In this document: positions 1 through 64,000 of the stretch, piece by piece
How positions within the stretch are numbered: the first letter of the stretch is position 1
Layout of the letters: every line of letters begins with the position of its first letter
Assembly: GCF_000711295.1 (NCBI RefSeq)
Contig: NZ_JOMJ01000003.1
Coordinates: 1,995,501-2,059,500, forward strand
Direction of reading: 5' to 3'
Source: Desulfohalovibrio reitneri
GTDB lineage: Bacteria > Desulfobacterota > Desulfovibrionia > Desulfovibrionales > Desulfovibrionaceae
DNA: 64,000 nt
Notes under the pieces: model-generated
The model's database searches: none
What the model was told of the DNA's origin: nothing
The model's input: only the letters and a program-made list of their open reading frames with translations
Made by a program: the position numbers and the translations under genes

Positions 1-385
1 TCTTGTTGGCCGCCACGAACAAGGGGGCCGGGGGACTCTGCAGCACCTCGGCCAGGGGCTGGGTCTCCTGCTCGAACAGCCTCGGCTTGTCCACGTACCG
101 CTTGGCGTCCAGCATGAGCAGGATGACGTCGCCCTGGTTCATGGCCTCCCAGGCGGAGCGCAGCAGGAAGCGGTTCATCTCGCCCTTCAGCCGGTGCACG
201 CCGGGCGTGTCCAGAAACAGCACCTGCGCCTCCGCCGTGGTCAGGATGCCGGTGATCTGGTTGCGGGTGGTCTGGGGCTTGGGCGTGACGATGGCCAGCT
301 TCTCCCCCAGGGCGTGGTTGAGAAGGGTGGACTTGCCCGCGTTGGGGGGGCCCATGAGGGTGATGGTGCCGAAGCGCTTGCTCAT
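1..385 (-). CDS. era: GTPase Era, N-terminal part (gene runs off the window)
   Basis: Ribosome-associated GTPase Era, which helps 16S rRNA maturation and 30S assembly. Translating the minus strand from the ATG at 385 gives a GTPase start with a P-loop (GPPNAGKST), a switch region with the TTRNQ motif, and the G3 motif DTPG. About 128 codons are visible and the reading frame is still open at base 2, so the NKxD region and the C-terminal KH domain lie outside. It is divergent from topA with about 137 bp between the starts. The P-loop context followed by TTRNQ separates it from other TRAFAC GTPases such as Der. Confidence 0.88.
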   Translation of the reverse strand, partial: MSKRFGTITLMGPPNAGKSTLLNHALGEKLAIVTPKPQTTRNQITGILTTAEAQVLFLDTPGVHRLKGEMNRFLLRSAWEAMNQGDVILLMLDAKRYVDKPRLFEQETQPLAEVLQSPPAPLFVAANK

Positions 386-433
386 GCTCCGGCGAGTATC
401 CCCGCCCGCCGCCGGGGTCAAGGGGGAAGCGGG

Positions 434-462
434 TTGCGTTCTGCCGCCTGCGTGACTATAGC
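434..462 (+). promoter_or_regulatory. Candidate sigma-70 promoter of topA
   Basis: TTGCGT (434-439) and TATAGC (457-462) are separated by 17 bp and lie 60 bp upstream of the topA ATG in the era-topA divergent gap. Prediction by eye only. Confidence 0.4.
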
Positions 463-522
463 TCCCCGGTATCTCCCCCGGGCGAGCCTTTTCCGGGGGT
501 AGTCCCCAATCTGCGAGAATCC

Positions 523-2811
523 ATGGGCAAGAACCTCATCATAGTCGAGTCCCCGGCCAAGGTCCGGACCATCTCCAAGTTTCTGGGCAAGGACTACAGC
601 GTGGAGGCCTCCGTGGGCCACGTGCGCGACCTGCCCTCCAAGGAGCTTGGCGTGGACGAGGAGCACGGCTTCGAGCCGAGCTACCAGGTCATCAGCGGCA
701 AGGAGAAGGTGGTCAACAAGCTGCGCCAGGCCGCGGCCAAGGCCGACCACGTCTACCTGGCCCCGGACCCGGACCGCGAGGGAGAGGCCATCGCCTGGCA
801 CGTGGCCGAACTGCTGCGCGAGGCCGGGGGGAAGAAAAAGAAAAAGGATGCGGAGGAAACCCCCATCAGCCGCATCCAGTTCAACGAGATTACCGCCCGG
901 GCCGTGCGCGAGGCCCTGGAGCAGCCGCGCAGCCTGGACCGCTCCCTGTTCGAGAGCCAGCAGGCGCGCCGCATCCTGGACAGGCTGGTGGGCTACAAGC
1001 TCTCCCCCCTGCTGTGGAAGAAGGTCAAGCGGGGCATCTCCGCGGGCCGGGTGCAGTCCGTGGCCCTGCGCATCGTGGTGGACCGCGAGCGGGAGCGCAT
1101 GGTCTTCGAGCCCGAGGAGTATTGGCTCTTCAAGGCGGAATTGGAAGGCCCCGAGCCGCCTCCCCTGACCGCCGACCTGTGGAAGGTGGACGGCAAGAAG
1201 CCCGCCATCGGCTCGGGCGAGGAGGCCGAGGCCCTGGAGGGCCGCATGGAGGGCCAGCCCTTCATCGTGGCCGAGGTGGCTCAGAAGGAGCGCAAGCGCA
1301 ATCCCAAGCCGCCCTTCATCACCTCCACCCTGCAGCAGGACGCGGCCAACAAGCTGGGCTTCTCCGCCAAGAAGACCATGTCCACCGCCCAGCGCCTCTA
1401 CGAGGGCGTGGAGCTCGGCGACCGGGGCACCACCGCCCTCATCACCTACATGCGTACCGACTCGGTGCGCGTGTCCGGCGAAGCGCGCGGCGCGGCCCGC
1501 GACTTCCTGCTCAAGAAGATGGGCGACGAATACGTGCCGGACAAGCCGCGCGGTTACAAGACCAAGTCCGGCGCGCAGGACGCGCACGAGGCCATCCGCC
1601 CCATCGACGTCTTCCTCTCCCCGGAGGAGGTCAAGCCCTATCTGCCGCGCGACCAGTTCCGCCTCTACGAGCTCATCTGGCGGCGGTTCATGGCCTCGCA
1701 GATGGCCAGCGCCGTCATCCACGACACCGTGGTCACCATCGACCGCGGACCCACCCAGTGGCGGGCCAAGGGCGAGCGCATCCTCTTCCCCGGCTTCCTC
1801 AAGATCTACGGCATGGACGAGGCGGCCGAGTCCGCCCTGCCCAAGCTGGAACAGGGCATGGAGCTGACCCCCAAGAAGGTCTCCAAGGAACAGAAGTTCA
1901 CCCAGCCGCCCCCGCGCTACTCCGAAGCCTCCCTGGTCAAGGAGCTGGAGGACAAGGGCATCGGCCGCCCCTCCACCTACGCCCAGATCATCTCCACCCT
2001 GCTGGACCGCGACTACGCCCGGCTGCAGGAAAAACGGTTCGTGCCCACCGAGCTGGGCATGACCGTCTCCGACCTGCTCTCCAAGCACTTCCAGAACCTC
2101 ATGGACATCAGCTTCACCGCCCGCATGGAGGAATCCCTGGACCACGTGGCCGAAGGCGGCGAGGACTGGAAGCACCTGCTCAAGGAGTTCACCGGCAACT
2201 TCTACCCCACCCTGGAAAAAGCACAGGAGGAAATGGAAGGGGTCAAGGGCTCGGGCAAGGAAACCGGCATCCCCTGCCCGGACTGCGGCAAGCCCCTCAC
2301 CGTGCGCTTTGGCCGCAACGGCGAGTTCCTGGGCTGCTCCGGCTACCCGGACTGCACCTTCACCTCCGAGTTCAACCGCGACGAGTCTGGCCAGATCCAG
2401 CTCATTGAAAAGCCCAAGGAAGAGCTGGAACCCGTGGGCGCCTGCCCGGAATGCGGCAAGGACCTCTACGTCAAGACCTCCCGCACCGGCTCCCGCTTCA
2501 TCGCCTGCTCCGGCTACCCGGACTGCAAATACTCCCAACCCTTCACCACCGGGGTGCCCTGCCCCAACCAGAACTGCCCCGGCGAACTGGTGGAAAAATC
2601 CTCCAAACGGGGCAAGGTTTTCTACTCTTGCAACCAGTACCCCAAATGCGACTACGCCGTCTGGGACTGGCCCATCAACGAAAAATGCCCCATGTGCGAA
2701 TCCCCCGTGCTGGTCAAGAAAACCACCAAGGCGCGCGGCCCCCACATCGCCTGCCCCAACAAGAAATGCCGCTTCACCCGCTCCATCGAAGAGGAAGAAA
2801 CGGACGAGTAG
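523..2811 (+). CDS. topA: DNA topoisomerase I (type IA)
   Basis: Relaxes negative supercoils by a single-strand-passage, covalent tyrosine mechanism. The 762-residue product has an N-terminal TOPRIM domain (IVESPAK at residues 6-12, with the acidic DPDREGEA segment), then the central topoisomerase fold with catalytic Tyr309 in ITYMRTDS. The C-terminal quarter carries four consecutive C4 zinc ribbons (CPDC/CSGYPDC, CPEC/CSGYPDC, CPNQNC/CNQYPKC, CPMC/CPNKKC), which bind single-stranded DNA in this family. The start at 523 gives the usual MGKNLIIVESPAK opening. The gene is followed by a partial tandem copy of its own 3' end, then by an insertion sequence that separates it from its terminator. 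Confidence 0.97.
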   Translation: MGKNLIIVESPAKVRTISKFLGKDYSVEASVGHVRDLPSKELGVDEEHGFEPSYQVISGKEKVVNKLRQAAAKADHVYLAPDPDREGEAIAWHVAELLREAGGKKKKKDAEETPISRIQFNEITARAVREALEQPRSLDRSLFESQQARRILDRLVGYKLSPLLWKKVKRGISAGRVQSVALRIVVDRERERMVFEPEEYWLFKAELEGPEPPPLTADLWKVDGKKPAIGSGEEAEALEGRMEGQPFIVAEVAQKERKRNPKPPFITSTLQQDAANKLGFSAKKTMSTAQRLYEGVELGDRGTTALITYMRTDSVRVSGEARGAARDFLLKKMGDEYVPDKPRGYKTKSGAQDAHEAIRPIDVFLSPEEVKPYLPRDQFRLYELIWRRFMASQMASAVIHDTVVTIDRGPTQWRAKGERILFPGFLKIYGMDEAAESALPKLEQGMELTPKKVSKEQKFTQPPPRYSEASLVKELEDKGIGRPSTYAQIISTLLDRDYARLQEKRFVPTELGMTVSDLLSKHFQNLMDISFTARMEESLDHVAEGGEDWKHLLKEFTGNFYPTLEKAQEEMEGVKGSGKETGIPCPDCGKPLTVRFGRNGEFLGCSGYPDCTFTSEFNRDESGQIQLIEKPKEELEPVGACPECGKDLYVKTSRTGSRFIACSGYPDCKYSQPFTTGVPCPNQNCPGELVEKSSKRGKVFYSCNQYPKCDYAVWDWPINEKCPMCESPVLVKKTTKARGPHIACPNKKCRFTRSIEEEETDE

Positions 2812-2892
2812 GGCCGGGAAATTCGAGGGAATGAAAAGGGGTTGAAGCGTTTTCGGACGAGTAGAGCTGGGAAGTTGAAGGAAAAGAAAAGG
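2801..2892 (+). repeat. Imperfect tandem duplication of the topA 3' end
   Basis: The stretch from 2801 (CGGACGAGTAG, containing the topA stop) recurs 53 bp later at 2854 with scattered mismatches. The second copy runs to 2892, where the insertion sequence begins, and resumes after it at 4028 with AAGGGGTTGAAGCG, matching the tail of copy one (2836-2849). Removing the insertion restores two near-complete tandem copies. Confidence 0.75.
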
Positions 2893-2907
2893 TGTACTGC
2901 CCCCGGT

Positions 2908-3684
2908 TTAGCAAGCCTTTTGTAAGAGAGTCCGCGAGTTGATCAGTTCCTGCTCGGTTGTCACCGGGGTTTTATACCCCAGCGCCGAGTGCAGGTAGCC
3001 TTGGTTGTATTCTTCGATCCAGGAGCCCAAGGCTTGGTAAAAGGCCGTCGGGCTACGCCATTCATTGATCCAGACCAGCTCTTCCTTCATGGTGCGCATG
3101 AAGCGCTCTGTGTCGGCGTTGCCTTTGGGGTTGTTGTAGCTGGTGAAGGCGAGTTTGATGTCCATGACGCGGCAAGCCTTCATAAAGCTCGTCGAGGTCG
3201 GTTGGCAGCCGTTGTCGGCCATGAGATGAAGACCGCCGCCGCGCACGCCTTCGGGGAACTGCCTGCCGACAGCCGCGTTGAGCGCCGAGAGCCAATGCCA
3301 TGCCTTGGCTTGATCGCCGGCGTAGTGGCCGACGACCTTCTTGGTGCGCCAGTCAAGCACAATGACCACGTACAGCCAGCCGTAGCCGTCAATCTTGATT
3401 TTGGTCATGTCGATACCCCACCACTCGTTGGGTCGCGAGGGCCGGGGCTTGACGCCGGTCGGCTTGCGTTTGGCCTTGAGTCGCAGGTTGGGCTTCACCG
3501 TGAGGTCATGCTCGCTCATGAGCCGGTAGACGCGGTTTTGGCCGACGACAACGCCGTCCACGAAGCGCAGGAACGCCCAGACCCGACGGTATCCCCAGAA
3601 CGGATGGTCGGCCTTGATGCCGCGAATGCGGGCCAGGAGGTCGGCGTTGCGCTCGGCGACCTTTGCATATGGTCCGCGCTTCAT
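2908..3684 (-). CDS. IS3-family transposase OrfB (DDE integrase)
   Basis: 258 residues. The N-terminal part has the HTH_21-like segment (GYRRVWAFL, residues 31-39), followed by an rve/RNase H-fold integrase core. The catalytic triad can be read as D92 (GIDMTK), D157 (MADNG) and E193 (ADTERF), a D-D-(35)-E spacing typical of IS3. The ATG at 3684 overlaps the orfA stop (ATGA). IS3 elements normally make the active OrfAB transposase by -1 frameshifting, and an A8 tract lies just upstream in orfA; OrfB alone may also be made from this ATG. Confidence 0.93.
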   Translation of the reverse strand: MKRGPYAKVAERNADLLARIRGIKADHPFWGYRRVWAFLRFVDGVVVGQNRVYRLMSEHDLTVKPNLRLKAKRKPTGVKPRPSRPNEWWGIDMTKIKIDGYGWLYVVIVLDWRTKKVVGHYAGDQAKAWHWLSALNAAVGRQFPEGVRGGGLHLMADNGCQPTSTSFMKACRVMDIKLAFTSYNNPKGNADTERFMRTMKEELVWINEWRSPTAFYQALGSWIEEYNQGYLHSALGYKTPVTTEQELINSRTLLQKAC

Positions 3685-3953
3685 CCGAACGGCCCGCTTT
3701 TTTTTAGCTCAATGGTCAACTCACCGATCAGGCTTTTGAGCTTCATGTTTTCGCGCTCAAGTCTGGCCGTACGCTGTGCGCCGTGCTCTTGCTCGAACGC
3801 TCTGTGCGCCTGGGCAAGGAATTGATCGCGCCACTTGTAATACTGGTTCTGCGAGATGGCGTACTCGGCGCACACTTCGCCCACGGGTCGTCCTCGAAGG
3901 CCTTCGAGGACGACCCGAGTCTTCTGCTCCGGGGTCCACTTCCGTCGCTTCAT
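3681..3953 (-). CDS. IS3-family transposase OrfA (helix-turn-helix)
   Basis: 90 residues starting MKRRKW. The ATG at 3953 was chosen because AGGAGGT lies 6 nt upstream; the longer in-frame extension has no such site. The N-terminal HTH_Tnp_1 domain (TPEQKTRVVLEGL ... GEVCAEYAISQNQYYKWRD) binds the terminal repeats. It is followed by a leucine-zipper-like segment (RLERENMKLKSLIGELTIEL). The 3' end contains the run of eight A residues (minus strand, 3698-3705). A -1 slip there enters the orfB frame with no intervening stop. Confidence 0.92.
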   Translation of the reverse strand: MKRRKWTPEQKTRVVLEGLRGRPVGEVCAEYAISQNQYYKWRDQFLAQAHRAFEQEHGAQRTARLERENMKLKSLIGELTIELKKSGPFG

Positions 3954-4027
3954 GGCAAACCTCCTGCCTGTTGAGAAGCCACGGACTTCCACTTAGATCA
4001 AGGCTGTTTCAAACTGGGGGCAGGATA

Positions 4028-4066
4028 AAGGGGTTGAAGCGAATTACGCTTCAACCCCTTTTTTTG
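4028..4066 (+). terminator. Rho-independent terminator that belonged to topA
   Basis: A perfect stem AAGGGGTTGAAGCG / CGCTTCAACCCCTT with an AATTA loop and a T tract. The IS inserted immediately upstream, so this terminator is now more than 1.2 kb from the topA stop codon. Confidence 0.85.
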
Positions 4067-4072
4067 GGGAGG

Positions 4073-4471
4073 GGGTGGCAGGGGAATGCGAGGTGGTTGG
4101 CCGGGGTTGGAGTTCCGGGCAGTGGGAGAGGGAGGAAAAACCCTTTAAAAAGGGTTCTTCCCTCCCTCTCCCACGCCCTCACCCTCCTTTTCCTAAATTT
4201 TTTGTCGCTCGCTTCGCTCGGGAGCGTGGTGCGGGGAGGGTGGATCCGGGAGTCCCCAGCCCAATTCAGCGTTCAACGCATCTGAAGCCAGGCGGCCAGG
4301 GTTGGGTTCTACCGGGTAGACGCGCCCCACAATCGTCCATTCGCCGGAGTGCTCCCCGCTCGCGATTCCACCGCGCACCAACCCGCGAATACACATGCAA
4401 AGTTACTTTGCCGCAGGGTCCAGGGGGCGCGTAGCCCCTGGTCGCCCGCAGGGCGAAATCTTTTCTCTTCC
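4073..4471 (+). repeat. Terminator-adjacent intergenic repeat, copy 1 (complete)
   Basis: This non-coding stretch between topA and hisI holds a repeat of about 390 bp that recurs inverted at 14014-14400 and as a half copy at 36846-37040. Half A contains a long hairpin at 4123-4172 (GGGAGAGGGAGGAAAAACCC pairing with its near-complement) and a second small palindrome in GTCGCTCGCTTCGCTCGGGA. Half B ends with a GC-rich stem (CCAGGGGGCGCGTAGCCCCTGG) and GTCGCCCGCAGGGCGAAATC. No convincing reading frame is seen. Confidence 0.8.
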
Positions 4472-4504
4472 AAGGCCTCGTAATCTCCGCCTTCCTCGCA
4501 TGCC

Positions 4505-4533
4505 TTGCAACTGTCACACGTTCCGGGTATGCG
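4505..4533 (+). promoter_or_regulatory. Candidate promoter of hisI-hisG
   Basis: TTGCAA (4505-4510) and TATGCG (4528-4533) with a 17-bp spacer, 33 bp upstream of the hisI start. The -10 is a weak match. Confidence 0.3.
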
Positions 4534-4566
4534 GGGCGGTTTGCGACTTTTTTTGCGAGGTAAGCC

Positions 4567-4944
4567 ATGCAGCCAGATTTCGAGAAGTGCGGCGGGTTGG
4601 TGCCGACGATCGCGCAGGACGTCGAGGACGGCGAGGTGTTGATGCTCGCCTACATGAACGAGGACGCCTGGGAGAGGACGTTGGCCACGGGCGAGGCCCA
4701 TTACTGGAGCCGGAGCAGGCAGAAGCTGTGGCGCAAGGGCGGCACGAGCGGCCATGTGCAGAAGGTGCACCATATCCGTCTGGACTGCGACGCGGACACG
4801 GTTCTGTTGATCGTGGAGCAGTTGGGCGGCGCGGCCTGCCACAAGGGGTACAAGAGCTGTTTTTATCGCGAGATCGAGAGCGCGGGGGAGCCGGTCGTGG
4901 TGAGCGAGATGGTTTTCGACCCGCAGGAGGTGTACAAGAAATGA
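4567..4944 (+). CDS. hisI: Phosphoribosyl-AMP cyclohydrolase
   Basis: Third step of histidine synthesis: opens the adenine ring of phosphoribosyl-AMP to give ProFAR. The 125-residue protein is the single-domain form, not fused to HisE. Metal ligands are visible: D73, C74, D75 and D77 in DCDADT (magnesium and zinc sites), with C91 (ACHKGYKSC) and C98 completing the zinc site. [14 protein letters not shown] is the family signature. The start has GAGGT 7 nt upstream. Its stop overlaps the hisG start (ATGA), so the two are translationally coupled. Confidence 0.96.
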
Positions 4945-5813
4945 GCAAATTGAAGCTGGGTATTCCCAAGGGATCGTTGCAGGACGCGACCATCAAGCTG
5001 TTCGCCAAGGCGGGCTGGAAGATCAATCCCAGCCACCGCAACTATTTCCCCGAGATCAACGACGAGAGCATGCAGTGCTCCATGTGCCGCGCCCAGGAGA
5101 TGAGCCGGTACGTGGCCGACGGCACCCTGGACGTGGGGCTGACGGGCAAGGACTGGATCGAGGAGAACGAGTCCGACGTGGTGGTGGTTTCCGACCTGGT
5201 CTACTCCAAGGTCTCCAACCGCCCGGCCCGCTGGGTGCTGGCCGTGGCCGGGGATTCCCCCTACGAGAAGCCGGAGGACCTGCGGGGCAAGAAGATCGCC
5301 ACGGAGCTTTGCAACTTCACCCGCAAGTGGTTTTCCGAGCAGGGCATCGACGTGGACGTGGAGTTTTCCTGGGGCGCCACCGAGGCCAAGGTGGTGGAGG
5401 GGCTGTGCGACGCCATCGTGGAGGTGACCGAGACCGGCACCACCATTCGCGCCCACGGCCTGCGCATCATCAAGGACATGATGTACACCAACACCCGCCT
5501 CATCGCGAACAAGGAGGCCTGGGAGGATCCCTTCAAGCGCAAGAAGATCGAGCAGATCAACATGCTGCTCAAGGGCGCTCTGGAGGCCGAGGCCCTGGTG
5601 GGGCTGAAGATGAACGTGCCCGCGGACAAGGTGGACACGGTCATGGAGCTGCTGCCCGCGCTGACCGCGCCCACGGTGGCCCACCTGCACAATTCCGACT
5701 GGGTGTCGGTGGAGATCGTGGTGGCCGAGTCCACGGTGCGGGACCTGATTCCGCAGCTGGTGGACCACGGCGCCAGCGGCATCATCGAGTACGCCCTGAA
5801 CAAGGTCATCTAG
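4941..5813 (+). CDS. hisG: ATP phosphoribosyltransferase, long form
   Basis: First and committed step of histidine synthesis: condenses ATP with PRPP. 290 residues, the long (HisG_L) form with its own regulatory domain, so no HisZ partner is needed. The catalytic part spans roughly residues 1-220, with the PRPP-binding stretch VEVTETGTT. The last 75 or so residues form the ACT-like, histidine-binding domain. The ATG at 4941 overlaps the hisI stop, with CAGGAGGTG just upstream. The track's longer frame through hisI is not a plausible start. Confidence 0.96.
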
Positions 5814-5846
5814 CCGGGCCGAACAACTAGACGAGCCGAGCTACGC

Positions 5847-5885
5847 GGCCGGGCTCCCAGGCGGGACCCGGCCGTTTTCTTTTCC
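5847..5885 (+). terminator. Terminator after hisG
   Basis: GC-rich stem (CGGCCGGGCTCCC paired with GGGACCCGGCCG) followed by TTTTCTTTT. Confidence 0.75.
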
Positions 5886-5962
5886 GCGCCGCCCGACCGG
5901 GCGGCTCCCCTTCCTTTCTTCCGGCGCGTTCGCCCGCCTTCCCTTGCGGGGAGGGGAGCGTC

Positions 5963-6544
5963 CTACAGGTCCAGGAAGTTCTTGATTCCGGTGAAGACGA
6001 TCTGCGCGGACAGCGCGGCCAGCACCAGGCCGGTGAGCTTGGTGAGGATGGACAGCCCCTGTTTGCCCAGCAGCCGTTCCACGGGCGAGGACAGGTAGAG
6101 CAGCGCGCCCAGGGCCAGCACGGCCGTGCCCAGGGCGGCCAGGCCGACGAGCCGTTCCGAGGGGTCCGCGCCCTCGGCGCCCATGACCAGGATGGCGCCG
6201 GTGGTGGCCGGTCCCACGGCCACGGGGATGGCCAGGGGCACCACGCTCACGTCGCCCTCCCCGGCGGCCGGGGCCTTGGCGCTGCCCACCAGGTTGACGG
6301 CGCTGAGGAAGAGCAGCGAGCCAGCGCCGATGCGGAAGGCGTCCAGGGTGATGCCGAAAATGTCGAAGATGGCCTGGCCGAAGAAGTAGAGCACGAAAGT
6401 GACCACCAGCACGGCCAGGGTGGTGCGCACGGCCAGCCGCCGCCGGGCGGCGGCGTTCTCGTCCGCGGTCAGGGAGAGAAAGACCGTCAGGACGAAGAAC
6501 GGGGTCAGCAGAAAGAAGAAGGTGATGCAGACGCTGAGAAACAT
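5963..6544 (-). CDS. MarC-family integral membrane protein
   Basis: About 193 residues with six hydrophobic segments in the MarC/YchE pattern: an N-terminal helix pair, FFGQAIFDIFGI, then PLAIPVAVGPATTGAILVMG, the conserved re-entrant-like MarC signature, and two more helix pairs. MarC proteins are inner-membrane proteins of unclear function; the old link to multiple antibiotic resistance is not supported for the family. The ATG at 6544 has GAGG close upstream; a GTG at 6550 is an alternative. It converges on hisG and stands apart from the kinase gene upstream. Confidence 0.85.
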   Translation of the reverse strand: MFLSVCITFFFLLTPFFVLTVFLSLTADENAAARRRLAVRTTLAVLVVTFVLYFFGQAIFDIFGITLDAFRIGAGSLLFLSAVNLVGSAKAPAAGEGDVSVVPLAIPVAVGPATTGAILVMGAEGADPSERLVGLAALGTAVLALGALLYLSSPVERLLGKQGLSILTKLTGLVLAALSAQIVFTGIKNFLDL

Positions 6545-6625
6545 GGGCACCTCATGGTGGACTTCCCCTCCCCTGTCAAGGCGCGGGGGAGGGCGGCGGC
6601 CCGGATTCGCGCCGGAGAAGGGCGG

Positions 6626-8743
6626 CTAGACGCGCACGGCGGCGTCGCCGGTGACGTCGGCGAACTCCTCGCATTCCTCCTCGGGCAGGCCTTCGGAGGT
6701 GAGGGGCAGTTCGATGATGAAGACGGTGCCGGGGCCGGGCTGCTTGATTTGGCCGTGGCCGGAGCCCAGGTAATCCACCGGCGCGGGGGATACGGCGGAG
6801 ATGCGGCCCTTGTGCTCCTTGATGATGCCGAAGGAGATGGACAGGCCCAGGCCGGTGCCCTTGCCCACCTGCTTGGTGGTGAAGAAGGGGTCGAAGATTT
6901 TCTTGAGGTTCTCCTGGGAGATGCCCGAGCCGGAGTCGGCGAAGAATACCACCACCCGTCGGCGGTGCTTGCAGAGCTTGGAGCGGATGAAGATGGTGCC
7001 GTCCTGGCCGATGGAGTCGAAGGCGTTGTTGACCAGGTTGAGCCAGACCGATTTGAGCTTTTCCTTGTCGCCCTCGATGGGGGGTATTTTGGGGTCGAGG
7101 TCCAGCTCCAGCTCCACCCGGTCCTGCTTGAAAATGGTGCGGACCAGGTTGGCCACCTCGTCGATGGACTCGTTGAGGTCCATCTTCTGCAGCGAGGACT
7201 CGGACTGGCGGGAGAAGCCGAGGAGGTCGGCCACGATTTTCTTGCAGACCTTGGTCTGCTTTTCGATGACGGCTACGTCTTCGTGCTCCTGGGACTTTTC
7301 GGGCAGGTCCTCCAGAAGCATCTGGGTGTAGCCGAGGATGATGCCCAGGGGGGTGTTGATCTCGTGGGCCACGCCTCCGGCCAGCCTGCCCAGGTCCTCC
7401 ATCTTCTGGGACTGGATGAGCTGTTCCTGGTAGTTCTTCACCGCGGAGATGTCGCGGGCGGTGAGGAGGAGGCCGATGATGTTTGACTCGGCGTCGTAGA
7501 CCGGCACCTTGACGATGTGGAACCAGCGCTTGGCGTTCTCGTGGGAGACCATGACCTCCTTGGACACGGGGATGCCGGTCTGCAGGATCTCCTTGTCCTC
7601 CACGCGGTTGGTGTGCTGGTCCTGGATGGAGAATACCGAGTGGTCGGTGCGGCCGATGATGTCCTGCTCGCGCAGGTTGAAATAGCGGCAGAAGGCCTTG
7701 TTCACGGCTCGGTAGGCCCCGTTCTCGTCCTGCAGGGAGACCAGGTCCGGGGTGACGTCGAAGATGGTGCGCAGTAGTTGCTCGGAGCGGGCCAGGTTCT
7801 TTTCCGTGGACTTGAGTTCGTCGATGTGCGTCTTGAGGGAGACGGCCATGACGTCGAAGGCCTCGGCCAGGTCCTGAATCTCGTCGCCCCGGTTTTCGCG
7901 GTAGACGCGGCAGTCACTGCAAGACTCGATCTTGTGGGGGTAGTCGCCGGGGGCGCACTCCGGGCAGAGGGTTCCGGCCACGTACCAGCAGCGGCGGCAG
8001 GGGTCGCCGTAGGCCGGGCACTCCTTGCGGTCGCAGTTCATTATCTCCCAGCAGTTGGCGGATATGGTCGGCCCGGCCAGGACGTCGAGGTTGCCCTTGA
8101 CCACTTCCTCGGCGGACTCCCGCAGGGCGCCCAAGCGGCGGGTGACGGTGCGGATGAAGACCGAGCCCAGTCCCACGGCCAGGACAGCCACCAGCCCCAG
8201 GGAGAGGACGATGGCCCAGGCCACGTCGCGCCGGGCGGCGCGGATGCGGTCCTGGGACAGGCCCACCCGGACCACGCCCAGGGTGTCGCCTTCCACGTCC
8301 ACGTGGTGGGCGAAGTCGTAGACGCGCTGGGAGCCGATGTCGAGAACGGCGTCGGACTGGCCCTCATCCCGCGGAATGGGGTTGGCCCGGGCCAGTTCCA
8401 CAGGGAAGCCGCCGATGAAGGAATGGGCCAGCACCTGTCCCCGCGAGTCCAGCACGAAGGCGTAGACGATGTCCGGCGAGGAGGCGGCCTCATCGGTCAT
8501 GTTCTTCAGCCGCAAAAGGTCTACGGAGAGGATGGGGCCCACGGAGCGGGCGGCCAGGGAGGAGGCCAGGGTGGCCCCGCGTTTCTTGGCCTCCTTGGTC
8601 AGGGCCGCGCCGGAGATGTTGGAGGAGAGCAGCACCGAGGCCACCCCGGCCATGAAGAGCAGGCCGCCGATGCCCAGGTAGATTTTGGCCGCGAAGGAGA
8701 GGCGGCAGAGGTAGCGGTAGGCCATTACCGCCGGGTTGGTCAT
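6626..8743 (-). CDS. Membrane sensor histidine kinase with Cys-rich 'CW' insert in its HAMP region and a PAS domain
   Basis: 705 residues. Transmembrane helices at about 21-41 and 176-196 enclose a periplasmic sensor of about 130 residues. A HAMP-like linker (197-222 and 283-305) is split by a Cys-rich segment at 231-278 (ANCWEIMNC, CPAY, RRCW, CPEC, CSDC). Then come a PAS domain (about 320-440), the phosphoacceptor H460 in GGVAHEINTP and an HATPase_c domain with N, G1 (DSGSGI) and G2 (GKGTGLGLS) boxes. The start overlaps the stop of the PhnD-like gene (ATGA), which suggests that the binding protein feeds the sensor. No response regulator is adjacent. Confidence 0.93.
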   Translation of the reverse strand: MTNPAVMAYRYLCRLSFAAKIYLGIGGLLFMAGVASVLLSSNISGAALTKEAKKRGATLASSLAARSVGPILSVDLLRLKNMTDEAASSPDIVYAFVLDSRGQVLAHSFIGGFPVELARANPIPRDEGQSDAVLDIGSQRVYDFAHHVDVEGDTLGVVRVGLSQDRIRAARRDVAWAIVLSLGLVAVLAVGLGSVFIRTVTRRLGALRESAEEVVKGNLDVLAGPTISANCWEIMNCDRKECPAYGDPCRRCWYVAGTLCPECAPGDYPHKIESCSDCRVYRENRGDEIQDLAEAFDVMAVSLKTHIDELKSTEKNLARSEQLLRTIFDVTPDLVSLQDENGAYRAVNKAFCRYFNLREQDIIGRTDHSVFSIQDQHTNRVEDKEILQTGIPVSKEVMVSHENAKRWFHIVKVPVYDAESNIIGLLLTARDISAVKNYQEQLIQSQKMEDLGRLAGGVAHEINTPLGIILGYTQMLLEDLPEKSQEHEDVAVIEKQTKVCKKIVADLLGFSRQSESSLQKMDLNESIDEVANLVRTIFKQDRVELELDLDPKIPPIEGDKEKLKSVWLNLVNNAFDSIGQDGTIFIRSKLCKHRRRVVVFFADSGSGISQENLKKIFDPFFTTKQVGKGTGLGLSISFGIIKEHKGRISAVSPAPVDYLGSGHGQIKQPGPGTVFIIELPLTSEGLPEEECEEFADVTGDAAVRV

Positions 8744-9744
8744 TGGCCGCCTCCCACGGTGATCTCCCCGGCCGACTCCAGCCGCTTGATGAGGTCGCGC
8801 ACCGGGTCGAAGTCGGAGTCCCTGGCGGCCACCACGCCCTGGAAGTGGGCACGCTCCAGGATGGCCCTGTCGTCCGGGTCATCGCGGTCCAGGGCCAGCA
8901 GGGCGTCGCGTATGCGCTGGGTGACGGAGGCGGACAGGCCCTTGCGGGCGGCGAAGGTCCAGCCGGGGTAGTCGCGGGTGGAGGCCACCACCTTGAGCTC
9001 GTCCAGGTCGATGCGGTCGGCCAGCAGGGCTCGGGTGCCGGAGCGCACAGTGCCCACTTCGAACTTGCCGTAGTACACGGCCAGGACGACCTTTTCCTGC
9101 TTGCCACCCGGCCCGGGGGCGAAATCGATCTCGGCGAAGTCCGACTTGGAGAGGCCGTGCTCCAGGAAGTGGCCCAGGGGAAAGAGGTAGCCCCCGGCCG
9201 AGGTGGGGTCCACGGCGATCCAGCGCTTGCCCCGGCAGTCCAGCAGGGAGGATATGAACTCGTTGTCGCGGCGGGCGATGATCTCGCCGTAGAAGCCTCG
9301 GGAGCCCGGTTCCTCGATGCGGGCGAAGGCGGTGGCCCCGAAGCGCTGGTTGATCTTCACGTAGGCGAAGGGGTTGAGAAAGGAGATGTCGATGGCCCCT
9401 TCGCCGACCATGGAGATGTGGTCGTCGAAGGTGTCCGGAAAGACCTGGCGCAGCCGCAGGCCGGTGGCCTCGGCCAGATAGTCCACAAGCGGGCCGTGGC
9501 GGCGGTAGGAAACGGTGTGGGAGTACTGCGGCAGGTAGGCGTAGGTCAGGCCGCCCGGGGGCTGCTCCAGGTTGACCTCCACGCGCTTGGAGAGGTCGAC
9601 CTGGACCACCTCCTCGTCGTCGCCGCAGCCGGCCAGCGCCAGGGCGAGGACGAGAGCGGCCAGCCCGGCCAGCAGGGGGGCCAGCAGGAGGAAGGTGCGG
9701 GTCAGGTCCCGCCAGACGCGTCGAGGTTCGTCCGCCGGCGGCAT
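8740..9744 (-). CDS. PhnD-like phosphate/phosphonate-type binding lipoprotein
   Basis: About 334 residues. An N-terminal hydrophobic stretch ends in the lipobox LALAGC, so it should be a periplasm-facing lipoprotein. The rest is a type-2 periplasmic binding fold of the PhnD family (YLPQYSHTVSYRRHGPLVDYLAEATG; DISFLNPFAYVKINQ; DPTSAGGYLFPLGHFLEHG; VGTVRSGTRALL). No ABC permease or ATPase is nearby; it is coupled by a 4-nt overlap to the sensor kinase, so it probably acts as the kinase's ligand-sensing partner and not in import. The start is uncertain: 9744 is used here, 9774 is also in frame, and neither has a clear ribosome site. Confidence 0.82.
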   Translation of the reverse strand: MPPADEPRRVWRDLTRTFLLLAPLLAGLAALVLALALAGCGDDEEVVQVDLSKRVEVNLEQPPGGLTYAYLPQYSHTVSYRRHGPLVDYLAEATGLRLRQVFPDTFDDHISMVGEGAIDISFLNPFAYVKINQRFGATAFARIEEPGSRGFYGEIIARRDNEFISSLLDCRGKRWIAVDPTSAGGYLFPLGHFLEHGLSKSDFAEIDFAPGPGGKQEKVVLAVYYGKFEVGTVRSGTRALLADRIDLDELKVVASTRDYPGWTFAARKGLSASVTQRIRDALLALDRDDPDDRAILERAHFQGVVAARDSDFDPVRDLIKRLESAGEITVGGGQ

Positions 9745-9818
9745 GGGGTCATGGTTACACCTTCCAAGGCCCATTGCCTAGCGGGGGGCGGCGCTTGCGA
9801 AAAAAGGGACGAACGTGC

Positions 9819-10319
9819 TCAGTTCCCGGGCGGAGGGCCCTTGCGCACGGCCCGGATCCGCTCGAAGGTGTCCAGGTACTCGCCCCGGTGCTTGGCGTCC
9901 GCCAGGTTGACCGCTTCGCGGGCCAGCCGCTCCGCCTCCTCCAGGTCCTCGCGCCGCTGTAAAAGCAGCCAGGCCAGGTTGTTGCGCGGCTCGGGGTCGT
10001 CCGGCATGGTCTCCACCGCTTCGCGGTAGCTTGCCTCGGCCTCGCCGTACCGCTGCATGGAGTAGTATGTGTTGCCCATGAAGAGGTGGGCCTGCTCCAT
10101 TTCCGGCAGGGCGGCCTCGTACTCCCGCAGGGCCAGCTTGTATTCGCCGTTCTTCTCGTAGGACAGCCCCAGCTTGAGATGCTCCTGCGGCGTGAGGGCG
10201 TCGCGGTGCCGGTGCAGGGAGGGCAGGGCGCAGCCGGAGAGCAGCAGCAGGGCCAGGCAGGCGGCAACCGGCCCGGCCCAGCGCCGCGCAGGGCTAGTTG
10301 ACCCGGAATTCGTCGTCAT
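9819..10319 (-). CDS. TPR-repeat lipoprotein (TPR half of a PA2778-type protein)
   Basis: 166 residues. A signal sequence with lipobox (LLLLSGC) is followed by about three tetratricopeptide repeats (HLKLGLSYEKNGEYKLALREYEAAL; AHLFMGNTYYSMQRYGEAEASYREAV; PRNNLAWLLLQRREDLEEAERLAREAV). The start MTTNSGS at 10319 overlaps the end of the upstream PA2779-like gene by 26 nt. In Pseudomonas PA2778 a C39-like peptidase and a TPR segment are in one chain. Here the TPR part is a separate lipoprotein in the same operon, which suggests that both parts work together at a membrane. Confidence 0.8.
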   Translation of the reverse strand: MTTNSGSTSPARRWAGPVAACLALLLLSGCALPSLHRHRDALTPQEHLKLGLSYEKNGEYKLALREYEAALPEMEQAHLFMGNTYYSMQRYGEAEASYREAVETMPDDPEPRNNLAWLLLQRREDLEEAERLAREAVNLADAKHRGEYLDTFERIRAVRKGPPPGN

Positions 10320-10692
10320 AAATGTACCAGATGACGAAGCCCAGGATGGCGATGATGACAATGGCGATGATCACGCCGCCCGCGCCAGCTCCGGCGTCAA
10401 GCGCTTCAAGCTGCGAGGCGAGGGTGTGCAGTTCCCGGTCGGACAAAGCCGCCAGCCGCTGCTCGACCTCCCCGGGGGAGTAGCCCAGGTCGGCCAGCCG
10501 TTCGCGGACGACCTTGTTCTCCAGGGTTTGTTGCACGGTGGCCAGGTCGTCGGCGCGTACATCCGCGGACAGGGAGCGGTGGCTGGGCACGAAGCCCGCC
10601 TGAACGCGGGGAACGAAGGACACCAGGCACATGAGCACGGCCATGCAGGAGGCCAGGCCCTTGAAAAGGGGGTGGGAAACGACGGCGTTCAT
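10294..10692 (-). CDS. PA2779-family small membrane protein, copy 2
   Basis: 132 residues with an N-terminal signal/anchor (KGLASCMAVLMCLVSFVPR), the family core (ADVRADDLATVQQTLENK, ERLADLGYSPGEVEQRLAALSD) and a C-terminal transmembrane helix (GVIIAIVIIAILGFVIWYI). It is a close paralog of the protein at 11266-11667. The ATG at 10692 has GAGGT upstream and overlaps the C39-like gene by 4 nt. PA2779 proteins occur beside PA2778-type peptidases; no biochemical function is established to my knowledge. Confidence 0.82.
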   Translation of the reverse strand: MNAVVSHPLFKGLASCMAVLMCLVSFVPRVQAGFVPSHRSLSADVRADDLATVQQTLENKVVRERLADLGYSPGEVEQRLAALSDRELHTLASQLEALDAGAGAGGVIIAIVIIAILGFVIWYIYDDEFRVN

Positions 10693-11279
10693 GGGGATAC
10701 CTCGCTGTGGGGAGGGTTGGGGGTGACACGCAGGGTCCAACGGGCGGCGTTGTCCCAGCGGGCGTGGAAGTCGGACCAGGGCAGGCGCTTGTGTTCGGTT
10801 CGGCCGGAGTTCACCACCACCGCCTCCGGAGTGTAGCCCACCACCACCATGTAGTGGTTGATGGCAACCCCGCCGAATCCGTAATCCACCATGACCAGCA
10901 GGGGACGGCCCGCGTCCACGGCCCGCACCAGGTCGTCCGGCTCCCCGGCGAACCACTCGGTGGCGAAGCCGCGCGTGCGGGGGTACAAAGCCAGGTCCAG
11001 GCTGACCGTGCCCTGGATGTCCTCGCGGAAAATCTCCCGCCGAATCTCGTCTGGCTTCACAGGGTCGCCATGGTGGTTGAGGATGCCCGCCAGCGAAGCC
11101 GGGCCGCACTGGTTGGGATCCTGCGGGTGGAACGGCACGCTGGAGAGCACGCGGCTGCCGTCCGGCGGACGGAAGTCCCCGGGGAGGGAGCGCGAAGCGC
11201 AGCCGACGAGCAGGCCAAAGGCCGCCAGGGCCAGGACCGGAAGAAGAGCCGCCTTGGCCCGCGACCTATTTGTCCTCAA
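10689..11279 (-). CDS. C39-like cysteine peptidase lipoprotein (PA2778 type)
   Basis: 196 residues. Lipobox LLVGC with C27, then a papain-like C39-type domain: nucleophile C58 in NQCGPASLAGIL, His142 in INHYMVVVGY, and a likely third residue N157 in VVNSG. C39-like folds usually cut leader peptides after double glycine, or serve as inactive binding modules. Here the catalytic Cys and His are retained. It overlaps the upstream PA2779 copy by 14 nt and the downstream one by 4 nt, so the four genes 11667-9819 are one tightly coupled operon. The substrate is unknown. Confidence 0.83.
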   Translation of the reverse strand: MRTNRSRAKAALLPVLALAAFGLLVGCASRSLPGDFRPPDGSRVLSSVPFHPQDPNQCGPASLAGILNHHGDPVKPDEIRREIFREDIQGTVSLDLALYPRTRGFATEWFAGEPDDLVRAVDAGRPLLVMVDYGFGGVAINHYMVVVGYTPEAVVVNSGRTEHKRLPWSDFHARWDNAARWTLRVTPNPPHSEVSP

Positions 11280-11667
11280 CCGCGACCTGCTTGTCCGTGA
11301 CCTTGAGGACGACGATGACCACCAGCACGATGATCAGGACCACGATGATGGCCCCCAGGATGCCGCCGGAGTCCACCGCGTCGATCTGGGAGGCCAGGGA
11401 GTGCAGTTCCTGGTCCGAGAGCATGGACAGCCGCTGCTCGATCTCTTCGGGCGAGTAGCCCAGGTCGGCCAGCCGCTCCCGCACCATCTTGTTTTCCAGG
11501 GACTTCTGCACGGTGGCCAGGTCGTCGGTCCGCACCTCGGCGGAAAGGGACCTGTCGCTGGGCACGAAGCCCGCCTCCACGCGCGGGACGAAGGAAACCA
11601 GACACATGACCACAGCCATGCCCGCGGCCAGGGACCTGAACCAGCCCGTCTCGAGAAATTCTCGCAT
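11266..11667 (-). CDS. PA2779-family small membrane protein, copy 1
   Basis: 133 residues, first gene of the four-gene operon. It has the same plan as its paralog: N-terminal hydrophobic segment (LAAGMAVVMCLVSFVPRVEA), core (EVRTDDLATVQKSLENK, RERLADLGYSPEEIEQRLS), C-terminal transmembrane helix (LGAIIVVLIIVLVVIVVLKV). Only the C-terminal tails differ clearly (charged KVTDKQVAVEDK here, YDDEFRVN in copy 2). A GGAGAG ribosome site precedes the ATG. Confidence 0.82.
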   Translation of the reverse strand: MREFLETGWFRSLAAGMAVVMCLVSFVPRVEAGFVPSDRSLSAEVRTDDLATVQKSLENKMVRERLADLGYSPEEIEQRLSMLSDQELHSLASQIDAVDSGGILGAIIVVLIIVLVVIVVLKVTDKQVAVEDK

Positions 11668-11722
11668 AGCGCTCTCCTCTTCTTCCCCCCCGTTTACGGT
11701 GAAGAAAAGGGTGTGATGACCT

Positions 11723-11752
11723 ATATAACACGGGAAACGCGCCGCGAGTCAA
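11723..11752 (-). promoter_or_regulatory. Promoter of the PA2779/C39/TPR operon
   Basis: On the minus strand TTGACT (11752-11747) and TTATAT (11728-11723) are 18 bp apart, about 55 bp upstream of the first gene. Confidence 0.55.
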
Positions 11753-11816
11753 GTCGCTGACAAGACGGCCAAACCCCCGCCCGGCGGGGGATGAAAAATT
11801 TTTTTGCTCCCCGCCA

Positions 11817-11845
11817 TTGACAAAAAACACCCCCCGCCTTACTTC
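11817..11845 (+). promoter_or_regulatory. Promoter of groES-groEL
   Basis: TTGACA (11817-11822) with TACTTC 17 bp downstream (11840-11845); the expected start of transcription falls just before the CIRCE operator. A GC-rich hairpin followed by a T run lies upstream (about 11771-11806). Confidence 0.6.
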
Positions 11846-11860
11846 ACCGACCGTCGAGAA

Positions 11861-11887
11861 TTGGCACTTTCCCTCGGCGAGTGCTAA
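11861..11887 (+). promoter_or_regulatory. CIRCE operator (HrcA binding site)
   Basis: Inverted repeat TTGGCACTT-N9-GAGTGCTAA, one arm perfect and the other with two changes from the consensus TTAGCACTC-N9-GAGTGCTAA. It lies between promoter and groES, so the operon should be repressed by HrcA and released on heat shock. Confidence 0.9.
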
Positions 11888-11929
11888 CAGCAATCGCGCA
11901 ATATTAACCATTTGATTCGGAGGTTGCAG

Positions 11930-12217
11930 ATGAATCTGAAACCGCTTCACGACCGGGTTCTGGTCAAGCGCCTTGAGGAAGAGGAAAAGACCGCCGGGGG
12001 CATCATCATCCCCGATTCCGCCAAGGAAAAGCCCATTCGCGGCGAGATCAAGGCCGCCGGCCCGGGCAAGACCGGCGACGACGGCAAGCCCCAGCCCATG
12101 AGCGTCAAGACCGGCGATAAGGTGCTCTTCAACAAGTATGCCGGCACCGAGATCAAGGTCGACGGCGAAGAGTACCTCGTCATGCGCGAGGACGACATCC
12201 TGGCCATCATCGAATAG
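11930..12217 (+). CDS. groES: Co-chaperonin GroES
   Basis: 95 residues, the ring-shaped lid of the GroEL chamber. Family features: [21 protein letters not shown], the mobile loop [49 protein letters not shown]. The ATG at 11930 has GGAGGT 7 nt upstream. The in-frame ATG at 11912 would add six residues foreign to the family. It is the first gene of the CIRCE-controlled operon. Confidence 0.98.
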
Positions 12218-12263
12218 CACCCGCATTTTTTTCAGAAGCTAAGCCTGTATTCGGAGGAAGCAC

Positions 12264-13922
<1,659 letters not shown>

Positions 13923-13960
13923 CCACCCACGGCCCAGCCGACACATACCGATCGCCACAC

Positions 13961-13992
13961 AGCCGGGCGGGGGAAACCCCGCCCGGCTTTTT
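13961..13992 (+). terminator. Terminator of groES-groEL
   Basis: Perfect stem AGCCGGGCGGGG / CCCCGCCCGGCT with a GAAA-type loop, then eight T. Confidence 0.92.
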
Positions 13993-14013
13993 TTTGTGGA
14001 AAGTGAGGGGATG

Positions 14014-14400
14014 GGAAGAAGGAAGATTTCGCCCTGCGGGCGACCAGGGCCTGCGCGGCCCTGGACCCGCGGCAAACTACCTTTGCATGTGTTTTCGCGG
14101 GTTGGCGCGCGGCAGGGGAAAGGACAAGGGGTACTCCGGCGAATCCGTGATTGCTGAATTATTTCAGACAATAAAACCCTGCACTGGCCCTTTGACTGGC
14201 GATGCGTTGGACGCGAAATTAGGAGGATGGCCCCCGCCAGCCATTTCCCCGTACTCCGCTCCCGAGCGAAGCGAGCGACAAAAAATTAGGAAAAGGAGGG
14301 TGTGGGTGTGGGAGAGGGAGGAAAGACCCCTTTTTAAAGGGTTTTTCCTCCCTCTCCCACTGCCCGGAACTTCCACCCCAACCGACCACCCTCCATTCCC
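14014..14400 (-). repeat. Terminator-adjacent intergenic repeat, copy 2 (complete, inverted)
   Basis: Reverse-complement counterpart of 4073-4471, fully collinear. Half A with the long hairpin (14310-14359) lies next to the hcp terminator, and half B (GATTTCGCCCTGCGGGCGAC) next to the groEL terminator. The whole gap between groEL and hcp is made of this repeat plus two terminators; no gene is seen. Confidence 0.8.
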
Positions 14401-14416
14401 TTGCTCCCAAACCAAT

Positions 14417-14452
14417 AAAGGCCCGCGCCTCGTTACGAGGCGCGGGCCTTTG
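14417..14452 (-). terminator. Terminator of hcp
   Basis: Near-perfect stem AAAGGCCCGCGCCTCG / CGAGGCGCGGGCCTTT 24 bp after the hcp stop codon, with a T-rich stretch on the minus strand. Confidence 0.85.
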
Positions 14453-14475
14453 TTCCACGTAGCCGGAGAGGAAGG

Positions 14476-16128
14476 TTAAGCCAGGCAGGCTTCGAGGTCT
14501 TCCTCGGGTGTGGAGATGGGCTTGATGTCGTAGTTCTGGACGAGGTGGTCCAGGACATTGGGCGTGAGGAAGGCGGGCAGGGAGGGTCCCAGCCGGATGT
14601 CCTTGATGCCCAGGTGCAGCAGGGTGAGCAGGATGGCCACGGCCTTTTGCTCGTACCAGGAGAGGATCATGGACAGGGGGAGGTCGTTGACCTCGGTGTC
14701 CAGTGCCTGGGAGAGGGCCAAGGCCACCTGGATGGCGGAGTAGGCGTCGTTGCACTGGCCCATGTCGATGAGCCGGGGCAGCCCGCCGATGTCGCCGAGG
14801 TCCTTGTCGAAGAAGCGGAACTTGCCGCAGGCCAGGGTGAGGATGACGGTGTCCTTGGGGGCCTTTTCCACGAATTCGGTGTAGTAGTTGCGGCCCGGTT
14901 TGGCGCCGTCGCAGCCGCCCACCAGGAAGAAGTGGCGGATGTTTCCGGCCTTGACAGCTTCGATGATCTTGTCGGCCACGCCCATGACGGCGTTGTGGCC
15001 GAAGCCCACGGTGACCTCGCCCTTGTCCACATCGTCGGTGAAGCCTTCGAGTTGCTGGGCCATCTCCACCACAGGGGAGAAGTCCTTGTCGCCTTCCCCG
15101 CCGGGGCCTTCCGGGATGTGCTTGATGTCCGGCCAGCCCACCAAGCCGGTGGTGAAGAGGCGGTCGGCGTACTCTTCGGGCGGGCGCTGCAGGCAGTTGG
15201 TGGTCATGACGATGGGGCCGGGGAAGTCGCGGAACTCCCGCTGCTGGTTTTGCCAGGCGGTGCCGAAGTGGCCGTAGAAGTGGGGGTGTTTCTTCAGTTC
15301 GGGGTAGCCGTGTGTGGGGATCATTTCGCCGTGTGTGTAGACGTCGATGCCCAGGTCCTTGGTTTGCTCCAGGATGAGATCCAGGTCCCGCAGGTCGTGG
15401 CCGGAGACGAGGATGCACTTGTTCTTGCGGTGTCCCAGGGGGACCTGGGTGGGAACGGGGTGGCCGTATGTGGAGGTGTTGGCCGCGTCCAATAGCTCCA
15501 TGGCGCGCAGGTTGTACTTGCCCACCTCCAGGGCCAGGTTCACCCAGTCCTCCAGGGTGCGCTCTTTGCCATCGTACCCGGCGGCCAGGGCGCGGTAGAC
15601 GAATTCGTACAGATCGGCGTCCTTGTGGCCCAGGATCTGGGCGTGGTCGGCGTAGGCGCAGACGCCCTTGAGGCCGAAGAGGACGGTATGCATCAGGGAG
15701 CGGACATCGTCGTCATCGGTGGGGTAGTTGGTCAGCCCCTTGTCCTGGGCCTGGGCCACCAAGCCGTCGTGGTCGGTCGCCGGCATGAAGGTGGCCGGCC
15801 CCTCGGGCAGGTTCAACTCGTTGCCCGTGTTCTCGATCTGGGCCTTGAGCTCGTCGCGGAAACGGCAGATCTCGTTGATCTGCTCCATGAAATAGTCTGG
15901 GTCGAAGTTGACATTGGTCAGGGTGGCGAAGAGGTTCTTGACCACCCACTCGTCCGCTTCCTTGATGGTGTTGCCGGTCTCGCGGCCGCGCAGAGCCACC
16001 AAGGCCAGGCCGCGCATGCAGTAGGCGGTCAGGTCCTGCAGGTCGGAGACATCCGGCTGCTTGCCGCACACTCCCACTTTGGTGCATCCCTCGCCTTTGG
16101 CCGCTTGCTCGCACTGGTAGCAGAACAT
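14476..16128 (-). CDS. hcp: Hydroxylamine reductase / hybrid cluster protein
   Basis: 550 residues. N-terminal Fe-S cluster cysteines C3, C6, C15 and C21 (CYQCEQAAKGEGCTKVGVC) follow the C-x2-C-x8-C-x5-C spacing seen in Hcp of strict anaerobes. The C-terminal domain holds the hybrid cluster (LVGGCDGAKPGRNYYTEF; TLACGKFRF; GLPRLIDMGQCNDAYSA). Hcp reduces hydroxylamine or nitric oxide in vitro and is a nitrosative-stress protein in vivo. AAAGGAGA precedes the ATG. No hcr partner is adjacent, which is usual in Desulfovibrio relatives. Confidence 0.97.
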   Translation of the reverse strand: MFCYQCEQAAKGEGCTKVGVCGKQPDVSDLQDLTAYCMRGLALVALRGRETGNTIKEADEWVVKNLFATLTNVNFDPDYFMEQINEICRFRDELKAQIENTGNELNLPEGPATFMPATDHDGLVAQAQDKGLTNYPTDDDDVRSLMHTVLFGLKGVCAYADHAQILGHKDADLYEFVYRALAAGYDGKERTLEDWVNLALEVGKYNLRAMELLDAANTSTYGHPVPTQVPLGHRKNKCILVSGHDLRDLDLILEQTKDLGIDVYTHGEMIPTHGYPELKKHPHFYGHFGTAWQNQQREFRDFPGPIVMTTNCLQRPPEEYADRLFTTGLVGWPDIKHIPEGPGGEGDKDFSPVVEMAQQLEGFTDDVDKGEVTVGFGHNAVMGVADKIIEAVKAGNIRHFFLVGGCDGAKPGRNYYTEFVEKAPKDTVILTLACGKFRFFDKDLGDIGGLPRLIDMGQCNDAYSAIQVALALSQALDTEVNDLPLSMILSWYEQKAVAILLTLLHLGIKDIRLGPSLPAFLTPNVLDHLVQNYDIKPISTPEEDLEACLA

Positions 16129-16221
16129 GGAAAGTCTCCTTTCTGGGTATGGATTGTGCGCCTATCAATGCCATCCTATCCAATACACGTGTGGGGTGAA
16201 TGATTAAACGGCGCGGCGGGC

Positions 16222-16287
16222 AAATCCCCGAGAGATAACCAGTGTCTCCCCGTAGGGGCTGGAGGATCGAGCCCGTGCCGGGGATTT
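16222..16287. other. Structured intergenic element between the CofD-like gene and hcp
   Basis: A perfect 9-bp outer stem (AAATCCCCG at 16222-16230 with CGGGGATTT at 16279-16287) encloses two further short stems (CCCC-TAC-GGGG and GAGA/TCTC). It lies 8 bp past the CofD-like stop codon and upstream of hcp, both on the minus strand. No U tract follows, so it is not a clear terminator. Confidence 0.5.
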
Positions 16288-16294
16288 AGGCGGA

Positions 16295-17491
16295 TCAGAC
16301 TAGGCTGAGCAGATGCTGGATGAGCAGGTGGGGGTCCAGCAGGGGGACGGATTCTTCCGAGACCAGGGTGGTGTCGATGACCTCCACTCCGAAGCGGCGT
16401 ATCCTGTCCAGTTCCAGGGGGCCGCCGTAGTCGGCGTTTTTGGAGTCCACCAGAATGAAGTTCAGCAGGGAATCGCGGGAGGCTTTGGCGGAGCAGCCCC
16501 GCTCCAGGTAGCCGAACAGGGTCTTCACCGCTCCGGCCACGCTCAGGCCCTTCATCTCCGGATCGCCCGCCACGTTGGGCACGTAGACCTTGGGGCACTC
16601 TGTGGTGCGGATGGCGTCCCCCACCCCGCGCGGAAGCAGGTTGGCCACCAGGGAGGTGTAGAAGGAGCCGATGGGGTAGACGATGATTTCCGCCGAATTG
16701 ATGAGCCGGCGCATCTTGTCGCGGATGGGCAGGTCGGCGGGCTGGGGGTTGTCCGGGTCCAGCGTGGCCCACAGACGGACCACGGGGGATGAGATGGGTG
16801 GGACTTCCTTGCCGGTGAGCCGGTGTTGGCCGACCACCACCGAGCCGTCCTCGAGTTCGGCCGCCAGGTGGGCGTTGCGGTTGACCACCGGACGCACCGT
16901 GCCCCGGGCTTCAACCAGCTTGGTGAAGAGGTAGATCACGGGGTCGATGTGGCGGCGCTGGTTGAAGTAGCCGCCGGTGAGGATGAGGTTGCCGATGGAG
17001 GCGCCGCGCAGGTCGAAGTCCTCTGGCATGCGCTCGCGGAAGAAGCCGAGGTGCGAACGGATGATCTTGCGCATGGGGTCGGGCACGGCCGCCACCATGG
17101 GGTCCTTGCCGCGCACCAGCTGGTCCAGCCTGGCGCGCAGGTCGCCGTTGGCCTCGCCAGTGGGCAGGCGGGTGGCGAAGAGATCGAAGATTTCCGGGTT
17201 GCCCTTGAGGGTGCGGTCGGCCAGGGCCATGAGGCGGTTGCGGATGTCGCCCACGGCCAGCATGCCGAAGGCTTGCCGGATGGTGGCGGAGCTTCCCCCG
17301 GAGTCGAAGGGGGTCATGACGTGGATGGAGTTGTGGGTGGAGGAAATGATTTCCCGCGACAGGTCGCGCAGGGCGGTGCCGCCTGTGAAGAACAGGGCGC
17401 GCGGCCCAAGGTCCGGTACGCGGCGGTAGCGGGCCAGCTTGACCGGATCGGGGGTGGTGACGCTGCGGGTGACGCGGAGGTGTTGCGGCAT
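16295..17491 (-). CDS. CofD/YvcK-family protein (GAK-system-like)
   Basis: 398 residues. Rossmann-like CofD/YvcK fold signatures: FFTGGTALRDLSREI near the N-terminus, TPFDSGGSSATIRQAFG, ASIGNLILTGGY, IIVYPIGSFYTSL. True CofD transfers phospholactyl groups in F420 synthesis; YvcK-type members bind UDP-sugars and affect cell shape. The long middle section and the RQAFGMLAVGDIRNRLMALAD stretch look like the 'GAK system CofD-like' branch, but I see no GAK kinase or ATP-grasp gene next to it. The ATG at 17491 is preferred (AGGAG 5 nt upstream) over 17524. Confidence 0.78.
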   Translation of the reverse strand: MPQHLRVTRSVTTPDPVKLARYRRVPDLGPRALFFTGGTALRDLSREIISSTHNSIHVMTPFDSGGSSATIRQAFGMLAVGDIRNRLMALADRTLKGNPEIFDLFATRLPTGEANGDLRARLDQLVRGKDPMVAAVPDPMRKIIRSHLGFFRERMPEDFDLRGASIGNLILTGGYFNQRRHIDPVIYLFTKLVEARGTVRPVVNRNAHLAAELEDGSVVVGQHRLTGKEVPPISSPVVRLWATLDPDNPQPADLPIRDKMRRLINSAEIIVYPIGSFYTSLVANLLPRGVGDAIRTTECPKVYVPNVAGDPEMKGLSVAGAVKTLFGYLERGCSAKASRDSLLNFILVDSKNADYGGPLELDRIRRFGVEVIDTTLVSEESVPLLDPHLLIQHLLSLV

Positions 17492-17554
17492 GGGGGCTCC
17501 TGGCGGGTGGTTGGGAGAGGCCATTGTGCCACGGAGTCCGTGGCGGTTTAAAGA

Positions 17555-18031
17555 CTAGGCCGCCCGTTCGCCCGCCTTGCGCGCCTCGGAGGCTGTCCGC
17601 TTGTCGATGTAGTCCAGCAGAAGGCAGGTTTCGGCCATGTCCTGGCCCAACTGCCCCACCAGCTTGCTGGCCTTCTCGTGCTGCTCCAGCTTGATGTGCC
17701 CCTGGCGCAGCAGCCAGTCCGCCATGGCCTGATCGCGGATTTGCTTGGCGTGGCGCTTCTTTTCCGGTGCCGCCCCGGGGTCTTCCGGCGGAGGTTCCGC
17801 GGTTGCCTCCTCCAGCTCCCACCTGGCCCGCGCAACCTCGGCCCGCGCCTGGTCAAGCTCGGCCTGCAGCTCCGCCTGCCGTTCGCGCGCTTGGCGGTAT
17901 TCCTCGCGCAGTTCATCCTCCTGGCGGCCTATGTCGTCCATGGCCTTCTCCCGCCAGGAGGTGATGCGGCGCACACCAACCAGGCTGCCAGCGCCCAGAA
18001 TCACCAGCACCGCGACGGTCAGCCAGATCAT
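17555..18031 (-). CDS. Membrane-anchored coiled-coil protein with MshEN-like C-terminal domain, cassette 2
   Basis: 158 residues, no named family recognised. N-terminal transmembrane helix (IWLTVAVLVILGAGSLVGV), a coiled coil at about 25-75 (EEYRQARERQAELQAELDQARAEVARARWELEEA), an acidic Pro-rich linker, and a C-terminal segment WLLRQGHIKLEQHEKASKLV, GQDMAETCLLLDYIDK that is nearly identical to that of the gene at 18423. The 'G..s.eQ.ekA......G..l.e..l..gyI' pattern resembles the MshEN / type II secretion E N-terminal domain. The start overlaps the upstream small gene by ATGA. Confidence 0.7.
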   Translation of the reverse strand: MIWLTVAVLVILGAGSLVGVRRITSWREKAMDDIGRQEDELREEYRQARERQAELQAELDQARAEVARARWELEEATAEPPPEDPGAAPEKKRHAKQIRDQAMADWLLRQGHIKLEQHEKASKLVGQLGQDMAETCLLLDYIDKRTASEARKAGERAA

Positions 18032-18291
18032 TGTCCGTTCTCACCGGAGGTGTCGCCGCCGAGCCGCCCACGCAGGGCGTCCGCTTCGGCCCTGGCCTCG
18101 GCCAGCCGCCGCTCCAGGTCCTTGTTGGTTTTGCGCACGGCCTTCGTCTTGTGGCGCAGGTCCGCTTCCAGGCGCGCCAAGGCAGCCTTTTTGGTCTCAA
18201 CAACCTGCCGCGCGCCTTCGAAATGGGCCACAAGGCCTAGTACGGCCCCAACCAGGGCCAGGATACAGATCATCATCAGGAAGCCGTCCAT
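18028..18291 (-). CDS. Small membrane/coiled-coil protein starting MDG, cassette 2
   Basis: 87 residues, unrecognised family. One N-terminal transmembrane helix (MDGFLMMICILALVGAVLGLV) and then a charged coiled coil (ETKKAALARLEADLRHKTKAVRKTNKDLERRLAEARAEADALRG). A GAGAGG-like ribosome site precedes the ATG at 18291; the upstream in-frame extension has no membrane or coiled-coil sense. Paralog of the gene at 18881, which also opens MDG with a membrane helix. Translationally coupled (ATGA) to the larger partner. Confidence 0.68.
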   Translation of the reverse strand: MDGFLMMICILALVGAVLGLVAHFEGARQVVETKKAALARLEADLRHKTKAVRKTNKDLERRLAEARAEADALRGRLGGDTSGENGQ

Positions 18292-18422
18292 GGAATGCCT
18301 CTCACGCTTCGTGAAGGGGCGCGGCGTCCAAGTTCGGGGCAGACGGGGCGGAACGCCGCGCGGGACGGTTTTTAGCACAAGACGGGACGGAGGGCCACGC
18401 CGGAGGGAGGGGAAACAGGGGG

Positions 18423-18884
18423 TCAGGAGTAGGCGGCCCTGGCGGCCTCCTTGGCCGCTTCCTTGCTGATGTATCCCAGGATGAGGCAGGTTTCCAAAAG
18501 GTCCTGGCCGGTTTTGCCCACCAGTTTGGAGGCCTTCTCCAGCTGTTCGATGCTCAGGTGGCCTTGGCGCAGCAGCCAGGAGCCGGCCCGCTCGTCGATT
18601 TCACCGGCTGTGCGGGCCGGGCGCGCAGGCCGGGGCTGGTCGTCATCGGATTCAAGTCCGGAGAGCCGGTACAGCACTAGGCTCAGATTCTGCTCGGCGA
18701 TGCGGAGTTGCCGTTCCAGCTCCCTGCGCTCGCCCATGGCCTCCTCCAGCCTGCTGGTGAGCCGCGCCTCCCGCGCCTTGATCTCGCGTGTCCTGGCATC
18801 GCTCCAGAGGTGCAGGCGCTGGCAGGCCAAAAGCCCGAAGATGAGCAGGGCCGAGAGCAGAGCCACCACCAGCAGGATGGTCAC
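18423..18884 (-). CDS. Membrane-anchored coiled-coil protein with MshEN-like C-terminal domain, cassette 1
   Basis: 153 residues starting at a GTG (18884) that overlaps the stop of the upstream small gene as GTGA, the same coupling as in cassette 2. N-terminal transmembrane helix (ILLVVALLSALLIFGLLACQ), a coiled coil (KAREARLTSRLEEAMGERRE...RQLRIAEQNLSLVL), a polar linker, and the shared C-terminal domain WLLRQGHLSIEQLEKASKLV, GQDLLETCLILGYISKEAAK. The longer upstream reading (to 18995) runs through the neighbouring gene and is not supported. Function unknown. Confidence 0.68.
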   Translation of the reverse strand: MTILLVVALLSALLIFGLLACQRLHLWSDARTREIKAREARLTSRLEEAMGERRELERQLRIAEQNLSLVLYRLSGLESDDDQPRPARPARTAGEIDERAGSWLLRQGHLSIEQLEKASKLVGKTGQDLLETCLILGYISKEAAKEAARAAYS

Positions 18885-19156
18885 GCCGGGGCCTCGTTCT
18901 CCGCGCTTCGGCTCTCTTCTGCGCTGACGCGCAGTTCGGCGTCGATGGCCCGCGCGTGGACTTCCTTGATCTTGGCGCGCAGTTCCTCGTTGCACCTGGC
19001 CAGGCCGTCAAGCTTGGCCTTGACCAGAGCTTCCTTGCGTCGCAGGCAGGTGCGGCGCATCTCCACATGCTTGCGGACGCGGTCCAGCACGCCGAGCAGG
19101 ACCAGCAGTTCGGTGACCCCCGCCAAGAGGACGAGCATCAGCCATAATCCGTCCAT
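18881..19156 (-). CDS. Small membrane/coiled-coil protein starting MDG, cassette 1
   Basis: 91 residues, unrecognised. N-terminal transmembrane helix (MDGLWLMLVLLAGVTELLVLLG), then a basic stretch and a coiled coil (RKEALVKAKLDGLARCNEELRAKIKEVHARAIDAEL). GGAGGA lies 6 nt before the ATG at 19156. First gene of the four-gene set 19156-17555, which is followed by the CofD-like gene. Length, topology and coupling match its paralog at 18028, so the pair arose by duplication of a two-gene cassette. Confidence 0.68.
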   Translation of the reverse strand: MDGLWLMLVLLAGVTELLVLLGVLDRVRKHVEMRRTCLRRKEALVKAKLDGLARCNEELRAKIKEVHARAIDAELRVSAEESRSAENEAPA

Positions 19157-19269
19157 GCGTTCCTCCGTATCGGTTTGCCAAATGAAGGCGATACCAGACC
19201 GGGAGCGTGTGGCAATGGGGTGAAACCCCCAAATTAATGGGTTTCGCCACCCTTTCGGGGCTGGAACGA

Positions 19270-19358
19270 ACACAGCCGCCAGGCCTGCAGGCCGGGCGGC
19301 TGTGTCGGAAGCGTTCCGGGAGCGTGTGGGGAGGACGATTCCCGCGCGGGAATCGTCC
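19270..19358 (-). terminator. Two hairpins ending the antiporter operon
   Basis: A perfect 26-bp palindrome (GGACGATTCCCGC and its complement, 19333-19358) lies just past the cNMP-protein stop. It is followed on the minus strand by a larger stem (ACACAGCCGCC / GGCGGCTGTGT, 19270-19305). U tracts are weak. Confidence 0.5.
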
Positions 19359-19370
19359 ATCCGCAAGGAA

Positions 19371-19850
19371 CTAGCTCTGGATTTTCTCCAGATCGGGATG
19401 GGTCTCCAGGACTTTCACCAGTTGGCTGGTGCGAAGCTTGAGCCTGTCCATGAGCAGCTGGTTGAGGTTGGCCATGAACCGATAGCCCGCGTCCTGGTGC
19501 TCGGACAGCAGGGCCAGCAGGTCGGTTCCCTTGACTTCGGCGACCTGGCACTCGTCGCTGCAGATCACGTTCGTCTGGTACCGGCCGCCCTCGACCAGGG
19601 AGGACCAGCCGTAGCAGTAGCCGGTGCGGACGTCGCCGAGGGTGACTTTGAATTCATCGTCGACCGCGTCCTCCAGCTTGGCCTTGCCCCGGATGTGGAA
19701 GAAGAAGGTGTCCGCGGGCTCGCCCTGGGCCATGACGAGGTCGCCCTCTTTGTAGCTCGTGACCGTGGCCATCCCGTTCAGGGCGTCCACGACGTTCTGG
19801 GGCAGACCTTCCAGCAGGCGGAAGCGCTTGGGGTCAAGTACAGCATTCAT
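19371..19850 (-). CDS. Cyclic-nucleotide-binding-domain protein without DNA-binding domain
   Basis: 159 residues forming one cNMP-binding domain of the CRP/cyclic-nucleotide-gated family (YKEGDLVMAQGEPADTFFFHI; GDVRTGYCYGWSSLVEGGRY) plus C-terminal helices. There is no helix-turn-helix, so it is not a transcription factor. It follows the last antiporter gene by only 21 bp on the same strand, so it may sense a nucleotide or act on the antiporter complex. The canonical phosphate-binding GE..LL..R..A motif is replaced by YCYGWSSLVEGGRYQ, so the ligand is uncertain. Confidence 0.82.
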   Translation of the reverse strand: MNAVLDPKRFRLLEGLPQNVVDALNGMATVTSYKEGDLVMAQGEPADTFFFHIRGKAKLEDAVDDEFKVTLGDVRTGYCYGWSSLVEGGRYQTNVICSDECQVAEVKGTDLLALLSEHQDAGYRFMANLNQLLMDRLKLRTSQLVKVLETHPDLEKIQS

Positions 19851-19871
19851 GATGAAACTCCTCTGCTTGGC

Positions 19872-21635
19872 TTACAGCGCCAATGCAAGCAAAAGCGCGA
19901 GTCCAAGGAAGATTGCGATGAGGGTGGGGCCAACCCCGACGAACCCGGTCTGAACAGCCTTGTGCAACTGGTTCCTGGCGGATTCGGCCTCCCGGGGGGC
20001 CAGGAGGGCGTAGTAGGGGGTGGCGGCCGCCTGGACGATCCTCTGGGGCAGGTTGGTGCACGTCCGCGCCAGCCATCCTGTGACGGCCGACGTGGCCCGC
20101 GCGCAGACGGCGTTGATGCCGTTGAACGTCTTGTCGGCCAGGGCGTAGGCCAGCCTGCCGCCCTTGCGGTAGAACCAGTCCACCTCCAGGGCGATGGTGT
20201 CGGTGCGCTTGAGAAGCGGCAGGAAGAGGAAGAAGACCAGGGCCGAGAACAGCAGCAGCTGCATCTGCCCAACCACCTTGCCGGCCTTGTACACCGTGTA
20301 CCCTGGTTCCAGGTCGTAGGGGAGGATGGCGTACAGGGGATCGGGGTGCACGCCCAGGTAGATGCAGAAGAAGGCCAAAAGCCCCATGGCCAGGACCATG
20401 TAGCGCGGCGCCTCGGGCGGCCGCAGGCCCCTGTCCACGTTGAAGAATACGAAGTAGGGGAACTTGATTCCCGCGTGCAGGAAGACGCCGGCCGAGGCGA
20501 TCTCCAGCGCCAGCCAGGGCCAGGCCATGTGTTGGTTCACCGCCGCCTGCAGGATGAGGGTCTTGCTGGTGAAGCCGCTGGTGCCCGGGACGCCGGAGAT
20601 GGCCAGCGCGCCGATGGTGCCCAGCACCATGGTCCAGGGCATGTACTTCCACAGCCCGCCCAGCTCGGTGCACTTGCTGCGGCTGGTCATGTACAGCACG
20701 GCGCCCGCGCTCATCCACAGCAGGCCCTTGTAGATGATGTGGGTGAAGGCGTGGGCCGCGGCGCCGTTGATGGCCAGGGCGGTGCCGATGCCCGCGCCTG
20801 TGACCATGAAGCCCACCTGGTTGGTGATGGAATACGCCAGGATGCGGCGCATGTCGTTTTCCAGCAGGGCGTAGATGATGCCGTAAATGACCATGAAGCA
20901 GCCGACGTAGATGAGCACTTCCCATCCGGCGAACACGGACAGCAGGACATAGACGGCCGTCTTGGTGGTGTAGGCGGAGAGGATCACGCCGCCGGTGATG
21001 GTGGACTCGGGATAGGCGTCGGACAGCCAGCTGGAGAAGGGGAAGGCGGAGGCGTTGATGAGCACGCCCACCAGGATCAGCCAGGAGGCCAGGGTCTGTG
21101 CCTGGAAGGGGGCGAAGTCGATGGAGCCTGTCTGGTAATAATGCACGGCGATGCCCGCCAGGAGCAAAAGCCCCCCGAAGAGGTGCACCAGGACGTAGCG
21201 CAACCCCGCGCCGTAGGAGGCGGAGGTCCCCCGGGCCAGGATGAGCACGGTGGAGCTGACGGCCATGATTTCCCAGAAGACGTACAGGGAGACCAGATCG
21301 CCCGCGAAGACCGCCCCCAGGGCCGAGCCGATGTAGAAGAGGGCGGCCACGTGCTGGCGGAGGTCACGCAGCTTGTAGGCGAACAGGAAGGCCGCGAAGG
21401 CGCTGATGGTGAAAACGTAGCCGAAGACCTTACTGAGCTTGTCCACTTCCAGCGGCGTCAGCTGCAGTCCCAGAAAGTTCAGGTGCAGCTCCGTGCCGGG
21501 GGCGAGGGTGTGCACGAACCCGAAGGCCAGGACGGCCACGGCGAGCATCACCGCGTTGCGGGCGCGTTCGGCCACCAGCGGCAGGATGAGGCCGCAGGCC
21601 AGCATGGGAAGCGCCGGCGCGAGGCTAGCGCTCAT
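19872..21635 (-). CDS. NuoL/M/N-type proton-conducting subunit of the Mrp-like antiporter (third copy)
   Basis: 587 residues with about 14-16 transmembrane helices of the proton_antipo_M family. Landmarks: the key helix-5 acid in VFWEIMAVSSTVLI, FPFSSWLSDAYPEST, TTKTAVYVLLSVFAGWE with the conserved lysine, and HAFTHIIYKGLLWMSAG. The C-terminal extension (KRTDTIALEVDWFYRKGG) is the tail seen in MbhH/MrpA-like subunits. The ATG at 21635 (GGAGGA upstream) overlaps the preceding small gene by 11 nt. One of three such subunits in this operon. Confidence 0.88.
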   Translation of the reverse strand: MSASLAPALPMLACGLILPLVAERARNAVMLAVAVLAFGFVHTLAPGTELHLNFLGLQLTPLEVDKLSKVFGYVFTISAFAAFLFAYKLRDLRQHVAALFYIGSALGAVFAGDLVSLYVFWEIMAVSSTVLILARGTSASYGAGLRYVLVHLFGGLLLLAGIAVHYYQTGSIDFAPFQAQTLASWLILVGVLINASAFPFSSWLSDAYPESTITGGVILSAYTTKTAVYVLLSVFAGWEVLIYVGCFMVIYGIIYALLENDMRRILAYSITNQVGFMVTGAGIGTALAINGAAAHAFTHIIYKGLLWMSAGAVLYMTSRSKCTELGGLWKYMPWTMVLGTIGALAISGVPGTSGFTSKTLILQAAVNQHMAWPWLALEIASAGVFLHAGIKFPYFVFFNVDRGLRPPEAPRYMVLAMGLLAFFCIYLGVHPDPLYAILPYDLEPGYTVYKAGKVVGQMQLLLFSALVFFLFLPLLKRTDTIALEVDWFYRKGGRLAYALADKTFNGINAVCARATSAVTGWLARTCTNLPQRIVQAAATPYYALLAPREAESARNQLHKAVQTGFVGVGPTLIAIFLGLALLLALAL

Positions 21636-21873
21636 AGTAGTCCTCCCCCTTTTTGACGAACAGGCCAAGGCCCTTGGCCACGATGATCAGCACGGCGCAG
21701 GAGGCGAAGCCCAGAATGGCGTGGAAGCCGAAGATTTCCTCGAAGGGGAAATGCGCCTTGGGCGGGGCGAGCAGGGCCGCGAGCAGGCTGACGGCGCAAG
21801 CGCCGTACAGCAGCCACCACATGAGCTTGCGCGCGGCGGGACTGAACAGGTCCTGGTTCTTTTTCTTTTGCAT
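21625..21873 (-). CDS. Small two-helix membrane protein of the antiporter operon
   Basis: 82 residues, two transmembrane helices (KLMWWLLYGACAVSLLAALL; FHAILGFASCAVLIIVAKGLGLFV) with a short FPFEEIFGF loop. It lies between two large proton-conducting subunits, with 11-bp spacing upstream and an 11-nt overlap downstream, so it is very likely a minor subunit or assembly factor. The family is not one I can name. Confidence 0.75.
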   Translation of the reverse strand: MQKKKNQDLFSPAARKLMWWLLYGACAVSLLAALLAPPKAHFPFEEIFGFHAILGFASCAVLIIVAKGLGLFVKKGEDYYER

Positions 21874-21884
21874 CTGTTCTTATC

Positions 21885-23351
21885 CTAGAGTCCGGCCACC
21901 ATTCTGGCCAAATCGACCAGCGGGGTGGGATGCAGGAAGACGGCGATGGACAGGGCCGCGGTGATGAGCGGCGGCACCAGACACCAGCTGGGAGCCTCTT
22001 GCACCGGCTTCCCGAAGTTGGCCTCGTTCTCGGGCACGAACCACGCCCTGTAGACGATGGGCAGGAAGTACATGGCGTTGAGCAGCGAGCTGAGCAGCAA
22101 CACGCCAAGAAGCACCCAGTGCTCGCCCTGGAGGGTGCCCAGCAGCAGATGCCACTTGCTGAGGAAGCCGCCCGTGGGCGGGACGCCGATGATGGACAGG
22201 GAGCCTATGAAGAAGGCCAGCATGGTCCACGGCATGCGCCGCCCGATACCGCCCATGCGGCTGATGTACTTCTCCCCGGTGGCCACGTAGATGGCCCCCG
22301 CGCAGAAGAAGAGGGTGATTTTGCCGAAGGCGTGCATGGCGATGTGCAGCACCCCGCCGGTGACGCCCATGGGCGTGAGCATGCCCACACCCATGGCGAT
22401 GTAGGCCAGTTGGCCGATGGTGGAGAAGGCCAGCCTGCGTTTCAGGCCGTCCTGGCTGAGGGCGATCAGCGAGGCCACGAGCATGGTCACGGCGGCCAGG
22501 GCGGTGATGATGCCCCCCAGGCCCAGCGTGGCCAGCAGGTCCACGCCGAAGACCTCTGTGACCACCCTGACGATGCAGAAGGCGCCCGCCTTGACCACGG
22601 CCACGGCGTGCAGTAGCGCGCTGACCGGGGTGGGAGCGACCATGGCCGCGGGCAGCCAGCCGTGCACCGGCATCAGCGCCGCCTTGGCGAAGCCGAAGAG
22701 GAACATCACCAGCAGCACGGCCCCCACGCCGGAGCTCACGTGGCCGGCCAGCATGGAGCCCTCGCCGAAGCCCAGGCTCCCGGAGAGGACGTGGGTGGCG
22801 ATGACCGCGGGCAGGGCCAGGCCGATGGAGGTGCCGACGATGTAGGTCAGGTACTTGCGCCCGGACTTCTTGGCCTCTTCGTCCTGGCCGTGGGTGACCA
22901 GGGGGTAGGTGGAGAAGGAGAGCAGCTCGTAGAAGAGGTACATGGTCAGCAGGTTGGCCGAGAAGGCCACGCCGATGGCCGCGAAGATGGACAACGCGAA
23001 GAAGGTGTAGAAGCGTGTCTGCGACTTCTTGTTCAGGCTTCGCGTATAGCCGATGGCGTAGGCCGTGGTGACGATCCACAGCGAGGAGGCCACCAGGGCG
23101 AAGAGCATCCCGGCGGCGTCCACCCGCAGGGCCAGGGGGGCGCCTGGAATGACCGGGGCCAGGAGCACCGTGGGGGTGGCGCCGTCGAGCACCTGGGGGA
23201 GAAGGGAGAGCACCAGGCCGAACAGCAGGGCGGCCGCGGTGAAGCTCCAGGCCTCGCGGATGTTCGGCCCCCTGGCGGAGAGAATGCCGGGGACGGCCAC
23301 CAGGGGGGCGAGCAGGGCCAGCAGTGGGAGTATGGATGTAGTGGTCTGCAT
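21885..23351 (-). CDS. NuoL/MrpD-type proton-conducting antiporter subunit (second copy)
   Basis: 488 residues, about 14 transmembrane helices. Signature regions: LFYELLSFSTYPLVTHG, FGFAKAALMPVHGWLPAAMVAPTPVSALLHAVAVVKAG (discontinuous-helix and key-lysine region of the proton channel), FSTIGQLAYIAMG, GGIGRRMPWTMLAFFIGSLSIIGVPP. This is the most NuoL-like of the three copies. It follows the first copy by 11 bp. Confidence 0.9.
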   Translation of the reverse strand: MQTTTSILPLLALLAPLVAVPGILSARGPNIREAWSFTAAALLFGLVLSLLPQVLDGATPTVLLAPVIPGAPLALRVDAAGMLFALVASSLWIVTTAYAIGYTRSLNKKSQTRFYTFFALSIFAAIGVAFSANLLTMYLFYELLSFSTYPLVTHGQDEEAKKSGRKYLTYIVGTSIGLALPAVIATHVLSGSLGFGEGSMLAGHVSSGVGAVLLVMFLFGFAKAALMPVHGWLPAAMVAPTPVSALLHAVAVVKAGAFCIVRVVTEVFGVDLLATLGLGGIITALAAVTMLVASLIALSQDGLKRRLAFSTIGQLAYIAMGVGMLTPMGVTGGVLHIAMHAFGKITLFFCAGAIYVATGEKYISRMGGIGRRMPWTMLAFFIGSLSIIGVPPTGGFLSKWHLLLGTLQGEHWVLLGVLLLSSLLNAMYFLPIVYRAWFVPENEANFGKPVQEAPSWCLVPPLITAALSIAVFLHPTPLVDLARMVAGL

Positions 23352-23362
23352 GGCTGGCTGTC

Positions 23363-24820
23363 CTATGCCCCGAACGCCAGGGTTGGGGTGATGAGGTAGT
23401 CAACGATTTCGCCGGTGAGAAGCCCCAGCAGCGGCAGGGCTATGGCGGCCAGCCCCAGGGGGGCGAATCTGGTCCATTTGACGTCGTCGTAGCCGGATTC
23501 CGGCGGCTTCCGGAAAAAGGCCCGCTCAAAGACGCGGAAGAAGAGCACCACGTTGACCAGGCTGGACAGCAGCAGGGCCGCGGCGAACTGGAACTGGCCC
23601 GCCTCGAACGCGCCCGAAACCAGGTACCATTTGCTGTAGAACCCGCACAGCGGCGGCACGCCGATCATGGAGAGAGCGCCAAGGACGAAGGCGGCCATGG
23701 TCACGGGCATGCTGGAGAACAGCCCGTCCAGCTGCTCAGGCCCCTGTCCGCCGCGGCGGCGGACGATATTGCCAAGGGCCAGGAAGAGGGTGAGGGTCAT
23801 GGCGGCGTCCGCCAGGACGTGGAGCATTGTCCCGGTCAGAGCCGTGTCGTTGCCCACGAAGCTCCCGCCGACCATGTAGCCCACCTCCGCCACCAGGATG
23901 TAGCAGAGCATGCGGCGCAGGTCGGTCTGGGCCAGGGCGAAGGCCGCGCCGGCAACGATGGCCGCCGTGGCGCCCCAGACCGCGAGCTGCGAGAGGGCGG
24001 GGATGGCCTCGGCTGTGTTCTCGGGAAAGACGGTCAGGATGAACCGCACCAGGACGTAGGCCATGACCTTGGTTGTCAGCGGCGCCAGCAGGCTGGCGGA
24101 GGGCAGGCTGGTGCGCCCGTATGCCCCGGGCAGCCAGCCGTGGAAGGGGAAGAGGGCCATCTTGATCCAGACGCCGAAGACCAGGATGACGAAGCCGGTG
24201 AAGAGGATCCCCGAAGTGGGGTTCTTGGCGACGATGTCGGCCACGTCCAGCATGTTGAGCGAGCCGGTGGCGATGTAGAGATAGGCCACGCCCAGCAGGT
24301 AGAGGGAGGCCCCCACCGAGCCGATGAGCAGGTAGTTGAGGCTGGCCCGGGCCGAGCGCGCGCCGCCGAAGGACAGCAGGGCGTAGCCGCTGAGGGCGGC
24401 CACCTCGATGAAGACGTAGAGGTTGAAGATGTCGCCGGTGGCCACGATGCCCATGTGGCCCGCGACGGCCAGCAGGTACAGCCCCAGCATGGCGGGGGCC
24501 TTTTCCTGGCCCTTGCGCAGGAAGTCGCCCCGGAAGGACCACAGGGTCAGCAGGGAGGCGAAGGCCACCAGGCAGAGCATCACCGCGGAGAAGCCGTCGA
24601 TGGTGAGGTTGATTCCCAGTGGGGTGGGCCACCCGCCCAGCTGGTAGGTGAGCATGCCTTCTTCCATGACCCGGACGAGCACAGCCACGGACATCCCGGC
24701 GGACGCGACAAGGGAGAGGAGGGCCACGGTCATGCCCATCCTGTTTCTGCCCCACGTGCCGAGGACAATCAGGATCGAGCCCAGAAGGGGCAGGAGAATC
24801 GTAAGGATCGCCGCCTGCAT
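23363..24820 (-). CDS. mrpD: MrpD-type antiporter subunit (first copy)
   Basis: 485 residues, about 14 transmembrane helices, proton_antipo_M family. FIEVAALSGYALLSFGGAR carries the conserved helix-5 acid, and IKMALFPFHGWLPGAYGRTSLPSASLLAPLTTKVMAYVLVRF is the MrpD-type channel signature. Starts 2 bp after the mrpC-like stop. In the Mrp system MrpD, with the MrpA-like subunit, forms the proton/cation pathway. Confidence 0.9.
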   Translation of the reverse strand: MQAAILTILLPLLGSILIVLGTWGRNRMGMTVALLSLVASAGMSVAVLVRVMEEGMLTYQLGGWPTPLGINLTIDGFSAVMLCLVAFASLLTLWSFRGDFLRKGQEKAPAMLGLYLLAVAGHMGIVATGDIFNLYVFIEVAALSGYALLSFGGARSARASLNYLLIGSVGASLYLLGVAYLYIATGSLNMLDVADIVAKNPTSGILFTGFVILVFGVWIKMALFPFHGWLPGAYGRTSLPSASLLAPLTTKVMAYVLVRFILTVFPENTAEAIPALSQLAVWGATAAIVAGAAFALAQTDLRRMLCYILVAEVGYMVGGSFVGNDTALTGTMLHVLADAAMTLTLFLALGNIVRRRGGQGPEQLDGLFSSMPVTMAAFVLGALSMIGVPPLCGFYSKWYLVSGAFEAGQFQFAAALLLSSLVNVVLFFRVFERAFFRKPPESGYDDVKWTRFAPLGLAAIALPLLGLLTGEIVDYLITPTLAFGA

Positions 24821-24822
24821 GA

Positions 24823-25203
24823 TCAGCTCCGCTCCTTATCGAGAATAGTGTCCTCTTCCAGGCTCTTGTACTGCTTGTAGATGACCTGAACCAGGCACAG
24901 GGCCACGCCCAGGGTGGCCACCGAGACCACGATGGCCGTGAGCATGAGCACGTGGGGAAGCGGGTTCACGTAGCTCTCCGGGGAGATCGTCTCGGCGTAC
25001 TTGGCCACGATGGGGATGCTCGCCCCCTCCTTGGCGCCGATGGAGACGTACAGGAGCATGATCGAGGTTTGGAAAATGCCCATGCCGATGAGCTTTTTCA
25101 TCAGGTTGCGCTTGGCGGCCATGGCGTACAGCCCGATCATCATGATCGCGATGTAGGCCACGTAGTTGAAATGGGAGACCAGCGGCTCGAGGAATGTGTT
25201 CAC
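24823..25203 (-). CDS. mrpC: MrpC/NuoK-like antiporter subunit
   Basis: 126 residues, three transmembrane helices with the NuoK/MrpC signature (YAMAAKRNLMKKLIGMGIFQTSIMLLYV; PLPHVLMLTAIVVSVATLGVALCLV). The ATG overlaps the upstream MrpB-type gene (ATGA). Homologous to the NuoK subunit of complex I. Confidence 0.9.
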   Translation of the reverse strand: MNTFLEPLVSHFNYVAYIAIMMIGLYAMAAKRNLMKKLIGMGIFQTSIMLLYVSIGAKEGASIPIVAKYAETISPESYVNPLPHVLMLTAIVVSVATLGVALCLVQVIYKQYKSLEEDTILDKERS

Positions 25204-26033
25204 AGCCCCTCCATGACCGTGCCCTGGGACGAGAGCAGTTTGAAGATCAGCAACAGCGCGGTGGTCACGGTCAGCCCCACGCCGGTTTCCACCAGCAGGA
25301 TGCCGAGGGAGTGGCCGGAGGCCAGCTGCATGTTCAGGAAGCCGGCCAGGCCGCCGTAGTCCAGGAAGTTAGCCCCCCAGGCCATGCAGACCAGGCCGAC
25401 GCCGGCGAAGACGAGCACGCCCACCGCGGCTATGAGGTGCGTGAGCCGCTCGCTGACGTGGTCGACCAGGGTGCGGAGATCGTGGGAGACGGCCAGCAGG
25501 ATGTAGGAGGCGGCGAAGATGACGCCGCCCTGGAATCCTCCGCCGGGGCTGTAGTGCCCGTGGGCCAGCACGTAGAGCCCGAAGAGCTGGATGGGCGGGA
25601 TGAAGAGGCGTCCCACCGTCTCCACGACGATGTCCTGCGGGGACCAGCCCGAGTCCACGCGCTCGAAATCGGGGGTCCGGGTCTCGGGCTTGCACCTGTG
25701 GTTGACCTGCACCACCAGCCCGGTGGCCTTGTGGCGGTAGTGGTACTTGGCGATCCTGCATTCCTGCTGGGGCAGGCGGAGGATGAAGAAGCAGGCCAGG
25801 CCGGCGATGAAGACCACGAAGGTCTCCAGCATGGTGTCGAAGCCCCGGTAGTCTCCGAGGATGGCCGTGACGATGTTGGGCGTGTGCGTCTCGTGCAGGC
25901 CGTGTTCCAGGAACTCGGCCGAGACGTGCATGCTCGCCGGAGACTCGGGGTCGCCCCACTTGGGGAAGTCCAGCGTTGAGAAGGCGAGCAGCAGGCCGCA
26001 GAGAATGACAGAGGCAAGGGCTGCTTTCTTCAA
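25200..26033 (-). CDS. MrpB-type subunit with N-terminal MbhE-like extension
   Basis: 277 residues. The C-terminal half is a MrpB domain (GRLFIPPIQLFGLYVLAHGHYSPGGGFQGGVIFAASYILLAVSHD ... LVETGVGLTVTTALLLIF). The N-terminal half has a membrane helix, an exposed stretch and GFDTMLETFVVFIAGLACFFILR, as in MbhE. A soluble Cys/charged linker separates them. The start is a TTG at 26033: GGAGGA lies just upstream and it overlaps the previous stop as TTGA. The upstream extension to 26156 is a shadow of the previous gene. Confidence 0.85.
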   Translation of the reverse strand: MKKAALASVILCGLLLAFSTLDFPKWGDPESPASMHVSAEFLEHGLHETHTPNIVTAILGDYRGFDTMLETFVVFIAGLACFFILRLPQQECRIAKYHYRHKATGLVVQVNHRCKPETRTPDFERVDSGWSPQDIVVETVGRLFIPPIQLFGLYVLAHGHYSPGGGFQGGVIFAASYILLAVSHDLRTLVDHVSERLTHLIAAVGVLVFAGVGLVCMAWGANFLDYGGLAGFLNMQLASGHSLGILLVETGVGLTVTTALLLIFKLLSSQGTVMEGL

Positions 26034-26275
26034 TCCTTTGTCCTCCGGGTTGTCCTGAAGATGGCCGCCAGCACCAGAACCGTGCTGATGCCGGCCCCGA
26101 TGGCGGCCTCGGTGAAGGCGACGTCGACCGCGCCCATGGCCAGCCACTGGATGCACATCATGAAGCTGTAGATGCCGAAGAGAATCGCCGCTCCGAGGAG
26201 GTCGCGCACGTTGATGGCGGCCACGGCGCAGGCGATCATGACAATGAGGGTGGCGAGCTTGATCTCCCAGATCAC
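26030..26275 (-). CDS. MbhD-like / DUF4040 antiporter subunit
   Basis: 81 residues, three transmembrane helices, with AAINVRDLLGAAILFGIYSFMMCIQW and the acidic DVAFTEAAIGAGISTVLVLAAIF typical of DUF4040. In MrpA this segment is fused to the large subunit; here, as in Mbh-type complexes, it is separate. Coupled to the next gene by TTGA. Confidence 0.85.
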   Translation of the reverse strand: MIWEIKLATLIVMIACAVAAINVRDLLGAAILFGIYSFMMCIQWLAMGAVDVAFTEAAIGAGISTVLVLAAIFRTTRRTKD

Positions 26276-26279
26276 GGGG

Positions 26280-26603
26280 CTACCTCCTCTCCTCGCCGCG
26301 CAGCCAGGGGGCCTGGCCGGACCGCATTCCAGCGTCCACCATGTCGTGGGTGGCCGTGGGGCTGGCGATGAAGACGAAGACGACGATGAGGAATATCTTC
26401 CCGGCCACCAGCAGCCCGGCGGCCTCCTCGGTCAGCAGCATGACCGCGATGAGTCCCAGGAGCAGGCACAGGGAGCCGAGCGTGTCCAGCTTGCCCGCCA
26501 TGTGCAGGCGCGAGTACACGTCCGGAAGGCGCAGCAGGCCGATGGTCCCCCCGAAATAGAAGACGAGGCCGGCGAAGATCAGCGCGCAGGCAACGTAAAG
26601 CAT
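26280..26603 (-). CDS. mrpG: MrpG-type antiporter subunit
   Basis: 107 residues, three transmembrane helices; LIFAGLVFYFGGTIGLLRLPDVYSRLHMAGKLDTLGS is the PhaG/MnhG signature, followed by FIASPTATH. Four bases separate it from the MbhD-like gene. Confidence 0.9.
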   Translation of the reverse strand: MLYVACALIFAGLVFYFGGTIGLLRLPDVYSRLHMAGKLDTLGSLCLLLGLIAVMLLTEEAAGLLVAGKIFLIVVFVFIASPTATHDMVDAGMRSGQAPWLRGEERR

Positions 26604-26604
26604 G

Positions 26605-26898
26605 TCATTCCTTCCCTGTCGTTTCGTTCATCGGCCTGAGCCCGCGCTTGTGCAGGTAGCGGGAGGCGGCCAGCACGGCGATGAAGTTCAGCATGCCGTA
26701 GGTGAGGGCGATGTCCACGAACATCTCCACGCGTCCGAAGATGAGGCCGATCATGATGATCAGGACGGTTGTCTTGGAGCCGATGGCGTTCATGCCCATG
26801 AGGCGGTCGAGGGTGGTGGGCCCTTTGACCGCCCTGTAGAGGGAGAGCAGCATGAGCGTCACCAGGAACAGGCTGGAGCCGAGGATGATCTGTTCCAT
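26605..26898 (-). CDS. mrpF: MrpF-type antiporter subunit
   Basis: 97 residues, three transmembrane helices; LYRAVKGPTTLDRLMGMNAIGSKTTVLIIMIG and FVDIALTYGMLNFIAVLAASRYL match MnhF. The start overlaps the mrpE stop by one base (TGATG). Confidence 0.9.
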   Translation of the reverse strand: MEQIILGSSLFLVTLMLLSLYRAVKGPTTLDRLMGMNAIGSKTTVLIIMIGLIFGRVEMFVDIALTYGMLNFIAVLAASRYLHKRGLRPMNETTGKE

Positions 26899-27485
26899 CA
26901 GGCTTCTCCGTAGACGCGGGCGATTCTGTTTTCCATCTCGCCGAAGCCGCCCTCGGCGGAGCGTTTGTCGATGGCGTGGACCGTGACGTAGCCGCGCTCG
27001 TCGATGGTCACGGTGATGGTTCCCGGTGTGAGGGTGATGGAGTTGGCCAGAGTGGCCAGGGCCAGCTTGGACGTGAGGCGCGTTTTGAATTCCACGATCT
27101 GCGGATCAACCAGGTCGTTCATCCGGGGGTGGAAGACCAGGCGCAGCATGGCGAAGTTCGCCCAGATGATTTGCCACAGGAGCCAGACGAGGTAGCCGAG
27201 CATGCGCAGCATGAAGCGGGGGTCGAGGACCCGCTCCACCCCGGGGGGGACGAAATCCCTGGTGAGCCAGACCACGAAGGCGCTGGCGGCGGCCCCCAGC
27301 GAGAGGTGGAAGGGGTCGAACATGCCGGAGAGGATCGCCCAGAGGGCGAAGAGCATCACAAAGCGCGCCACAAGGAGCGTCGCGCCGGGAAGCCTTCCGC
27401 CGCCCCGCTCCGCGGGGTGGGTGCGGGCCCGGTGGACCTTGAGCCCGGAAAGTTGGTCAAGACCTGCGTTTTCTTGCGTCTGCAC
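26898..27485 (-). CDS. mrpE: MrpE-type antiporter subunit, first gene of the operon
   Basis: 195 residues starting at a GTG with GGAG 8 nt upstream. After a polar N-terminal extension come two to three transmembrane helices and the MrpE core (DPRFMLRMLGYLVWLLWQI; PGTITVTIDERGYVTVHAID). It opens an operon of eleven close or overlapping genes on the minus strand down to 19371, giving the order E-F-G-MbhD-MbhE/B-C-D-D-small-D-cNMP. The complex probably exchanges Na+ and protons across the inner membrane. Confidence 0.88.
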   Translation of the reverse strand: MQTQENAGLDQLSGLKVHRARTHPAERGGGRLPGATLLVARFVMLFALWAILSGMFDPFHLSLGAAASAFVVWLTRDFVPPGVERVLDPRFMLRMLGYLVWLLWQIIWANFAMLRLVFHPRMNDLVDPQIVEFKTRLTSKLALATLANSITLTPGTITVTIDERGYVTVHAIDKRSAEGGFGEMENRIARVYGEA

Positions 27486-27756
27486 GTCGTTACTCCACTG
27501 CGTGTTCGGGGAAGCCCGCGAAGCGGGCCGCGGTCAGGTGAGGCACCCCCGCCCGCCAGCCGCATAAACTAGTAAATCTAAGCATTGTGTTTCATTTTGT
27601 AAAGCCTCGAAACGTGGCACCCCCGCCGCGCCGAGGCCTCTTTCGGGTGCGTTGACCGCGTCCTTTCCAACTTGCCGGGCCCCGCTCGGCTCCCTGAAAA
27701 ATCCGGCCCGGAGGGGGAAGCCCCCCCGGCCGTGTCGTCGCTTCCGGTTCGGCGGT

Positions 27757-28221
27757 CTAGTGGCCCATGCCGACGAGGCCGCTGGCCGAGAGCGCGATGA
27801 GGAAGACAACCCACAAGCCCAGCACGGCCCACAGGGGGTGCCTGTTCTTGGGATCGGTCATGTACGAGATGGAGGACAGGACCAGTGCCGGGGCCGCGCA
27901 GACGCCGCCCAGGAACAGGCCGAACTGGGTCAGTCCGTCGCCGAAGGCCAGATGGTCCATCCAGAAGTGGCCGCCGGGGAACTCGCTGCCGCGGACGCGC
28001 CACACTTCCAGGGCGTCCTTGCCCTCCCAGATGGCGCCGAAGAGGTGGCGCGGGTCGATGACGTTGGCGTCCGGGAAGGCCAGGGCCACCACGGGCCCGA
28101 CCATGCAGACGAGGGCGGAGAGCACGCAGAGCCAGTAGACGGTGTCGCCGTATATGATCTGCGCCTTGGGCATGACCGGACGATCGGCCGGTGCGCACGT
28201 TTCCTTGAATTCCTTGGTCAT
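27757..28221 (-). CDS. Conserved membrane protein paired with the TauE/SafE exporter
   Basis: 154 residues with about four transmembrane helices (VYWLCVLSALVCMVGPVVALAF; FGLFLGGVCAAPALVLSSISYM; PLWAVLGLWVVFLIALSASGLVG) and a soluble middle section. I cannot name its family. It starts 12 bp after the exporter's stop codon, so it is co-transcribed and may be an accessory subunit. Confidence 0.72.
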   Translation of the reverse strand: MTKEFKETCAPADRPVMPKAQIIYGDTVYWLCVLSALVCMVGPVVALAFPDANVIDPRHLFGAIWEGKDALEVWRVRGSEFPGGHFWMDHLAFGDGLTQFGLFLGGVCAAPALVLSSISYMTDPKNRHPLWAVLGLWVVFLIALSASGLVGMGH

Positions 28222-28233
28222 GTCGCTCCTCCC

Positions 28234-29337
28234 TTACTTGGACTTGTAGCCGGGCAGAACACCGGTCAGGATGAGGACCACGGCCGTCACGATGACGCCC
28301 AGGACCGAGAAGGTCACGGAGTTGGGCGGCTGGTTGGCGATGACGTTCATCATGTTCAGGCCCTTGGTCAGCAGGCCGTAGGCGGAGAAGAACATGATGC
28401 CGATGAGCAGGATGCGGATGAACCCGGCCTTGACCCGCATGAGGATATAGGCGCCCACCAGCCCGCCAAGCACCTGGCCCACGAGCCAGGGAGCGGCGAA
28501 GAGAGGGATGATGGCGCCGGACAGCAGGTAGGGCCACAGGGCAACGCAGTCGCCCATGCCCAGCAGCACGCCGGAGCAGGCCGCGGCCACCTTCAGGGGC
28601 ACGGCCATGATGATGTTCAGGGCGGGGACGATGGCCCAGCCCGCGCCCAGCCCGAAGAAGCCGGAGAGCAGGCCCACACCGGTCACCGCCACGCCCATCA
28701 GCGCGGCGCGGGTGACCTTGTATTCGCAGACCTTGCCTTCGGAGGCCTCGTAGTAGGGCTGGGTGAGGTCCAGTTTCTCGGTGAACTTGTCCACCTTGTG
28801 CACCTCGGGGTACTCGATCTTCTTGCCGCCCACCAGGAAGTAGATGGCCAGCATGAAGATGATGAAGCCCAGGGCCAGGCGCACGGCGCCCTCGCCCTCG
28901 GGGCCCATGTGCTCGGCCACCAGAATGGCCCCCTGGGCGCCGCCGAAGGCGCCGATGCCGTAGCAGGTGGCCGCCAGGATGCAGATTTTCAGGTTGGCCA
29001 GGCCGCGGCGCATGAAGGGGCCGGTGGAGATGAGGCCCGAGAACATGGCCACGATGAGGCCGGTGGCGCGCACGATGAGCGAGTCCACCGCGGTGAAGGC
29101 CAGCATGATTGGCGTGAACAGCACGCCGCCGCCGATGCCGCCCATGACGGCCAGCAGGGCGATGCCGAAGGAAAGGATGAAGGATCCCAGAAGAATCCAG
29201 AAAATGGTGGAGCCTTCCATGCCGCCACCCGGGGTTTCCATGCCGGTGGTCAGGATGCCCATCCCGATGAACGAGATGACGAGCACCCCCACCATGATGG
29301 TGATCTCCAGGTAGGGGCTCTTGGTCAATTTACTCAT
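28234..29337 (-). CDS. TauE/SafE-family anion exporter
   Basis: 367 residues, eight or more transmembrane helices, with the family repeats SFGIALLAVMGGIGGGVLFTP and SGFFGLGAGWAIVPALNII. TauE/SafE members export sulfite, sulfoacetate or other organosulfur anions; in a sulfate reducer sulfite or a related oxyanion is a reasonable guess. A soluble segment of about 45 residues (YPEVHKVDKFTEKLDLTQPY) lies between the two halves. The tetR gene is about 100 bp upstream on the same strand. Confidence 0.88.
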   Translation of the reverse strand: MSKLTKSPYLEITIMVGVLVISFIGMGILTTGMETPGGGMEGSTIFWILLGSFILSFGIALLAVMGGIGGGVLFTPIMLAFTAVDSLIVRATGLIVAMFSGLISTGPFMRRGLANLKICILAATCYGIGAFGGAQGAILVAEHMGPEGEGAVRLALGFIIFMLAIYFLVGGKKIEYPEVHKVDKFTEKLDLTQPYYEASEGKVCEYKVTRAALMGVAVTGVGLLSGFFGLGAGWAIVPALNIIMAVPLKVAAACSGVLLGMGDCVALWPYLLSGAIIPLFAAPWLVGQVLGGLVGAYILMRVKAGFIRILLIGIMFFSAYGLLTKGLNMMNVIANQPPNSVTFSVLGVIVTAVVLILTGVLPGYKSK

Positions 29338-29437
29338 TTGCCATACCCTCCTCGTTGTTCCGTACGCCCGCTTTCAGGGCTCGTTGCGCAGCCGGCCGTG
29401 GGCGGAAGGCCGGATGCGAGTTTGAAAGAACGCCGCC

Positions 29438-30055
29438 TCACCCCGCTTGCCGTTCGAGGTGATGCCCGCCGTTTTCGCTGGTCAGCATGCGTCTGACCGA
29501 GGCGAAGAGCTCGGGGTAGAGGTCCTTGGGGTCGAACAGGTTGTTGGTGCGGTACTGCACCACGCCGTTGACCAGGGCGAACAGCAACCGGGCCGAACGC
29601 CCCGGCTCGACCCCGGGGGAAATGGAGCCGTCCTCCTGGCCCCGCGCCACGGCTTTCTCGAAGGACCCGAAGAGGCTGCTGTAGATGGCCTCCAGGTGCT
29701 TCCGGCAATCCGCGTTGGTGGCGGCCAGATCGTAGGGATAGTGGCGGTGGAGCAGGAGAAACAGGTTCTCCATGGAGTCCACCAGGTACAGATAGTGGGA
29801 GACCAGGCCCTGGACCATATCCAGGCCGGACTCGAAGCGGCTGGAGCTCTGGAAGGCGTCCAGCTCCCTGATGAGGGTGCGGCGGGCTTCGTCCAATATG
29901 GCCACGAAGATCTCCACCTTGGACTTGAAGTGGTAGAAGATGGTTCCCTCGGCCACCCGGGACAGGCGGGACAACTCCGACATGGAGGTCTCCCTGAACC
30001 CTTTTTCGGCGAACAGGCCGGTGGCCGCTTCCAGAATGGCGTCGCGCTTGGACAC
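29438..30055 (-). CDS. TetR/AcrR-family transcriptional regulator
   Basis: 205 residues. The N-terminal HTH (DAILEAATGLFAEKGFRETSMSELSRLSRVAEGTIFYHFKSKVEIF) is a clear TetR_N domain; the rest is a helical ligand-binding domain. Two near-identical palindromic sites lie upstream, one 26 bp before the start, so it probably represses itself and the downstream exporter genes. Confidence 0.92.
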   Translation of the reverse strand: MSKRDAILEAATGLFAEKGFRETSMSELSRLSRVAEGTIFYHFKSKVEIFVAILDEARRTLIRELDAFQSSSRFESGLDMVQGLVSHYLYLVDSMENLFLLLHRHYPYDLAATNADCRKHLEAIYSSLFGSFEKAVARGQEDGSISPGVEPGRSARLLFALVNGVVQYRTNNLFDPKDLYPELFASVRRMLTSENGGHHLERQAG

Positions 30056-30080
30056 GTTTCCTCCTCTTCCACTCCGCTTC

Positions 30081-30100
30081 CCGAGTGAGCGCTCAGTCGC
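30081..30100. promoter_or_regulatory. Putative TetR operator, proximal
   Basis: CGAG-TGAGCGCTCA-GTCG with a perfect 10-bp palindromic core at 30086-30095, directly upstream of tetR. 17 of 20 bases match the distal site. Confidence 0.6.
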
Positions 30101-30213
30101 TACGGAGCACCATCTACGTGCCCGATGTCACAAAGTCAAGCGTAAATTCAGGAGCCCCCGGCAGATGGAACTTGCAACGCACTGGAATAGTGCGGGAAAA
30201 CGACGAAAATTTT

Positions 30214-30233
30214 CCGAGTGAGCACTCGGTCGG
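30214..30233. promoter_or_regulatory. Putative TetR operator, distal
   Basis: CCGAGT-GAGC-ACTCGG palindrome followed by TCGG, 133 bp upstream of the proximal site and past the end of the VOC gene. Confidence 0.55.
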
Positions 30234-30350
30234 AGAAGTGTGAAATAGGCCGGGCAGGCATCGGGGCGTGGACTCCCGGCGTGGTTGGGTGGGAGCCGGC
30301 CGAGGGAGCGGGAACGGTAGGGATCCCCGGGGGAGGGGCCCGGTGCGCCG

Positions 30351-30786
30351 TCAATCCGGCAGGGTAAGCCCGCCGGTCTCGTCGCAGGCCACGAAGGGGT
30401 TGTGGACCAGTTCCCAGAGGTGTCCGTCCGGGTCGCGGAAGTAGCCGGAATAGCCGCCCCAGAAGACGTCCTGGGGGTGCTTGGCCACTTCGGCCCCGGC
30501 CTGGCGGGCCTCGTCCATGGCCGTATCCACCGCCTCGCGGGAGGGAAAGTTGACAGCCAGGGTGACGCCGGAAAAAAGCCGCGGGCTCGCTCGGCGGGAG
30601 GTCCGCGTCCTCGGCCAGGCCCTCTCTGGGGTACAGGGCCAGGACCGCGCCGCCGTGCAATTGGAAAAAGACGATGGCCTCGTCCGAGGCCTTGCGCGAG
30701 CGGGTGAAGCCCAGCCGCTCGTAGAAACCGGCGGAGGCGTCCAGGTCGGATACGCCCAGGGTGACGACGCTGATTCGAGGCTGCAT
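30351..30786 (-). pseudogene. VOC/glyoxalase-family gene broken by a one-base frameshift
   Basis: The N-terminal half reads from the ATG at 30786 (GGAGCC upstream): MQPRISVVTLGVSDLDASAG, FYERLGFTRSRKASDEAIVF. It leaves the frame at a run of six T on the minus strand (30572-30577). The C-terminal half continues in the next frame (FSGVTLAVNFPSREAVDTAM, GYFRDPDGHLWELVHNPF) and stops at 30351. With five T the two halves join as a normal protein of about 145 residues. It may be a recent inactivation or a sequencing error in the homopolymer. Confidence 0.82.
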
Positions 30787-31118
30787 GGCGGCTCCTTTGC
30801 GAGGGGGCTTGAGGATGAGGAAAAGGCTTCCATTTTTTGCCCGGGCGGGGAGCCGCTGTCCACCCCGCTTGGCGACAAGCCGGGCTGGGCGCGCGGCGCG
30901 GAAGCGGCGGGCGTTCGTGAAAAACGGCCCAATCGTGTGTCGATCGTGTTTCGGAGTGCGTTTGATCCGCTAGTGAATCCGCATGGTTGCAGACGTACCC
31001 AGAGGCTCTTGCTATTCATGGATTATCGCGCGTATAAGGCCAGGGTTTTCAATCTTTGCCGGGCTTACGCGCGCCGGCCGGGTCCGGCGCGGCAACCTTA
31101 TCAGGATGGAGGAGCGAC
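30787..31118 (+). promoter_or_regulatory. Intergenic region with the peptide-transporter promoter
   Basis: No gene is seen here. A promoter TTGCTA (31009-31014) and TATAAG (31033-31038), spacer 18 bp, precedes the transporter operon. A GCGCCGG / CCGGCGC hairpin lies in the leader around 31070-31091, before the GGAGGAG ribosome site. Confidence 0.5.
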
Positions 31119-32747
31119 ATGAGGAAGCTATGGATCGTCTGGGCAGCCATGCTGGCCCTGCTGCTGCTGGCCGGCTGCGGCGAGGAGCAGAAGAAGGAAG
31201 AGGCCGCCGAGGCCACGGTGGAGGAAGTGGAAGTGGTCGAGGAGGCCGCTGACGAGCCCGTGACCCTGCGTCTGGCCATGGACGCCGACCCCGTGTCCCT
31301 TGACCCGCACGTGCAGCTTTCCGGCGGCATGCTGCAGTACTCCCACATCGTGTACGATCCCCTGGTCCGCTGGTCCCAGGACATGGAGATCACCCCCCGC
31401 CTGGCCGAAAGCTGGGAGCGCGTGGATGAGCTGACCATGCGCTTCCACCTGCGCGAGGGCGTGAAGTTCCATTCCGGCAACGAGTTCACCGCCGAGGACG
31501 TGGTCTGGACCATCGAGCGCCTCAAGCGCAGCCCGGACTTCAAGGGCCTGTTCGAGCCCTTCGCCGGGGCCGAGGTCGTGGACGCCCACACCGTGGACAT
31601 CAAGACCAAGAAGCCCTACGGCCTGCTGCTGAACATGGCCACCTACATTTTCCCCATGGATTCCGAATTCTACACCGGCACCGACGAGAAGGGCGAGCCC
31701 AAGGACGCCATCAGCAAGACCGGCTGGTCCTTCGCCAACGTCAACGAGTCCGGCACCGGCCCCTTCTACGTGGAGTCCTTCGTGCCCGGTCAGAAGTGGG
31801 TGCTGAAGCGCTTCAATGACTACTGGGGCGCCGACAGGATCGGCAACCTTGAGCAGATCGTGCTGACCCCGATCAAGAACAACGCCACCCGTGTGGCCGC
31901 CCTGCTGTCCGGCGACGTGGACTTCATCATGCCTGTGCCCCCGCAGGACTACCAGCGCATCGAGGACACCTCCGGGGTGCAGCTCATCTCCATGCCTGGC
32001 GCGCGCATCATCACCCTGCAGCTCAACCAGGAGCGCCGCGAGGAGTTCGCCAATCCCAAGGTGCGCCAGGCCATCGTGCACGCCATCAACAACCCCGGCA
32101 TCGTGCAGAAGATCATGAACGGCAAGGCCACTGTGGCCGGGCAGAACTCCCCCGAGGGCTATGACGGCCACGTGCCCGAGCTGACCCCCCGCTACGACCT
32201 GGACAAGGCCAAGGCGCTGATGGAAGAGGCGGGCTACGCCGACGGCTTCACCGTCTCCATGATCGCCCCCAACAACCGCTACGTGAACGACTACAAGATC
32301 GCCGAGGCCGCCGCCTCCATGCTGGCCAAGATCAACATCGACGTCGAGCTCAAGACCATGCCCAAGGCGCAGTACTGGAACGAGTTCGACGAGCAGGTGG
32401 CCGACATCCAGATGATCGGCTGGCACTCGGACACCGAGGACTCGGCCAACTTCTTCGAGTTCCTCTACATGTGCCCCAACAAGGAGACTGGCTACGGCCA
32501 GTACAACTCCGGCAACTACTGCAACCCCAAGGTGGACGAGCTGATCCTGGCCTCCCAGACCGAGACCGATCTGGAGAAGCGCGCCGGGATGCTCAAGGAC
32601 GCCGAGCGCATCGTCTACAACGACGCCGCCTTCGTGCCCCTGCACTGGCAGATGCTGTCCTGGGCCGGCTCCGACCGCCTGCAGAACCCCGGCGAAATCG
32701 TCAACGTCATGAACTTCCCCTACTTCGCCGATCTGGTGATCGAGTAG
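31119..32747 (+). CDS. Peptide ABC transporter substrate-binding lipoprotein (SBP_bac_5)
   Basis: 542 residues. Signal peptide with lipobox LLAGC (lipidated C20), an acidic linker, then the Dpp/Opp-type binding fold (MDADPVSLDPHVQLSGGMLQ; LAESWERVDELTMRFHLREG; GTGPFYVESFVPGQKWVLKRF). The ATG at 31119 has GGAGGAG upstream; the extra 21 residues of the longer frame are not signal-like. It delivers di- or oligopeptides (or a related ligand such as nickel or heme) to the permease encoded next. Confidence 0.93.
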   Translation: MRKLWIVWAAMLALLLLAGCGEEQKKEEAAEATVEEVEVVEEAADEPVTLRLAMDADPVSLDPHVQLSGGMLQYSHIVYDPLVRWSQDMEITPRLAESWERVDELTMRFHLREGVKFHSGNEFTAEDVVWTIERLKRSPDFKGLFEPFAGAEVVDAHTVDIKTKKPYGLLLNMATYIFPMDSEFYTGTDEKGEPKDAISKTGWSFANVNESGTGPFYVESFVPGQKWVLKRFNDYWGADRIGNLEQIVLTPIKNNATRVAALLSGDVDFIMPVPPQDYQRIEDTSGVQLISMPGARIITLQLNQERREEFANPKVRQAIVHAINNPGIVQKIMNGKATVAGQNSPEGYDGHVPELTPRYDLDKAKALMEEAGYADGFTVSMIAPNNRYVNDYKIAEAAASMLAKINIDVELKTMPKAQYWNEFDEQVADIQMIGWHSDTEDSANFFEFLYMCPNKETGYGQYNSGNYCNPKVDELILASQTETDLEKRAGMLKDAERIVYNDAAFVPLHWQMLSWAGSDRLQNPGEIVNVMNFPYFADLVIE

Positions 32748-32789
32748 GCTTGACAAGACGCTTCGCAATCTCGTAGCAATCGTCCGCTT

Positions 32790-32820
32790 GCCGGGCGGGC
32801 CACGGCCCGCCCGGCTTCAT
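32790..32820 (+). terminator. Hairpin between binding protein and permease genes
   Basis: Stem GCCGGGCGGGCC / GGCCCGCCCGGC with loop AC-type, followed by TTCATTTT. Such intercistronic stems commonly stabilise or attenuate transcripts so the binding protein is made in excess. Confidence 0.6.
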
Positions 32821-32845
32821 TTTCCCCGGGGGACGCTCAAGCGCC

Positions 32846-33823
32846 ATGTTCGCCTTTCTCATCAAGCGCATCGCCCAGGCCGTGCTGGTCATGGTCATCA
32901 TTTCCGTGCTCGGCTTCGCGGTGAAGCAGGCCGTGGGCGACCCCCTGCGCGGCATCACCGGCATCCAGGTCAAGGAGGCCGAACGCGAGGCCCTGCGGGA
33001 GGAGCTTGGCCTCAACGACCCCCTGCCGGTGCAGTGGTGGCGGTTCATGACCCAGGCCGCCCAGGGCAACCTCGGCCAGTCCTTCTACTACAAGAAGCCG
33101 GCCATGGAGGTCATTCTCTCCCGCGCCCCGGCCACCCTGGAACTGGTCTTCTGCTCCTCCATCATCGTCATTCTCTTCTCCATTCCCATCGGCATCTACG
33201 CCGGGGTCAAACCCAACGCCAAGCTGGCGCGGTTCTTCATGGGGGCGTCAATCGTGGGCGTGTCCATCCCGGTGTTCCTCACGGCCATCCTGCTCATCTA
33301 CCTTTTTTCCGTTGAGCTTGGCTGGCTCCCCTCCTACGGCCGGGGCGAGACCCAGCAGCTGTTCGGCTTCTGGCAGTCCGGACTGACCACGCGCGACGGG
33401 CTTCTGCACCTCATCCTGCCCTCGGTGGCCCTGTCCTCCATCATGCTGCCGCTGTTCATCCGCCTCATCCGCGCGGAGATGAAGGAGGTCATGGAGACGG
33501 AGTTCATCAAGTTCGCCCGGGCCAAAGGGCTGAAAGCCTGGCGGGTGCTCATCGTGCACGGCTTCAAGAACACCCTCATGCCGGTCATCACCGTGGGCGG
33601 CGTGCAGCTGGGCATCATGATCGCCTTCACCATCCTCACGGAAACCGTATTCCAGTGGCAGGGCATGGGCTTCGTCTTCATCGAGTCCGTGGAGCGCGCC
33701 GACTCCTCCCTCATGGTGGCCTACATGGTCTTCGTGGGCTTCATCTTCGTGGTGGTCAACACGCTGGTGGACGTGATCTACGGCCTCATCAACCCCATGG
33801 TCCGCATCACGGGGAGGAAGTAG
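32846..33823 (+). CDS. Peptide ABC transporter permease (DppB/OppB type)
   Basis: 325 residues, six transmembrane helices. N-terminal MFAFLIKRIAQAVLVMVIISVLG, the extracytoplasmic loop with ELGLNDPLPVQWWRF, and the EAA loop (FIKFARAKGLKAWRVLIVHGFKN) that docks on the ATPases. Pairs with the next gene's product. Confidence 0.93.
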   Translation: MFAFLIKRIAQAVLVMVIISVLGFAVKQAVGDPLRGITGIQVKEAEREALREELGLNDPLPVQWWRFMTQAAQGNLGQSFYYKKPAMEVILSRAPATLELVFCSSIIVILFSIPIGIYAGVKPNAKLARFFMGASIVGVSIPVFLTAILLIYLFSVELGWLPSYGRGETQQLFGFWQSGLTTRDGLLHLILPSVALSSIMLPLFIRLIRAEMKEVMETEFIKFARAKGLKAWRVLIVHGFKNTLMPVITVGGVQLGIMIAFTILTETVFQWQGMGFVFIESVERADSSLMVAYMVFVGFIFVVVNTLVDVIYGLINPMVRITGRK

Positions 33824-33826
33824 GGC

Positions 33827-34756
33827 ATGGCCGACGAGACCCGCCTGCGCCGTTTCTTCGGCTCCCACTTCTTCTGGTCCTTCCGCCGGGACGTGACCGC
33901 CTGGGGCTCCGCGCTCATCCTCATCGTGCTCATCGTGAGCAGCTTCGGCGCGCCCATCCTCGCCCCGCACGACGTCTACGACCCAGCCTCCATCGACGTC
34001 CTCGACGCCGAGACACCGCCGATCTGGATGGAGGGAGGCAACCCCGAGTTCCTGCTGGGCACCGACTCCCAGGGGCGCGGGCTGCTCTCCACCATGCTCT
34101 ACGGCATGCGCGTTTCGGTCCTCATCGGACTGGGCGCCGTGGCCCTGCAGGCCGCGCTGGGCATCCTTCTTGGGCTAATGGCCGGCTACATGGGGCGGCG
34201 CATCGATTCCATCCTCATGCGCCTGGCCGACGTGCAGCTCTCCTTCTCCACCTACATGGTGGCCATCTTCTTCGGAGCGGTCTTTCAGGCGGCCTTCGGC
34301 ATGGGCGCCTACGAGGACCTGGCCGTGCCCCTGCTCATCCTCATCATCGGCTTCGCGGAGTGGCCGCAGTACGCCCGCACCGTGCGCGCCTCGGTGCTCT
34401 CCGAGCGCAAGAAGGAGTATGTTGAGGCGGCGCGGGTCATTGGCTTCAAGCGTTCGCGCATCATGTGGCGGCACATCCTGCCCAACTCCCTGACCCCGGT
34501 GCTGGTCATCTCCACCATCCAGGTGGCCAACGCCATCATGAGCGAGGCGGCCCTGTCCTTCCTGGGGCTGGGCATGCCCGTCACCCGCCCCTCGCTGGGC
34601 TCGCTCATCAAGTCGGGCTTCGACTACATCTTCTCCGGCTCCTGGTGGATCACCCTCTTCCCGGGCATCGCCCTGGTCGTCCTCATCCTGACCATCAACC
34701 TTTTGGGCGACTGGCTGCGCGATTACCTCAACCCCAAGCTTTACAAGGGGTCCTAG
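33827..34756 (+). CDS. Peptide ABC transporter permease (DppC/OppC type)
   Basis: 309 residues, six transmembrane helices, with the OppC_N segment near residues 10-40 and the EAA loop YVEAARVIGFKRSRIMWRHILPN. LGTDSQGRGLLSTMLYGMRVSV is the family signature. Starts 3 bp after the previous stop. Confidence 0.93.
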   Translation: MADETRLRRFFGSHFFWSFRRDVTAWGSALILIVLIVSSFGAPILAPHDVYDPASIDVLDAETPPIWMEGGNPEFLLGTDSQGRGLLSTMLYGMRVSVLIGLGAVALQAALGILLGLMAGYMGRRIDSILMRLADVQLSFSTYMVAIFFGAVFQAAFGMGAYEDLAVPLLILIIGFAEWPQYARTVRASVLSERKKEYVEAARVIGFKRSRIMWRHILPNSLTPVLVISTIQVANAIMSEAALSFLGLGMPVTRPSLGSLIKSGFDYIFSGSWWITLFPGIALVVLILTINLLGDWLRDYLNPKLYKGS

Positions 34757-34759
34757 GTC

Positions 34760-35731
34760 ATGGCCGCCGAGCATTCCCTCCTCGACGTCCGGGACCTGCG
34801 GGTCACGTTCTCCATGCGGCAGACCGAACTGACCGCGGTGGAGAAGACCACCTTCACCCTGGAGCCGGGCCAGCGCCTGGGCCTGGTCGGCGAATCCGGC
34901 GCGGGCAAGTCCATCACCGGCTTCGGCATCATCAATCTCATCCCCAAGCCGGGCCGCATCTCCGGCGGGTCCATCCGTTTCCAAGGCACCGAGCTGACCA
35001 CACTGCCCGAGGAGAAGATGCGCCAGATCCGGGGCAACCGGATCTCCATGATCTTCCAGGACCCCATGATGACCCTCAACCCGGTGCTGACCATCGGCAC
35101 CCAGATGGTCGAAACGCTCCTGGCGCACAAGAACATCACCCGCAAGGAAGCCGAGCGCATCTCCCGGAAGAAGCTGGGGCAGGTGGCCATCCCCTCGCCG
35201 GAAAAGCGCCTCAAGCAGTACCCGCATGAGTTTTCCGGCGGTATGCGGCAGCGCATCGTCATCGCCATCGCCCTGCTGACCAACCCCTCACTCATCGTGG
35301 CGGACGAGCCCACCACCGCCCTGGACGTGACCATCCAGGCGGACATCATGGAACTGCTGCTGCACCTGTGCGAGAACGAGCACATGGGGCTCATCCTCAT
35401 CACCCACGACTTGGCCGTGGTCTCCCAGGTCACCCAGAAGATCGCCGTCATGTACGCCGGGCGCATCGTGGAGCTGGGCGACGCCAACCAGGTGGTGGAG
35501 AACCCGCAGCACCCCTACACCAAGGGGCTGCTGGCCGCCCTGCCGCAGGGCGTGGAGCGCGGCCGCAAGCTCAACCAGATTCCCGGCGTCATGCCCGGCC
35601 TGAGCAGCATGCCCCCGGGCTGCCCCTTCCATAACCGGTGCTCCCGCTGCGAGGAGATCTGCCGCTCCCGCTCGCCCATTCTGGAAGACAAGGAAACCGG
35701 CTGCCTGGCCGCCTGCCACCTGCTGGAGTAA
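34760..35731 (+). CDS. Peptide ABC transporter ATP-binding protein (DppD/OppD type)
   Basis: 323 residues. Walker A GESGAGKS, Q-loop in MIFQDPMMTLNP, ABC signature FSGGMRQR, Walker B LIVADEPTTAL and H-loop ITHD. The C-terminal oligopeptide/dipeptide domain has the Cys-rich motif CPFHNRCSRCEEICRSRSP, which binds an Fe-S cluster or metal in some relatives. Confidence 0.94.
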   Translation: MAAEHSLLDVRDLRVTFSMRQTELTAVEKTTFTLEPGQRLGLVGESGAGKSITGFGIINLIPKPGRISGGSIRFQGTELTTLPEEKMRQIRGNRISMIFQDPMMTLNPVLTIGTQMVETLLAHKNITRKEAERISRKKLGQVAIPSPEKRLKQYPHEFSGGMRQRIVIAIALLTNPSLIVADEPTTALDVTIQADIMELLLHLCENEHMGLILITHDLAVVSQVTQKIAVMYAGRIVELGDANQVVENPQHPYTKGLLAALPQGVERGRKLNQIPGVMPGLSSMPPGCPFHNRCSRCEEICRSRSPILEDKETGCLAACHLLE

Positions 35732-35733
35732 TC

Positions 35734-36744
35734 GTGTCCGAGGTCCTCGTCAGCCTGCAAAACGTGGTCAAGCACTTCGACATCTCCGGCTCCCTGCTGG
35801 ATCGTCTGAAGTGGAGAAACGGCCGCCTGCAATCCGTCCACACCATCGTCAAGGCGGTCAACGACGTCTCCCTGGACGTGCGCAAGGGCGAGACCCTCTC
35901 CGTGGTGGGCGAATCCGGCTGCGGCAAGTCCACCCTGGCCCGCACCGTCATGCGGTTGCACGAGCCCACCTCCGGCGAAATCCGCTTCAACGGCTCCCGC
36001 ATCGACAATCTTTCCCGCAACAGGCTGCTGCCCTTCCGCAAGCGCATGCAGATGGTCTTCCAGGACCCCTACGCCTCGCTCAACCCGCGCATGTCCCTGC
36101 GCCAGTCCCTGGAAGAACCCGTGCGCTTCCACCACCCGGGCATCAAGACCAGGGAGTTGCGCGAACGCACCGCCGAGGTCATGCGCCAGGTGGGCGTGGA
36201 CCCGGACTGGGCCGACCGCTACCCGCACGAGTTCTCCGGCGGACAGCGCCAGCGCATCTCCATCGCCCGCGCCCTGTGCGTGGACCCCGAGTTCATCGTG
36301 GCCGACGAGCCCATCGCCGCCCTCGACGTCTCCATCCAGGCCCAGATCCTCAACCTGATGATGGACCTGCAGGAACAGCGCGGCCTGACCTACTTCTTCA
36401 TCTCCCACGACCTCTCCGTGGTGGAGCACATCTCCACCCGCGTGGCCGTCATGTACCTGGGGTCGCTGTGCGAACTGGCCCCTACCGACCTGCTCTTCGA
36501 CAGCCCGCGCCACCCGTATACCAAGGCCCTGCTCTCGGCCATCCCGCGCCTGGGCCACAAGGGCTTCGAGCACATCCGCCTCAAGGGCGACGTGCCCACA
36601 CCCATCCACCTGCCCTCCGGCTGCGTCTTCCACGGACGCTGCCCCAAAGCCTTCGACCGCTGCCCACGCGAAATCCCCAAACCCCTCCACCTGGCCAACG
36701 GCACCGTCGTCGCCTGCCACGCCGTGGAAGAAGGGCGGGACTAG
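35734..36744 (+). CDS. Peptide ABC transporter ATP-binding protein (DppF/OppF type)
   Basis: 336 residues from a GTG at 35734, 2 bp after the previous stop. The in-frame ATG at 35638 lies inside the preceding gene and is not used. Walker [55 protein letters not shown]-terminal [17 protein letters not shown] motif. Forms the heterodimeric ATPase with the DppD-type protein and ends the operon. Confidence 0.94.
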
Positions 36745-36804
36745 CAAACGACGCGTGAAACCTCCTTGAGCGGGCCCGCCCCTCAAGAGTTTACATAAAG
36801 AAGA

Positions 36805-36843
36805 CGGGCGCCGCGCGAACCCCGCGCGGCGCCCGCTTTTTTT
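36805..36843 (+). terminator. Terminator of the peptide transporter operon
   Basis: Perfect 13-bp stem CGGGCGCCGCGCG / CGCGCGGCGCCCG followed by a run of T. Confidence 0.92.
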
Positions 36844-36845
36844 AT

Positions 36846-37040
36846 GGAGCGGGGGAATGGATGGTGGCTGTCGGGGGTGGAAGTTCAGGGCACCGGGAGA
36901 GGGAGGGAAAACCCTTTGCAAAGGGTTTTCCCTCCCTCTCCCGCACCCTCTCCCTCCTTTTCCGAAACGTTTTATCGCTCGCTTCGCTCGGGGGCGCTGT
37001 GCGGGTGGGGAGCGTTCGGGAGACCAAAGCCCAATTCAGC
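36846..37040 (+). repeat. Terminator-adjacent intergenic repeat, copy 3 (half A, cut by the prophage)
   Basis: Matches half A of copies 1 and 2, including a perfect long hairpin (36895-36942) and GCTCGCTTCGCTCGGG. Identity with copy 1 continues through GCCCAATTCAGC and stops sharply at 37040, where the prophage starts. Half B should be on the far side of the prophage. Confidence 0.8.
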
Positions 37041-37186
37041 TGTAAGCGGACTCGTCATTTGAGAAATCTTGTCACTTAAGTTGAGAACTGCGTTAGGTGG
37101 CGCAACTCCCAATGGCACCTCCCTTGCTACGCGCGTGCGCATGTGCGCGCGTAGGCTACTGCCATACCCCCGCCTGCTCCACTCTG
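37041..37186. other. Prophage right end with candidate transposase-binding repeats
   Basis: Non-coding. TTGAGAA occurs at 37059-37065 and again at 37081-37087, 22 bp (two helical turns) apart, each preceded by a GTCA motif (37055 and 37071). An alternating-purine-pyrimidine palindrome-rich stretch GCGCGTGCGCATGTGCGCGC lies at about 37131-37150. Such repeats near a TG end are expected for MuA-type binding sites. Confidence 0.5.
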
Positions 37187-37627
37187 TTATTGCGGTGCTA
37201 ACGGGACCATCAGTTCATCCACTCGTGCCGAATCAGTCAGCACTCCCTGATTAACCAACTGATCCAGCAGGGCGCGGGTCTTCTTCCCAGCCTCCGTGCT
37301 GGCATCGAGGTTGACGACGCGCACTGTCCAGATGACCGATAGGATGCGGCTCACACCTTTGGCCCGTGTGGTCGGATTGCCGCTGCCGTCTTCCTCGACA
37401 GCATACCGACGGGCCAGAGCTACTTCATCGTCGGTGAAGCGGTCCTGAAAGTCGCTGGGGTCGATAGCGTACACTGGCTCCGGCGCGGGCACCGCCCAGG
37501 TTCCATCTGGCTGCGCCACGTACTCCGGGCCGGGGCGGGGGCCGTCCATCTCCACCGCGCCGGGAGGCCGGGTGAGCGCATACTGCTCCAAGGATTCGCC
37601 GGGAACTGCATAAATTCGCTTTGCCAT
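37187..37627 (-). CDS. Phage tail-fibre-associated protein, hypothetical
   Basis: 146 residues, last gene of the late operon. MAKRIYAVPGESLEQYALTR opens the protein; the middle is Pro-rich (GPRPGPEYVAQPDGTWAVPA PEP), and the C-terminal half is helical. Position right after the receptor-binding protein suggests a tail-fibre assembly or tip role. The ATG at 37627 shares a base with the previous stop (TGATG), with GGAGGG upstream. No named family recognised. Confidence 0.65.
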   Translation of the reverse strand: MAKRIYAVPGESLEQYALTRPPGAVEMDGPRPGPEYVAQPDGTWAVPAPEPVYAIDPSDFQDRFTDDEVALARRYAVEEDGSGNPTTRAKGVSRILSVIWTVRVVNLDASTEAGKKTRALLDQLVNQGVLTDSARVDELMVPLAPQ

Positions 37628-39582
37628 CAGAACGCCCTCCATACTTTGATGCGGCACGGGGCCGAGAGGGCTTTGCCCGCATTCAGGAACGGGCTGCCGT
37701 CGTTCGTGGGAGAGCTGCACAGCGCATCGTCGCCGGTCTGCACGACGATGTTGCCCGCGTAGGGCTGACCCAACATGCCGCGACACCCGTGAACGGTGTT
37801 GGTGAACCCGTTGTGGCCCCACTCGTCGCCCTCGGGCTTGATTTGCGCCACCGCGTGAATGGGCATACCGTGGCCGAAGGGGTTCTCTTCCTCGTGACGC
37901 TGATTAGTGCCAATGTTCGCCCCGCCGTTGACCGCGCGCACGGCGAAGGTTCCCGGCGCGTAGCTGTACGTCCCGGTGATGTTGCCCGAGGAATCAACAT
38001 CGCAGTAGCCCCCGTACACGCGGGGCACCACCACGTCTGCGGAATCCCGCATCTCCATGCGGACGAGGTCGAAGAAGTCCCCCGAGCCGAGGATTTCCAT
38101 CTCGCCGATGTTCAGGACAGAGCCGCCGTTGAGGGCGGTGACGTTGATGCGGACGCACCGCCATTGGCCGGGGGTGGCGAGAGAGAACCGCTTCACCTCC
38201 TGGCCGGTCCACGTCACGCCGGTTTGCGCGTCAAGCTCCGTCCAGGTGGCCCCGTCATCGCTTCCCTCGAAGGTCCAGGTGTTCGGCATGGAGCCTGCCT
38301 TGCTGGCGGCGGGGCATTGCAGGGTGTAGCCGTCCACGCGGCGGGCCTCGGGGAAAGCCGCCTGGAGCCAGCCGGTGGACACGCCGTCCTGCGTCACCCA
38401 GCGGTCCTCCTCGCCGATGGAGTCGTTAAAGGCCATGTAGGGTTCGTAGCTGCTGTCGTAGACGCTGGACGCGGACAGGGTGATGCCGTCCTGGCTGTTG
38501 GCGGACATGGTGGGAACACGGTCAACGCCAGCGCGGTGGGGGCCGTACTGGGGCCGCATGGTGGTCACGCCAGCCGTCCCATCACCGTTGATGAACACAT
38601 AGTTCCGCGTGTCGTTCGTCAAGGCACTCGCCGGTACGGTCAGCGGTGCGGTCAGCCGCAGGTATCCGTCCAGGGGGCCGTCCTGGCCGAACCCCTCGGC
38701 GAAGGACAGGGTCAGGGGAGCGGAGGCCGACGCCTGGATTTCCAGGTCGCCCGCGTTGTCGGCCAGGAAGTCGGGCAGGCCGTTCGCATCGGTCGGACAG
38801 GTGAGGATGGCTTGCCTTGGTGCCTGGGAGCGGGCCTGGGGGGCCACGACCTTCGCGCCGATGTCATTCGATTTGAGAATATTTGGGTCAGCGGCCTCGT
38901 ACTCATCATGCGTATGGCCAGGCTCGTTTCCCGGCTGCTGGCCAAACGCTACGCCCGCCAGGTCGGTGGCCACCACAGCGTCTTCCAGGCTCACCGTTGT
39001 GACGTCCGAGTTCGAGTCGTAGTTTCTGGCCGCCACGTGCGTGGTCGTGGGACCACCGGATTGCGACAGCCGCACCGACCTGCGTGGGAGGTAAATCGCG
39101 GTCTTGTCTCCACCGACCCCGAACGAGCTGGCCGACTGATAGGTCACGGCATCGGCCTCACCCATCCACCAGGATCCTGCCGGGGCATCACCTTTCAGTG
39201 TCCCATCCAGGTTGGTGGATACGTCCAACCGGGCCGCCAGGGTGGATGCCAGTCCGCGAGCGGACTCGACTTCGCTCTTGAGGGCCTGAAACACGAGGGA
39301 CAGGGCGGTCGCATCCACCCACCCCGCCTCGCCTTGCTCAGTGTCGCCGGTGTAGCGGTACACCGCATGCCCTCGATCAGTGCGGACACAGACCTGGCCC
39401 TGAACCGGGGAGCCGGGGAACTGAGTGCCTGCGCTGGCGGAGCGATTGGTGTCGATCGAGTCCGCCAGGGAGTCCAGCTCTACCTCCAGGCCATCCAGGA
39501 ACTGCTGAAATTGAACGTCCCACCCGGTATCGGCGGCCGTCAGGTCGTACAGAACCTTGAGAAAGTCCCTTGTTACGCTCAT
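37627..39582 (-). CDS. Phage tail tip/fibre protein with a discoidin (F5/8 C-like) domain
   Basis: 651 residues. The N-terminal about 130 residues are helical and probably join the tail tip. The middle holds a beta-rich stalk. A domain at roughly 390-520 (SSYEPYMAFNDSIGEEDRWV, TGWLQAAFPEARRVDGYTL, TWTFEGSDDGATWTELDAQTG, EMEIL) reads as an F5/8 type C/discoidin fold, a sugar-binding module. This is the likely receptor-binding protein. ATGA overlap with the upstream gene. Confidence 0.72.
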   Translation of the reverse strand: MSVTRDFLKVLYDLTAADTGWDVQFQQFLDGLEVELDSLADSIDTNRSASAGTQFPGSPVQGQVCVRTDRGHAVYRYTGDTEQGEAGWVDATALSLVFQALKSEVESARGLASTLAARLDVSTNLDGTLKGDAPAGSWWMGEADAVTYQSASSFGVGGDKTAIYLPRRSVRLSQSGGPTTTHVAARNYDSNSDVTTVSLEDAVVATDLAGVAFGQQPGNEPGHTHDEYEAADPNILKSNDIGAKVVAPQARSQAPRQAILTCPTDANGLPDFLADNAGDLEIQASASAPLTLSFAEGFGQDGPLDGYLRLTAPLTVPASALTNDTRNYVFINGDGTAGVTTMRPQYGPHRAGVDRVPTMSANSQDGITLSASSVYDSSYEPYMAFNDSIGEEDRWVTQDGVSTGWLQAAFPEARRVDGYTLQCPAASKAGSMPNTWTFEGSDDGATWTELDAQTGVTWTGQEVKRFSLATPGQWRCVRINVTALNGGSVLNIGEMEILGSGDFFDLVRMEMRDSADVVVPRVYGGYCDVDSSGNITGTYSYAPGTFAVRAVNGGANIGTNQRHEEENPFGHGMPIHAVAQIKPEGDEWGHNGFTNTVHGCRGMLGQPYAGNIVVQTGDDALCSSPTNDGSPFLNAGKALSAPCRIKVWRAF

Positions 39583-40415
39583 ATGCTCTCCTCGAATGTG
39601 AGCTTCACGTTGCCGACCCCCGGTGCTTCGCCCTTGAACGTGACCCCACCAGGCACAGATCCGTACAGGGTCGTGTACGCACGTCGCTGCGGGTTTTTGG
39701 TCAGCAATTGCAGCACGGATTCCCGGCGGTTGCCCGCCATCCGTTGCAGCTTTTGCAGATTATTGAAGTAATCCCCCTCAGGGAGACGACGCAGGTCAAA
39801 TTTCACCTGGTAGTACTGCGGCCGCACATCCCTCCATGCATGACCATCATCGGCTCGGGATACCTCCGTAGGGTCCACCAGCTCCATCTCCAGCTTCACA
39901 TCCACACCACACCGAGGACTCCAATGCCTGGCCAGGATGAGGCGCCCCAAGCTTGGCGGAGTCCCACCGTTTCGCAGCTCCACTTCCACATATCGGGCCG
40001 AAATCGCTTTGCCCAGCAGGCGCATAGTGGTCACGCGGGGGAAATCCGCCAAATCGTCCTGGGCCGGATAGCCACCCCAGCCGACCTGTCCCCAGTCACC
40101 CTGGCCCCACCCCAACAGCCCCTCCCAGGCAGGCCAGATCTCCTCGTAGTCGGGAGTGGTCCACGTATCGTCAGGGTAGCGCCGCAGTACCACCTCGGCC
40201 GGGGGAACCAGGTTGTGCTCCACCAGCGCCAGGGCACTCAGGGGGACGGGGCTGCCGTAGTCCACTCTGATCCATGCCGGATCCGACGTGCTCTTCCACA
40301 CCTGGAGCCGGTCAGGGGTCTGCGCGTTGACCACCGGCCAGGCCGCATCCTCGGTCGATGCGGTGAGCGTGGCGGTGTCCAGCCGTTCGTCGTTGAAGAC
40401 AAAGACGCAACTCAT
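39579..40415 (-). CDS. Phage tail protein, hypothetical (tail tip module)
   Basis: 278 residues. The N-terminal part is beta-rich with YGSPVPLSALALVEHNLVP, reminiscent of a galactose-binding-like fold; the C-terminal half is mixed (LRRLPEGDYFNNLQKLQRMAG). The ATG at 40415 overlaps the previous stop (ATGA) and is preferred over the GTG at 40421. It lies between two tail-tip genes; specific function not recognised. Confidence 0.65.
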   Translation of the reverse strand: MSCVFVFNDERLDTATLTASTEDAAWPVVNAQTPDRLQVWKSTSDPAWIRVDYGSPVPLSALALVEHNLVPPAEVVLRRYPDDTWTTPDYEEIWPAWEGLLGWGQGDWGQVGWGGYPAQDDLADFPRVTTMRLLGKAISARYVEVELRNGGTPPSLGRLILARHWSPRCGVDVKLEMELVDPTEVSRADDGHAWRDVRPQYYQVKFDLRRLPEGDYFNNLQKLQRMAGNRRESVLQLLTKNPQRRAYTTLYGSVPGGVTFKGEAPGVGNVKLTFEESI

Positions 40416-41536
40416 CCCCACAGCTCCAGCGTTACGCGCGACCGTTGCAGATCCTCATTCAGCCCAGTGACCCGCATGAGCTTGGACCCGGCACCAGGGA
40501 AATCGACCTCCAGGCAGTCGTGGAGATTCAGCGCCAGCGACTTCACCTTCGTGGTCACACGCACTTTGCTCCGCTCGACCCCGTAGAGGGTCCACAGACG
40601 ATCCACGACCGCCTGGGCGTCGGTCTCGTTCACAAGTTGCGAACTCAACGGCCCCTTTGAGGACGCAATAGGATTGACGTCCCTGATTGCCTGATCCTCG
40701 TGGGACAAGGCCGTGGTGCCGCTGGGGGGCGATGAAATATACGACAGTTCGATCCGCCACCGCGCGGCCTGACGCTCGCTGGTCCACGACCCGCGCAGTC
40801 GGTTGCGTGCGGTGATATGCCCCCGCACGGAGTTGGCCGCATCCGCCGGGGGGTGCATTGTTCCGACGACGAACCGTCCCTGGCGGTCCATGGTGTACCA
40901 GCAGCCCAGAGGTGCCAGCAGACGGTCCAGGATCGACCCCATCGACTCGTTGCCGGAGGTGATGAGATATGCGGACCACGGATTCTCAGCCGCCCACGCG
41001 TCCCAGGCATCCTGGTCGATGTCGGTAATCTCCGCCGCGGACAACGCGCCGCTGACCAGATTTGCCAGCGTATCTTGCCCGTTATGCTCCGGATGGTGCC
41101 GCTCCCACAGGTCGGCCTGGGTGTCCACCACCTGTATTGTAATGGCCCGCTGGGTCTGGCGGATCCCACGGACACGACCACTGAACACTGGCAGAAACTC
41201 ATCCACGTGGACTTCCGGCCAGCCCAACTTGATTGTCAGCGGGCGGCCGACCCAAGCCCACTCGTCCAGATCGGCCTCCATGCCCGGCGCGGCCAGGACC
41301 ACATCGCCGTAAGTCAACTGCGACCGTCCATACGAAGTTTCCTGGAGCGACCGCCGCACAGAAGGCACCCCCGTGATACGGGGCGGATAATAATGATTCG
41401 TTCGATTCGGTTGTATGCCCATGGACGCGGCGCGCCAGGTTGTTGGTTCGGTTCCGTCCGGGCGAACCAGCTCCACTTCCACGGTGTAGATCTTGGCCGA
41501 GCTGGTTGAACTCAGCAGGGTGGATGCGGTGGGCAT
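40412..41536 (-). CDS. Phage tail protein after the tape measure (baseplate hub-like), hypothetical
   Basis: 374 residues. Beta-rich N-terminus (IYTVEVELVRPDGTEPTTWR), then SRVRGIRQTQRAITIQVVD-type hub features and DSGNESMGSILDRLLAPLG. Sits directly downstream of the tape measure, sharing a base with its stop (TAATG-type overlap), where siphophages keep distal-tail or hub proteins. Family not named with certainty. Confidence 0.62.
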   Translation of the reverse strand: MPTASTLLSSTSSAKIYTVEVELVRPDGTEPTTWRAASMGIQPNRTNHYYPPRITGVPSVRRSLQETSYGRSQLTYGDVVLAAPGMEADLDEWAWVGRPLTIKLGWPEVHVDEFLPVFSGRVRGIRQTQRAITIQVVDTQADLWERHHPEHNGQDTLANLVSGALSAAEITDIDQDAWDAWAAENPWSAYLITSGNESMGSILDRLLAPLGCWYTMDRQGRFVVGTMHPPADAANSVRGHITARNRLRGSWTSERQAARWRIELSYISSPPSGTTALSHEDQAIRDVNPIASSKGPLSSQLVNETDAQAVVDRLWTLYGVERSKVRVTTKVKSLALNLHDCLEVDFPGAGSKLMRVTGLNEDLQRSRVTLELWG

Positions 41537-44500
41537 CAGTTCACACCCCCGGAGGATATGACCACGCGCCCGGCCCCGGCGGCGTCACTGATGTGGGGCA
41601 GCATGGCCTCGAACACCTCGCGGCTATCCAGATGCAGGTGGATGTGCGTCCGTTTCTCTCCTCCATCCCCCTCGCTGGCCCGGGAGAGCGCGTTGACGAA
41701 TGCTTGTTCCAGACTGGCCACGGAGAACGCCTGACCGGGTTGGGTGGAGCGCAGCTGATCCGGCACACGCATCTCCAGCAGGCTGTCAAGGAAGTCGATG
41801 CCCGCGGAGGAGACAACGTACTCGCGCCGATGGACAGCGCCAGCAACCTCGTTCAGTGGCCCCCATCCGGTCCATCCACCCTCACGCCAGCCAGGAGTGG
41901 ACGGCTCACCCAGGCCTCCTCCACCATATCCTCCCACGCCTGGGGCGTAATCGCCGTACCCCCCGATCATCTCATGGGCCTCGCGGCCGCCCATGCTGGT
42001 GGCACTGGTGCCGCCGTCAATCCCAAGGTCGCGGCCACTGCCGCCTCCCTGCCGCAGTTGGCCGTTCTGGAACGACACGTTTGACCAATCGGAAATATCA
42101 ACCATGCGGCCGTCGCCGCTATAGAACGTATTGCCGTGGACGAACCCGCCAACCTGCTGCGCGGCTGCCGCCCTGGTCTCATTGCTGTAGAAGCCGGTAT
42201 CGGCCATCACCGCCTCGGCCAACGCCTGCTGCACCGCTGCGGGCGCTGAGCTGAACACGGCCTGGGCGAAATCCAGCCCGTAGATGCCGCTGGCCATGCG
42301 CATCTGCTCGGCGGTCGGGCCGGTCTGGCGGCCAAGGGATTCCCCCAGAATGGCGGCCAGCTCCGAGAAGGAGTACACTTGATGAGGCAGCGCCGGATGG
42401 TCAGGCGCCACGTACCCTATCTCCAGCCCATCGCATAATTCAATACCAGGCATCGACGTGGACAGGGATTGGTACGCCTGTCGCCCAGCCAGGCCGCCGA
42501 ATTGGTCCTCAAGGGCATCGCGGAACGTCTCGTGACTGCGCAGGCCCATCCAGTCGGCCACCTGCGACATGGCGTATGCGGTCAGTGGAGTGGCGGCGGC
42601 CGCCAGAATGCCAGCCCCCCCGATACCCAGCAGGGAGGCCAGGGCGGTGTTGGCGATCCGGGCGGGCATGGCGTATTCCTCCACGCCCAGCCCGAAGGCG
42701 GCCAAGTCCCCCGCCCAACCTGCCAGCCCGCTGAACATGGAACTGGCGAAGCCGGTCAGCGCGGCATCCTTGGCCACTTCGTTTATGCGGTCCTGGGGGA
42801 TGGCGACATCCAGATCTTGGAGCTGTTCGCCCAGGGTCTGTACCCGGGAGTAGTTATTCCAGGCAGCCAGGCCGCCACCAAACAGGCCAGACCAAAAATG
42901 ACCGAACTCCACGCCGCGCTTGCGCCCCATTTGTTCGCCGACCCATGAGGGGTCCCCTCCGCTGAGAGAAAGCCCGAACGCGGAATCCATGGCGTAGTCG
43001 CTGAACTGCCCTTGGCTGATGGGGTTCACGCGCGATCCCACTTGGACAGCACCCACGACGTTGTCGAAGAACCCCGAGCTTGACGTGCCATCGCCGCCCA
43101 CGGCCTGGCGCACCGCCTCGGCCTGCTGGGCGGGGATGACCATCTCGTCTTTCTGGAGCTTGGCCACCACCTCGTCCTGTCGGATTGCCGCAGTACCGGT
43201 GTGGAACGACAAAAGCCCGTCCAGCAGCCCGGAGCCCCAGCTCATGAGCTGGCTGCCAGCCCACTCCGCGGCCATGGCGGTCGCGTACTCGGACATGGAC
43301 CGCAGCATGGAATCAAGGATTTGGTTCGTGTACTCCTCCATGCTGCGGAACTCGCCTTTCCACCAGTCAAAGAGCACATTGCTGCCCGTCCGTTGCAGGG
43401 CTTGCCCGTTATCGCGCAGCAGGTCCTCGGTGTGATCGTAGTACCGCCGCCAGTGCTCCAAGCGGCGAGTCTGCTCGTCTTTCCAGATGTCGGACTCCGA
43501 CGCTGCGGTGTTGGCCGCATATCCCAGCCACGAATCCGCCTGCTGCGCCTTGCGCCGATATTCGTCGCGGCGCTGGTGTTCTTCCTCCTTGATGCGGTCC
43601 CGCTCGATCTCCCACGCCTCTTGGGCGTGCCAGATGCGTAGGGCGGTCTCGTCTTCCACGTGGCCCTTGAGGGCCTTGTGCTCGCGATCCAGCTCCTGCT
43701 TGAGTTTCTGCGCCTTATACGCCGGAGACACCTCGGCCCTGAGCTTTTCACGTCGCCGCGTTGCTCTCGCGGCCGCCTCGGCGGCTCCATTGATGGCGGC
43801 GCGATCAATCTCCGCCAGCCATTGAGACTGGTCATCATAGACGCCGTGGATCATCTCCCATGCGTCACGGTGGGTTTCCACCCGGCCCAGGATCATCTTC
43901 TGCTCTTCGGAAATGTGGGCGGCTTTCTTCCTGGCCAACTCGGCCAGCGCTTCAGTCTCCCAGGCATTCACCAGGCGGATGGTCTCTTTGTCGCCTTCGG
44001 CTGCCTCGCGCTTCTCCGCGGCGGTCTGGCGCAGGCTCCATTGCTGGAACTCATGGGAATCGAGCGTGGCCTGCTTGTATTCCCGCAAGGCGTCCTTCCG
44101 CCTGGCCAAGACGTCATCTTCGACCTTCTTGGCTTTATCCTCGTACTGCGCCAGCCACGCCAGCGCCTCGTCCCTTCCCGCAGCCGGATCACCTTTGGTG
44201 CGGGACAAATCCACCACGCCTTCGTATTGGTCCGCCTTGGCCAACTCCTTTTTCAGCTTGAGTTGGCGCTCCAGCTGCTCGATCTGCTCCCGCTTCTCGT
44301 CTGCGTAGATCACGCCACTGCGCCTGCGACGCAGCCGATCGATCTGCTCGCGCAGCCCTTCGATGGATTCGCTCTGTTCGCGTATCTCGTCCGGGTCGGC
44401 GAAACCATGCAGTGCGGTCCACCAGCTGGCCTTGCCCTCGGCCGCCAATTTGGAAAGCTCGATCATGTCGGTCAGCGCGCCGGACGCGCCGACAATCAAC

Positions 44501-45945
44501 CCCAGCGCAAGCCTGCCCTTGACCCCGCCCACCAACGCGCCGACGATGCCGAGTTCCTGGATGACCGACGGCAGGGCGTCCCACCCCCGCAAGGTGAAGT
44601 CGAACACGTCGCCCACGTGGCCGCCAAACTGGGCGAAGTCCGTGGCCAGGCCGGCTATATCCCCGGCGAAATCGCGCAGGTCTCCGCTGTGTTCATCCAA
44701 CCAGGACGCGAACTCCTTGCTGGTGCGGACGACGGCTGGAGCCAGTTCGCGGCCCATTGTGGCGGCCACCGTGTCGATGACATTGCCCGCCATCGTCATC
44801 TGGGCCGTAAACGATTTGGAGGCGGCCAGGGCCTCTTCGTCCAGGGCGGTGCCCTTTTCCACCTGCTCGTTGGCCAGCGCCAGCGCTCTGGCCAGCTTAT
44901 CCGAGCCCAGCGCCAACGCGGGCAACACCTGGAGAACTTCTTGCCCTTTCAGCCCGAATTGCTCCAGGGAGGCGGCCACGTCTCCACCGCGCGCCTTGAC
45001 CTGACGCAGCCCCTCCAGGAACATCTGCAACACTGAGACAGAATTCTCTCCGAACGCCTTCCGCAGCTGTTCCCCTGTTCTGCCGGTCAGTTCCTCTAGG
45101 GCGTGTAGCGCATCGCCGCCCTGGCGCAGGGCCTGATCCAGCGTCCGCATGGTCCTGCCGACCGCCGACCCGCCCAATTCCGCCTCCACGCCCATGGCCT
45201 TGAGCGTCGCCCCCAGTGCAGCGGACTCGTGGCTGGCCACGTTGTAGACGGAGCTGGACTGGGCGACGCGCAGGGCATTCTTGGCGATCTGTGACTCGGT
45301 GGCCTCCATGGAGTTGCCCAACGATACGATGACCGCACCCAGCTCATCCACACCGTCCGCAGCCTCGCGCGAGACGGACAGCAATCTGGCCAGCTGCATT
45401 GCTGCCGCTTCACCGGCCATGTCCGTGGCCAGTTCCAGCTTGGCCACAGTATCCGTGAACTCCAATATGTTGGCCGCGCCCTCCACACCGAGCTGGCCAG
45501 CCGCCTGGGCAATGGCCAGCAGTTGCGCCTTGGAGGTAGGGAGGGTCTTGGAGAGGTCCAATATATCTCGGCCCAAGTCATCCAGCGACTTGCCCGTGAT
45601 GCCGGTGGTCTTGGATACGCCGATCAGGCCGGAGTCCAACTCCGCGAACGACGTCACCAGTCGGCTGACGCCGTACCCGGCAGCCCCGGCGGTCATCAAT
45701 GTGCCTACGCTGGTCAGCCTGGAGTAGAGGGTGCCCAGACCGGCCGCGCCGCGCCGGGCGTAGTTCTCGACCCGGCCCAGCTCCATGGCCCCGCGCCGGG
45801 CTCCGCCCCCCATGTCGTCGAGGCCGCGACCGGCTCGGCGGGCCTCTCCCTCCAGGCCGCCAAGCTCGCCGCGGAGGTTGCGCACGACCTCACGTGCGCG
45901 GTCCCCCTCGACGCGGATCTCGATGTACGCCGTGTTGCCAGGCAT
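41536..45945 (-). CDS. Phage tail tape measure protein
   Basis: 1469 residues, by far the longest prophage gene, as expected because its length sets tail length. The N-terminal 350 residues carry the TP901-type tape-measure core (LDSGLIGVSKTTGITGKSLD; LTGRTGEQLRKAFGENSVSVL). A hydrophobic part follows around 450-490, a long charged coiled coil (about 540-860), then small hydrophobic segments and a Gly-rich C-terminus. Preceded by the frameshifting tail chaperone pair, the arrangement conserved in long-tailed phages. Confidence 0.92.
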   Translation of the reverse strand: MPGNTAYIEIRVEGDRAREVVRNLRGELGGLEGEARRAGRGLDDMGGGARRGAMELGRVENYARRGAAGLGTLYSRLTSVGTLMTAGAAGYGVSRLVTSFAELDSGLIGVSKTTGITGKSLDDLGRDILDLSKTLPTSKAQLLAIAQAAGQLGVEGAANILEFTDTVAKLELATDMAGEAAAMQLARLLSVSREAADGVDELGAVIVSLGNSMEATESQIAKNALRVAQSSSVYNVASHESAALGATLKAMGVEAELGGSAVGRTMRTLDQALRQGGDALHALEELTGRTGEQLRKAFGENSVSVLQMFLEGLRQVKARGGDVAASLEQFGLKGQEVLQVLPALALGSDKLARALALANEQVEKGTALDEEALAASKSFTAQMTMAGNVIDTVAATMGRELAPAVVRTSKEFASWLDEHSGDLRDFAGDIAGLATDFAQFGGHVGDVFDFTLRGWDALPSVIQELGIVGALVGGVKGRLALGLIVGASGALTDMIELSKLAAEGKASWWTALHGFADPDEIREQSESIEGLREQIDRLRRRRSGVIYADEKREQIEQLERQLKLKKELAKADQYEGVVDLSRTKGDPAAGRDEALAWLAQYEDKAKKVEDDVLARRKDALREYKQATLDSHEFQQWSLRQTAAEKREAAEGDKETIRLVNAWETEALAELARKKAAHISEEQKMILGRVETHRDAWEMIHGVYDDQSQWLAEIDRAAINGAAEAAARATRRREKLRAEVSPAYKAQKLKQELDREHKALKGHVEDETALRIWHAQEAWEIERDRIKEEEHQRRDEYRRKAQQADSWLGYAANTAASESDIWKDEQTRRLEHWRRYYDHTEDLLRDNGQALQRTGSNVLFDWWKGEFRSMEEYTNQILDSMLRSMSEYATAMAAEWAGSQLMSWGSGLLDGLLSFHTGTAAIRQDEVVAKLQKDEMVIPAQQAEAVRQAVGGDGTSSSGFFDNVVGAVQVGSRVNPISQGQFSDYAMDSAFGLSLSGGDPSWVGEQMGRKRGVEFGHFWSGLFGGGLAAWNNYSRVQTLGEQLQDLDVAIPQDRINEVAKDAALTGFASSMFSGLAGWAGDLAAFGLGVEEYAMPARIANTALASLLGIGGAGILAAAATPLTAYAMSQVADWMGLRSHETFRDALEDQFGGLAGRQAYQSLSTSMPGIELCDGLEIGYVAPDHPALPHQVYSFSELAAILGESLGRQTGPTAEQMRMASGIYGLDFAQAVFSSAPAAVQQALAEAVMADTGFYSNETRAAAAQQVGGFVHGNTFYSGDGRMVDISDWSNVSFQNGQLRQGGGSGRDLGIDGGTSATSMGGREAHEMIGGYGDYAPGVGGYGGGGLGEPSTPGWREGGWTGWGPLNEVAGAVHRREYVVSSAGIDFLDSLLEMRVPDQLRSTQPGQAFSVASLEQAFVNALSRASEGDGGEKRTHIHLHLDSREVFEAMLPHISDAAGAGRVVISSGGVN

Positions 45946-45949
45946 TAGA

Positions 45950-46261
45950 TCACGTCCTCACTCCCAGCGCGGACAGAATGGATTGCCGCAGCGCATCGAG
46001 CTTGGCCCGCTCCATGCGGGCATCCAGGATTTCGTCCAGTTCGCCGAGCGCATCGGACACGTCCAGTGGCACCTGGAAACGCAGACCACCCTTCCGCAGG
46101 CGGCGCAGCCAGAACAGTCCGGCCAGCCACGGAGACACGGATGCCCCGTTCGCCCGAGGGCAGCCGGGGCATCCGGCCTGTACCATGGCCGTGTTGTTCT
46201 GTTCGCATTCCGCTCGCCTGCTGTCCGAGCATCCATCCTCCAGCCGGTCTAGGAGTTCCCT
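45950..46261 (-). CDS. Tail assembly chaperone, frameshift extension (GT-like C-terminal part)
   Basis: Reading the minus strand in the -1 frame from the heptamer at 46267-46261 gives 103 residues: RELLDRLEDGCSDSRRAECE, then AGCPGCPRANGASVSPWLAG and a helical C-terminus (VSDALGELDEILDARMERAK) up to the stop at 45950, 4 bp before the tape measure start. The stretch also holds an ATG (46186), but it has no good ribosome site. Cys pairs C-x2-C (GCPGCP) and others suggest a small metal site. The full fusion would be about 360 residues. Confidence 0.7.
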   Translation of the reverse strand, partial: RELLDRLEDGCSDSRRAECEQNNTAMVQAGCPGCPRANGASVSPWLAGLFWLRRLRKGGLRFQVPLDVSDALGELDEILDARMERAKLDALRQSILSALGVRT

Positions 46262-47031
46262 AAAGGGACGTCGGGCTCCTCGTACTCGATGTCGATCTTG
46301 GGCATGCCACGGGCGGCCTCGGCCGCGTCCTCGAACACGGCCCGGGCCACTGCGGCGGCGATGTCCGGCCGCGCTTTCAACAGCCGCTTGGTGTTGGCCT
46401 TGGTGTCGGTCAGATCCTCGTCGCCATCGGAGATGGTGCCGGGAGTGAACCCCTCCACCAGGCGGCGGCCGTGCTCCACCCGGGCCTGGGCGACACGATT
46501 GATGATGCGGTCTCCCTGGCGGCGATACATCGACGCGGCATACGTGGCCCTGGCCTCGGCGGAGGGGGAGGAGTACCGCAGTTCATGCACACACCCGGCG
46601 AGCCCGTCCACCACCCGAATGGTCTGTTCGTCGGAGCCGATCTCCATGGCTCCATCGCCGAACGCCCGGGTCTCGCGGAAGAGCTTCATTTCGACTGCCC
46701 GGATCAGATCCGGCCGGTGATTCCAGAGCAGGGTCTTCCAGTCGGGCTGGTAATCCGGGGAGTCGGGATCGGGGGACCACAGCGTGCCCCCGGTGGTGTA
46801 GGGCAGGTGCTCAAAGTCGGTCACCAGATCCAGCACCACCCGAGCCTCCTCGGGCAGCTCGTTCCCGGGAATGCCTTGATTGGCCCGGGCCAATGCCTCG
46901 GGCACCTGCGCCCTGGCCCACCTGGCCAAGTCGCGGTCGGTGGGGATACGGACGATGAGGGCGTGGTGGCCCGCCACCGCGTCCGTGATTTCCAGGCGGA
47001 CGTGTTTGTCGCTGATGTCGTAGCGGCTCAT
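46249..47031 (-). CDS. Tail assembly chaperone, unshifted product (G-like)
   Basis: 260 residues starting MSRYDISDKHVRLEITDAVA at the ATG 47031, with GGGGGAG upstream. The protein is mostly helical with charged repeats and ends PDVPLGNS. It sits between tail tube and tape measure genes and carries a canonical slippery heptamer four codons before its stop. It is longer than lambda G (140 residues), so it may contain an additional domain. No close family named. Confidence 0.72.
   Translation of the reverse strand: MSRYDISDKHVRLEITDAVAGHHALIVRIPTDRDLARWARAQVPEALARANQGIPGNELPEEARVVLDLVTDFEHLPYTTGGTLWSPDPDSPDYQPDWKTLLWNHRPDLIRAVEMKLFRETRAFGDGAMEIGSDEQTIRVVDGLAGCVHELRYSSPSAEARATYAASMYRRQGDRIINRVAQARVEHGRRLVEGFTPGTISDGDEDLTDTKANTKRLLKARPDIAAAVARAVFEDAAEAARGMPKIDIEYEEPDVPLGNS
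46261..46267 (-). promoter_or_regulatory. Programmed -1 frameshift site CCCTTTA
   Basis: X XXY YYZ heptamer read as GTC CCT TTA in the 0 frame, 9 nt before the TAG stop. Slipping back one base enters an open frame of 103 codons. The downstream GGCTGGAGGATGG and CAGCAGGCGAGCG may add structure. Confidence 0.75.
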
Positions 47032-47039
47032 CGCTCCCC

Positions 47040-48209
47040 CTAGAAGTAGATCAGGCCGAATTCGGAATCCTCCAGCGCGCCGCGCGTGCAGCGGCCGGAA
47101 ATTGACCAGGTCACCTTGCCCGCTTCCGAACTGTCGGAGACGCTGGAGATCTGCATGGCCGGGATGATCATTCGCAGCCGGTTCCCCGCGGTCGAGCCGA
47201 TGGTGTACGAGACCGGGACGGGAGTTTCGGCGTTCCAGATGGCGAACGGGTTGAAGATGTCCAGCGTGCAGGCGTAGAGGGTCATCTCCACCGTGGCTTC
47301 CCGCCCCACCACGCTGAACCCCCGGAACCCGTTGGCGGAGTTGGCGTCGCGGATGGACTCCACGCGGCCGCCCTGGGAGAACCTGACGCCCGTATTGGGG
47401 GGGAGCCACGGGCCGGTGGCGTCCAGCCGGTCGCCGATGCGCAGCCCGATGCTTTCCACCTTGGGTGGCGCTGTGGGCACGGCGGGGATGTCGCCGAACG
47501 GCGCGTCCACAGGCCCGCTGTAGAGCCCTTGTCCCTCCATGGAAAAGACGGGACGGTTGCCCACCTGGGCATCCAGGTTGAACGAGCAGGCCAGGCTCAG
47601 CACCTCGCGCAGAATGCGGTCCTTGTAGAGCTGGACTGCGGCATGCTCATGGGCTGAGTCGTCGGTCTTGGGACGCAGCAGTTTGCCTGGCATGGGTGCG
47701 CCGGTGATATTGGCTGTGGCCGAGGGGTCGGTCTGGTCGATGGCCTCACCGTCAGCGAACCCGTCCATGGACACCGTGACGACCAGGGAGTCGTGGTCAA
47801 CGCAGACCACGGTGCCTTCGCCGCCGCTGGTGCCACCGGTGACAACTCCGCCGGGAGTGAACCCGGTGACGGCGTCCACGGGAATGATGAGCACGTCGGC
47901 CTGCCGCATGCCGCAGCAGAGCAGCAAGGGGGCGTAGTCCGGCAGCAGCGGCTTGGAGTCAACGTCCACCCCTCCACCCCTGGCCAACACGCTGAGCGAC
48001 GCGTTCCACCGCTTCATCAGCAGCGACTGCGGCGAGGCGGCTCCGTCTCCTTCGTACTCGTTCAGATCCTGCGCGTCGGCCTGGGGTTCCAGGGAGGGGT
48101 CGCGCTGGATACGGATGATCGAATAGTCGGCCGGGTCCGGCGGTGTCTCGGACGGCTGGGCCGCCAAACCGATGGTGGTCAGTTCGTCCAGGAGGAAATC
48201 CTTGGGCAT
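47040..48209 (-). CDS. Phage major tail tube-like protein
   Basis: 389 residues, beta-rich throughout, with a Gly-rich insertion TPGGVVTGGTSGGEGTVV and a C-terminal half ending MQISSVSDSSEAGKVTWSIS. Position before the tail chaperones is where siphophages place the tube. It is somewhat longer than typical tubes, possibly with an added Ig-like or decoration domain. The family is inferred mainly from context. Confidence 0.65.
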   Translation of the reverse strand: MPKDFLLDELTTIGLAAQPSETPPDPADYSIIRIQRDPSLEPQADAQDLNEYEGDGAASPQSLLMKRWNASLSVLARGGGVDVDSKPLLPDYAPLLLCCGMRQADVLIIPVDAVTGFTPGGVVTGGTSGGEGTVVCVDHDSLVVTVSMDGFADGEAIDQTDPSATANITGAPMPGKLLRPKTDDSAHEHAAVQLYKDRILREVLSLACSFNLDAQVGNRPVFSMEGQGLYSGPVDAPFGDIPAVPTAPPKVESIGLRIGDRLDATGPWLPPNTGVRFSQGGRVESIRDANSANGFRGFSVVGREATVEMTLYACTLDIFNPFAIWNAETPVPVSYTIGSTAGNRLRMIIPAMQISSVSDSSEAGKVTWSISGRCTRGALEDSEFGLIYF

Positions 48210-48213
48210 GATG

Positions 48214-48642
48214 CTATCTCTCCACGGTTACGGGAATGGATACGGTAATTTGGTAGGCCATGACGCCGCGCCACTCGGTGCTCAATGGGGCCGGACGTTC
48301 GGACTCGAACATCCACCGGGCTCCGGGCGGGTCCATCCACCAGCCATCCAGCACGGCGTGGACGTGGTCCAGTAGCGCCAGCGCGGCGTCGCCGCGCTCT
48401 GACGCGGAGCGGTATGACCTGGCCAGGCAGATGAGTGACCAGCGCACGGTCTGTTCCTGAAGCAACCCGTACTCCTGGTTCGCCCCGCCTTTGCCTCCGG
48501 CGTACGTGACCACCACTAGGCCGTGCTTCAGTTGACGTCGCACAGCATCGTCATCCGTGCCGAAGGGGTTGCTGATCACCGGAGAGGCAAGCCCTGCGAC
48601 GAGGTGCGCTACCAGGGCGTCTTCGATTTGTTCCCGGGTCAC
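48214..48642 (-). CDS. DUF1834 / Mu gp37-like head-tail protein
   Basis: 142 residues; MTREQIEDALVAHLVAGL opening, a YAGGKGGANQEYGLLQEQTVRWSLICLAR beta core, and VMAYQITVSIPVTVE end match the gp37/DUF1834 pattern. Overlaps the upstream gene by 4 nt (ATGA). Confidence 0.72.
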   Translation of the reverse strand: MTREQIEDALVAHLVAGLASPVISNPFGTDDDAVRRQLKHGLVVVTYAGGKGGANQEYGLLQEQTVRWSLICLARSYRSASERGDAALALLDHVHAVLDGWWMDPPGARWMFESERPAPLSTEWRGVMAYQITVSIPVTVER

Positions 48643-49076
48643 CAGGCGGCCTCCAGGTAATCGGTGATGGTCGCCGCGATCTCGTCCATGTCCAACTCGT
48701 CCTCGGTTGGCAGGTATGGCCTGGCGGGCAGCTGGACGCTATGGTTGCGTCCGGCACGGCCGCCCAGCTGGTGGATCAGAGCGTAGACCAGGTCGGTGCC
48801 CACCTCTACGCCATCCCTCCCGGCTTCCACGTGTACGGACTTGCGCAGGGTGCCGGAGTCGGACAACGTCTGCCCGCCCGTCCGCCTGGCTCGTGTGGAG
48901 GGCTCCCACGGCTGCCCGCCTGGAGAAACCTCGGTCTCGAACGAGTCCATGATCTGGGTGAGGACGATTTCGCCGATGGCCTCCATGGCCGGGCGCAGAT
49001 CATCCACCGCGCCCGCCAGCCTGGTCAGGCCGTCGTTGACCTCGGCAACATCCATTCGCAGAGAGGCACCGGGCAT
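48639..49076 (-). CDS. Phage virion morphogenesis protein (Mu gpG-like)
   Basis: 145 residues. Helical N-terminus (DVAEVNDGLTRLAGAVDDLR) followed by SPGGQPWEPSTRARR, DSGTLRKSVHVEAG and VYALIHQLGGRAG ... ARPYLPT, the recognisable phage_tail_S/gpG signature. Acts in tail completion or head-tail joining. Shares one base with the previous stop. Confidence 0.85.
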   Translation of the reverse strand: MPGASLRMDVAEVNDGLTRLAGAVDDLRPAMEAIGEIVLTQIMDSFETEVSPGGQPWEPSTRARRTGGQTLSDSGTLRKSVHVEAGRDGVEVGTDLVYALIHQLGGRAGRNHSVQLPARPYLPTEDELDMDEIAATITDYLEAAW

Positions 49077-49525
49077 TAGAACTTCCTCCAGGTATCATCA
49101 CCCCACAGCCGTGCCGGGGTGGACACCTCGATGAGGGTGTCTGGCATGGCGGATTGTTCAGCGGGCTCGGCCCCAAGGCGCAGGCGGCCATCGGCTATGC
49201 GTTCCAACGTGCGCAGACACCTGGCCCGCTCCGCTTCCCAATCCGGCCCCAGCGCCCCTCGCCGCAACAGCAGGGCGGAAACCGCCAGGCGGGCGGCGAG
49301 GCTCTTAACCAAGCCGGGCAAAGGCGTGGGGAGCGGTAACTCCATGACCGTCTCCAAGTAGCCATCAACCTCGGCGGAGCCGCGCTCGATGGCATCCTCC
49401 AGGACCTCGGCCACACTCTCCCAGGTGCCGGAACCGTCCAGGCTGTCGTCGGCCAGCTGGATCAGCTCGTTCTCCGGAAGCCAGGTGCGCATGTCGTCGG
49501 GCGTGCAGTAGGTGCTCATTCGCAT
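49076..49525 (-). CDS. DUF1320 / Mu gp36-like protein
   Basis: 149 residues; MSTYCTPDDMRTWLPENELIQ, the helical AIERGSAEVDGYLETVMELPLP and LKSLAARLAVSALLLRRG match DUF1320, a head-tail connector family. An ATG at 49519 is an alternative start; neither has a strong ribosome site. Confidence 0.8.
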   Translation of the reverse strand: MRMSTYCTPDDMRTWLPENELIQLADDSLDGSGTWESVAEVLEDAIERGSAEVDGYLETVMELPLPTPLPGLVKSLAARLAVSALLLRRGALGPDWEAERARCLRTLERIADGRLRLGAEPAEQSAMPDTLIEVSTPARLWGDDTWRKF

Positions 49526-49608
49526 TTCACACTAGTTTCACACTAGTTCGAGGGTGCGGGGCGGAGCCGTAGCCCGCCCCGCCGACTCGGCGGTTGTCAC
49601 GAGCCGTT

Positions 49609-50601
49609 TTAGGCCGAGGTCACCGTGGCCCAGCAGATGGCTTTCACCACCGGCACCGGGAACGGCTTGGACTTTCCGATGATGCGGTGGACCGACGGGT
49701 CCGCCAGCTTGACCGGCTTGCTGAAGTACGGCAGCGGCTGCAGCTTTCCGTCCAGGTCGTCGATGGCGCAGTAGAACAGGGAGAACGGCGCGTCCGTGCC
49801 CACCGCGCAGATCTTGGTGGACGGGACCTTGGGCGTGGACACCCCGGTCTGCGGGTTGCGGTACTTCTCGGACATCCGCTTGACCAGGTACCCGCCGATC
49901 GAGATTCCTTCCTCGGAGACGTCCACCCGCAGCTTGGCCCGGGGGTTCTCGGCGTAGGCCTCGGACAGGGCCAGTAGGGCGGTGTAGGCGCTGGACCCGG
50001 CCAGGAAGACCACCGTGGACGCATAGCCGGAGTCGGTGATCAGGGTCTCCATGGCCTGGAGGTCGGCGAACACCTGGCGAATCTTGGCCTCGGCCGCGTC
50101 CCAGAGAGTGGAGGGGGTGTGGCTGTGCGGGCTGCCGAACTGGACCTCGTAGGTTTGGAAACTCCCGGATTCGTTCTGCACCGGCCAGGAGATGGTGCCG
50201 GTCAGGGACGTGGCCGCGATGCCTTCGGCGGTGGCGCGGCTGGCGCGGCGCATGCTGTCGTCCAGGTTGGCCAGGTGCGTCTGGATGCCGTCGCGCCCCA
50301 GCTGCTTGAGGTCGTTCATGGCGGCGGCGGTCAGGTCGCGGTGCAGGGATACCTCGTAGGGCTCGTACATGCCCACCGCCGTGGGCGAGCCGCCCATACG
50401 CAGGCTGGGCGCGCCGCGCATGACCAGCGGCTGGGCCACGCCCAACTCGGTGATGTCCTCGGCCGCCACCATGGCGAAGGGGTGACGGCGGCGGATCTGG
50501 TACACCAGATCCAGGATGGAGGTCTTGAGTTTGGGCAGGCTCTTCAACCGGGCGGCCACCGCCGCCGGGGTGTAGAACTGCCGCAGATCGTTGATGGTCA
50601 T
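49609..50601 (-). CDS. Major capsid protein (phage capsid protein E family)
   Basis: 330 residues with the HK97-like fold of the lambda gpE family: TSILDLVYQIRRRHPFAMV, MYEPYEVSLHRDLTAAAMNDL, FADLQAMETLITDSGYASTVVFLAGSSAY, and a C-terminal stretch with CAVGTDAPFSLFYCAIDDL. Placed after decoration and protease genes as usual. A GC-rich hairpin lies about 50 bp downstream. Confidence 0.85.
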   Translation of the reverse strand: MTINDLRQFYTPAAVAARLKSLPKLKTSILDLVYQIRRRHPFAMVAAEDITELGVAQPLVMRGAPSLRMGGSPTAVGMYEPYEVSLHRDLTAAAMNDLKQLGRDGIQTHLANLDDSMRRASRATAEGIAATSLTGTISWPVQNESGSFQTYEVQFGSPHSHTPSTLWDAAEAKIRQVFADLQAMETLITDSGYASTVVFLAGSSAYTALLALSEAYAENPRAKLRVDVSEEGISIGGYLVKRMSEKYRNPQTGVSTPKVPSTKICAVGTDAPFSLFYCAIDDLDGKLQPLPYFSKPVKLADPSVHRIIGKSKPFPVPVVKAICWATVTSA

Positions 50602-50610
50602 GACTCCTCC

Positions 50611-51204
50611 TTACAGGGCGTAGATGCCCGCGTTGGCCAGATGGTTCAGGATGGCGGACGACGGGACGGCCTGGGCCGTCGCGCCCACCTTCAGAGCGCT
50701 GGAATGGACCGGCCCGTGGATCACCACCATGCCCCCCTCGCGGGAGGTGTCGGCGTTGGCGTCCAGCACGCCGTCCACGCTGGTCACGTAGTCCGCGGCC
50801 ACGTCCGCATCGGTGGCCGGGGCGGCGTTGAACGCGACCTGGATCTCGCCGGTCCCGTAGTTGATGGTGCCGCTGCCTCCGGAGTCGCCCCACAGCTTGC
50901 CGTGCCCATCGTCGGCCAGGGTCTCCACCCCGTCGGACACTACCACGGAGCGGGGGTGCACCGGCCCCTCGGCCAGGGTGGAGGAAAACTCGGTGGCGCT
51001 GTTGTCGCCAGTGCCGATGGATTCGGCCGACACTTCCAGCAGCGGCGAAAACACTCCGCTGGCCCTGGTCAGGATGAGACCGAAGGGGTACACCCCGTCG
51101 TCGGCCTTCAGCGACGCCGGGACCACCATCGCGGGATGGTTGCCTCCGGCGGCCGCGTGCTCGGTATGCACCGAGCCGGACATGACTTTTCCGCTGATCA
51201 CCAT
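50611..51204 (-). CDS. Head decoration protein
   Basis: 197 residues, beta-rich, Gly/Ala-rich. The N-terminal half (SGKVMSGSVHTEHAAAGGNH ... PASLKADDGVYPFGLILTRA) matches phage decoration proteins. The C-terminal part with TINYGTGEIQVAFNAAPATD is a repeat-like extension. It lies directly upstream of the capsid gene in the transcript. Confidence 0.68.
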   Translation of the reverse strand: MVISGKVMSGSVHTEHAAAGGNHPAMVVPASLKADDGVYPFGLILTRASGVFSPLLEVSAESIGTGDNSATEFSSTLAEGPVHPRSVVVSDGVETLADDGHGKLWGDSGGSGTINYGTGEIQVAFNAAPATDADVAADYVTSVDGVLDANADTSREGGMVVIHGPVHSSALKVGATAQAVPSSAILNHLANAGIYAL

Positions 51205-51216
51205 GATCTTGCCTCC

Positions 51217-51723
51217 CTAGCAATAATCGCCGACGTCGGCGGGGATTTCGGGTTCCTGCCGCTGCCCACCGGCCCGATCGGGAGTGGCCTGCTCGCTGAA
51301 CAGGTGTCCGTTCGCGTCGGGGCGCTGCTCCAGTCCGCGCCAGTAGGACTCCTCCAGGCTGACCTCCTCGGTGTGGCCGTCCCGCGCGGAGAACTCCATG
51401 GTCTGGGTGGCCTGGCCGAGCTGCTCGGCGTAGGCCATGATCTGCGGCTTCTCGCCAGGCAGGGCCTTGCCAGCGGCCACCAGGGCCTCGAACCGGTCCT
51501 CACGGTCCTTCTTGGTGCGGGCCGCCCGGAACTCGGCCAGGTCCTTCTCGGCCTTCTGCCGCTTTTCGTCCGCGTCTTTGACCTTGGCGTCGGCCTCGGC
51601 CACGGCTGCCTCCACGTTGCTTTCCATGGCGCGCAGACGCTCGGCGAACGCCTGCTGGCCGTTCTGGCCCGAGACCTCGTCGCGCAGCGCCTTGATCTCT
51701 TTGAGCACTTCCTTGAGGGTCAT
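51217..51723 (-). CDS. Nested scaffold protein, in-frame internal start of the protease gene
   Basis: An ATG at 51723 with a strong GGAGG 5 nt upstream would make a 168-residue product equal to the protease gene's C-terminal half: MTLKEVLKEIKALRDEVSGQ followed by a long helical coiled-coil region. Mu does this for scaffold Z within protease I. The coiled-coil and the strong internal ribosome site make it likely here. Confidence 0.65.
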   Translation of the reverse strand: MTLKEVLKEIKALRDEVSGQNGQQAFAERLRAMESNVEAAVAEADAKVKDADEKRQKAEKDLAEFRAARTKKDREDRFEALVAAGKALPGEKPQIMAYAEQLGQATQTMEFSARDGHTEEVSLEESYWRGLEQRPDANGHLFSEQATPDRAGGQRQEPEIPADVGDYC

Positions 51724-52152
51724 CTCGTCCTCCGTGGTTTCATGAAACGTGTATTCCTGGACGTCTTCGGCTCCGTTGAACCTGACGTCCTTGAGCCCTT
51801 GCACCGCAGGTGGTGTCGCCCCCAGAAAACCCAGGTGACGCAACCCCATATCGTCGTAGAGTGCGATGGAGCGCTTTTTGAAACGCCCCTGGCGCAGCAG
51901 ATCCATGAACTGCGGCTCCACCTGGGACAGATCAGCCAGCAGCGTGTCGCCCTCCACCCGCAGGCCAGCCACCCAGCCGTAGGCCGGAGCGTCTGTCTTT
52001 GGATGCCCAACCACGACTGGCGCTTCGGCCAAGGTTGGGTCGTAGCAGCGCGCGATCTCCCGCAGGTCATCCACGGTCCAAGTCTTGGTCCGCCCGGCGG
52101 AATCGGTGTGCGTTCCCGCCCGGAACACTTCGACACCCTTGATACTGGCCAT
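51217..52152 (-). CDS. Mu I-like prohead protease with C-terminal scaffold
   Basis: 311 residues. The N-terminal 130 residues form a Mu gpI-type protease domain (GVEVFRAGTHTDSAGRTKTW; VVVGHPKTDAPAYGWVAGL; FKKRSIALYDD with likely catalytic Ser). The C-terminal half is the coiled-coil scaffold. Start at 52152 follows GGGAGTCAAG; a GTG at 52164 is also in frame. Confidence 0.82.
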   Translation of the reverse strand: MASIKGVEVFRAGTHTDSAGRTKTWTVDDLREIARCYDPTLAEAPVVVGHPKTDAPAYGWVAGLRVEGDTLLADLSQVEPQFMDLLRQGRFKKRSIALYDDMGLRHLGFLGATPPAVQGLKDVRFNGAEDVQEYTFHETTEDEMTLKEVLKEIKALRDEVSGQNGQQAFAERLRAMESNVEAAVAEADAKVKDADEKRQKAEKDLAEFRAARTKKDREDRFEALVAAGKALPGEKPQIMAYAEQLGQATQTMEFSARDGHTEEVSLEESYWRGLEQRPDANGHLFSEQATPDRAGGQRQEPEIPADVGDYC

Positions 52153-52257
52153 CTTGACTCCCACTTATCCTCGGCCTATTTTAATTTTATGGGTGCTTCG
52201 GAGTGTCCCCCCGGGGGCCGGGATCTGGGCTCCGATGCGTCCGCTCACGAGACCGGG

Positions 52258-53535
52258 CTACGTGAGCTTTTCCCTAAACAGCAGGATTCCTTCCCGCATT
52301 CGCTCCAAGTATTCGAGGATTGCCTTGGGCGATCTTTCAGCCTTCGGACTAAAGGCGGTGGCGCTGGCCCATTTCCCGTCCAGCAAATGCCAGACACAGA
52401 ATCCGCCGATATCCTTTCCCTGCCTGGCGAAGAGCCTGACCAGGCGTATCGACTGAACAGGCTTTCCTCTGATTTCGCTGGTGATCTGCCAAATCTCGAA
52501 TGGCCTTTTGATGGTCCTGGCCAACAGCTTCATGTACGGCCCCTTGTCCTTCCATGACGTGACCTTCCAATCACGTGTCGCCTTGTCGACAAAGAACCAT
52601 TTGTTGATGGGCAGTGGCAGCCCGCCGTGCAGCCTATGCACGGTTTCTCCATCCAGGGAATTCAGGCCGAATTCAGCCAAGAATGTTTTGACGTACACCT
52701 CCGGCTGGAGTCCTTTTTCCAGCAGGTCCCCTTCCTCGACAGGCAGGACGTGCCGCCGGTCCAGATCCGCCAGGGGCGGCTTACACGGATCGTCGGCGAA
52801 GAGGCCGTGTCCGTCGCGGCATATGGTCCTGGTGGCCACGGGCTTGATGTCGTCGAGCCTGATGGGCTCGGGGGTGACTCCGGACGTCCAGCTCTCACCC
52901 ACGTTGGTGGCGAACCCTTTGTCCGGCCAGGGCCGCACCGGAGGCAGCTTTTCACCGGTGGCGGGGTCAATCGGCTCCACCATGTCGGGCATGTCCTCCT
53001 CGACCTGGTAACCGCGCGCCTCAACCTGCCGTCCGGACAATGTGACCACGGAACACCTGCACCGATGGCCATTGGGCGGATAGAACTGCTTCCAGAAGGG
53101 ATGCTCGTGGCGATACACCATGCCGTTCAGGGCCAGATGGCTGGGGCGGGTGCGGCTGTCCTTGACCGCCACGTACCGCCAGTACGGACGGGCCTGGGCG
53201 GCCCGCATCATCTGGGCGTGACGGCCCGCCATGTACGCGGATTGGACGTTGTTGCGGAAGATGGTCTCCACGCGCCACGAACTCCACCCTTTGCGCTCGA
53301 TCAGCCCTCGGACACGCGTCTTGAAGTCCGCCAGGCTCTCCCCATTCTCGACGGCGTGGCCGATGGCCGAGTGGACTTCAGCCAGCTGATCCATCCTGGC
53401 CAAGCCGGAAACAGTGAAGGCGCGGGAGCGGGCGACGCCTTCCAGGCGGTCGAATTCCTTCCGGGTGACGATGCCCTTGGACGCCCAGTAATCGCGGGCC
53501 TCTTGGAAGGGCAGCAGAGGCGGACTAACCGGCAT
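52258..53535 (-). CDS. Mu gpF-like head morphogenesis protein fused to a PBECR-like nuclease domain
   Basis: 425 residues. Residues 1-165 are the SPP1 gp7/Mu F domain (WRVETIFRNNVQSAYMAGRH; DSRTRPSHLALNGMVYRHEH; YPPNGHRCRCSVVTLS with paired Cys). A linker follows. Residues about 270-425 (VKTFLAEFGLNSLDGETVHR; INKWFFVDKATRDWKVTSWK; RPFEIWQITSEIRGKPVQS; KAILEYLERMREGILLF) resemble the PBECR toxin-like domains found on gpF proteins. A minor capsid protein that may enter the cell with DNA. Confidence 0.83.
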   Translation of the reverse strand: MPVSPPLLPFQEARDYWASKGIVTRKEFDRLEGVARSRAFTVSGLARMDQLAEVHSAIGHAVENGESLADFKTRVRGLIERKGWSSWRVETIFRNNVQSAYMAGRHAQMMRAAQARPYWRYVAVKDSRTRPSHLALNGMVYRHEHPFWKQFYPPNGHRCRCSVVTLSGRQVEARGYQVEEDMPDMVEPIDPATGEKLPPVRPWPDKGFATNVGESWTSGVTPEPIRLDDIKPVATRTICRDGHGLFADDPCKPPLADLDRRHVLPVEEGDLLEKGLQPEVYVKTFLAEFGLNSLDGETVHRLHGGLPLPINKWFFVDKATRDWKVTSWKDKGPYMKLLARTIKRPFEIWQITSEIRGKPVQSIRLVRLFARQGKDIGGFCVWHLLDGKWASATAFSPKAERSPKAILEYLERMREGILLFREKLT

Positions 53536-55045
53536 CGGGATCCTCGCGCGCGGTCAATTGGCCATGCAGGTCAGCCGCCAGCAGAGCACGGCGCATCAGC
53601 TGCTCGAAGGAGTCGGCTTCCAACTCCGGCAACAACTCCGCGAGCAGGATCTGCATGTCCTCGAACGACTCGGCCCGGTCGACAGCCTCCAAAATCGCCC
53701 GCTTGCGTTCCTCTGCGGCCTGCTGCGCTTCGGGCATGAGATCATCCAGCATGGCGTCCAGGGCGTCCTGGCCGTCTCGGGCCTCTCCTTCGGCGAACTC
53801 CCCGCCATGGTCTTCATTCTGGCTACCTTCGCCCTCGACCAGGAACTCATCGTCCATCAGGCCGAAGCGCCGTTTGTAGAAGACGCTGGTGAATCGGACC
53901 TTGCCGGATTCCGTGATCTTTTTGGCCAGAGCCGCCTCACGGTCTTGGTCCGCCGGTTCCTCATAGCGCCACACGGGGGGGCGCTCACCCGGAGCGTTCA
54001 GCTGCCCGTAGATGCGGCCAAGGCTGTCGAAGAATTGAGCCACGATGCGCTCGTCCGCTTCGCGGTAGTCCCCCAGCACGGCGTAGTGCGTCTCGCTGGC
54101 AGCTCGGCTGCCTGCCTTGCCCAGTTCGGCCGTCAGCGTCTGCCCCATCAACACCTTCGAGATGGCCGCATCCCACATCTTGACGAAGGACTGATGCAGA
54201 TCGCCGCTTTTGCCGCTGGCTTCGTGGATATCCACTTCGCTGCCGCTCGGCAGCACGGCCGTGGCTGTCTGAACCATGCTGGCCAGATCGGAGGACATGC
54301 GCTGCCGTTCCTCACGGGAGGACTGTTGCGGGGCCTTGCCGATCACCCAGGGAATGCCGAAGCGTTCCATGAAGTTCGACCAAAAACGCACCCCGCCTTT
54401 CTTGAAGGCTACCGGCCAGAGGCACCTCGACAGGAGCCGCAGGCCGTGCGGGCGGTCATAGGTGGGGAAGTGCCTGGCCACCAGGAATTTATCCTCCGGC
54501 ATCGGCTCGCCATTGGGAGCCCCCATGGAGAGAAAGACCAAGCGTCGATCTCCATCGAAGCCGAACCACCGCCGGGGCTTGACGGTGATGCCGTCGAGGC
54601 GGATGCGGCCGTTGTCCTGCCGCCACATCAACTCGGCCACGGTGTGGCCGTAGTAGGGGGCGTCCAGGATTTCGCTGACCACGTTGTAGAGGTCCACTCG
54701 CTCCAGGTCCTCGATCAGCTCGTCAGCCAGGCGCTGTGCTCCCGTGCTTGGCTCCTCGCCGCGCGTGTGTCCCGGCTTGATCTGGTAATCGTACTTGTGC
54801 AGCGTCCCCAACTTGCGCGACTGGATGGCCATTGTGACCTGATCATCCGCGGTCAGCTCATCCAATACCTCCGCGTCCTCGCCGCGTTTACGCAGGATGG
54901 GATCGGGGTCGGGCAGCAAGCCGAGGAATGAGCCGAACACGTCCTCGCCAGCCGCCTCACGCGTGGCCAGTTCGTTGAACAGTTCCTCGCGCCGGGTGCT
55001 GCTGAATGACCGGAACTCGGAGGGGGAAATCCAGAGGCCGTCCAT
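53525..55045 (-). CDS. Portal protein (DUF935, Mu gp29-like)
   Basis: 506 residues. MDGLWISPSEFRSFSSTRRE opening, DDQVTMAIQSRKLGTL, AELMWRQDNGRIRLDGITVK PRRWF, HGLRLLSRCLWPVAFKKGGV, FMERFGIPWVIGK and GQTLTAELGKAGSRAAS mark the DUF935 portal family. The start at 55045 shares a base with the terminase stop (TGATG). The C-terminal tail is acidic and coiled-coil. Overlaps gpF by 11 nt. Confidence 0.9.
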   Translation of the reverse strand: MDGLWISPSEFRSFSSTRREELFNELATREAAGEDVFGSFLGLLPDPDPILRKRGEDAEVLDELTADDQVTMAIQSRKLGTLHKYDYQIKPGHTRGEEPSTGAQRLADELIEDLERVDLYNVVSEILDAPYYGHTVAELMWRQDNGRIRLDGITVKPRRWFGFDGDRRLVFLSMGAPNGEPMPEDKFLVARHFPTYDRPHGLRLLSRCLWPVAFKKGGVRFWSNFMERFGIPWVIGKAPQQSSREERQRMSSDLASMVQTATAVLPSGSEVDIHEASGKSGDLHQSFVKMWDAAISKVLMGQTLTAELGKAGSRAASETHYAVLGDYREADERIVAQFFDSLGRIYGQLNAPGERPPVWRYEEPADQDREAALAKKITESGKVRFTSVFYKRRFGLMDDEFLVEGEGSQNEDHGGEFAEGEARDGQDALDAMLDDLMPEAQQAAEERKRAILEAVDRAESFEDMQILLAELLPELEADSFEQLMRRALLAADLHGQLTAREDPDAG

Positions 55046-56574
55046 CAATACCCCCTTGTGATGGTGGTGGTTTCTCGGGGCGGACCGGTGACAACATCCC
55101 ACTCCTGCGGCTCCATTACCGTGGCCGCGTACACAGCCATTGCCAGGGCCACGCCGGAGTCCCCGTGGCGCTGTTCAGCACCGCCCCTGGTACTTTTCTC
55201 GGGTAGACGCGCCACCCCTTTCACCACGCGGAAGGCCCGCAGATCGTCGAGCACGTCGCTGTCTTTGGGGAGTGTGAGCGTGCCGTCCTCGAGTTGCTGC
55301 TTGAGGCGGGGCATGTGCTCCCGGTACCAGGCTTCGGACAGGGCCACCTCGTCGATGAGCCCCGCGCCATAGTGCTGCCTGGCCACCTCGGCCAGGAATG
55401 CGCCATTGCCCCGGGCATCCAGGGCGGCACCGCCGAAGCGGTCCAATCGGTCGATGAGGTATTCCAGCACGTACTGCTGGGTGGTGAAGGGAGCGTTTCT
55501 CAACTCGGCTGTCAGGCAGGTGCGCAAGTCCAGATCGGCCTGTCGCTGAAGCACCCACAGCACGGTCAAGTCGCCAGAGCGGCCGAAGTCCTCGCCCACG
55601 AAACATGTCTGGGATGGTAGCGATCGCAGGACTGGCTCCAGGTGCTCACGGCACCAGGCTTCCGCCGTCCGGCGGCGGCGAATCTCCGACCAGTCCACGA
55701 AGTCGTCGGGCAGGCTCCACCGCAGCACCGGAATGTCGGGGTGCATGCGAGCTTCGATCAGGGCGCGGGAAAGGTAGGCTCCGCCGGAGCGGCGGGGAAC
55801 ACAGAAGAGTTCCTCCTCCGCGTTGTCCCCATAGAAGTCCACCATCTCCTGCCGCCACCTGGCCTCCGACTCGGGAGACCAGGCCAACTCCGCCCGGACC
55901 GCCTCGGTAGGCGCTTTCCCCTGTTTGACCAGACAGATGCGGCGATAAAGCCCCTCATACAGCGCGTCGTCGAACGTGGTTCGGTGCAGGCTGTATGGCC
56001 GCGCCCCGGATTGAGTCTCCTGGATCAACTCCGCGAATGGGTTTTCCGCGCCATTGTGCGTCGATATGACGTCCACCCGGCCACCCCACATGAGCATGGC
56101 CAAGGCCGCCTTGAGCAGTTCGGCCAGCTGGTCCACAAAGGCCCCTTCGTCGATGACGATGTGTCCCTGGATGGAGCGAAGGGAACGGGGAGCGGAGGAA
56201 AGCCCCGTTATACGGTGTCCGCTGGCAAAGGTGATGCGGAAGGCGACTACCTTGCCGCCGGGATCTTCGTCCTCGAAGACGAACTCTTCCATGTCCGACG
56301 CCACCAAGGAATAGATGCCAGCCCAAAAGGCGCAGTCCTTGATGAACGTCTCGGTCATCCCCTTGTTGTAGGAGATGTACCAGACGTCCATACCTCCGGA
56401 TTCCTTCTCGGACGCGGCCTCCAGGGCCGCACCAGCGGCTGTGGCCCAGGATGCGCCGATACGGCGTGATTTCTCCCATACCCGCACGGCGGACTCGTCA
56501 GCCACCCAGCGCCGTTGGTAGGGCAGAAGCAGGGGTTCGTCATGGTGGCGGGGAACGTGCTCCGGTGTGCTCAT
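55045..56574 (-). CDS. Terminase large subunit (Mu gp28-like)
   Basis: 509 residues. Packaging ATPase: Walker A-like KSRRIGASWATA (residues 35-46), Walker B HIVIDEGAF (138-146), coupling motif ISTHNG. The C-terminal nuclease domain has GEDFGRSGDLTVLWV and later acidic residues (ALDARGNG). It cuts and packages the replicated genome. Overlaps the small subunit gene by 4 nt. Confidence 0.92.
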   Translation of the reverse strand: MSTPEHVPRHHDEPLLLPYQRRWVADESAVRVWEKSRRIGASWATAAGAALEAASEKESGGMDVWYISYNKGMTETFIKDCAFWAGIYSLVASDMEEFVFEDEDPGGKVVAFRITFASGHRITGLSSAPRSLRSIQGHIVIDEGAFVDQLAELLKAALAMLMWGGRVDVISTHNGAENPFAELIQETQSGARPYSLHRTTFDDALYEGLYRRICLVKQGKAPTEAVRAELAWSPESEARWRQEMVDFYGDNAEEELFCVPRRSGGAYLSRALIEARMHPDIPVLRWSLPDDFVDWSEIRRRRTAEAWCREHLEPVLRSLPSQTCFVGEDFGRSGDLTVLWVLQRQADLDLRTCLTAELRNAPFTTQQYVLEYLIDRLDRFGGAALDARGNGAFLAEVARQHYGAGLIDEVALSEAWYREHMPRLKQQLEDGTLTLPKDSDVLDDLRAFRVVKGVARLPEKSTRGGAEQRHGDSGVALAMAVYAATVMEPQEWDVVTGPPRETTTITRGY

Positions 56575-57152
56575 CCCAGAATCCCCAGCAACCGCTTGGC
56601 TTCCTGCACCGACGCGTCGGTCATGCCCCGGGGTTTCTTGCCGGTCTCCTCGTCAGGCTTGGGCTGGAGCTGGTGCAGCAGGTCGAAGGAGGCCTTCACG
56701 TGCTTCAGCTCACCCAAATCCAGGGCTGCCGGGTTGGCGATCATTTGGGACAGCTTGGCACTCAGCGCGGCCTCAAGGGCCTGGGCCGCGTCCTCGGCCG
56801 AGCTGAAGTGCTGGTCGGCGCCTGCTCCGGCCACACGCCTTTCCAACGCGGACTCTTCGGCCTTGATGGCCAGTTCTTCCATCTTGGCCACGGCAAAGGT
56901 GTCCATGGGATTCAGGCTGCCGAGGCAGTTCTTGATGAGCTGGGCCCGCAAGCGGATGGTGTTGGTCCGGATCGAGGACATGGCCTCGCGCAGCTCGCGG
57001 CGCTTCTCGGACCACTCGTACTTGTCCGCCCAGCGCCAGAGCGTGGATTCCGGGATTTCGGTGCGCTCGGACACCTCCCGCATAGGCAGGCGTTCAACGC
57101 AAAACAGGTCCTCGGCTTCGAAGACCTGGTCAGGTGGGTACTCCCAACCCAT
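56571..57152 (-). CDS. Terminase small subunit-like protein (DUF1804/Mu gp27-like)
   Basis: 193 residues. N-terminal homeodomain-like HTH (FCVERLPMREVSERTEIPES TLWRWADKY), a helical middle and a short tail GMTDASVQEAKRLLGILG. Precedes the large subunit with ATGA overlap. Role: recognition of packaging site. Confidence 0.82.
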   Translation of the reverse strand: MGWEYPPDQVFEAEDLFCVERLPMREVSERTEIPESTLWRWADKYEWSEKRRELREAMSSIRTNTIRLRAQLIKNCLGSLNPMDTFAVAKMEELAIKAEESALERRVAGAGADQHFSSAEDAAQALEAALSAKLSQMIANPAALDLGELKHVKASFDLLHQLQPKPDEETGKKPRGMTDASVQEAKRLLGILG

Positions 57153-57154
57153 GG

Positions 57155-57397
57155 CTAGCGCCCCAGGACTTCGGCGATGCGATCCAGCTCGGCCAGGACT
57201 TCCACCAGCTCCGTACGGGCGGCGTCCAGTTCCAGCGCCTGCTGGGCAATGACGTCGGTTCGCAGTGCCTCGGGGGACTTGAAGGGATCCAGGTTATCAC
57301 GAAGACTGCCGAGCAACCCGCTGATCCTGGTCTTCAATTCGGCACGGCGCTGCTCTCGATCAGCTTTGTAACCCATGTACTTAATGCGCTCGCTCAT
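57155..57397 (-). CDS. Small helical phage protein, hypothetical
   Basis: 80 residues, charged, mostly helical (KADREQRRAELKTRISGLLG; LELDAARTELVEVLAELDR), probably coiled coil. Overlaps the upstream gene by ATGA and lies 2 bp before the terminase small subunit gene. No family recognised. Confidence 0.65.
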   Translation of the reverse strand: MSERIKYMGYKADREQRRAELKTRISGLLGSLRDNLDPFKSPEALRTDVIAQQALELDAARTELVEVLAELDRIAEVLGR

Positions 57398-57861
57398 TTT
57401 CCCTGCTCTCTCTTAACGATGGGGCAAAACAGGTTGCTGTCGATCTTGTCCGCTACCTTCTGCATGGTTTGGGACACCAGAAGCAGCACCTCCCGCTGAT
57501 CCTTGGCCAAACCTTCCCAGCTGCGCACCAGTTCGACGTTGTCTCTGTAGAACTGGGAAACCTCTTTGTGCTGCTGCAGGAAGCATTCGACCCGCTTGCG
57601 CTCTTCATCAGCCCAGGCGATCGAATCCTTGCGGTATGCCTCCAGAACGGCTCGGGTCTCCTGGCTCTGCGCCCGCAACGATTCCGCGTGGTCCCGACGA
57701 ATGGCGTTGAGGATCTTGTCTTGCCGCCACGCATGCCAGGTGAACAGGGCCACTGCGGTCAGGGGAAATGCCAGCACCAAACCGACGACGCCCCATGCCC
57801 CGAGAGTCTCAACCACCTGGGCCAGGGATGAGATGATGGCCACCAGCTGCGTCGGATCCAC
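57394..57861 (-). CDS. Membrane protein with coiled coil, Mu-like phage (DUF2730-like)
   Basis: 155 residues. One transmembrane helix (WGVVGLVLAFPLTAVALFTW) then a long coiled coil (RDHAESLRAQSQETRAVLEA; EEVSQFYRDNVELVRSWEGL). Sits between lysis genes and terminase, where Mu-like phages carry a DUF2730 or spanin-like inner-membrane protein; an inner-membrane spanin role is possible. Confidence 0.65.
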   Translation of the reverse strand: MDPTQLVAIISSLAQVVETLGAWGVVGLVLAFPLTAVALFTWHAWRQDKILNAIRRDHAESLRAQSQETRAVLEAYRKDSIAWADEERKRVECFLQQHKEVSQFYRDNVELVRSWEGLAKDQREVLLLVSQTMQKVADKIDSNLFCPIVKREQGK

Positions 57862-57863
57862 GA

Positions 57864-58079
57864 CTAATCAGCCTCCGTTTCTTCTTGGCACGTGGTGCAG
57901 CGTGAACAATCGGGAACCGCCGTCATCCGCGCCGGGGGGATGGGGTCGCCGCAGTCGCGGCAGCACGGCACTCCACCGCACCACTCCGGCCCTTCGCCAG
58001 AAGACGCGGACCTGCTGCCGAGGGCACTGCGTAGAAACGCAGCCTCAGAGGCCTGGGCTCGATCAACTTCGTCAGCCAT
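57864..58079 (-). CDS. DksA/TraR-type C4 zinc finger protein
   Basis: 71 residues with C-x2-C ... C-x2-C (CRDCGDPIPPARMTAVPDC, SRCTTCQEE), the TraR/DksA finger signature. TraR-like phage proteins bind RNA polymerase in its secondary channel and change promoter choice. Overlaps its neighbour by 8 nt. Confidence 0.9.
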   Translation of the reverse strand: MADEVDRAQASEAAFLRSALGSRSASSGEGPEWCGGVPCCRDCGDPIPPARMTAVPDCSRCTTCQEETEAD

Positions 58080-58356
58080 GGTGGTCAGCCAAATCCGGAA
58101 GCGCCTCGATCTCGGCGATCATGGCCTCCAGCTCATCCACTCCGGGCACATGCTCACCGAAATCCCGGAGCACTCCCGCCGCCGTGCTGGCTTCCCTGGC
58201 CAGCTCCAGGGAGTGGTGCAGGGACTTCAGAGCAGGCACGGCGACACCGGACACGGACACCGAGCCGGACTCGATATCGTCGTAGAGGCCGCGAGCGGAT
58301 CGGACCGCCTGAACGGCCGCGGTCACCATGGCCGCGATGCTCTGAACCGGAAGCAT
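58072..58356 (-). CDS. Small phage protein near the lysis genes, hypothetical
   Basis: 94 residues with an N-terminal helix (SIAAMVTAAVQAVRSARGLY) and an acidic C-terminal helix (VDELEAMIAEIEALPDLAD). Starts immediately after the upstream stop. No family recognised. Confidence 0.62.
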   Translation of the reverse strand: MLPVQSIAAMVTAAVQAVRSARGLYDDIESGSVSVSGVAVPALKSLHHSLELAREASTAAGVLRDFGEHVPGVDELEAMIAEIEALPDLADHHG

Positions 58357-59091
58357 CTAGCCCTCCTCCATGTTTTGCCGGGCCTGCCCCAGTGCTTTCA
58401 GTCCGGCCTCGTAGAGCCCGGCCGAGGCTTCCGCTATGGTGTCCATGAGTTCGCCGGGTGCCTGGACTTCGAACCGCCGCCCCAGCACCTGCCCAGCCGA
58501 GTCCAGCAGTTGCCGAACCCGCTGGCGATCGACGTACTCACCCAGGAGAGGGGGGTCGCTGCCGGAGTCCCCGGCCACGGCCACCTCGGAACGCCAGGCG
58601 GCCACTTGGCTGTAGACCACGCTGACCCGGGACCCCAGCACGATGAGCCGTTTCGCCTCATCCAGCACCGGCGCCACCTGGGTCTCCAGATGTTCGCGCT
58701 CCGCCGGGGACGCCGCCTGATGCAGATCCAGGTAAGCCATGTGGGTTGCCATGTAGCTGTCCAGCAACGTGGCTGCGGCCACTCGGGCTTGTTCGGGCGG
58801 ATCCAGGGCGGAGACCCGGTCCACGGCGGCGCAGCCCGCGAGGCACACCGCCAGCAACAGGGCCGCGAGCGGGCCAGCGCTGGTCTTCTTGATTTTGACG
58901 GGGCGGTCGGCCTTGATGCGGCCATAGGCTGTCCACCCAGCGCCCACCAGCGTCAGCAACGCAGTGGCCACCTCCTGAATGGCTTCGTCGCCCAGCGGCA
59001 AGTTCAGCCGCGAAACGGCCCAGGCCACCACCATCATCACAACGCCTTGCAGCGTCTTGGATTCCCAGGGCATCTTCGGATTGTTGGACAC
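58357..59091 (-). CDS. Holin-like / lipoprotein fusion
   Basis: 244 residues from a GTG at 59091, with GGAGGT upstream and 2 bp after the endolysin stop. Residues 1-65 look like a phage holin: two hydrophobic helices (TLQGVVMMVVAWAVSRLNL; EVATALLTLVGAGWTAYG) and a basic tail. Directly following is a second signal-like segment with a lipobox (LAALLLAVCLAGC) and then a soluble helical domain of about 160 residues (EREHLETQVAPVLDEAKRLI). A separate outer-membrane spanin-like lipoprotein would be expected; here it is one frame. No ATG is seen at the second module. Confidence 0.68.
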   Translation of the reverse strand: MSNNPKMPWESKTLQGVVMMVVAWAVSRLNLPLGDEAIQEVATALLTLVGAGWTAYGRIKADRPVKIKKTSAGPLAALLLAVCLAGCAAVDRVSALDPPEQARVAAATLLDSYMATHMAYLDLHQAASPAEREHLETQVAPVLDEAKRLIVLGSRVSVVYSQVAAWRSEVAVAGDSGSDPPLLGEYVDRQRVRQLLDSAGQVLGRRFEVQAPGELMDTIAEASAGLYEAGLKALGQARQNMEEG

Positions 59092-59093
59092 GA

Positions 59094-59528
59094 TCACCTC
59101 CGTCCGATCCACTGGATCGGGCTGACGTTGCGCACACTGATATGCAGCCAGCCCACCCCGGCCTCGATGGCCGTGATGTACTGCACCGCATGCATCAGCC
59201 GTTCATCTGCACCTGCCCGAATGTCCTGACGAATCGCCCGCGCCGACGTCCGCAGGGGGACCAGGTCCAACGCCCGGCCCCACTTGTGGTCAGACCGGTC
59301 CGCCCCCACGGGGCAGTCCGACGGACGCCAGCCGCGGTACTCGTTGCCGCCGCCCACGTGCCAGTCGTTACAGACCATCGGCCCGTAGAGTCGTCGCAGG
59401 GCGTCGGCGCTGAACAGCAGACGCGCATCCAACAGCCACCACAGCTCGCTGTGCGGCAGCGTCAGGTAGTGCTCTCTGGGCACCAGCTCGTCCAGGCTGA
59501 AGAATTCGGGGAAGTAGTGCGTCACCAT
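59094..59528 (-). CDS. Endolysin, peptidase M15 type (D-Ala-D-Ala carboxypeptidase-like)
   Basis: 144 residues. Zinc ligands H81 and D88 in SDHKWGRALDLV, and H129 in GWLHIS, give the M15 (HxxxxxxD...H) pattern. It cuts peptidoglycan crosslinks at lysis. There is no signal sequence, so it relies on the holin. A strong hairpin ends 2 nt upstream of the ATG and no ribosome site is visible, so translation may be controlled. Confidence 0.85.
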   Translation of the reverse strand: MVTHYFPEFFSLDELVPREHYLTLPHSELWWLLDARLLFSADALRRLYGPMVCNDWHVGGGNEYRGWRPSDCPVGADRSDHKWGRALDLVPLRTSARAIRQDIRAGADERLMHAVQYITAIEAGVGWLHISVRNVSPIQWIGRR

Positions 59529-59530
59529 AC

Positions 59531-59596
59531 GGGGGCAGAGTGCCCCCGGAAAACCGATTTGCGTATTCGGCTATGCAGAATATGCAGGGATTCGGC
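59531..59596 (-). promoter_or_regulatory. Late-operon control region: hairpin plus nested direct repeats
   Basis: GGGGGCA-GAG-TGCCCCC (59531-59548) abuts the endolysin ATG. Upstream lie ATTCGGC (59565), TATGCAG (59572), TATGCAG (59581) and ATTCGGC (59590) in a nested arrangement, a plausible activator site for late transcription. Confidence 0.5.
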
Positions 59597-59622
59597 GAGC
59601 GGTTTTGCTCACCCGGTGCGGC

Positions 59623-60069
59623 CTATTGGCCGAGGTAGGAGCGGACGCTCCGAGAGGATATGCGCAACGGGCGGTCGTCACCCACGCGTTCCAGGGTGCC
59701 GTCTTCCACCAGGTAGCGGACCTGGCGCTCAGACAACGCGGTGGCCCACGCTGCCTCGTCCACGCGCAGCGGTCGCCCCTGGCTGAGCAGTTGATCTACC
59801 GTGATCTGCGGCACCTCCTGATATGCAAGCCGCCGGGAGGGAGCCGAGCGCTGGGCGAGGACGAGCTGAAACCCGGGCGGATTGACCAACGCGCAACGCC
59901 TGGCGCACGACAGGCACAGAAAACGTTGTCCCCGAACGAACCACTGCGCCTGGCGTCGTTTCGTGCATCCCAGGCGTTCGTACACGGCCGGGTCCACCTC
60001 GCCATGGTAGGGCACGAACCCACGATCCAGCAGGCAAAGAATTTCACGGGTCTGTTGGCGTACGGACAT
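59623..60069 (-). CDS. Phage regulator-like protein with Cys motif and C-terminal HTH, hypothetical
   Basis: 148 residues. A middle Cys cluster (CTKRRQAQWFVRGQRFLCLS-CARRC) suggests a zinc knot. The C-terminal about 45 residues (DEAAWATALSERQVRYLVED, GDDRPLRISSRSVRSYLG) read as an excisionase/MerR-like helix-turn-helix. It is the last gene before the late (lysis) operon, the place Mu-like phages keep Mor/C-type activators; assignment is by context. Confidence 0.6.
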   Translation of the reverse strand: MSVRQQTREILCLLDRGFVPYHGEVDPAVYERLGCTKRRQAQWFVRGQRFLCLSCARRCALVNPPGFQLVLAQRSAPSRRLAYQEVPQITVDQLLSQGRPLRVDEAAWATALSERQVRYLVEDGTLERVGDDRPLRISSRSVRSYLGQ

Positions 60070-60073
60070 CGTT

Positions 60074-60529
60074 TCAGCCTCCCATCAGCTGCATCTCGTC
60101 AACGGGGACGTGGGTGATGCCGGCCCCGACAAGCAGGACCGCCACGTACCAGCGGCCATCCATCCCCTGGATGGGCTCGCTCGCCGTTCTGGTGATCTCG
60201 TAGCGCGTTTGGCCGGACACTACGCGAATCGGCACGCGAACTGGCGTTTGCCGTGGAATGTCAGGCCGTTGAGATACGTTTGCCCCGCCCAGAGCCTCGG
60301 CCACCATTCGCCCTACAAGAGCGCCGGTCTCAGCAGGGGAGCTGGCACTCCACTTACGTCCGTCAGCCCCAGGCACCCATCGCCCGTCCAGCCGCAGACG
60401 ATAGCGGCCCGGCACGGCCCCGGCATGGTCCGGCCATGCCTCCGCCGGGAACAACTCCAGGCGGCCCACGACATCATTGCGCCCCCGGTGCAGCAAAATG
60501 GAAAGCGACTTGTCACGCTGTTCTGCCAT
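60074..60529 (-). CDS. Phage protein, hypothetical
   Basis: 151 residues from MAEQRDKSLSILLHRGRNDV at 60529; the longer frame to 60613 is less likely. Contains FPAEAWPDHAGAVPGRYRLRL and RWYVAVLLVGAG beta stretches. No family recognised; lies in the early-to-middle gene block. Confidence 0.6.
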   Translation of the reverse strand: MAEQRDKSLSILLHRGRNDVVGRLELFPAEAWPDHAGAVPGRYRLRLDGRWVPGADGRKWSASSPAETGALVGRMVAEALGGANVSQRPDIPRQTPVRVPIRVVSGQTRYEITRTASEPIQGMDGRWYVAVLLVGAGITHVPVDEMQLMGG

Positions 60530-60543
60530 GTTGAGCGAGTCTC

Positions 60544-60867
60544 CTAATAATGCCGCAGAGTGTTCATCACCGCATCCGCCTGGGCGCTGAACAAGCGGTG
60601 GCAACGGTTGCACTCACCAGTGACGACGCAGCGTGAGCATGCTGCGCGCTGGATTGCCTGGTAGACCGCCTGATCACGGTCGCCCTGTCCGTCCAGCCAG
60701 CGCCTGATCCTGGCCAATTGCCGAACAGTGTTTCCGGCGTAGCGTCCCGCCAGGGCCTGGTAGACAGTGCCGCGCGGAGCCCCGGTGACTGCGCAGAATC
60801 GGTGAATTGTCCCATGCCGTTGCTCTATCTCGGCCCGCAGCCGGGCCGCCTCGTGTTCCGTGTCCAT
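60544..60867 (-). CDS. Small HTH protein with C-terminal Cys cluster, hypothetical
   Basis: 107 residues. The N-terminal half is HTH-like (EIEQRHGTIHRFCAVTGAPRG, TVYQALAGRYAGNTV). The C-terminal half has CSRCVVTGECNRC, likely a zinc site. Shares a base with the gemA stop (TAATG). A phage transcriptional regulator is likely. Confidence 0.65.
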   Translation of the reverse strand: MDTEHEAARLRAEIEQRHGTIHRFCAVTGAPRGTVYQALAGRYAGNTVRQLARIRRWLDGQGDRDQAVYQAIQRAACSRCVVTGECNRCHRLFSAQADAVMNTLRHY

Positions 60868-61343
60868 TACCGCTCGGGATACGGATCAACGCCTTTGCGG
60901 CCCATCCGGTTGATCATGTCCTTGACCAGCACCTGGAGATCGTCCTGGTTGGCCAGCCAGCGGATGTCACTGACGCCGAACTGGCGCTCGACACGCTTGT
61001 TCAGGCCATCCAAACTCCACCCCATATCCCTCGCCATAGCCAGGATTTTGCGTTTTTGACGGTGGTGCGGGTCGGAATCCGGAATGTCGATCCAGGCACG
61101 CCCCCTGGCAGGTTTGGCCGGAGCGCGGCTGGTGCCGCCGCTGGTCCAGCCGCGGGCGATGAAATGGTTCAGCAACTCGGCCATCTGGTGGATGGCCAGG
61201 TCGCCGGAGCTGCCCACTCCGAACAACTCGTGAAGAATGGTCCGGTAGTCGGCATCCGAAAGGCCCAAACCTTTCTTGGCGATGTGAATCTTGGCCAACA
61301 GCGCTCGGCGGCGCGGGTCAGGCGCATATGCGGGTTTACCCAT
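60867..61343 (-). CDS. gemA: GemA/Mu gp16-like regulatory protein (DUF1018)
   Basis: 158 residues starting MGKPAYAPDPRRRALLAKIH with the family's KKGLGLSDADYRTILHELFG and ARDMGWSLDGLNKRVERQFG; in Mu, GemA affects host gene expression and DNA supercoiling. A marker of Mu-type phages. ATG at 61343 lies inside the 3' end of the zinc-ribbon gene (8-nt overlap). Confidence 0.88.
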   Translation of the reverse strand: MGKPAYAPDPRRRALLAKIHIAKKGLGLSDADYRTILHELFGVGSSGDLAIHQMAELLNHFIARGWTSGGTSRAPAKPARGRAWIDIPDSDPHHRQKRKILAMARDMGWSLDGLNKRVERQFGVSDIRWLANQDDLQVLVKDMINRMGRKGVDPYPER

Positions 61344-61443
61344 GGTATCCTCCCAGATCGCGCCCGCAGAGCAGGCAGCGGTTGTCAAAGTCCCACACGA
61401 CGAGACGGCCACAGTGCGGGCAGCGGACTAGGTGCAGGCACAT
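61336..61443 (-). CDS. 35-residue zinc-ribbon protein
   Basis: Too short for routine ORF calling. MCLHLVRCPHCGRLVVWDFD continues to NRCLLCGRDLGGYHG: two C-x2-C pairs (C8/C11 and C23/C26) make a rubredoxin-like knuckle. It overlaps both neighbours (16 and 8 nt), typical for real phage genes. Confidence 0.65.
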   Translation of the reverse strand: MCLHLVRCPHCGRLVVWDFDNRCLLCGRDLGGYHG

Positions 61444-61709
61444 CGCAGCCTCCGCAGCTCCTCGTTGAGCGGCATGCCGTAGATGGTCATCTCCGCGTGG
61501 GTATCCAAACAGTTGATGCGGGCGGCGCGGGGGACGCCCAGGCGGTCCGCCTCACGGCGCTCGGTGGCCGCATCCGGCCCCATGAGACGGCCGATCCAGC
61601 GGCGGTCGCGCTGCATTTTCCAGGGCAGCATGGCTATCGCGATTCCCTGCTGGGCCCCGAAATAGTAGAGGGCGAGGAAGGTAAGGGAGACAAGAGTTTG
61701 CGGGCTCAT
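61428..61709 (-). CDS. Small phage membrane protein, hypothetical
   Basis: 93 residues with one N-terminal hydrophobic helix (TLVSLTFLALYYFGAQQGIAI) and a basic soluble part. Coupled (ATGA) to the DUF3850 gene. No family recognised. Confidence 0.6.
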   Translation of the reverse strand: MSPQTLVSLTFLALYYFGAQQGIAIAMLPWKMQRDRRWIGRLMGPDAATERREADRLGVPRAARINCLDTHAEMTIYGMPLNEELRRLRCACT

Positions 61710-61960
61710 GCTGTCTCCTTCAGTTCAATGCTCATGGCCACCCACCCCGGTTGCAGGCCGTACTGACCGCCGTGCAGAACGTGGAGTACGCTGACCTCAA
61801 CATGGCGGCCGGTGTAGTACCGCCCCTCACCGACTATCTCTCGCAACAACAGGGTGTCGCCCTCGGCGAATCCACGATCATCGAATCGCAGTTCAACCCG
61901 CTTGCGACCTTCAAGGAGGGCTAGGAACGGGCCTGGCTCACATTTCAGTTCGTGTTTCAT
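61706..61960 (-). CDS. DUF3850 (ASCH-like) protein
   Basis: 84 residues, HELKCEPGPFLALLEGRKRV, ELRFDDRGFAEGDTLLLREI, HVEVSVLHVLHGGQYGLQPG; a compact PUA/ASCH-type fold likely to bind RNA or modified nucleotides. Common in phage early regions. Overlaps dnaB by ATGA. Confidence 0.82.
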   Translation of the reverse strand: MKHELKCEPGPFLALLEGRKRVELRFDDRGFAEGDTLLLREIVGEGRYYTGRHVEVSVLHVLHGGQYGLQPGWVAMSIELKETA

Positions 61961-63351
61961 GCCAGCTCTCCTTGCCCCACCCGGGGGAGCCCCTCGGGCG
62001 ACGGGGCATCCTCGACAAAGCGGTTCGACTCCGCCCTGAAGAGCAACTCCAACTCGCCCACGGGGCCGTTGCGTTGCTTGCCGATGATGACCTCGGCGAT
62101 CCCCTTGGCGGGGGTCTCCTTGTTGTAGACCTCGTCGCGGTAGAGGAAGACGATCATGTCCGCGTCCTGCTCAATAGCCCCTGACTCCCGCAGATCGGAC
62201 AGCATCGGCCGCCGGTTGGAGCGCTCCTCCACCTTGCGGTTGAGCTGCGACAACGCGATCACGGGGATATTCAGCTCCTTGGCCAGGGCCTTGAGGTTGC
62301 GGGAGATGTCGGAAATCTCCTGCTCACGGGAGTCCACCCGGTGCGAGGCGCGCATGAGCTGGAGGTAGTCCACGATGACCAGCCCCACGCCGCGCTCCCG
62401 GCGCATCCGCCGCGCCCGCGCCCGCAGGTCCATGACGCCCAGCGCCGGGGTGTCGTCGATCCACAGGGGCAGCCTGGCCAGCACATCCCGCGCTCCGCGC
62501 AGAGCGCTCCAGTCTGACTCGGACAGCCAGCCGCGCCGGACCCGGGACAGATCCACGCCTCCCTGGATGCACAGCATGCGCGAGGCGAGCTGCTCCTTGC
62601 TCATCTCCAGGGAGAAGACCATCACGGGCGTCTCCGGCGACGCGGTGGCCGCATTCAGCGCCAGGTTCAGAGCGAAGGCCGTCTTGCCCATGGAGGGACG
62701 CGCGGCCAGGATGATCAGGTCGGACGGCTGCAATCCGGCGGTGTACTCGTTGAGCTTGGCGTACCCCGTGTCCACGCCGGTCAACGCGCCGTCACGCGCC
62801 GCCAGCTCGGCCAGATTGGCCATGGCCGCGTCGGCGAGCTGGCCGGTGGCGTGGGCCGTGTCGTCGCGGTCGCGCGCGGCGATGCGATCGGCAGCCTGCG
62901 AGGTCCGGTCACAGAGATCGCGCAGATCCGCACGGGGATGCGATGCCTCGCGCGTCAGCTTTGTACCCACGGCAATCAGCCGCCGCAGCCCCGCCAACTC
63001 CGCGACCATGCGGGCATAGTGGGCCGCGTGGGCGCTGCTGACGATGGAGGAGACCAGCTCGGCCAGGTAGGGTTTACCCCCAGCCCGCTCCAGCTCATCC
63101 CCCAACTCGGTGGCCACCGTAATCAGGTCCAAAGCCATGCCGCGTTCGGACAGGCGCTCCATGGCCCGCCAGATCAGGCGATGGCGCGGCTGGTGGAAGT
63201 CCGCTGCTGTCACAATGGCCGCCAACTGATCCAGTTCGCCACGGTGAAACGCGCCGCCCAGCACGCCCTGCTCGGCATCGAGATTGGCCGGGGGCTGGAT
63301 GGTATCCGGCTGGGAGCTAGACGCCGGGAGAATACTCTCGGCCACGGTCAT
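61957..63351 (-). CDS. dnaB: Phage replicative DNA helicase, DnaB family
   Basis: 464 residues. The N-terminal DnaB domain (NLDAEQGVLGGAFHRGELDQ ... MERLSERGMALDLITVATEL) leads to the RecA-like helicase with Walker A ARPSMGKT (217-224), Walker B LVIVDYLQLM, and DLRESGAIEQDADMIVFLYR. The start at 63351 overlaps the small membrane peptide (ATGA, GGAGC upstream). Transposable phages usually rely on host DnaB delivered through PriA, so the presence of a dedicated helicase in a Mu-like early region is unusual. Confidence 0.95.
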   Translation of the reverse strand: MTVAESILPASSSQPDTIQPPANLDAEQGVLGGAFHRGELDQLAAIVTAADFHQPRHRLIWRAMERLSERGMALDLITVATELGDELERAGGKPYLAELVSSIVSSAHAAHYARMVAELAGLRRLIAVGTKLTREASHPRADLRDLCDRTSQAADRIAARDRDDTAHATGQLADAAMANLAELAARDGALTGVDTGYAKLNEYTAGLQPSDLIILAARPSMGKTAFALNLALNAATASPETPVMVFSLEMSKEQLASRMLCIQGGVDLSRVRRGWLSESDWSALRGARDVLARLPLWIDDTPALGVMDLRARARRMRRERGVGLVIVDYLQLMRASHRVDSREQEISDISRNLKALAKELNIPVIALSQLNRKVEERSNRRPMLSDLRESGAIEQDADMIVFLYRDEVYNKETPAKGIAEVIIGKQRNGPVGELELLFRAESNRFVEDAPSPEGLPRVGQGELA

Positions 63352-63449
63352 GGGTGCCGCTCCCAATAGCGCAGGACGAGCCACACACCCGCCACCTCGA
63401 CGACGGCGGCCGCCACGATGACGAGCAGATACACATGCAGGTCAGTCAT
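63348..63449 (-). CDS. 33-residue single-helix membrane peptide
   Basis: MTDLHVYLLVIVAAAVVEVA continues to GVWLVLRYWERHP: one transmembrane helix and a basic tail. TTGGAG lies 7 nt upstream, and it overlaps both neighbours (8 and 4 nt). Likely real; role unknown. Confidence 0.55.
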   Translation of the reverse strand: MTDLHVYLLVIVAAAVVEVAGVWLVLRYWERHP

Positions 63450-63813
63450 GGTGGACTCCAACAGGGATTGCACGGGGAGAGGAGCCCGGAATGGGGGACA
63501 CGCCCCAGTCGTCCAGCATGGTGCAGATGTCCGTGTAGCCGAGGCTGCGGCACGAACCATCGACGCGCTGATTGATGTCCATGCGCAGCCGCTCCACGCC
63601 GATGCGGTCACGTCGCTCGGCGGCGTATTCGTCCAGGACCGCCGCCAACGCCTCCCACGCCGGGACTTCAGTCCACGAATCGGGGATGTATGGCAGCGCC
63701 ATGAGACGCTGGCCGGTGTCGCATCCGGCGCAGGGTTCAGAGATTTTGCGCTGGGCATGCACGTGGCGCAGAGCGCACTCGCGAGGGGTGGAGGGTGGGC
63801 AGTTGCGGCGCAT
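63442..63813 (-). CDS. Phage protein with N-terminal Cys motif, hypothetical
   Basis: 123 residues from MRRNCPPSTPRECALRHVHA at 63813; the longer frame to 63972 runs through the next gene. Cys at 5, 13, 28 and 31 (EPCAGCDTG) suggest a zinc site, followed by a helical segment (EVPAWEALAAVLDEYAAERR). No family recognised. Confidence 0.6.
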   Translation of the reverse strand: MRRNCPPSTPRECALRHVHAQRKISEPCAGCDTGQRLMALPYIPDSWTEVPAWEALAAVLDEYAAERRDRIGVERLRMDINQRVDGSCRSLGYTDICTMLDDWGVSPIPGSSPRAIPVGVHHD

Positions 63814-63814
63814 G

Positions 63815-64000
63815 TCAGCATCCCTTCGGCAGTCGGCCAGGCCGCGAAATGATGAATTCATCGCCCCGCTGGATGTCCTGCGGCAGAGCACAGCCGCGAT
63901 CGCATCCAGGGCAGATGCAGCTGGATTCCCCCACATCGAAGGCCCTCCAAAGCTGATCCTTCTTGGTGGCATAAGGACACGGCTTGTAGCCGCATTCGGG
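63815..64000 (-). CDS. Cys-rich phage protein, C-terminal part (runs off the window)
   Basis: 62 residues visible up to the TGA at 63817-63815, 1 bp before the next ATG. The frame reads PECGYKPCPYATKKDQLWRA, later SCICPGCDRGCALPQDIQ: six cysteines and more within 45 residues, a probable zinc-binding protein. The start lies beyond 64,000. Confidence 0.6.
   Translation of the reverse strand, partial: PECGYKPCPYATKKDQLWRAFDVGESSCICPGCDRGCALPQDIQRGDEFIISRPGRLPKGC

Follow-up and report, generated by a model that had tools for sequence, protein, structure and literature searches.

Coupled membrane coiled-coil protein pairs of the Desulfovibrionales carry an MshEN-like domain that has largely lost its cyclic di-GMP contact residues

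Organization of the locus

The window, a 64,000-nucleotide stretch of the Desulfohalovibrio reitneri genome, contains two gene pairs in tandem on the minus strand (19156–17555), each encoding a small and a larger membrane/coiled-coil protein (Table 1). In the direction of transcription the order is small A, large A, small B, large B and a gene of the CofD family. In all four proteins a single N-terminal hydrophobic segment leads into a charged region rich in heptads, and the large proteins comprise a membrane helix, a coiled coil, a linker and an MshEN-like domain. The AlphaFold model of large B predicts a single helix at residues 2–77, followed by the linker and a four-helix domain. A sequence-only reading of this DNA had described two adjacent pairs built to one plan, each coupled by a 4-nt overlap and running on the same strand into a CofD/YvcK-like gene; all four reading frames, both overlaps and the co-directional CofD gene are confirmed.

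The homology-supported start of the CofD-like gene lies at 17491, and a longer reading frame begins at 17524. Upstream of small A, across a gap of approximately 210 bases, lies a cNMP-binding gene (19371–19850), which is not counted as part of the unit. This gap (19157–19370) contains two strong inverted repeats, GC-rich and perfect or nearly so, without a T-run. A search of the region for sigma-70 promoter-like sites gave none, and its terminator-like sites do not exceed those of shuffled sequences.

Table 1 Features of the tandem pairs and the adjacent CofD-like gene, with positions in the window.
Feature	Position	Strand	Basis
Small protein A (first gene of unit A), 91 aa, begins MDG	18881..19156	(-)	sequence; small-family HMM match
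Large protein A, 153 aa, GTG start	18423..18884	(-)	sequence; NF053729 match aa 101-147
GTGA 4-nt start/stop overlap, small A/large A coupling	18881..18884	(-)	sequence
MshEN-like domain of large A, aa 101-147	18444..18584	(-)	NF053729 match, profile-profile comparison, residue counts
Small protein B (first gene of unit B), 87 aa, begins MDG	18028..18291	(-)	sequence; small-family HMM match
Large protein B, 158 aa, ATG start	17555..18031	(-)	sequence; AlphaFold model
ATGA 4-nt overlap, small B/large B coupling	18028..18031	(-)	sequence
MshEN-like domain of large B, aa 96-158, four helices	17558..17746	(-)	AlphaFold model, structure searches
GAK-system CofD-like gene (TIGR04357)	16295..17491	(-)	63 nt after large B

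Conservation and coupling of the pair

Matches to the family profile (E ≤ 0.001) are present in 63 of 288 genomes of the host's taxonomic family. Full-length homologues occur in approximately 60 genomes of that family and in sister families, with dN/dS of 0.03–0.33 between close relatives; the locus is therefore not a chance arrangement, and by these ratios the pair is under purifying selection across one order. The first protein search of relatives gave matches in two other genera. A Desulfovibrio sp. MAG, recovered in a profile scan of genome contigs, is consistent with a family of the Desulfovibrionales. A wider profile extends full-length members to three further families of the order. With the same wider profile, no full-length member was detected in 395 genomes drawn from the phylum, the D. 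reitneri genome aside. Phylum-wide matches to the N-terminal half were discarded as short coiled-coil matches in long reading frames.

Within the host family, the junction between the two genes falls between −7 and +10 nt in 42 of 45 pairs, 17 of the 45 having exact 4-nt overlaps. The three sister families show the reverse order, large then small, in 13 loci, mostly with an overlap of 1–4 nt. That the genes are still coupled when their order is swapped argues for the importance of co-production over inherited order. Across the relatives examined, the pair is a conserved coupled unit.

Comparison of the small proteins with Pfam, NCBIfam and PHROG returned only coiled-coil look-alikes (ATP synthase b, spanin and DUFs) and no consistent family. 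In genus g8, a second overlapping pair (L069 7768–8258) has a larger partner of 82 aa without the C-terminal domain (C-domain), which is therefore not indispensable to the pair. In genome G021 (L100 5856–8006), the small protein is replaced by a 716-aa protein encoded upstream of the large one, which combines a membrane helix and a coiled coil with a very long acidic linker.

Duplication of the unit

The 45-residue C-termini that the two large proteins share had been described as nearly identical; their homology holds, whereas near-identity does not, with 31 of 45 residues shared (69%). Identity is 54% over the 63-residue C-terminal segment and, at full length, approximately 35% between the large and 29% between the small proteins, which indicates that the duplication is old. 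A third copy, again with a small gene in front, is present elsewhere in the D. reitneri genome (contig C3, 336.6 kb). In the tree, the large proteins of the window are not sisters, and large B groups with genus g48 (support 86/81); with this moderate support, the duplication may be older than the split of the D. reitneri and g48 lineages.

Tandem duplication is recurrent. In G261 and G268 both copies form their own supported clades, and doubled units are also present in G078, G162 and G002. The C-domain occurs on both partners in some genomes (loci L112, L113 and L108), among them G162 and G002, and G078 has a double-domain unit beside an ordinary one. From these arrangements, the small and large proteins are probably paralogues distinguished by the absence or presence of the C-domain. 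In genus g3 (L112 8848–9742 and L113 7882–8800), where both partners carry the MshEN-like domain, further tandem copies follow.

The C-terminal domain

MshEN domains are best known as the c-di-GMP receptors of secretion and pilus ATPases and of glycosyltransferases. The NCBIfam model NF053729, which describes the MshE-related c-di-GMP motif, matches residues 101–147 of large A with an E-value of 3.3e-4, below its curated score cut-off, and matches 5 of 45 family members at E ≤ 0.05. A profile built from 33 C-domains gives a gap-free alignment of 55–56 columns with MshEN segments of pilus and secretion ATPases from the same order, scoring 34 against the canonical set (E 2.2e-6) and 44 against all segments (E 3.7e-8), these being pairwise E-values for a target named beforehand rather than database E-values. 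As controls, 60 column shuffles scored at most 10, and reversing the profile gave 1.4. When the family profile is run beyond the order, its strongest C-domain hits are canonical MshEN proteins whose motifs are intact. Searching PDB sequences with the C-domain profile yielded only weak hits to PilB and MshE (E 0.66–1.3) ranking below unrelated sequences, and sequence alone against the PDB is thus not decisive.

The predicted C-domain model (pLDDT 95.6, pTM 0.82) has the four-helix α1–α2/α3–α4 fold. The first Foldseek matches are MshE and the GSPII-A domain of PilF, with TM-scores by query length of 0.70–0.71, r.m.s.d. of 1.2–1.5 and raw E-values of approximately 0.8; the GSPII-A domain of Thermus thermophilus PilF is also the first hit of the full large B model. 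In the VIA alignment, with the predicted model as query, the top 11 entries are all of the MshEN/PilB/PilF type (Z 6.7–8.7), and unrelated fumarase C-termini rank below them (Z 6.5 and under). The MshEN-type C-terminus recognized in the sequence-only reading is thus borne out by the sequence profile, by the controlled profile–profile comparison and by the predicted fold, and on these grounds the domain is very probably a genuine MshEN homologue. No Pfam match to a T2SSE ATPase domain was found in the large proteins (153–158 aa).

Loss of the c-di-GMP contacts

In MshE, c-di-GMP is contacted by Arg, Gly and Gln residues of two RLGxx(L/V/I)(L/V/I)xxG...LxxxLxxQ motifs (PMC5013675). When 56 family members are scored with the MshE numbering and contacts (PMC5013675), the ligand positions prove to be rarely kept: Gln32 and Gly40 in one member each, Arg38 in two, Gln61 in three, Gly11 in seven and Arg9 in nine. 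The structural positions Leu14, Gly18 and Gly47 are kept in 51, 43 and 41 members, respectively. Large B is devoid of all the ligand residues listed. In large A, equivalents of Arg9, Gly11, Leu25 and Leu39 are present and those of Gln32, Arg38, Gly40 and Gln61 absent. In the model of large B, helix α1 (residues 90–110) starts approximately 12 residues ahead of the Arg9 equivalent (residue 102). The GSPII-A domain of T. thermophilus PilF does not bind c-di-GMP, and its α1 is extended by one turn and obstructs the site (PMC12002112); the extension predicted for large B would be an even longer version of that obstruction.

A c-di-GMP receptor, in which the MshEN-like domain would bind the nucleotide and the membrane pair relay the signal, would draw on the MshEN homology itself, on the four equivalents that large A retains and on the presence of canonical MshEN-motif proteins in the D. 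reitneri genome. However, the equivalents of Gln32, Gly40, Arg38 and Gln61 are gone in nearly all 56 members, large B keeps none of those listed, and its predicted α1 extension exceeds that of PilF GSPII-A, which makes a receptor very unlikely. The cyclic di-GMP responsiveness entertained in the sequence-only reading is, accordingly, unsupported.

A scan with NF053729 shows that D. reitneri encodes other proteins with proper MshEN motifs, so any c-di-GMP sensing through MshEN is more likely theirs. For this purpose NF053729 was used instead of PF05157, which models a later α/β part of the T2SSE N-region rather than the 53-residue module and whose absence in D. reitneri is therefore uninformative on c-di-GMP modules. 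MshEN-repeat proteins with largely intact motifs are encoded at L165 (G000:C1:48977–49303) and L166 4235–5074 (G000:C3:348235–349074). One MshEN-repeat protein directly follows a CheW-like gene and another lies approximately 11 kb from the third pair, which suggests a chemosensory use of these repeats.

Gene neighbourhoods

In genus g3, the unit lies between FAD-oxidase and Fe–S genes resembling a lactate/glycolate oxidase cluster, and in genus g5, presumably, between an ABC-F-like gene and leuB. The three sister families (f2–f4) have the pair at a fixed place, on the opposite strand, in a conserved cluster (12 loci). The pair is preceded there by genes for an SLT transglycosylase, a pgsA-type protein, two PilT-like ATPases, a zinc ribbon protein, an ftsB-type DivIC and a TPR protein, and followed by an unknown gene and genes for FBPase, tsaD, an HD-domain protein, a thioredoxin and a thioredoxin reductase-like protein. 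At L102 2397–13806, an example of this order-level cluster in which the pair is likewise on the opposite strand, a 255-aa gene (8433–9200) has no family match. As the neighbourhoods differ between lineages, context points to no single client of the pair.

Membrane topology

Lysine and arginine are in excess after the membrane segment in all 56 large and all 43 small proteins, and the N-terminal tails of both are virtually free of positive charge. By the positive-inside rule, the positively charged flank lies on the cytoplasmic side. The pattern, uniform in 99 of 99 proteins, points to an N-out/C-in orientation in which the coiled coil and the C-domain would face the cytoplasm, and it contradicts readings of the pair as a spanin, as FtsB or as PilN/PilO.

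The last of these would place the pair in the platform of a type IV pilus or of type II secretion, as bitopic components of the GspL/GspM or PilN/PilO kind. The relatives of the domain are indeed N-domains of pilus ATPases, pilT/pilU genes lie near the pair in the three sister families, and weak GspM matches were obtained (E 0.0011–0.007). These matches, however, are limited to the hydrophobic/coiled-coil part, and within the pilT/pilU cluster the pair is on the opposite strand. D. reitneri and the tested g5 and g8 genomes keep the pair with no PF05157 match. With the topology signal also opposite, a platform component is quite unlikely.

A phage spanin-like (Rz/Rz1) or FtsB/FtsL-like pair is barely tenable. 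The case for it consists of a match between small B and an Rz-like spanin PHROG (E 6e-5) and of DivIC matches in a few large members (best E 8.6e-4), but these extend only over the hydrophobic/heptad stretch, and the C-in signal stands against both assignments. Neither protein of the window pairs has a lipoprotein cysteine motif (lipobox), no lysis genes lie near the pair, and in the sister families a true ftsB-type gene is located separately.

Linkage to the GAK system

The CofD neighbour of the window pairs belongs to TIGR04357, the CofD of the GAK system (TIGR04354–TIGR04357). It is adjacent to, and co-directional with, the pair only in D. reitneri and three other genomes (G059, G060 and G061), where 63–127 nt separate the two in each of the four. 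In the latter three, which are all three of the genus g48 genomes, the pair sits between grasp_GAK and CofD, inside the GAK operon, and in G059 HprK_rel_B immediately precedes it. In D. reitneri, CofD is found beside the pairs, at a distance of 0.57 Mb from grasp_GAK and HprK_rel_B. The split cassette of this genome (L162 4209–9440) keeps a PhoU/APH-like gene, grasp_GAK and HprK_rel_B together, without CofD.

GAK CofD is present in 48 of 50 genomes tested, whether or not the pair is present, and no linkage between the pair and GAK is seen in the remaining sampled lineages (g5, g8, g14 and f2–f4). Being near-universal and rarely adjacent, CofD is therefore no general cassette partner, but it may be one in this lineage. 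Of the co-occurrence raised by the sequence-only reading, adjacency in D. reitneri and g48 stands and general partnership does not. The arrangement suggests, though it does not prove, a functional link between the pair and GAK in the D. reitneri and g48 lineage; one ancestral insertion inherited by the four genomes could look identical.

A closer tie, in which the pair would anchor the grasp/kinase/CofD machinery to the membrane and work only with GAK, fits its position beside CofD in the window and in three of three g48 genomes, as well as the joint placement of CofD and pairs in D. reitneri away from grasp and HprK. Against it, the 48 CofD-bearing genomes include nearly all sampled genomes without the pair, most sampled GAK-bearing lineages are unlinked, and no GAK family matched here is the pair itself; an obligate GAK accessory is thus rather unlikely.

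Proposed role

We consider it about an even call that the pair forms an inner-membrane heteromer serving as a scaffold, on which an MshEN domain blind to c-di-GMP is the docking module. Each unit would comprise two bitopic inner-membrane proteins with the N-terminus outside and the coiled coil in the cytoplasm, which translational coupling would keep stoichiometric and which would most likely zip into a heteromer through the membrane helix and coiled coil. The larger partner would hold the four-helix MshEN-type domain on a flexible linker at the cytoplasmic side, and the occurrence of the C-domain on both partners in some genomes agrees with what paralogous partners in a single complex would show. 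By analogy with the N-domain of Xanthomonas citri PilB, which lacks the c-di-GMP motif and complexes with PilZ (PMC8389850), such a membrane-tethered scaffold might recruit a soluble client. In the D. reitneri lineage the best candidate would be the GAK CofD-like protein or the GAK kinase, because the linkage is conserved, in four genomes only. Docking is the most likely role since, in pilus ATPases, MshEN domains blind to c-di-GMP form part of N-terminal regions through which regulatory proteins are contacted. Of the two options left by the sequence-only reading, an envelope scaffold is compatible with the evidence though unproven, and a nucleotide-responsive complex is disfavoured by the loss of the c-di-GMP contact residues.

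The C-domain resembles the MshEN/GSPII N-domains of MshE, PilB and PilF (NF053729; PDB entries 5HTL, 7LKM–7LKO and 9G1W) in its predicted four-helix fold, in approximately 56 residues aligned without gaps and in the conserved Leu14, Gly18 and Gly47 positions. Unlike them, the pair has no ATPase and no C-terminal MshEN_C/ND1 subdomain, and its domain is carried on a membrane coiled coil and has lost the c-di-GMP contacts. The ND0 of X. citri PilB shares the MshEN fold without the c-di-GMP motif in a protein-binding N-terminal region (PMC8389850), but belongs to a soluble ATPase that complexes with PilZ, and at least part of the PilZ-binding surface is carried there by ND1 (PMC8389850), which the pair lacks. 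The GSPII-A domain of T. thermophilus PilF is likewise a non-binder with an N-terminally extended α1 (PMC12002112), although it is part of a triple-GSPII ATPase and its motif changes are milder.

Literature searches on MshEN in Desulfovibrio, on CofD of the GAK system and on bitopic coiled-coil pairs in Desulfovibrio turned up no paper on the pair, in keeping with the sequence-only reading, to which no system of this layout was known. The MshEN domain itself is already known; its use in an ATPase-free membrane coiled-coil pair without the ligand residues was not found described. Our full proposal, which we put forward tentatively and as an outside chance, is that the pairs are undescribed, order-wide paired coiled-coil scaffolds of the inner membrane, that their docking module descends from a c-di-GMP receptor domain but is now nucleotide-blind, and that in one lineage they are plugged into GAK to bring the CofD-like protein or kinase to the membrane. 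If this is true, the MshEN fold has been reused outside secretion, and the pair would provide a natural test of the role of MshEN without its nucleotide and a handle on the uncharacterised GAK cassette. For annotation it is a warning that such proteins should not be called c-di-GMP receptors.
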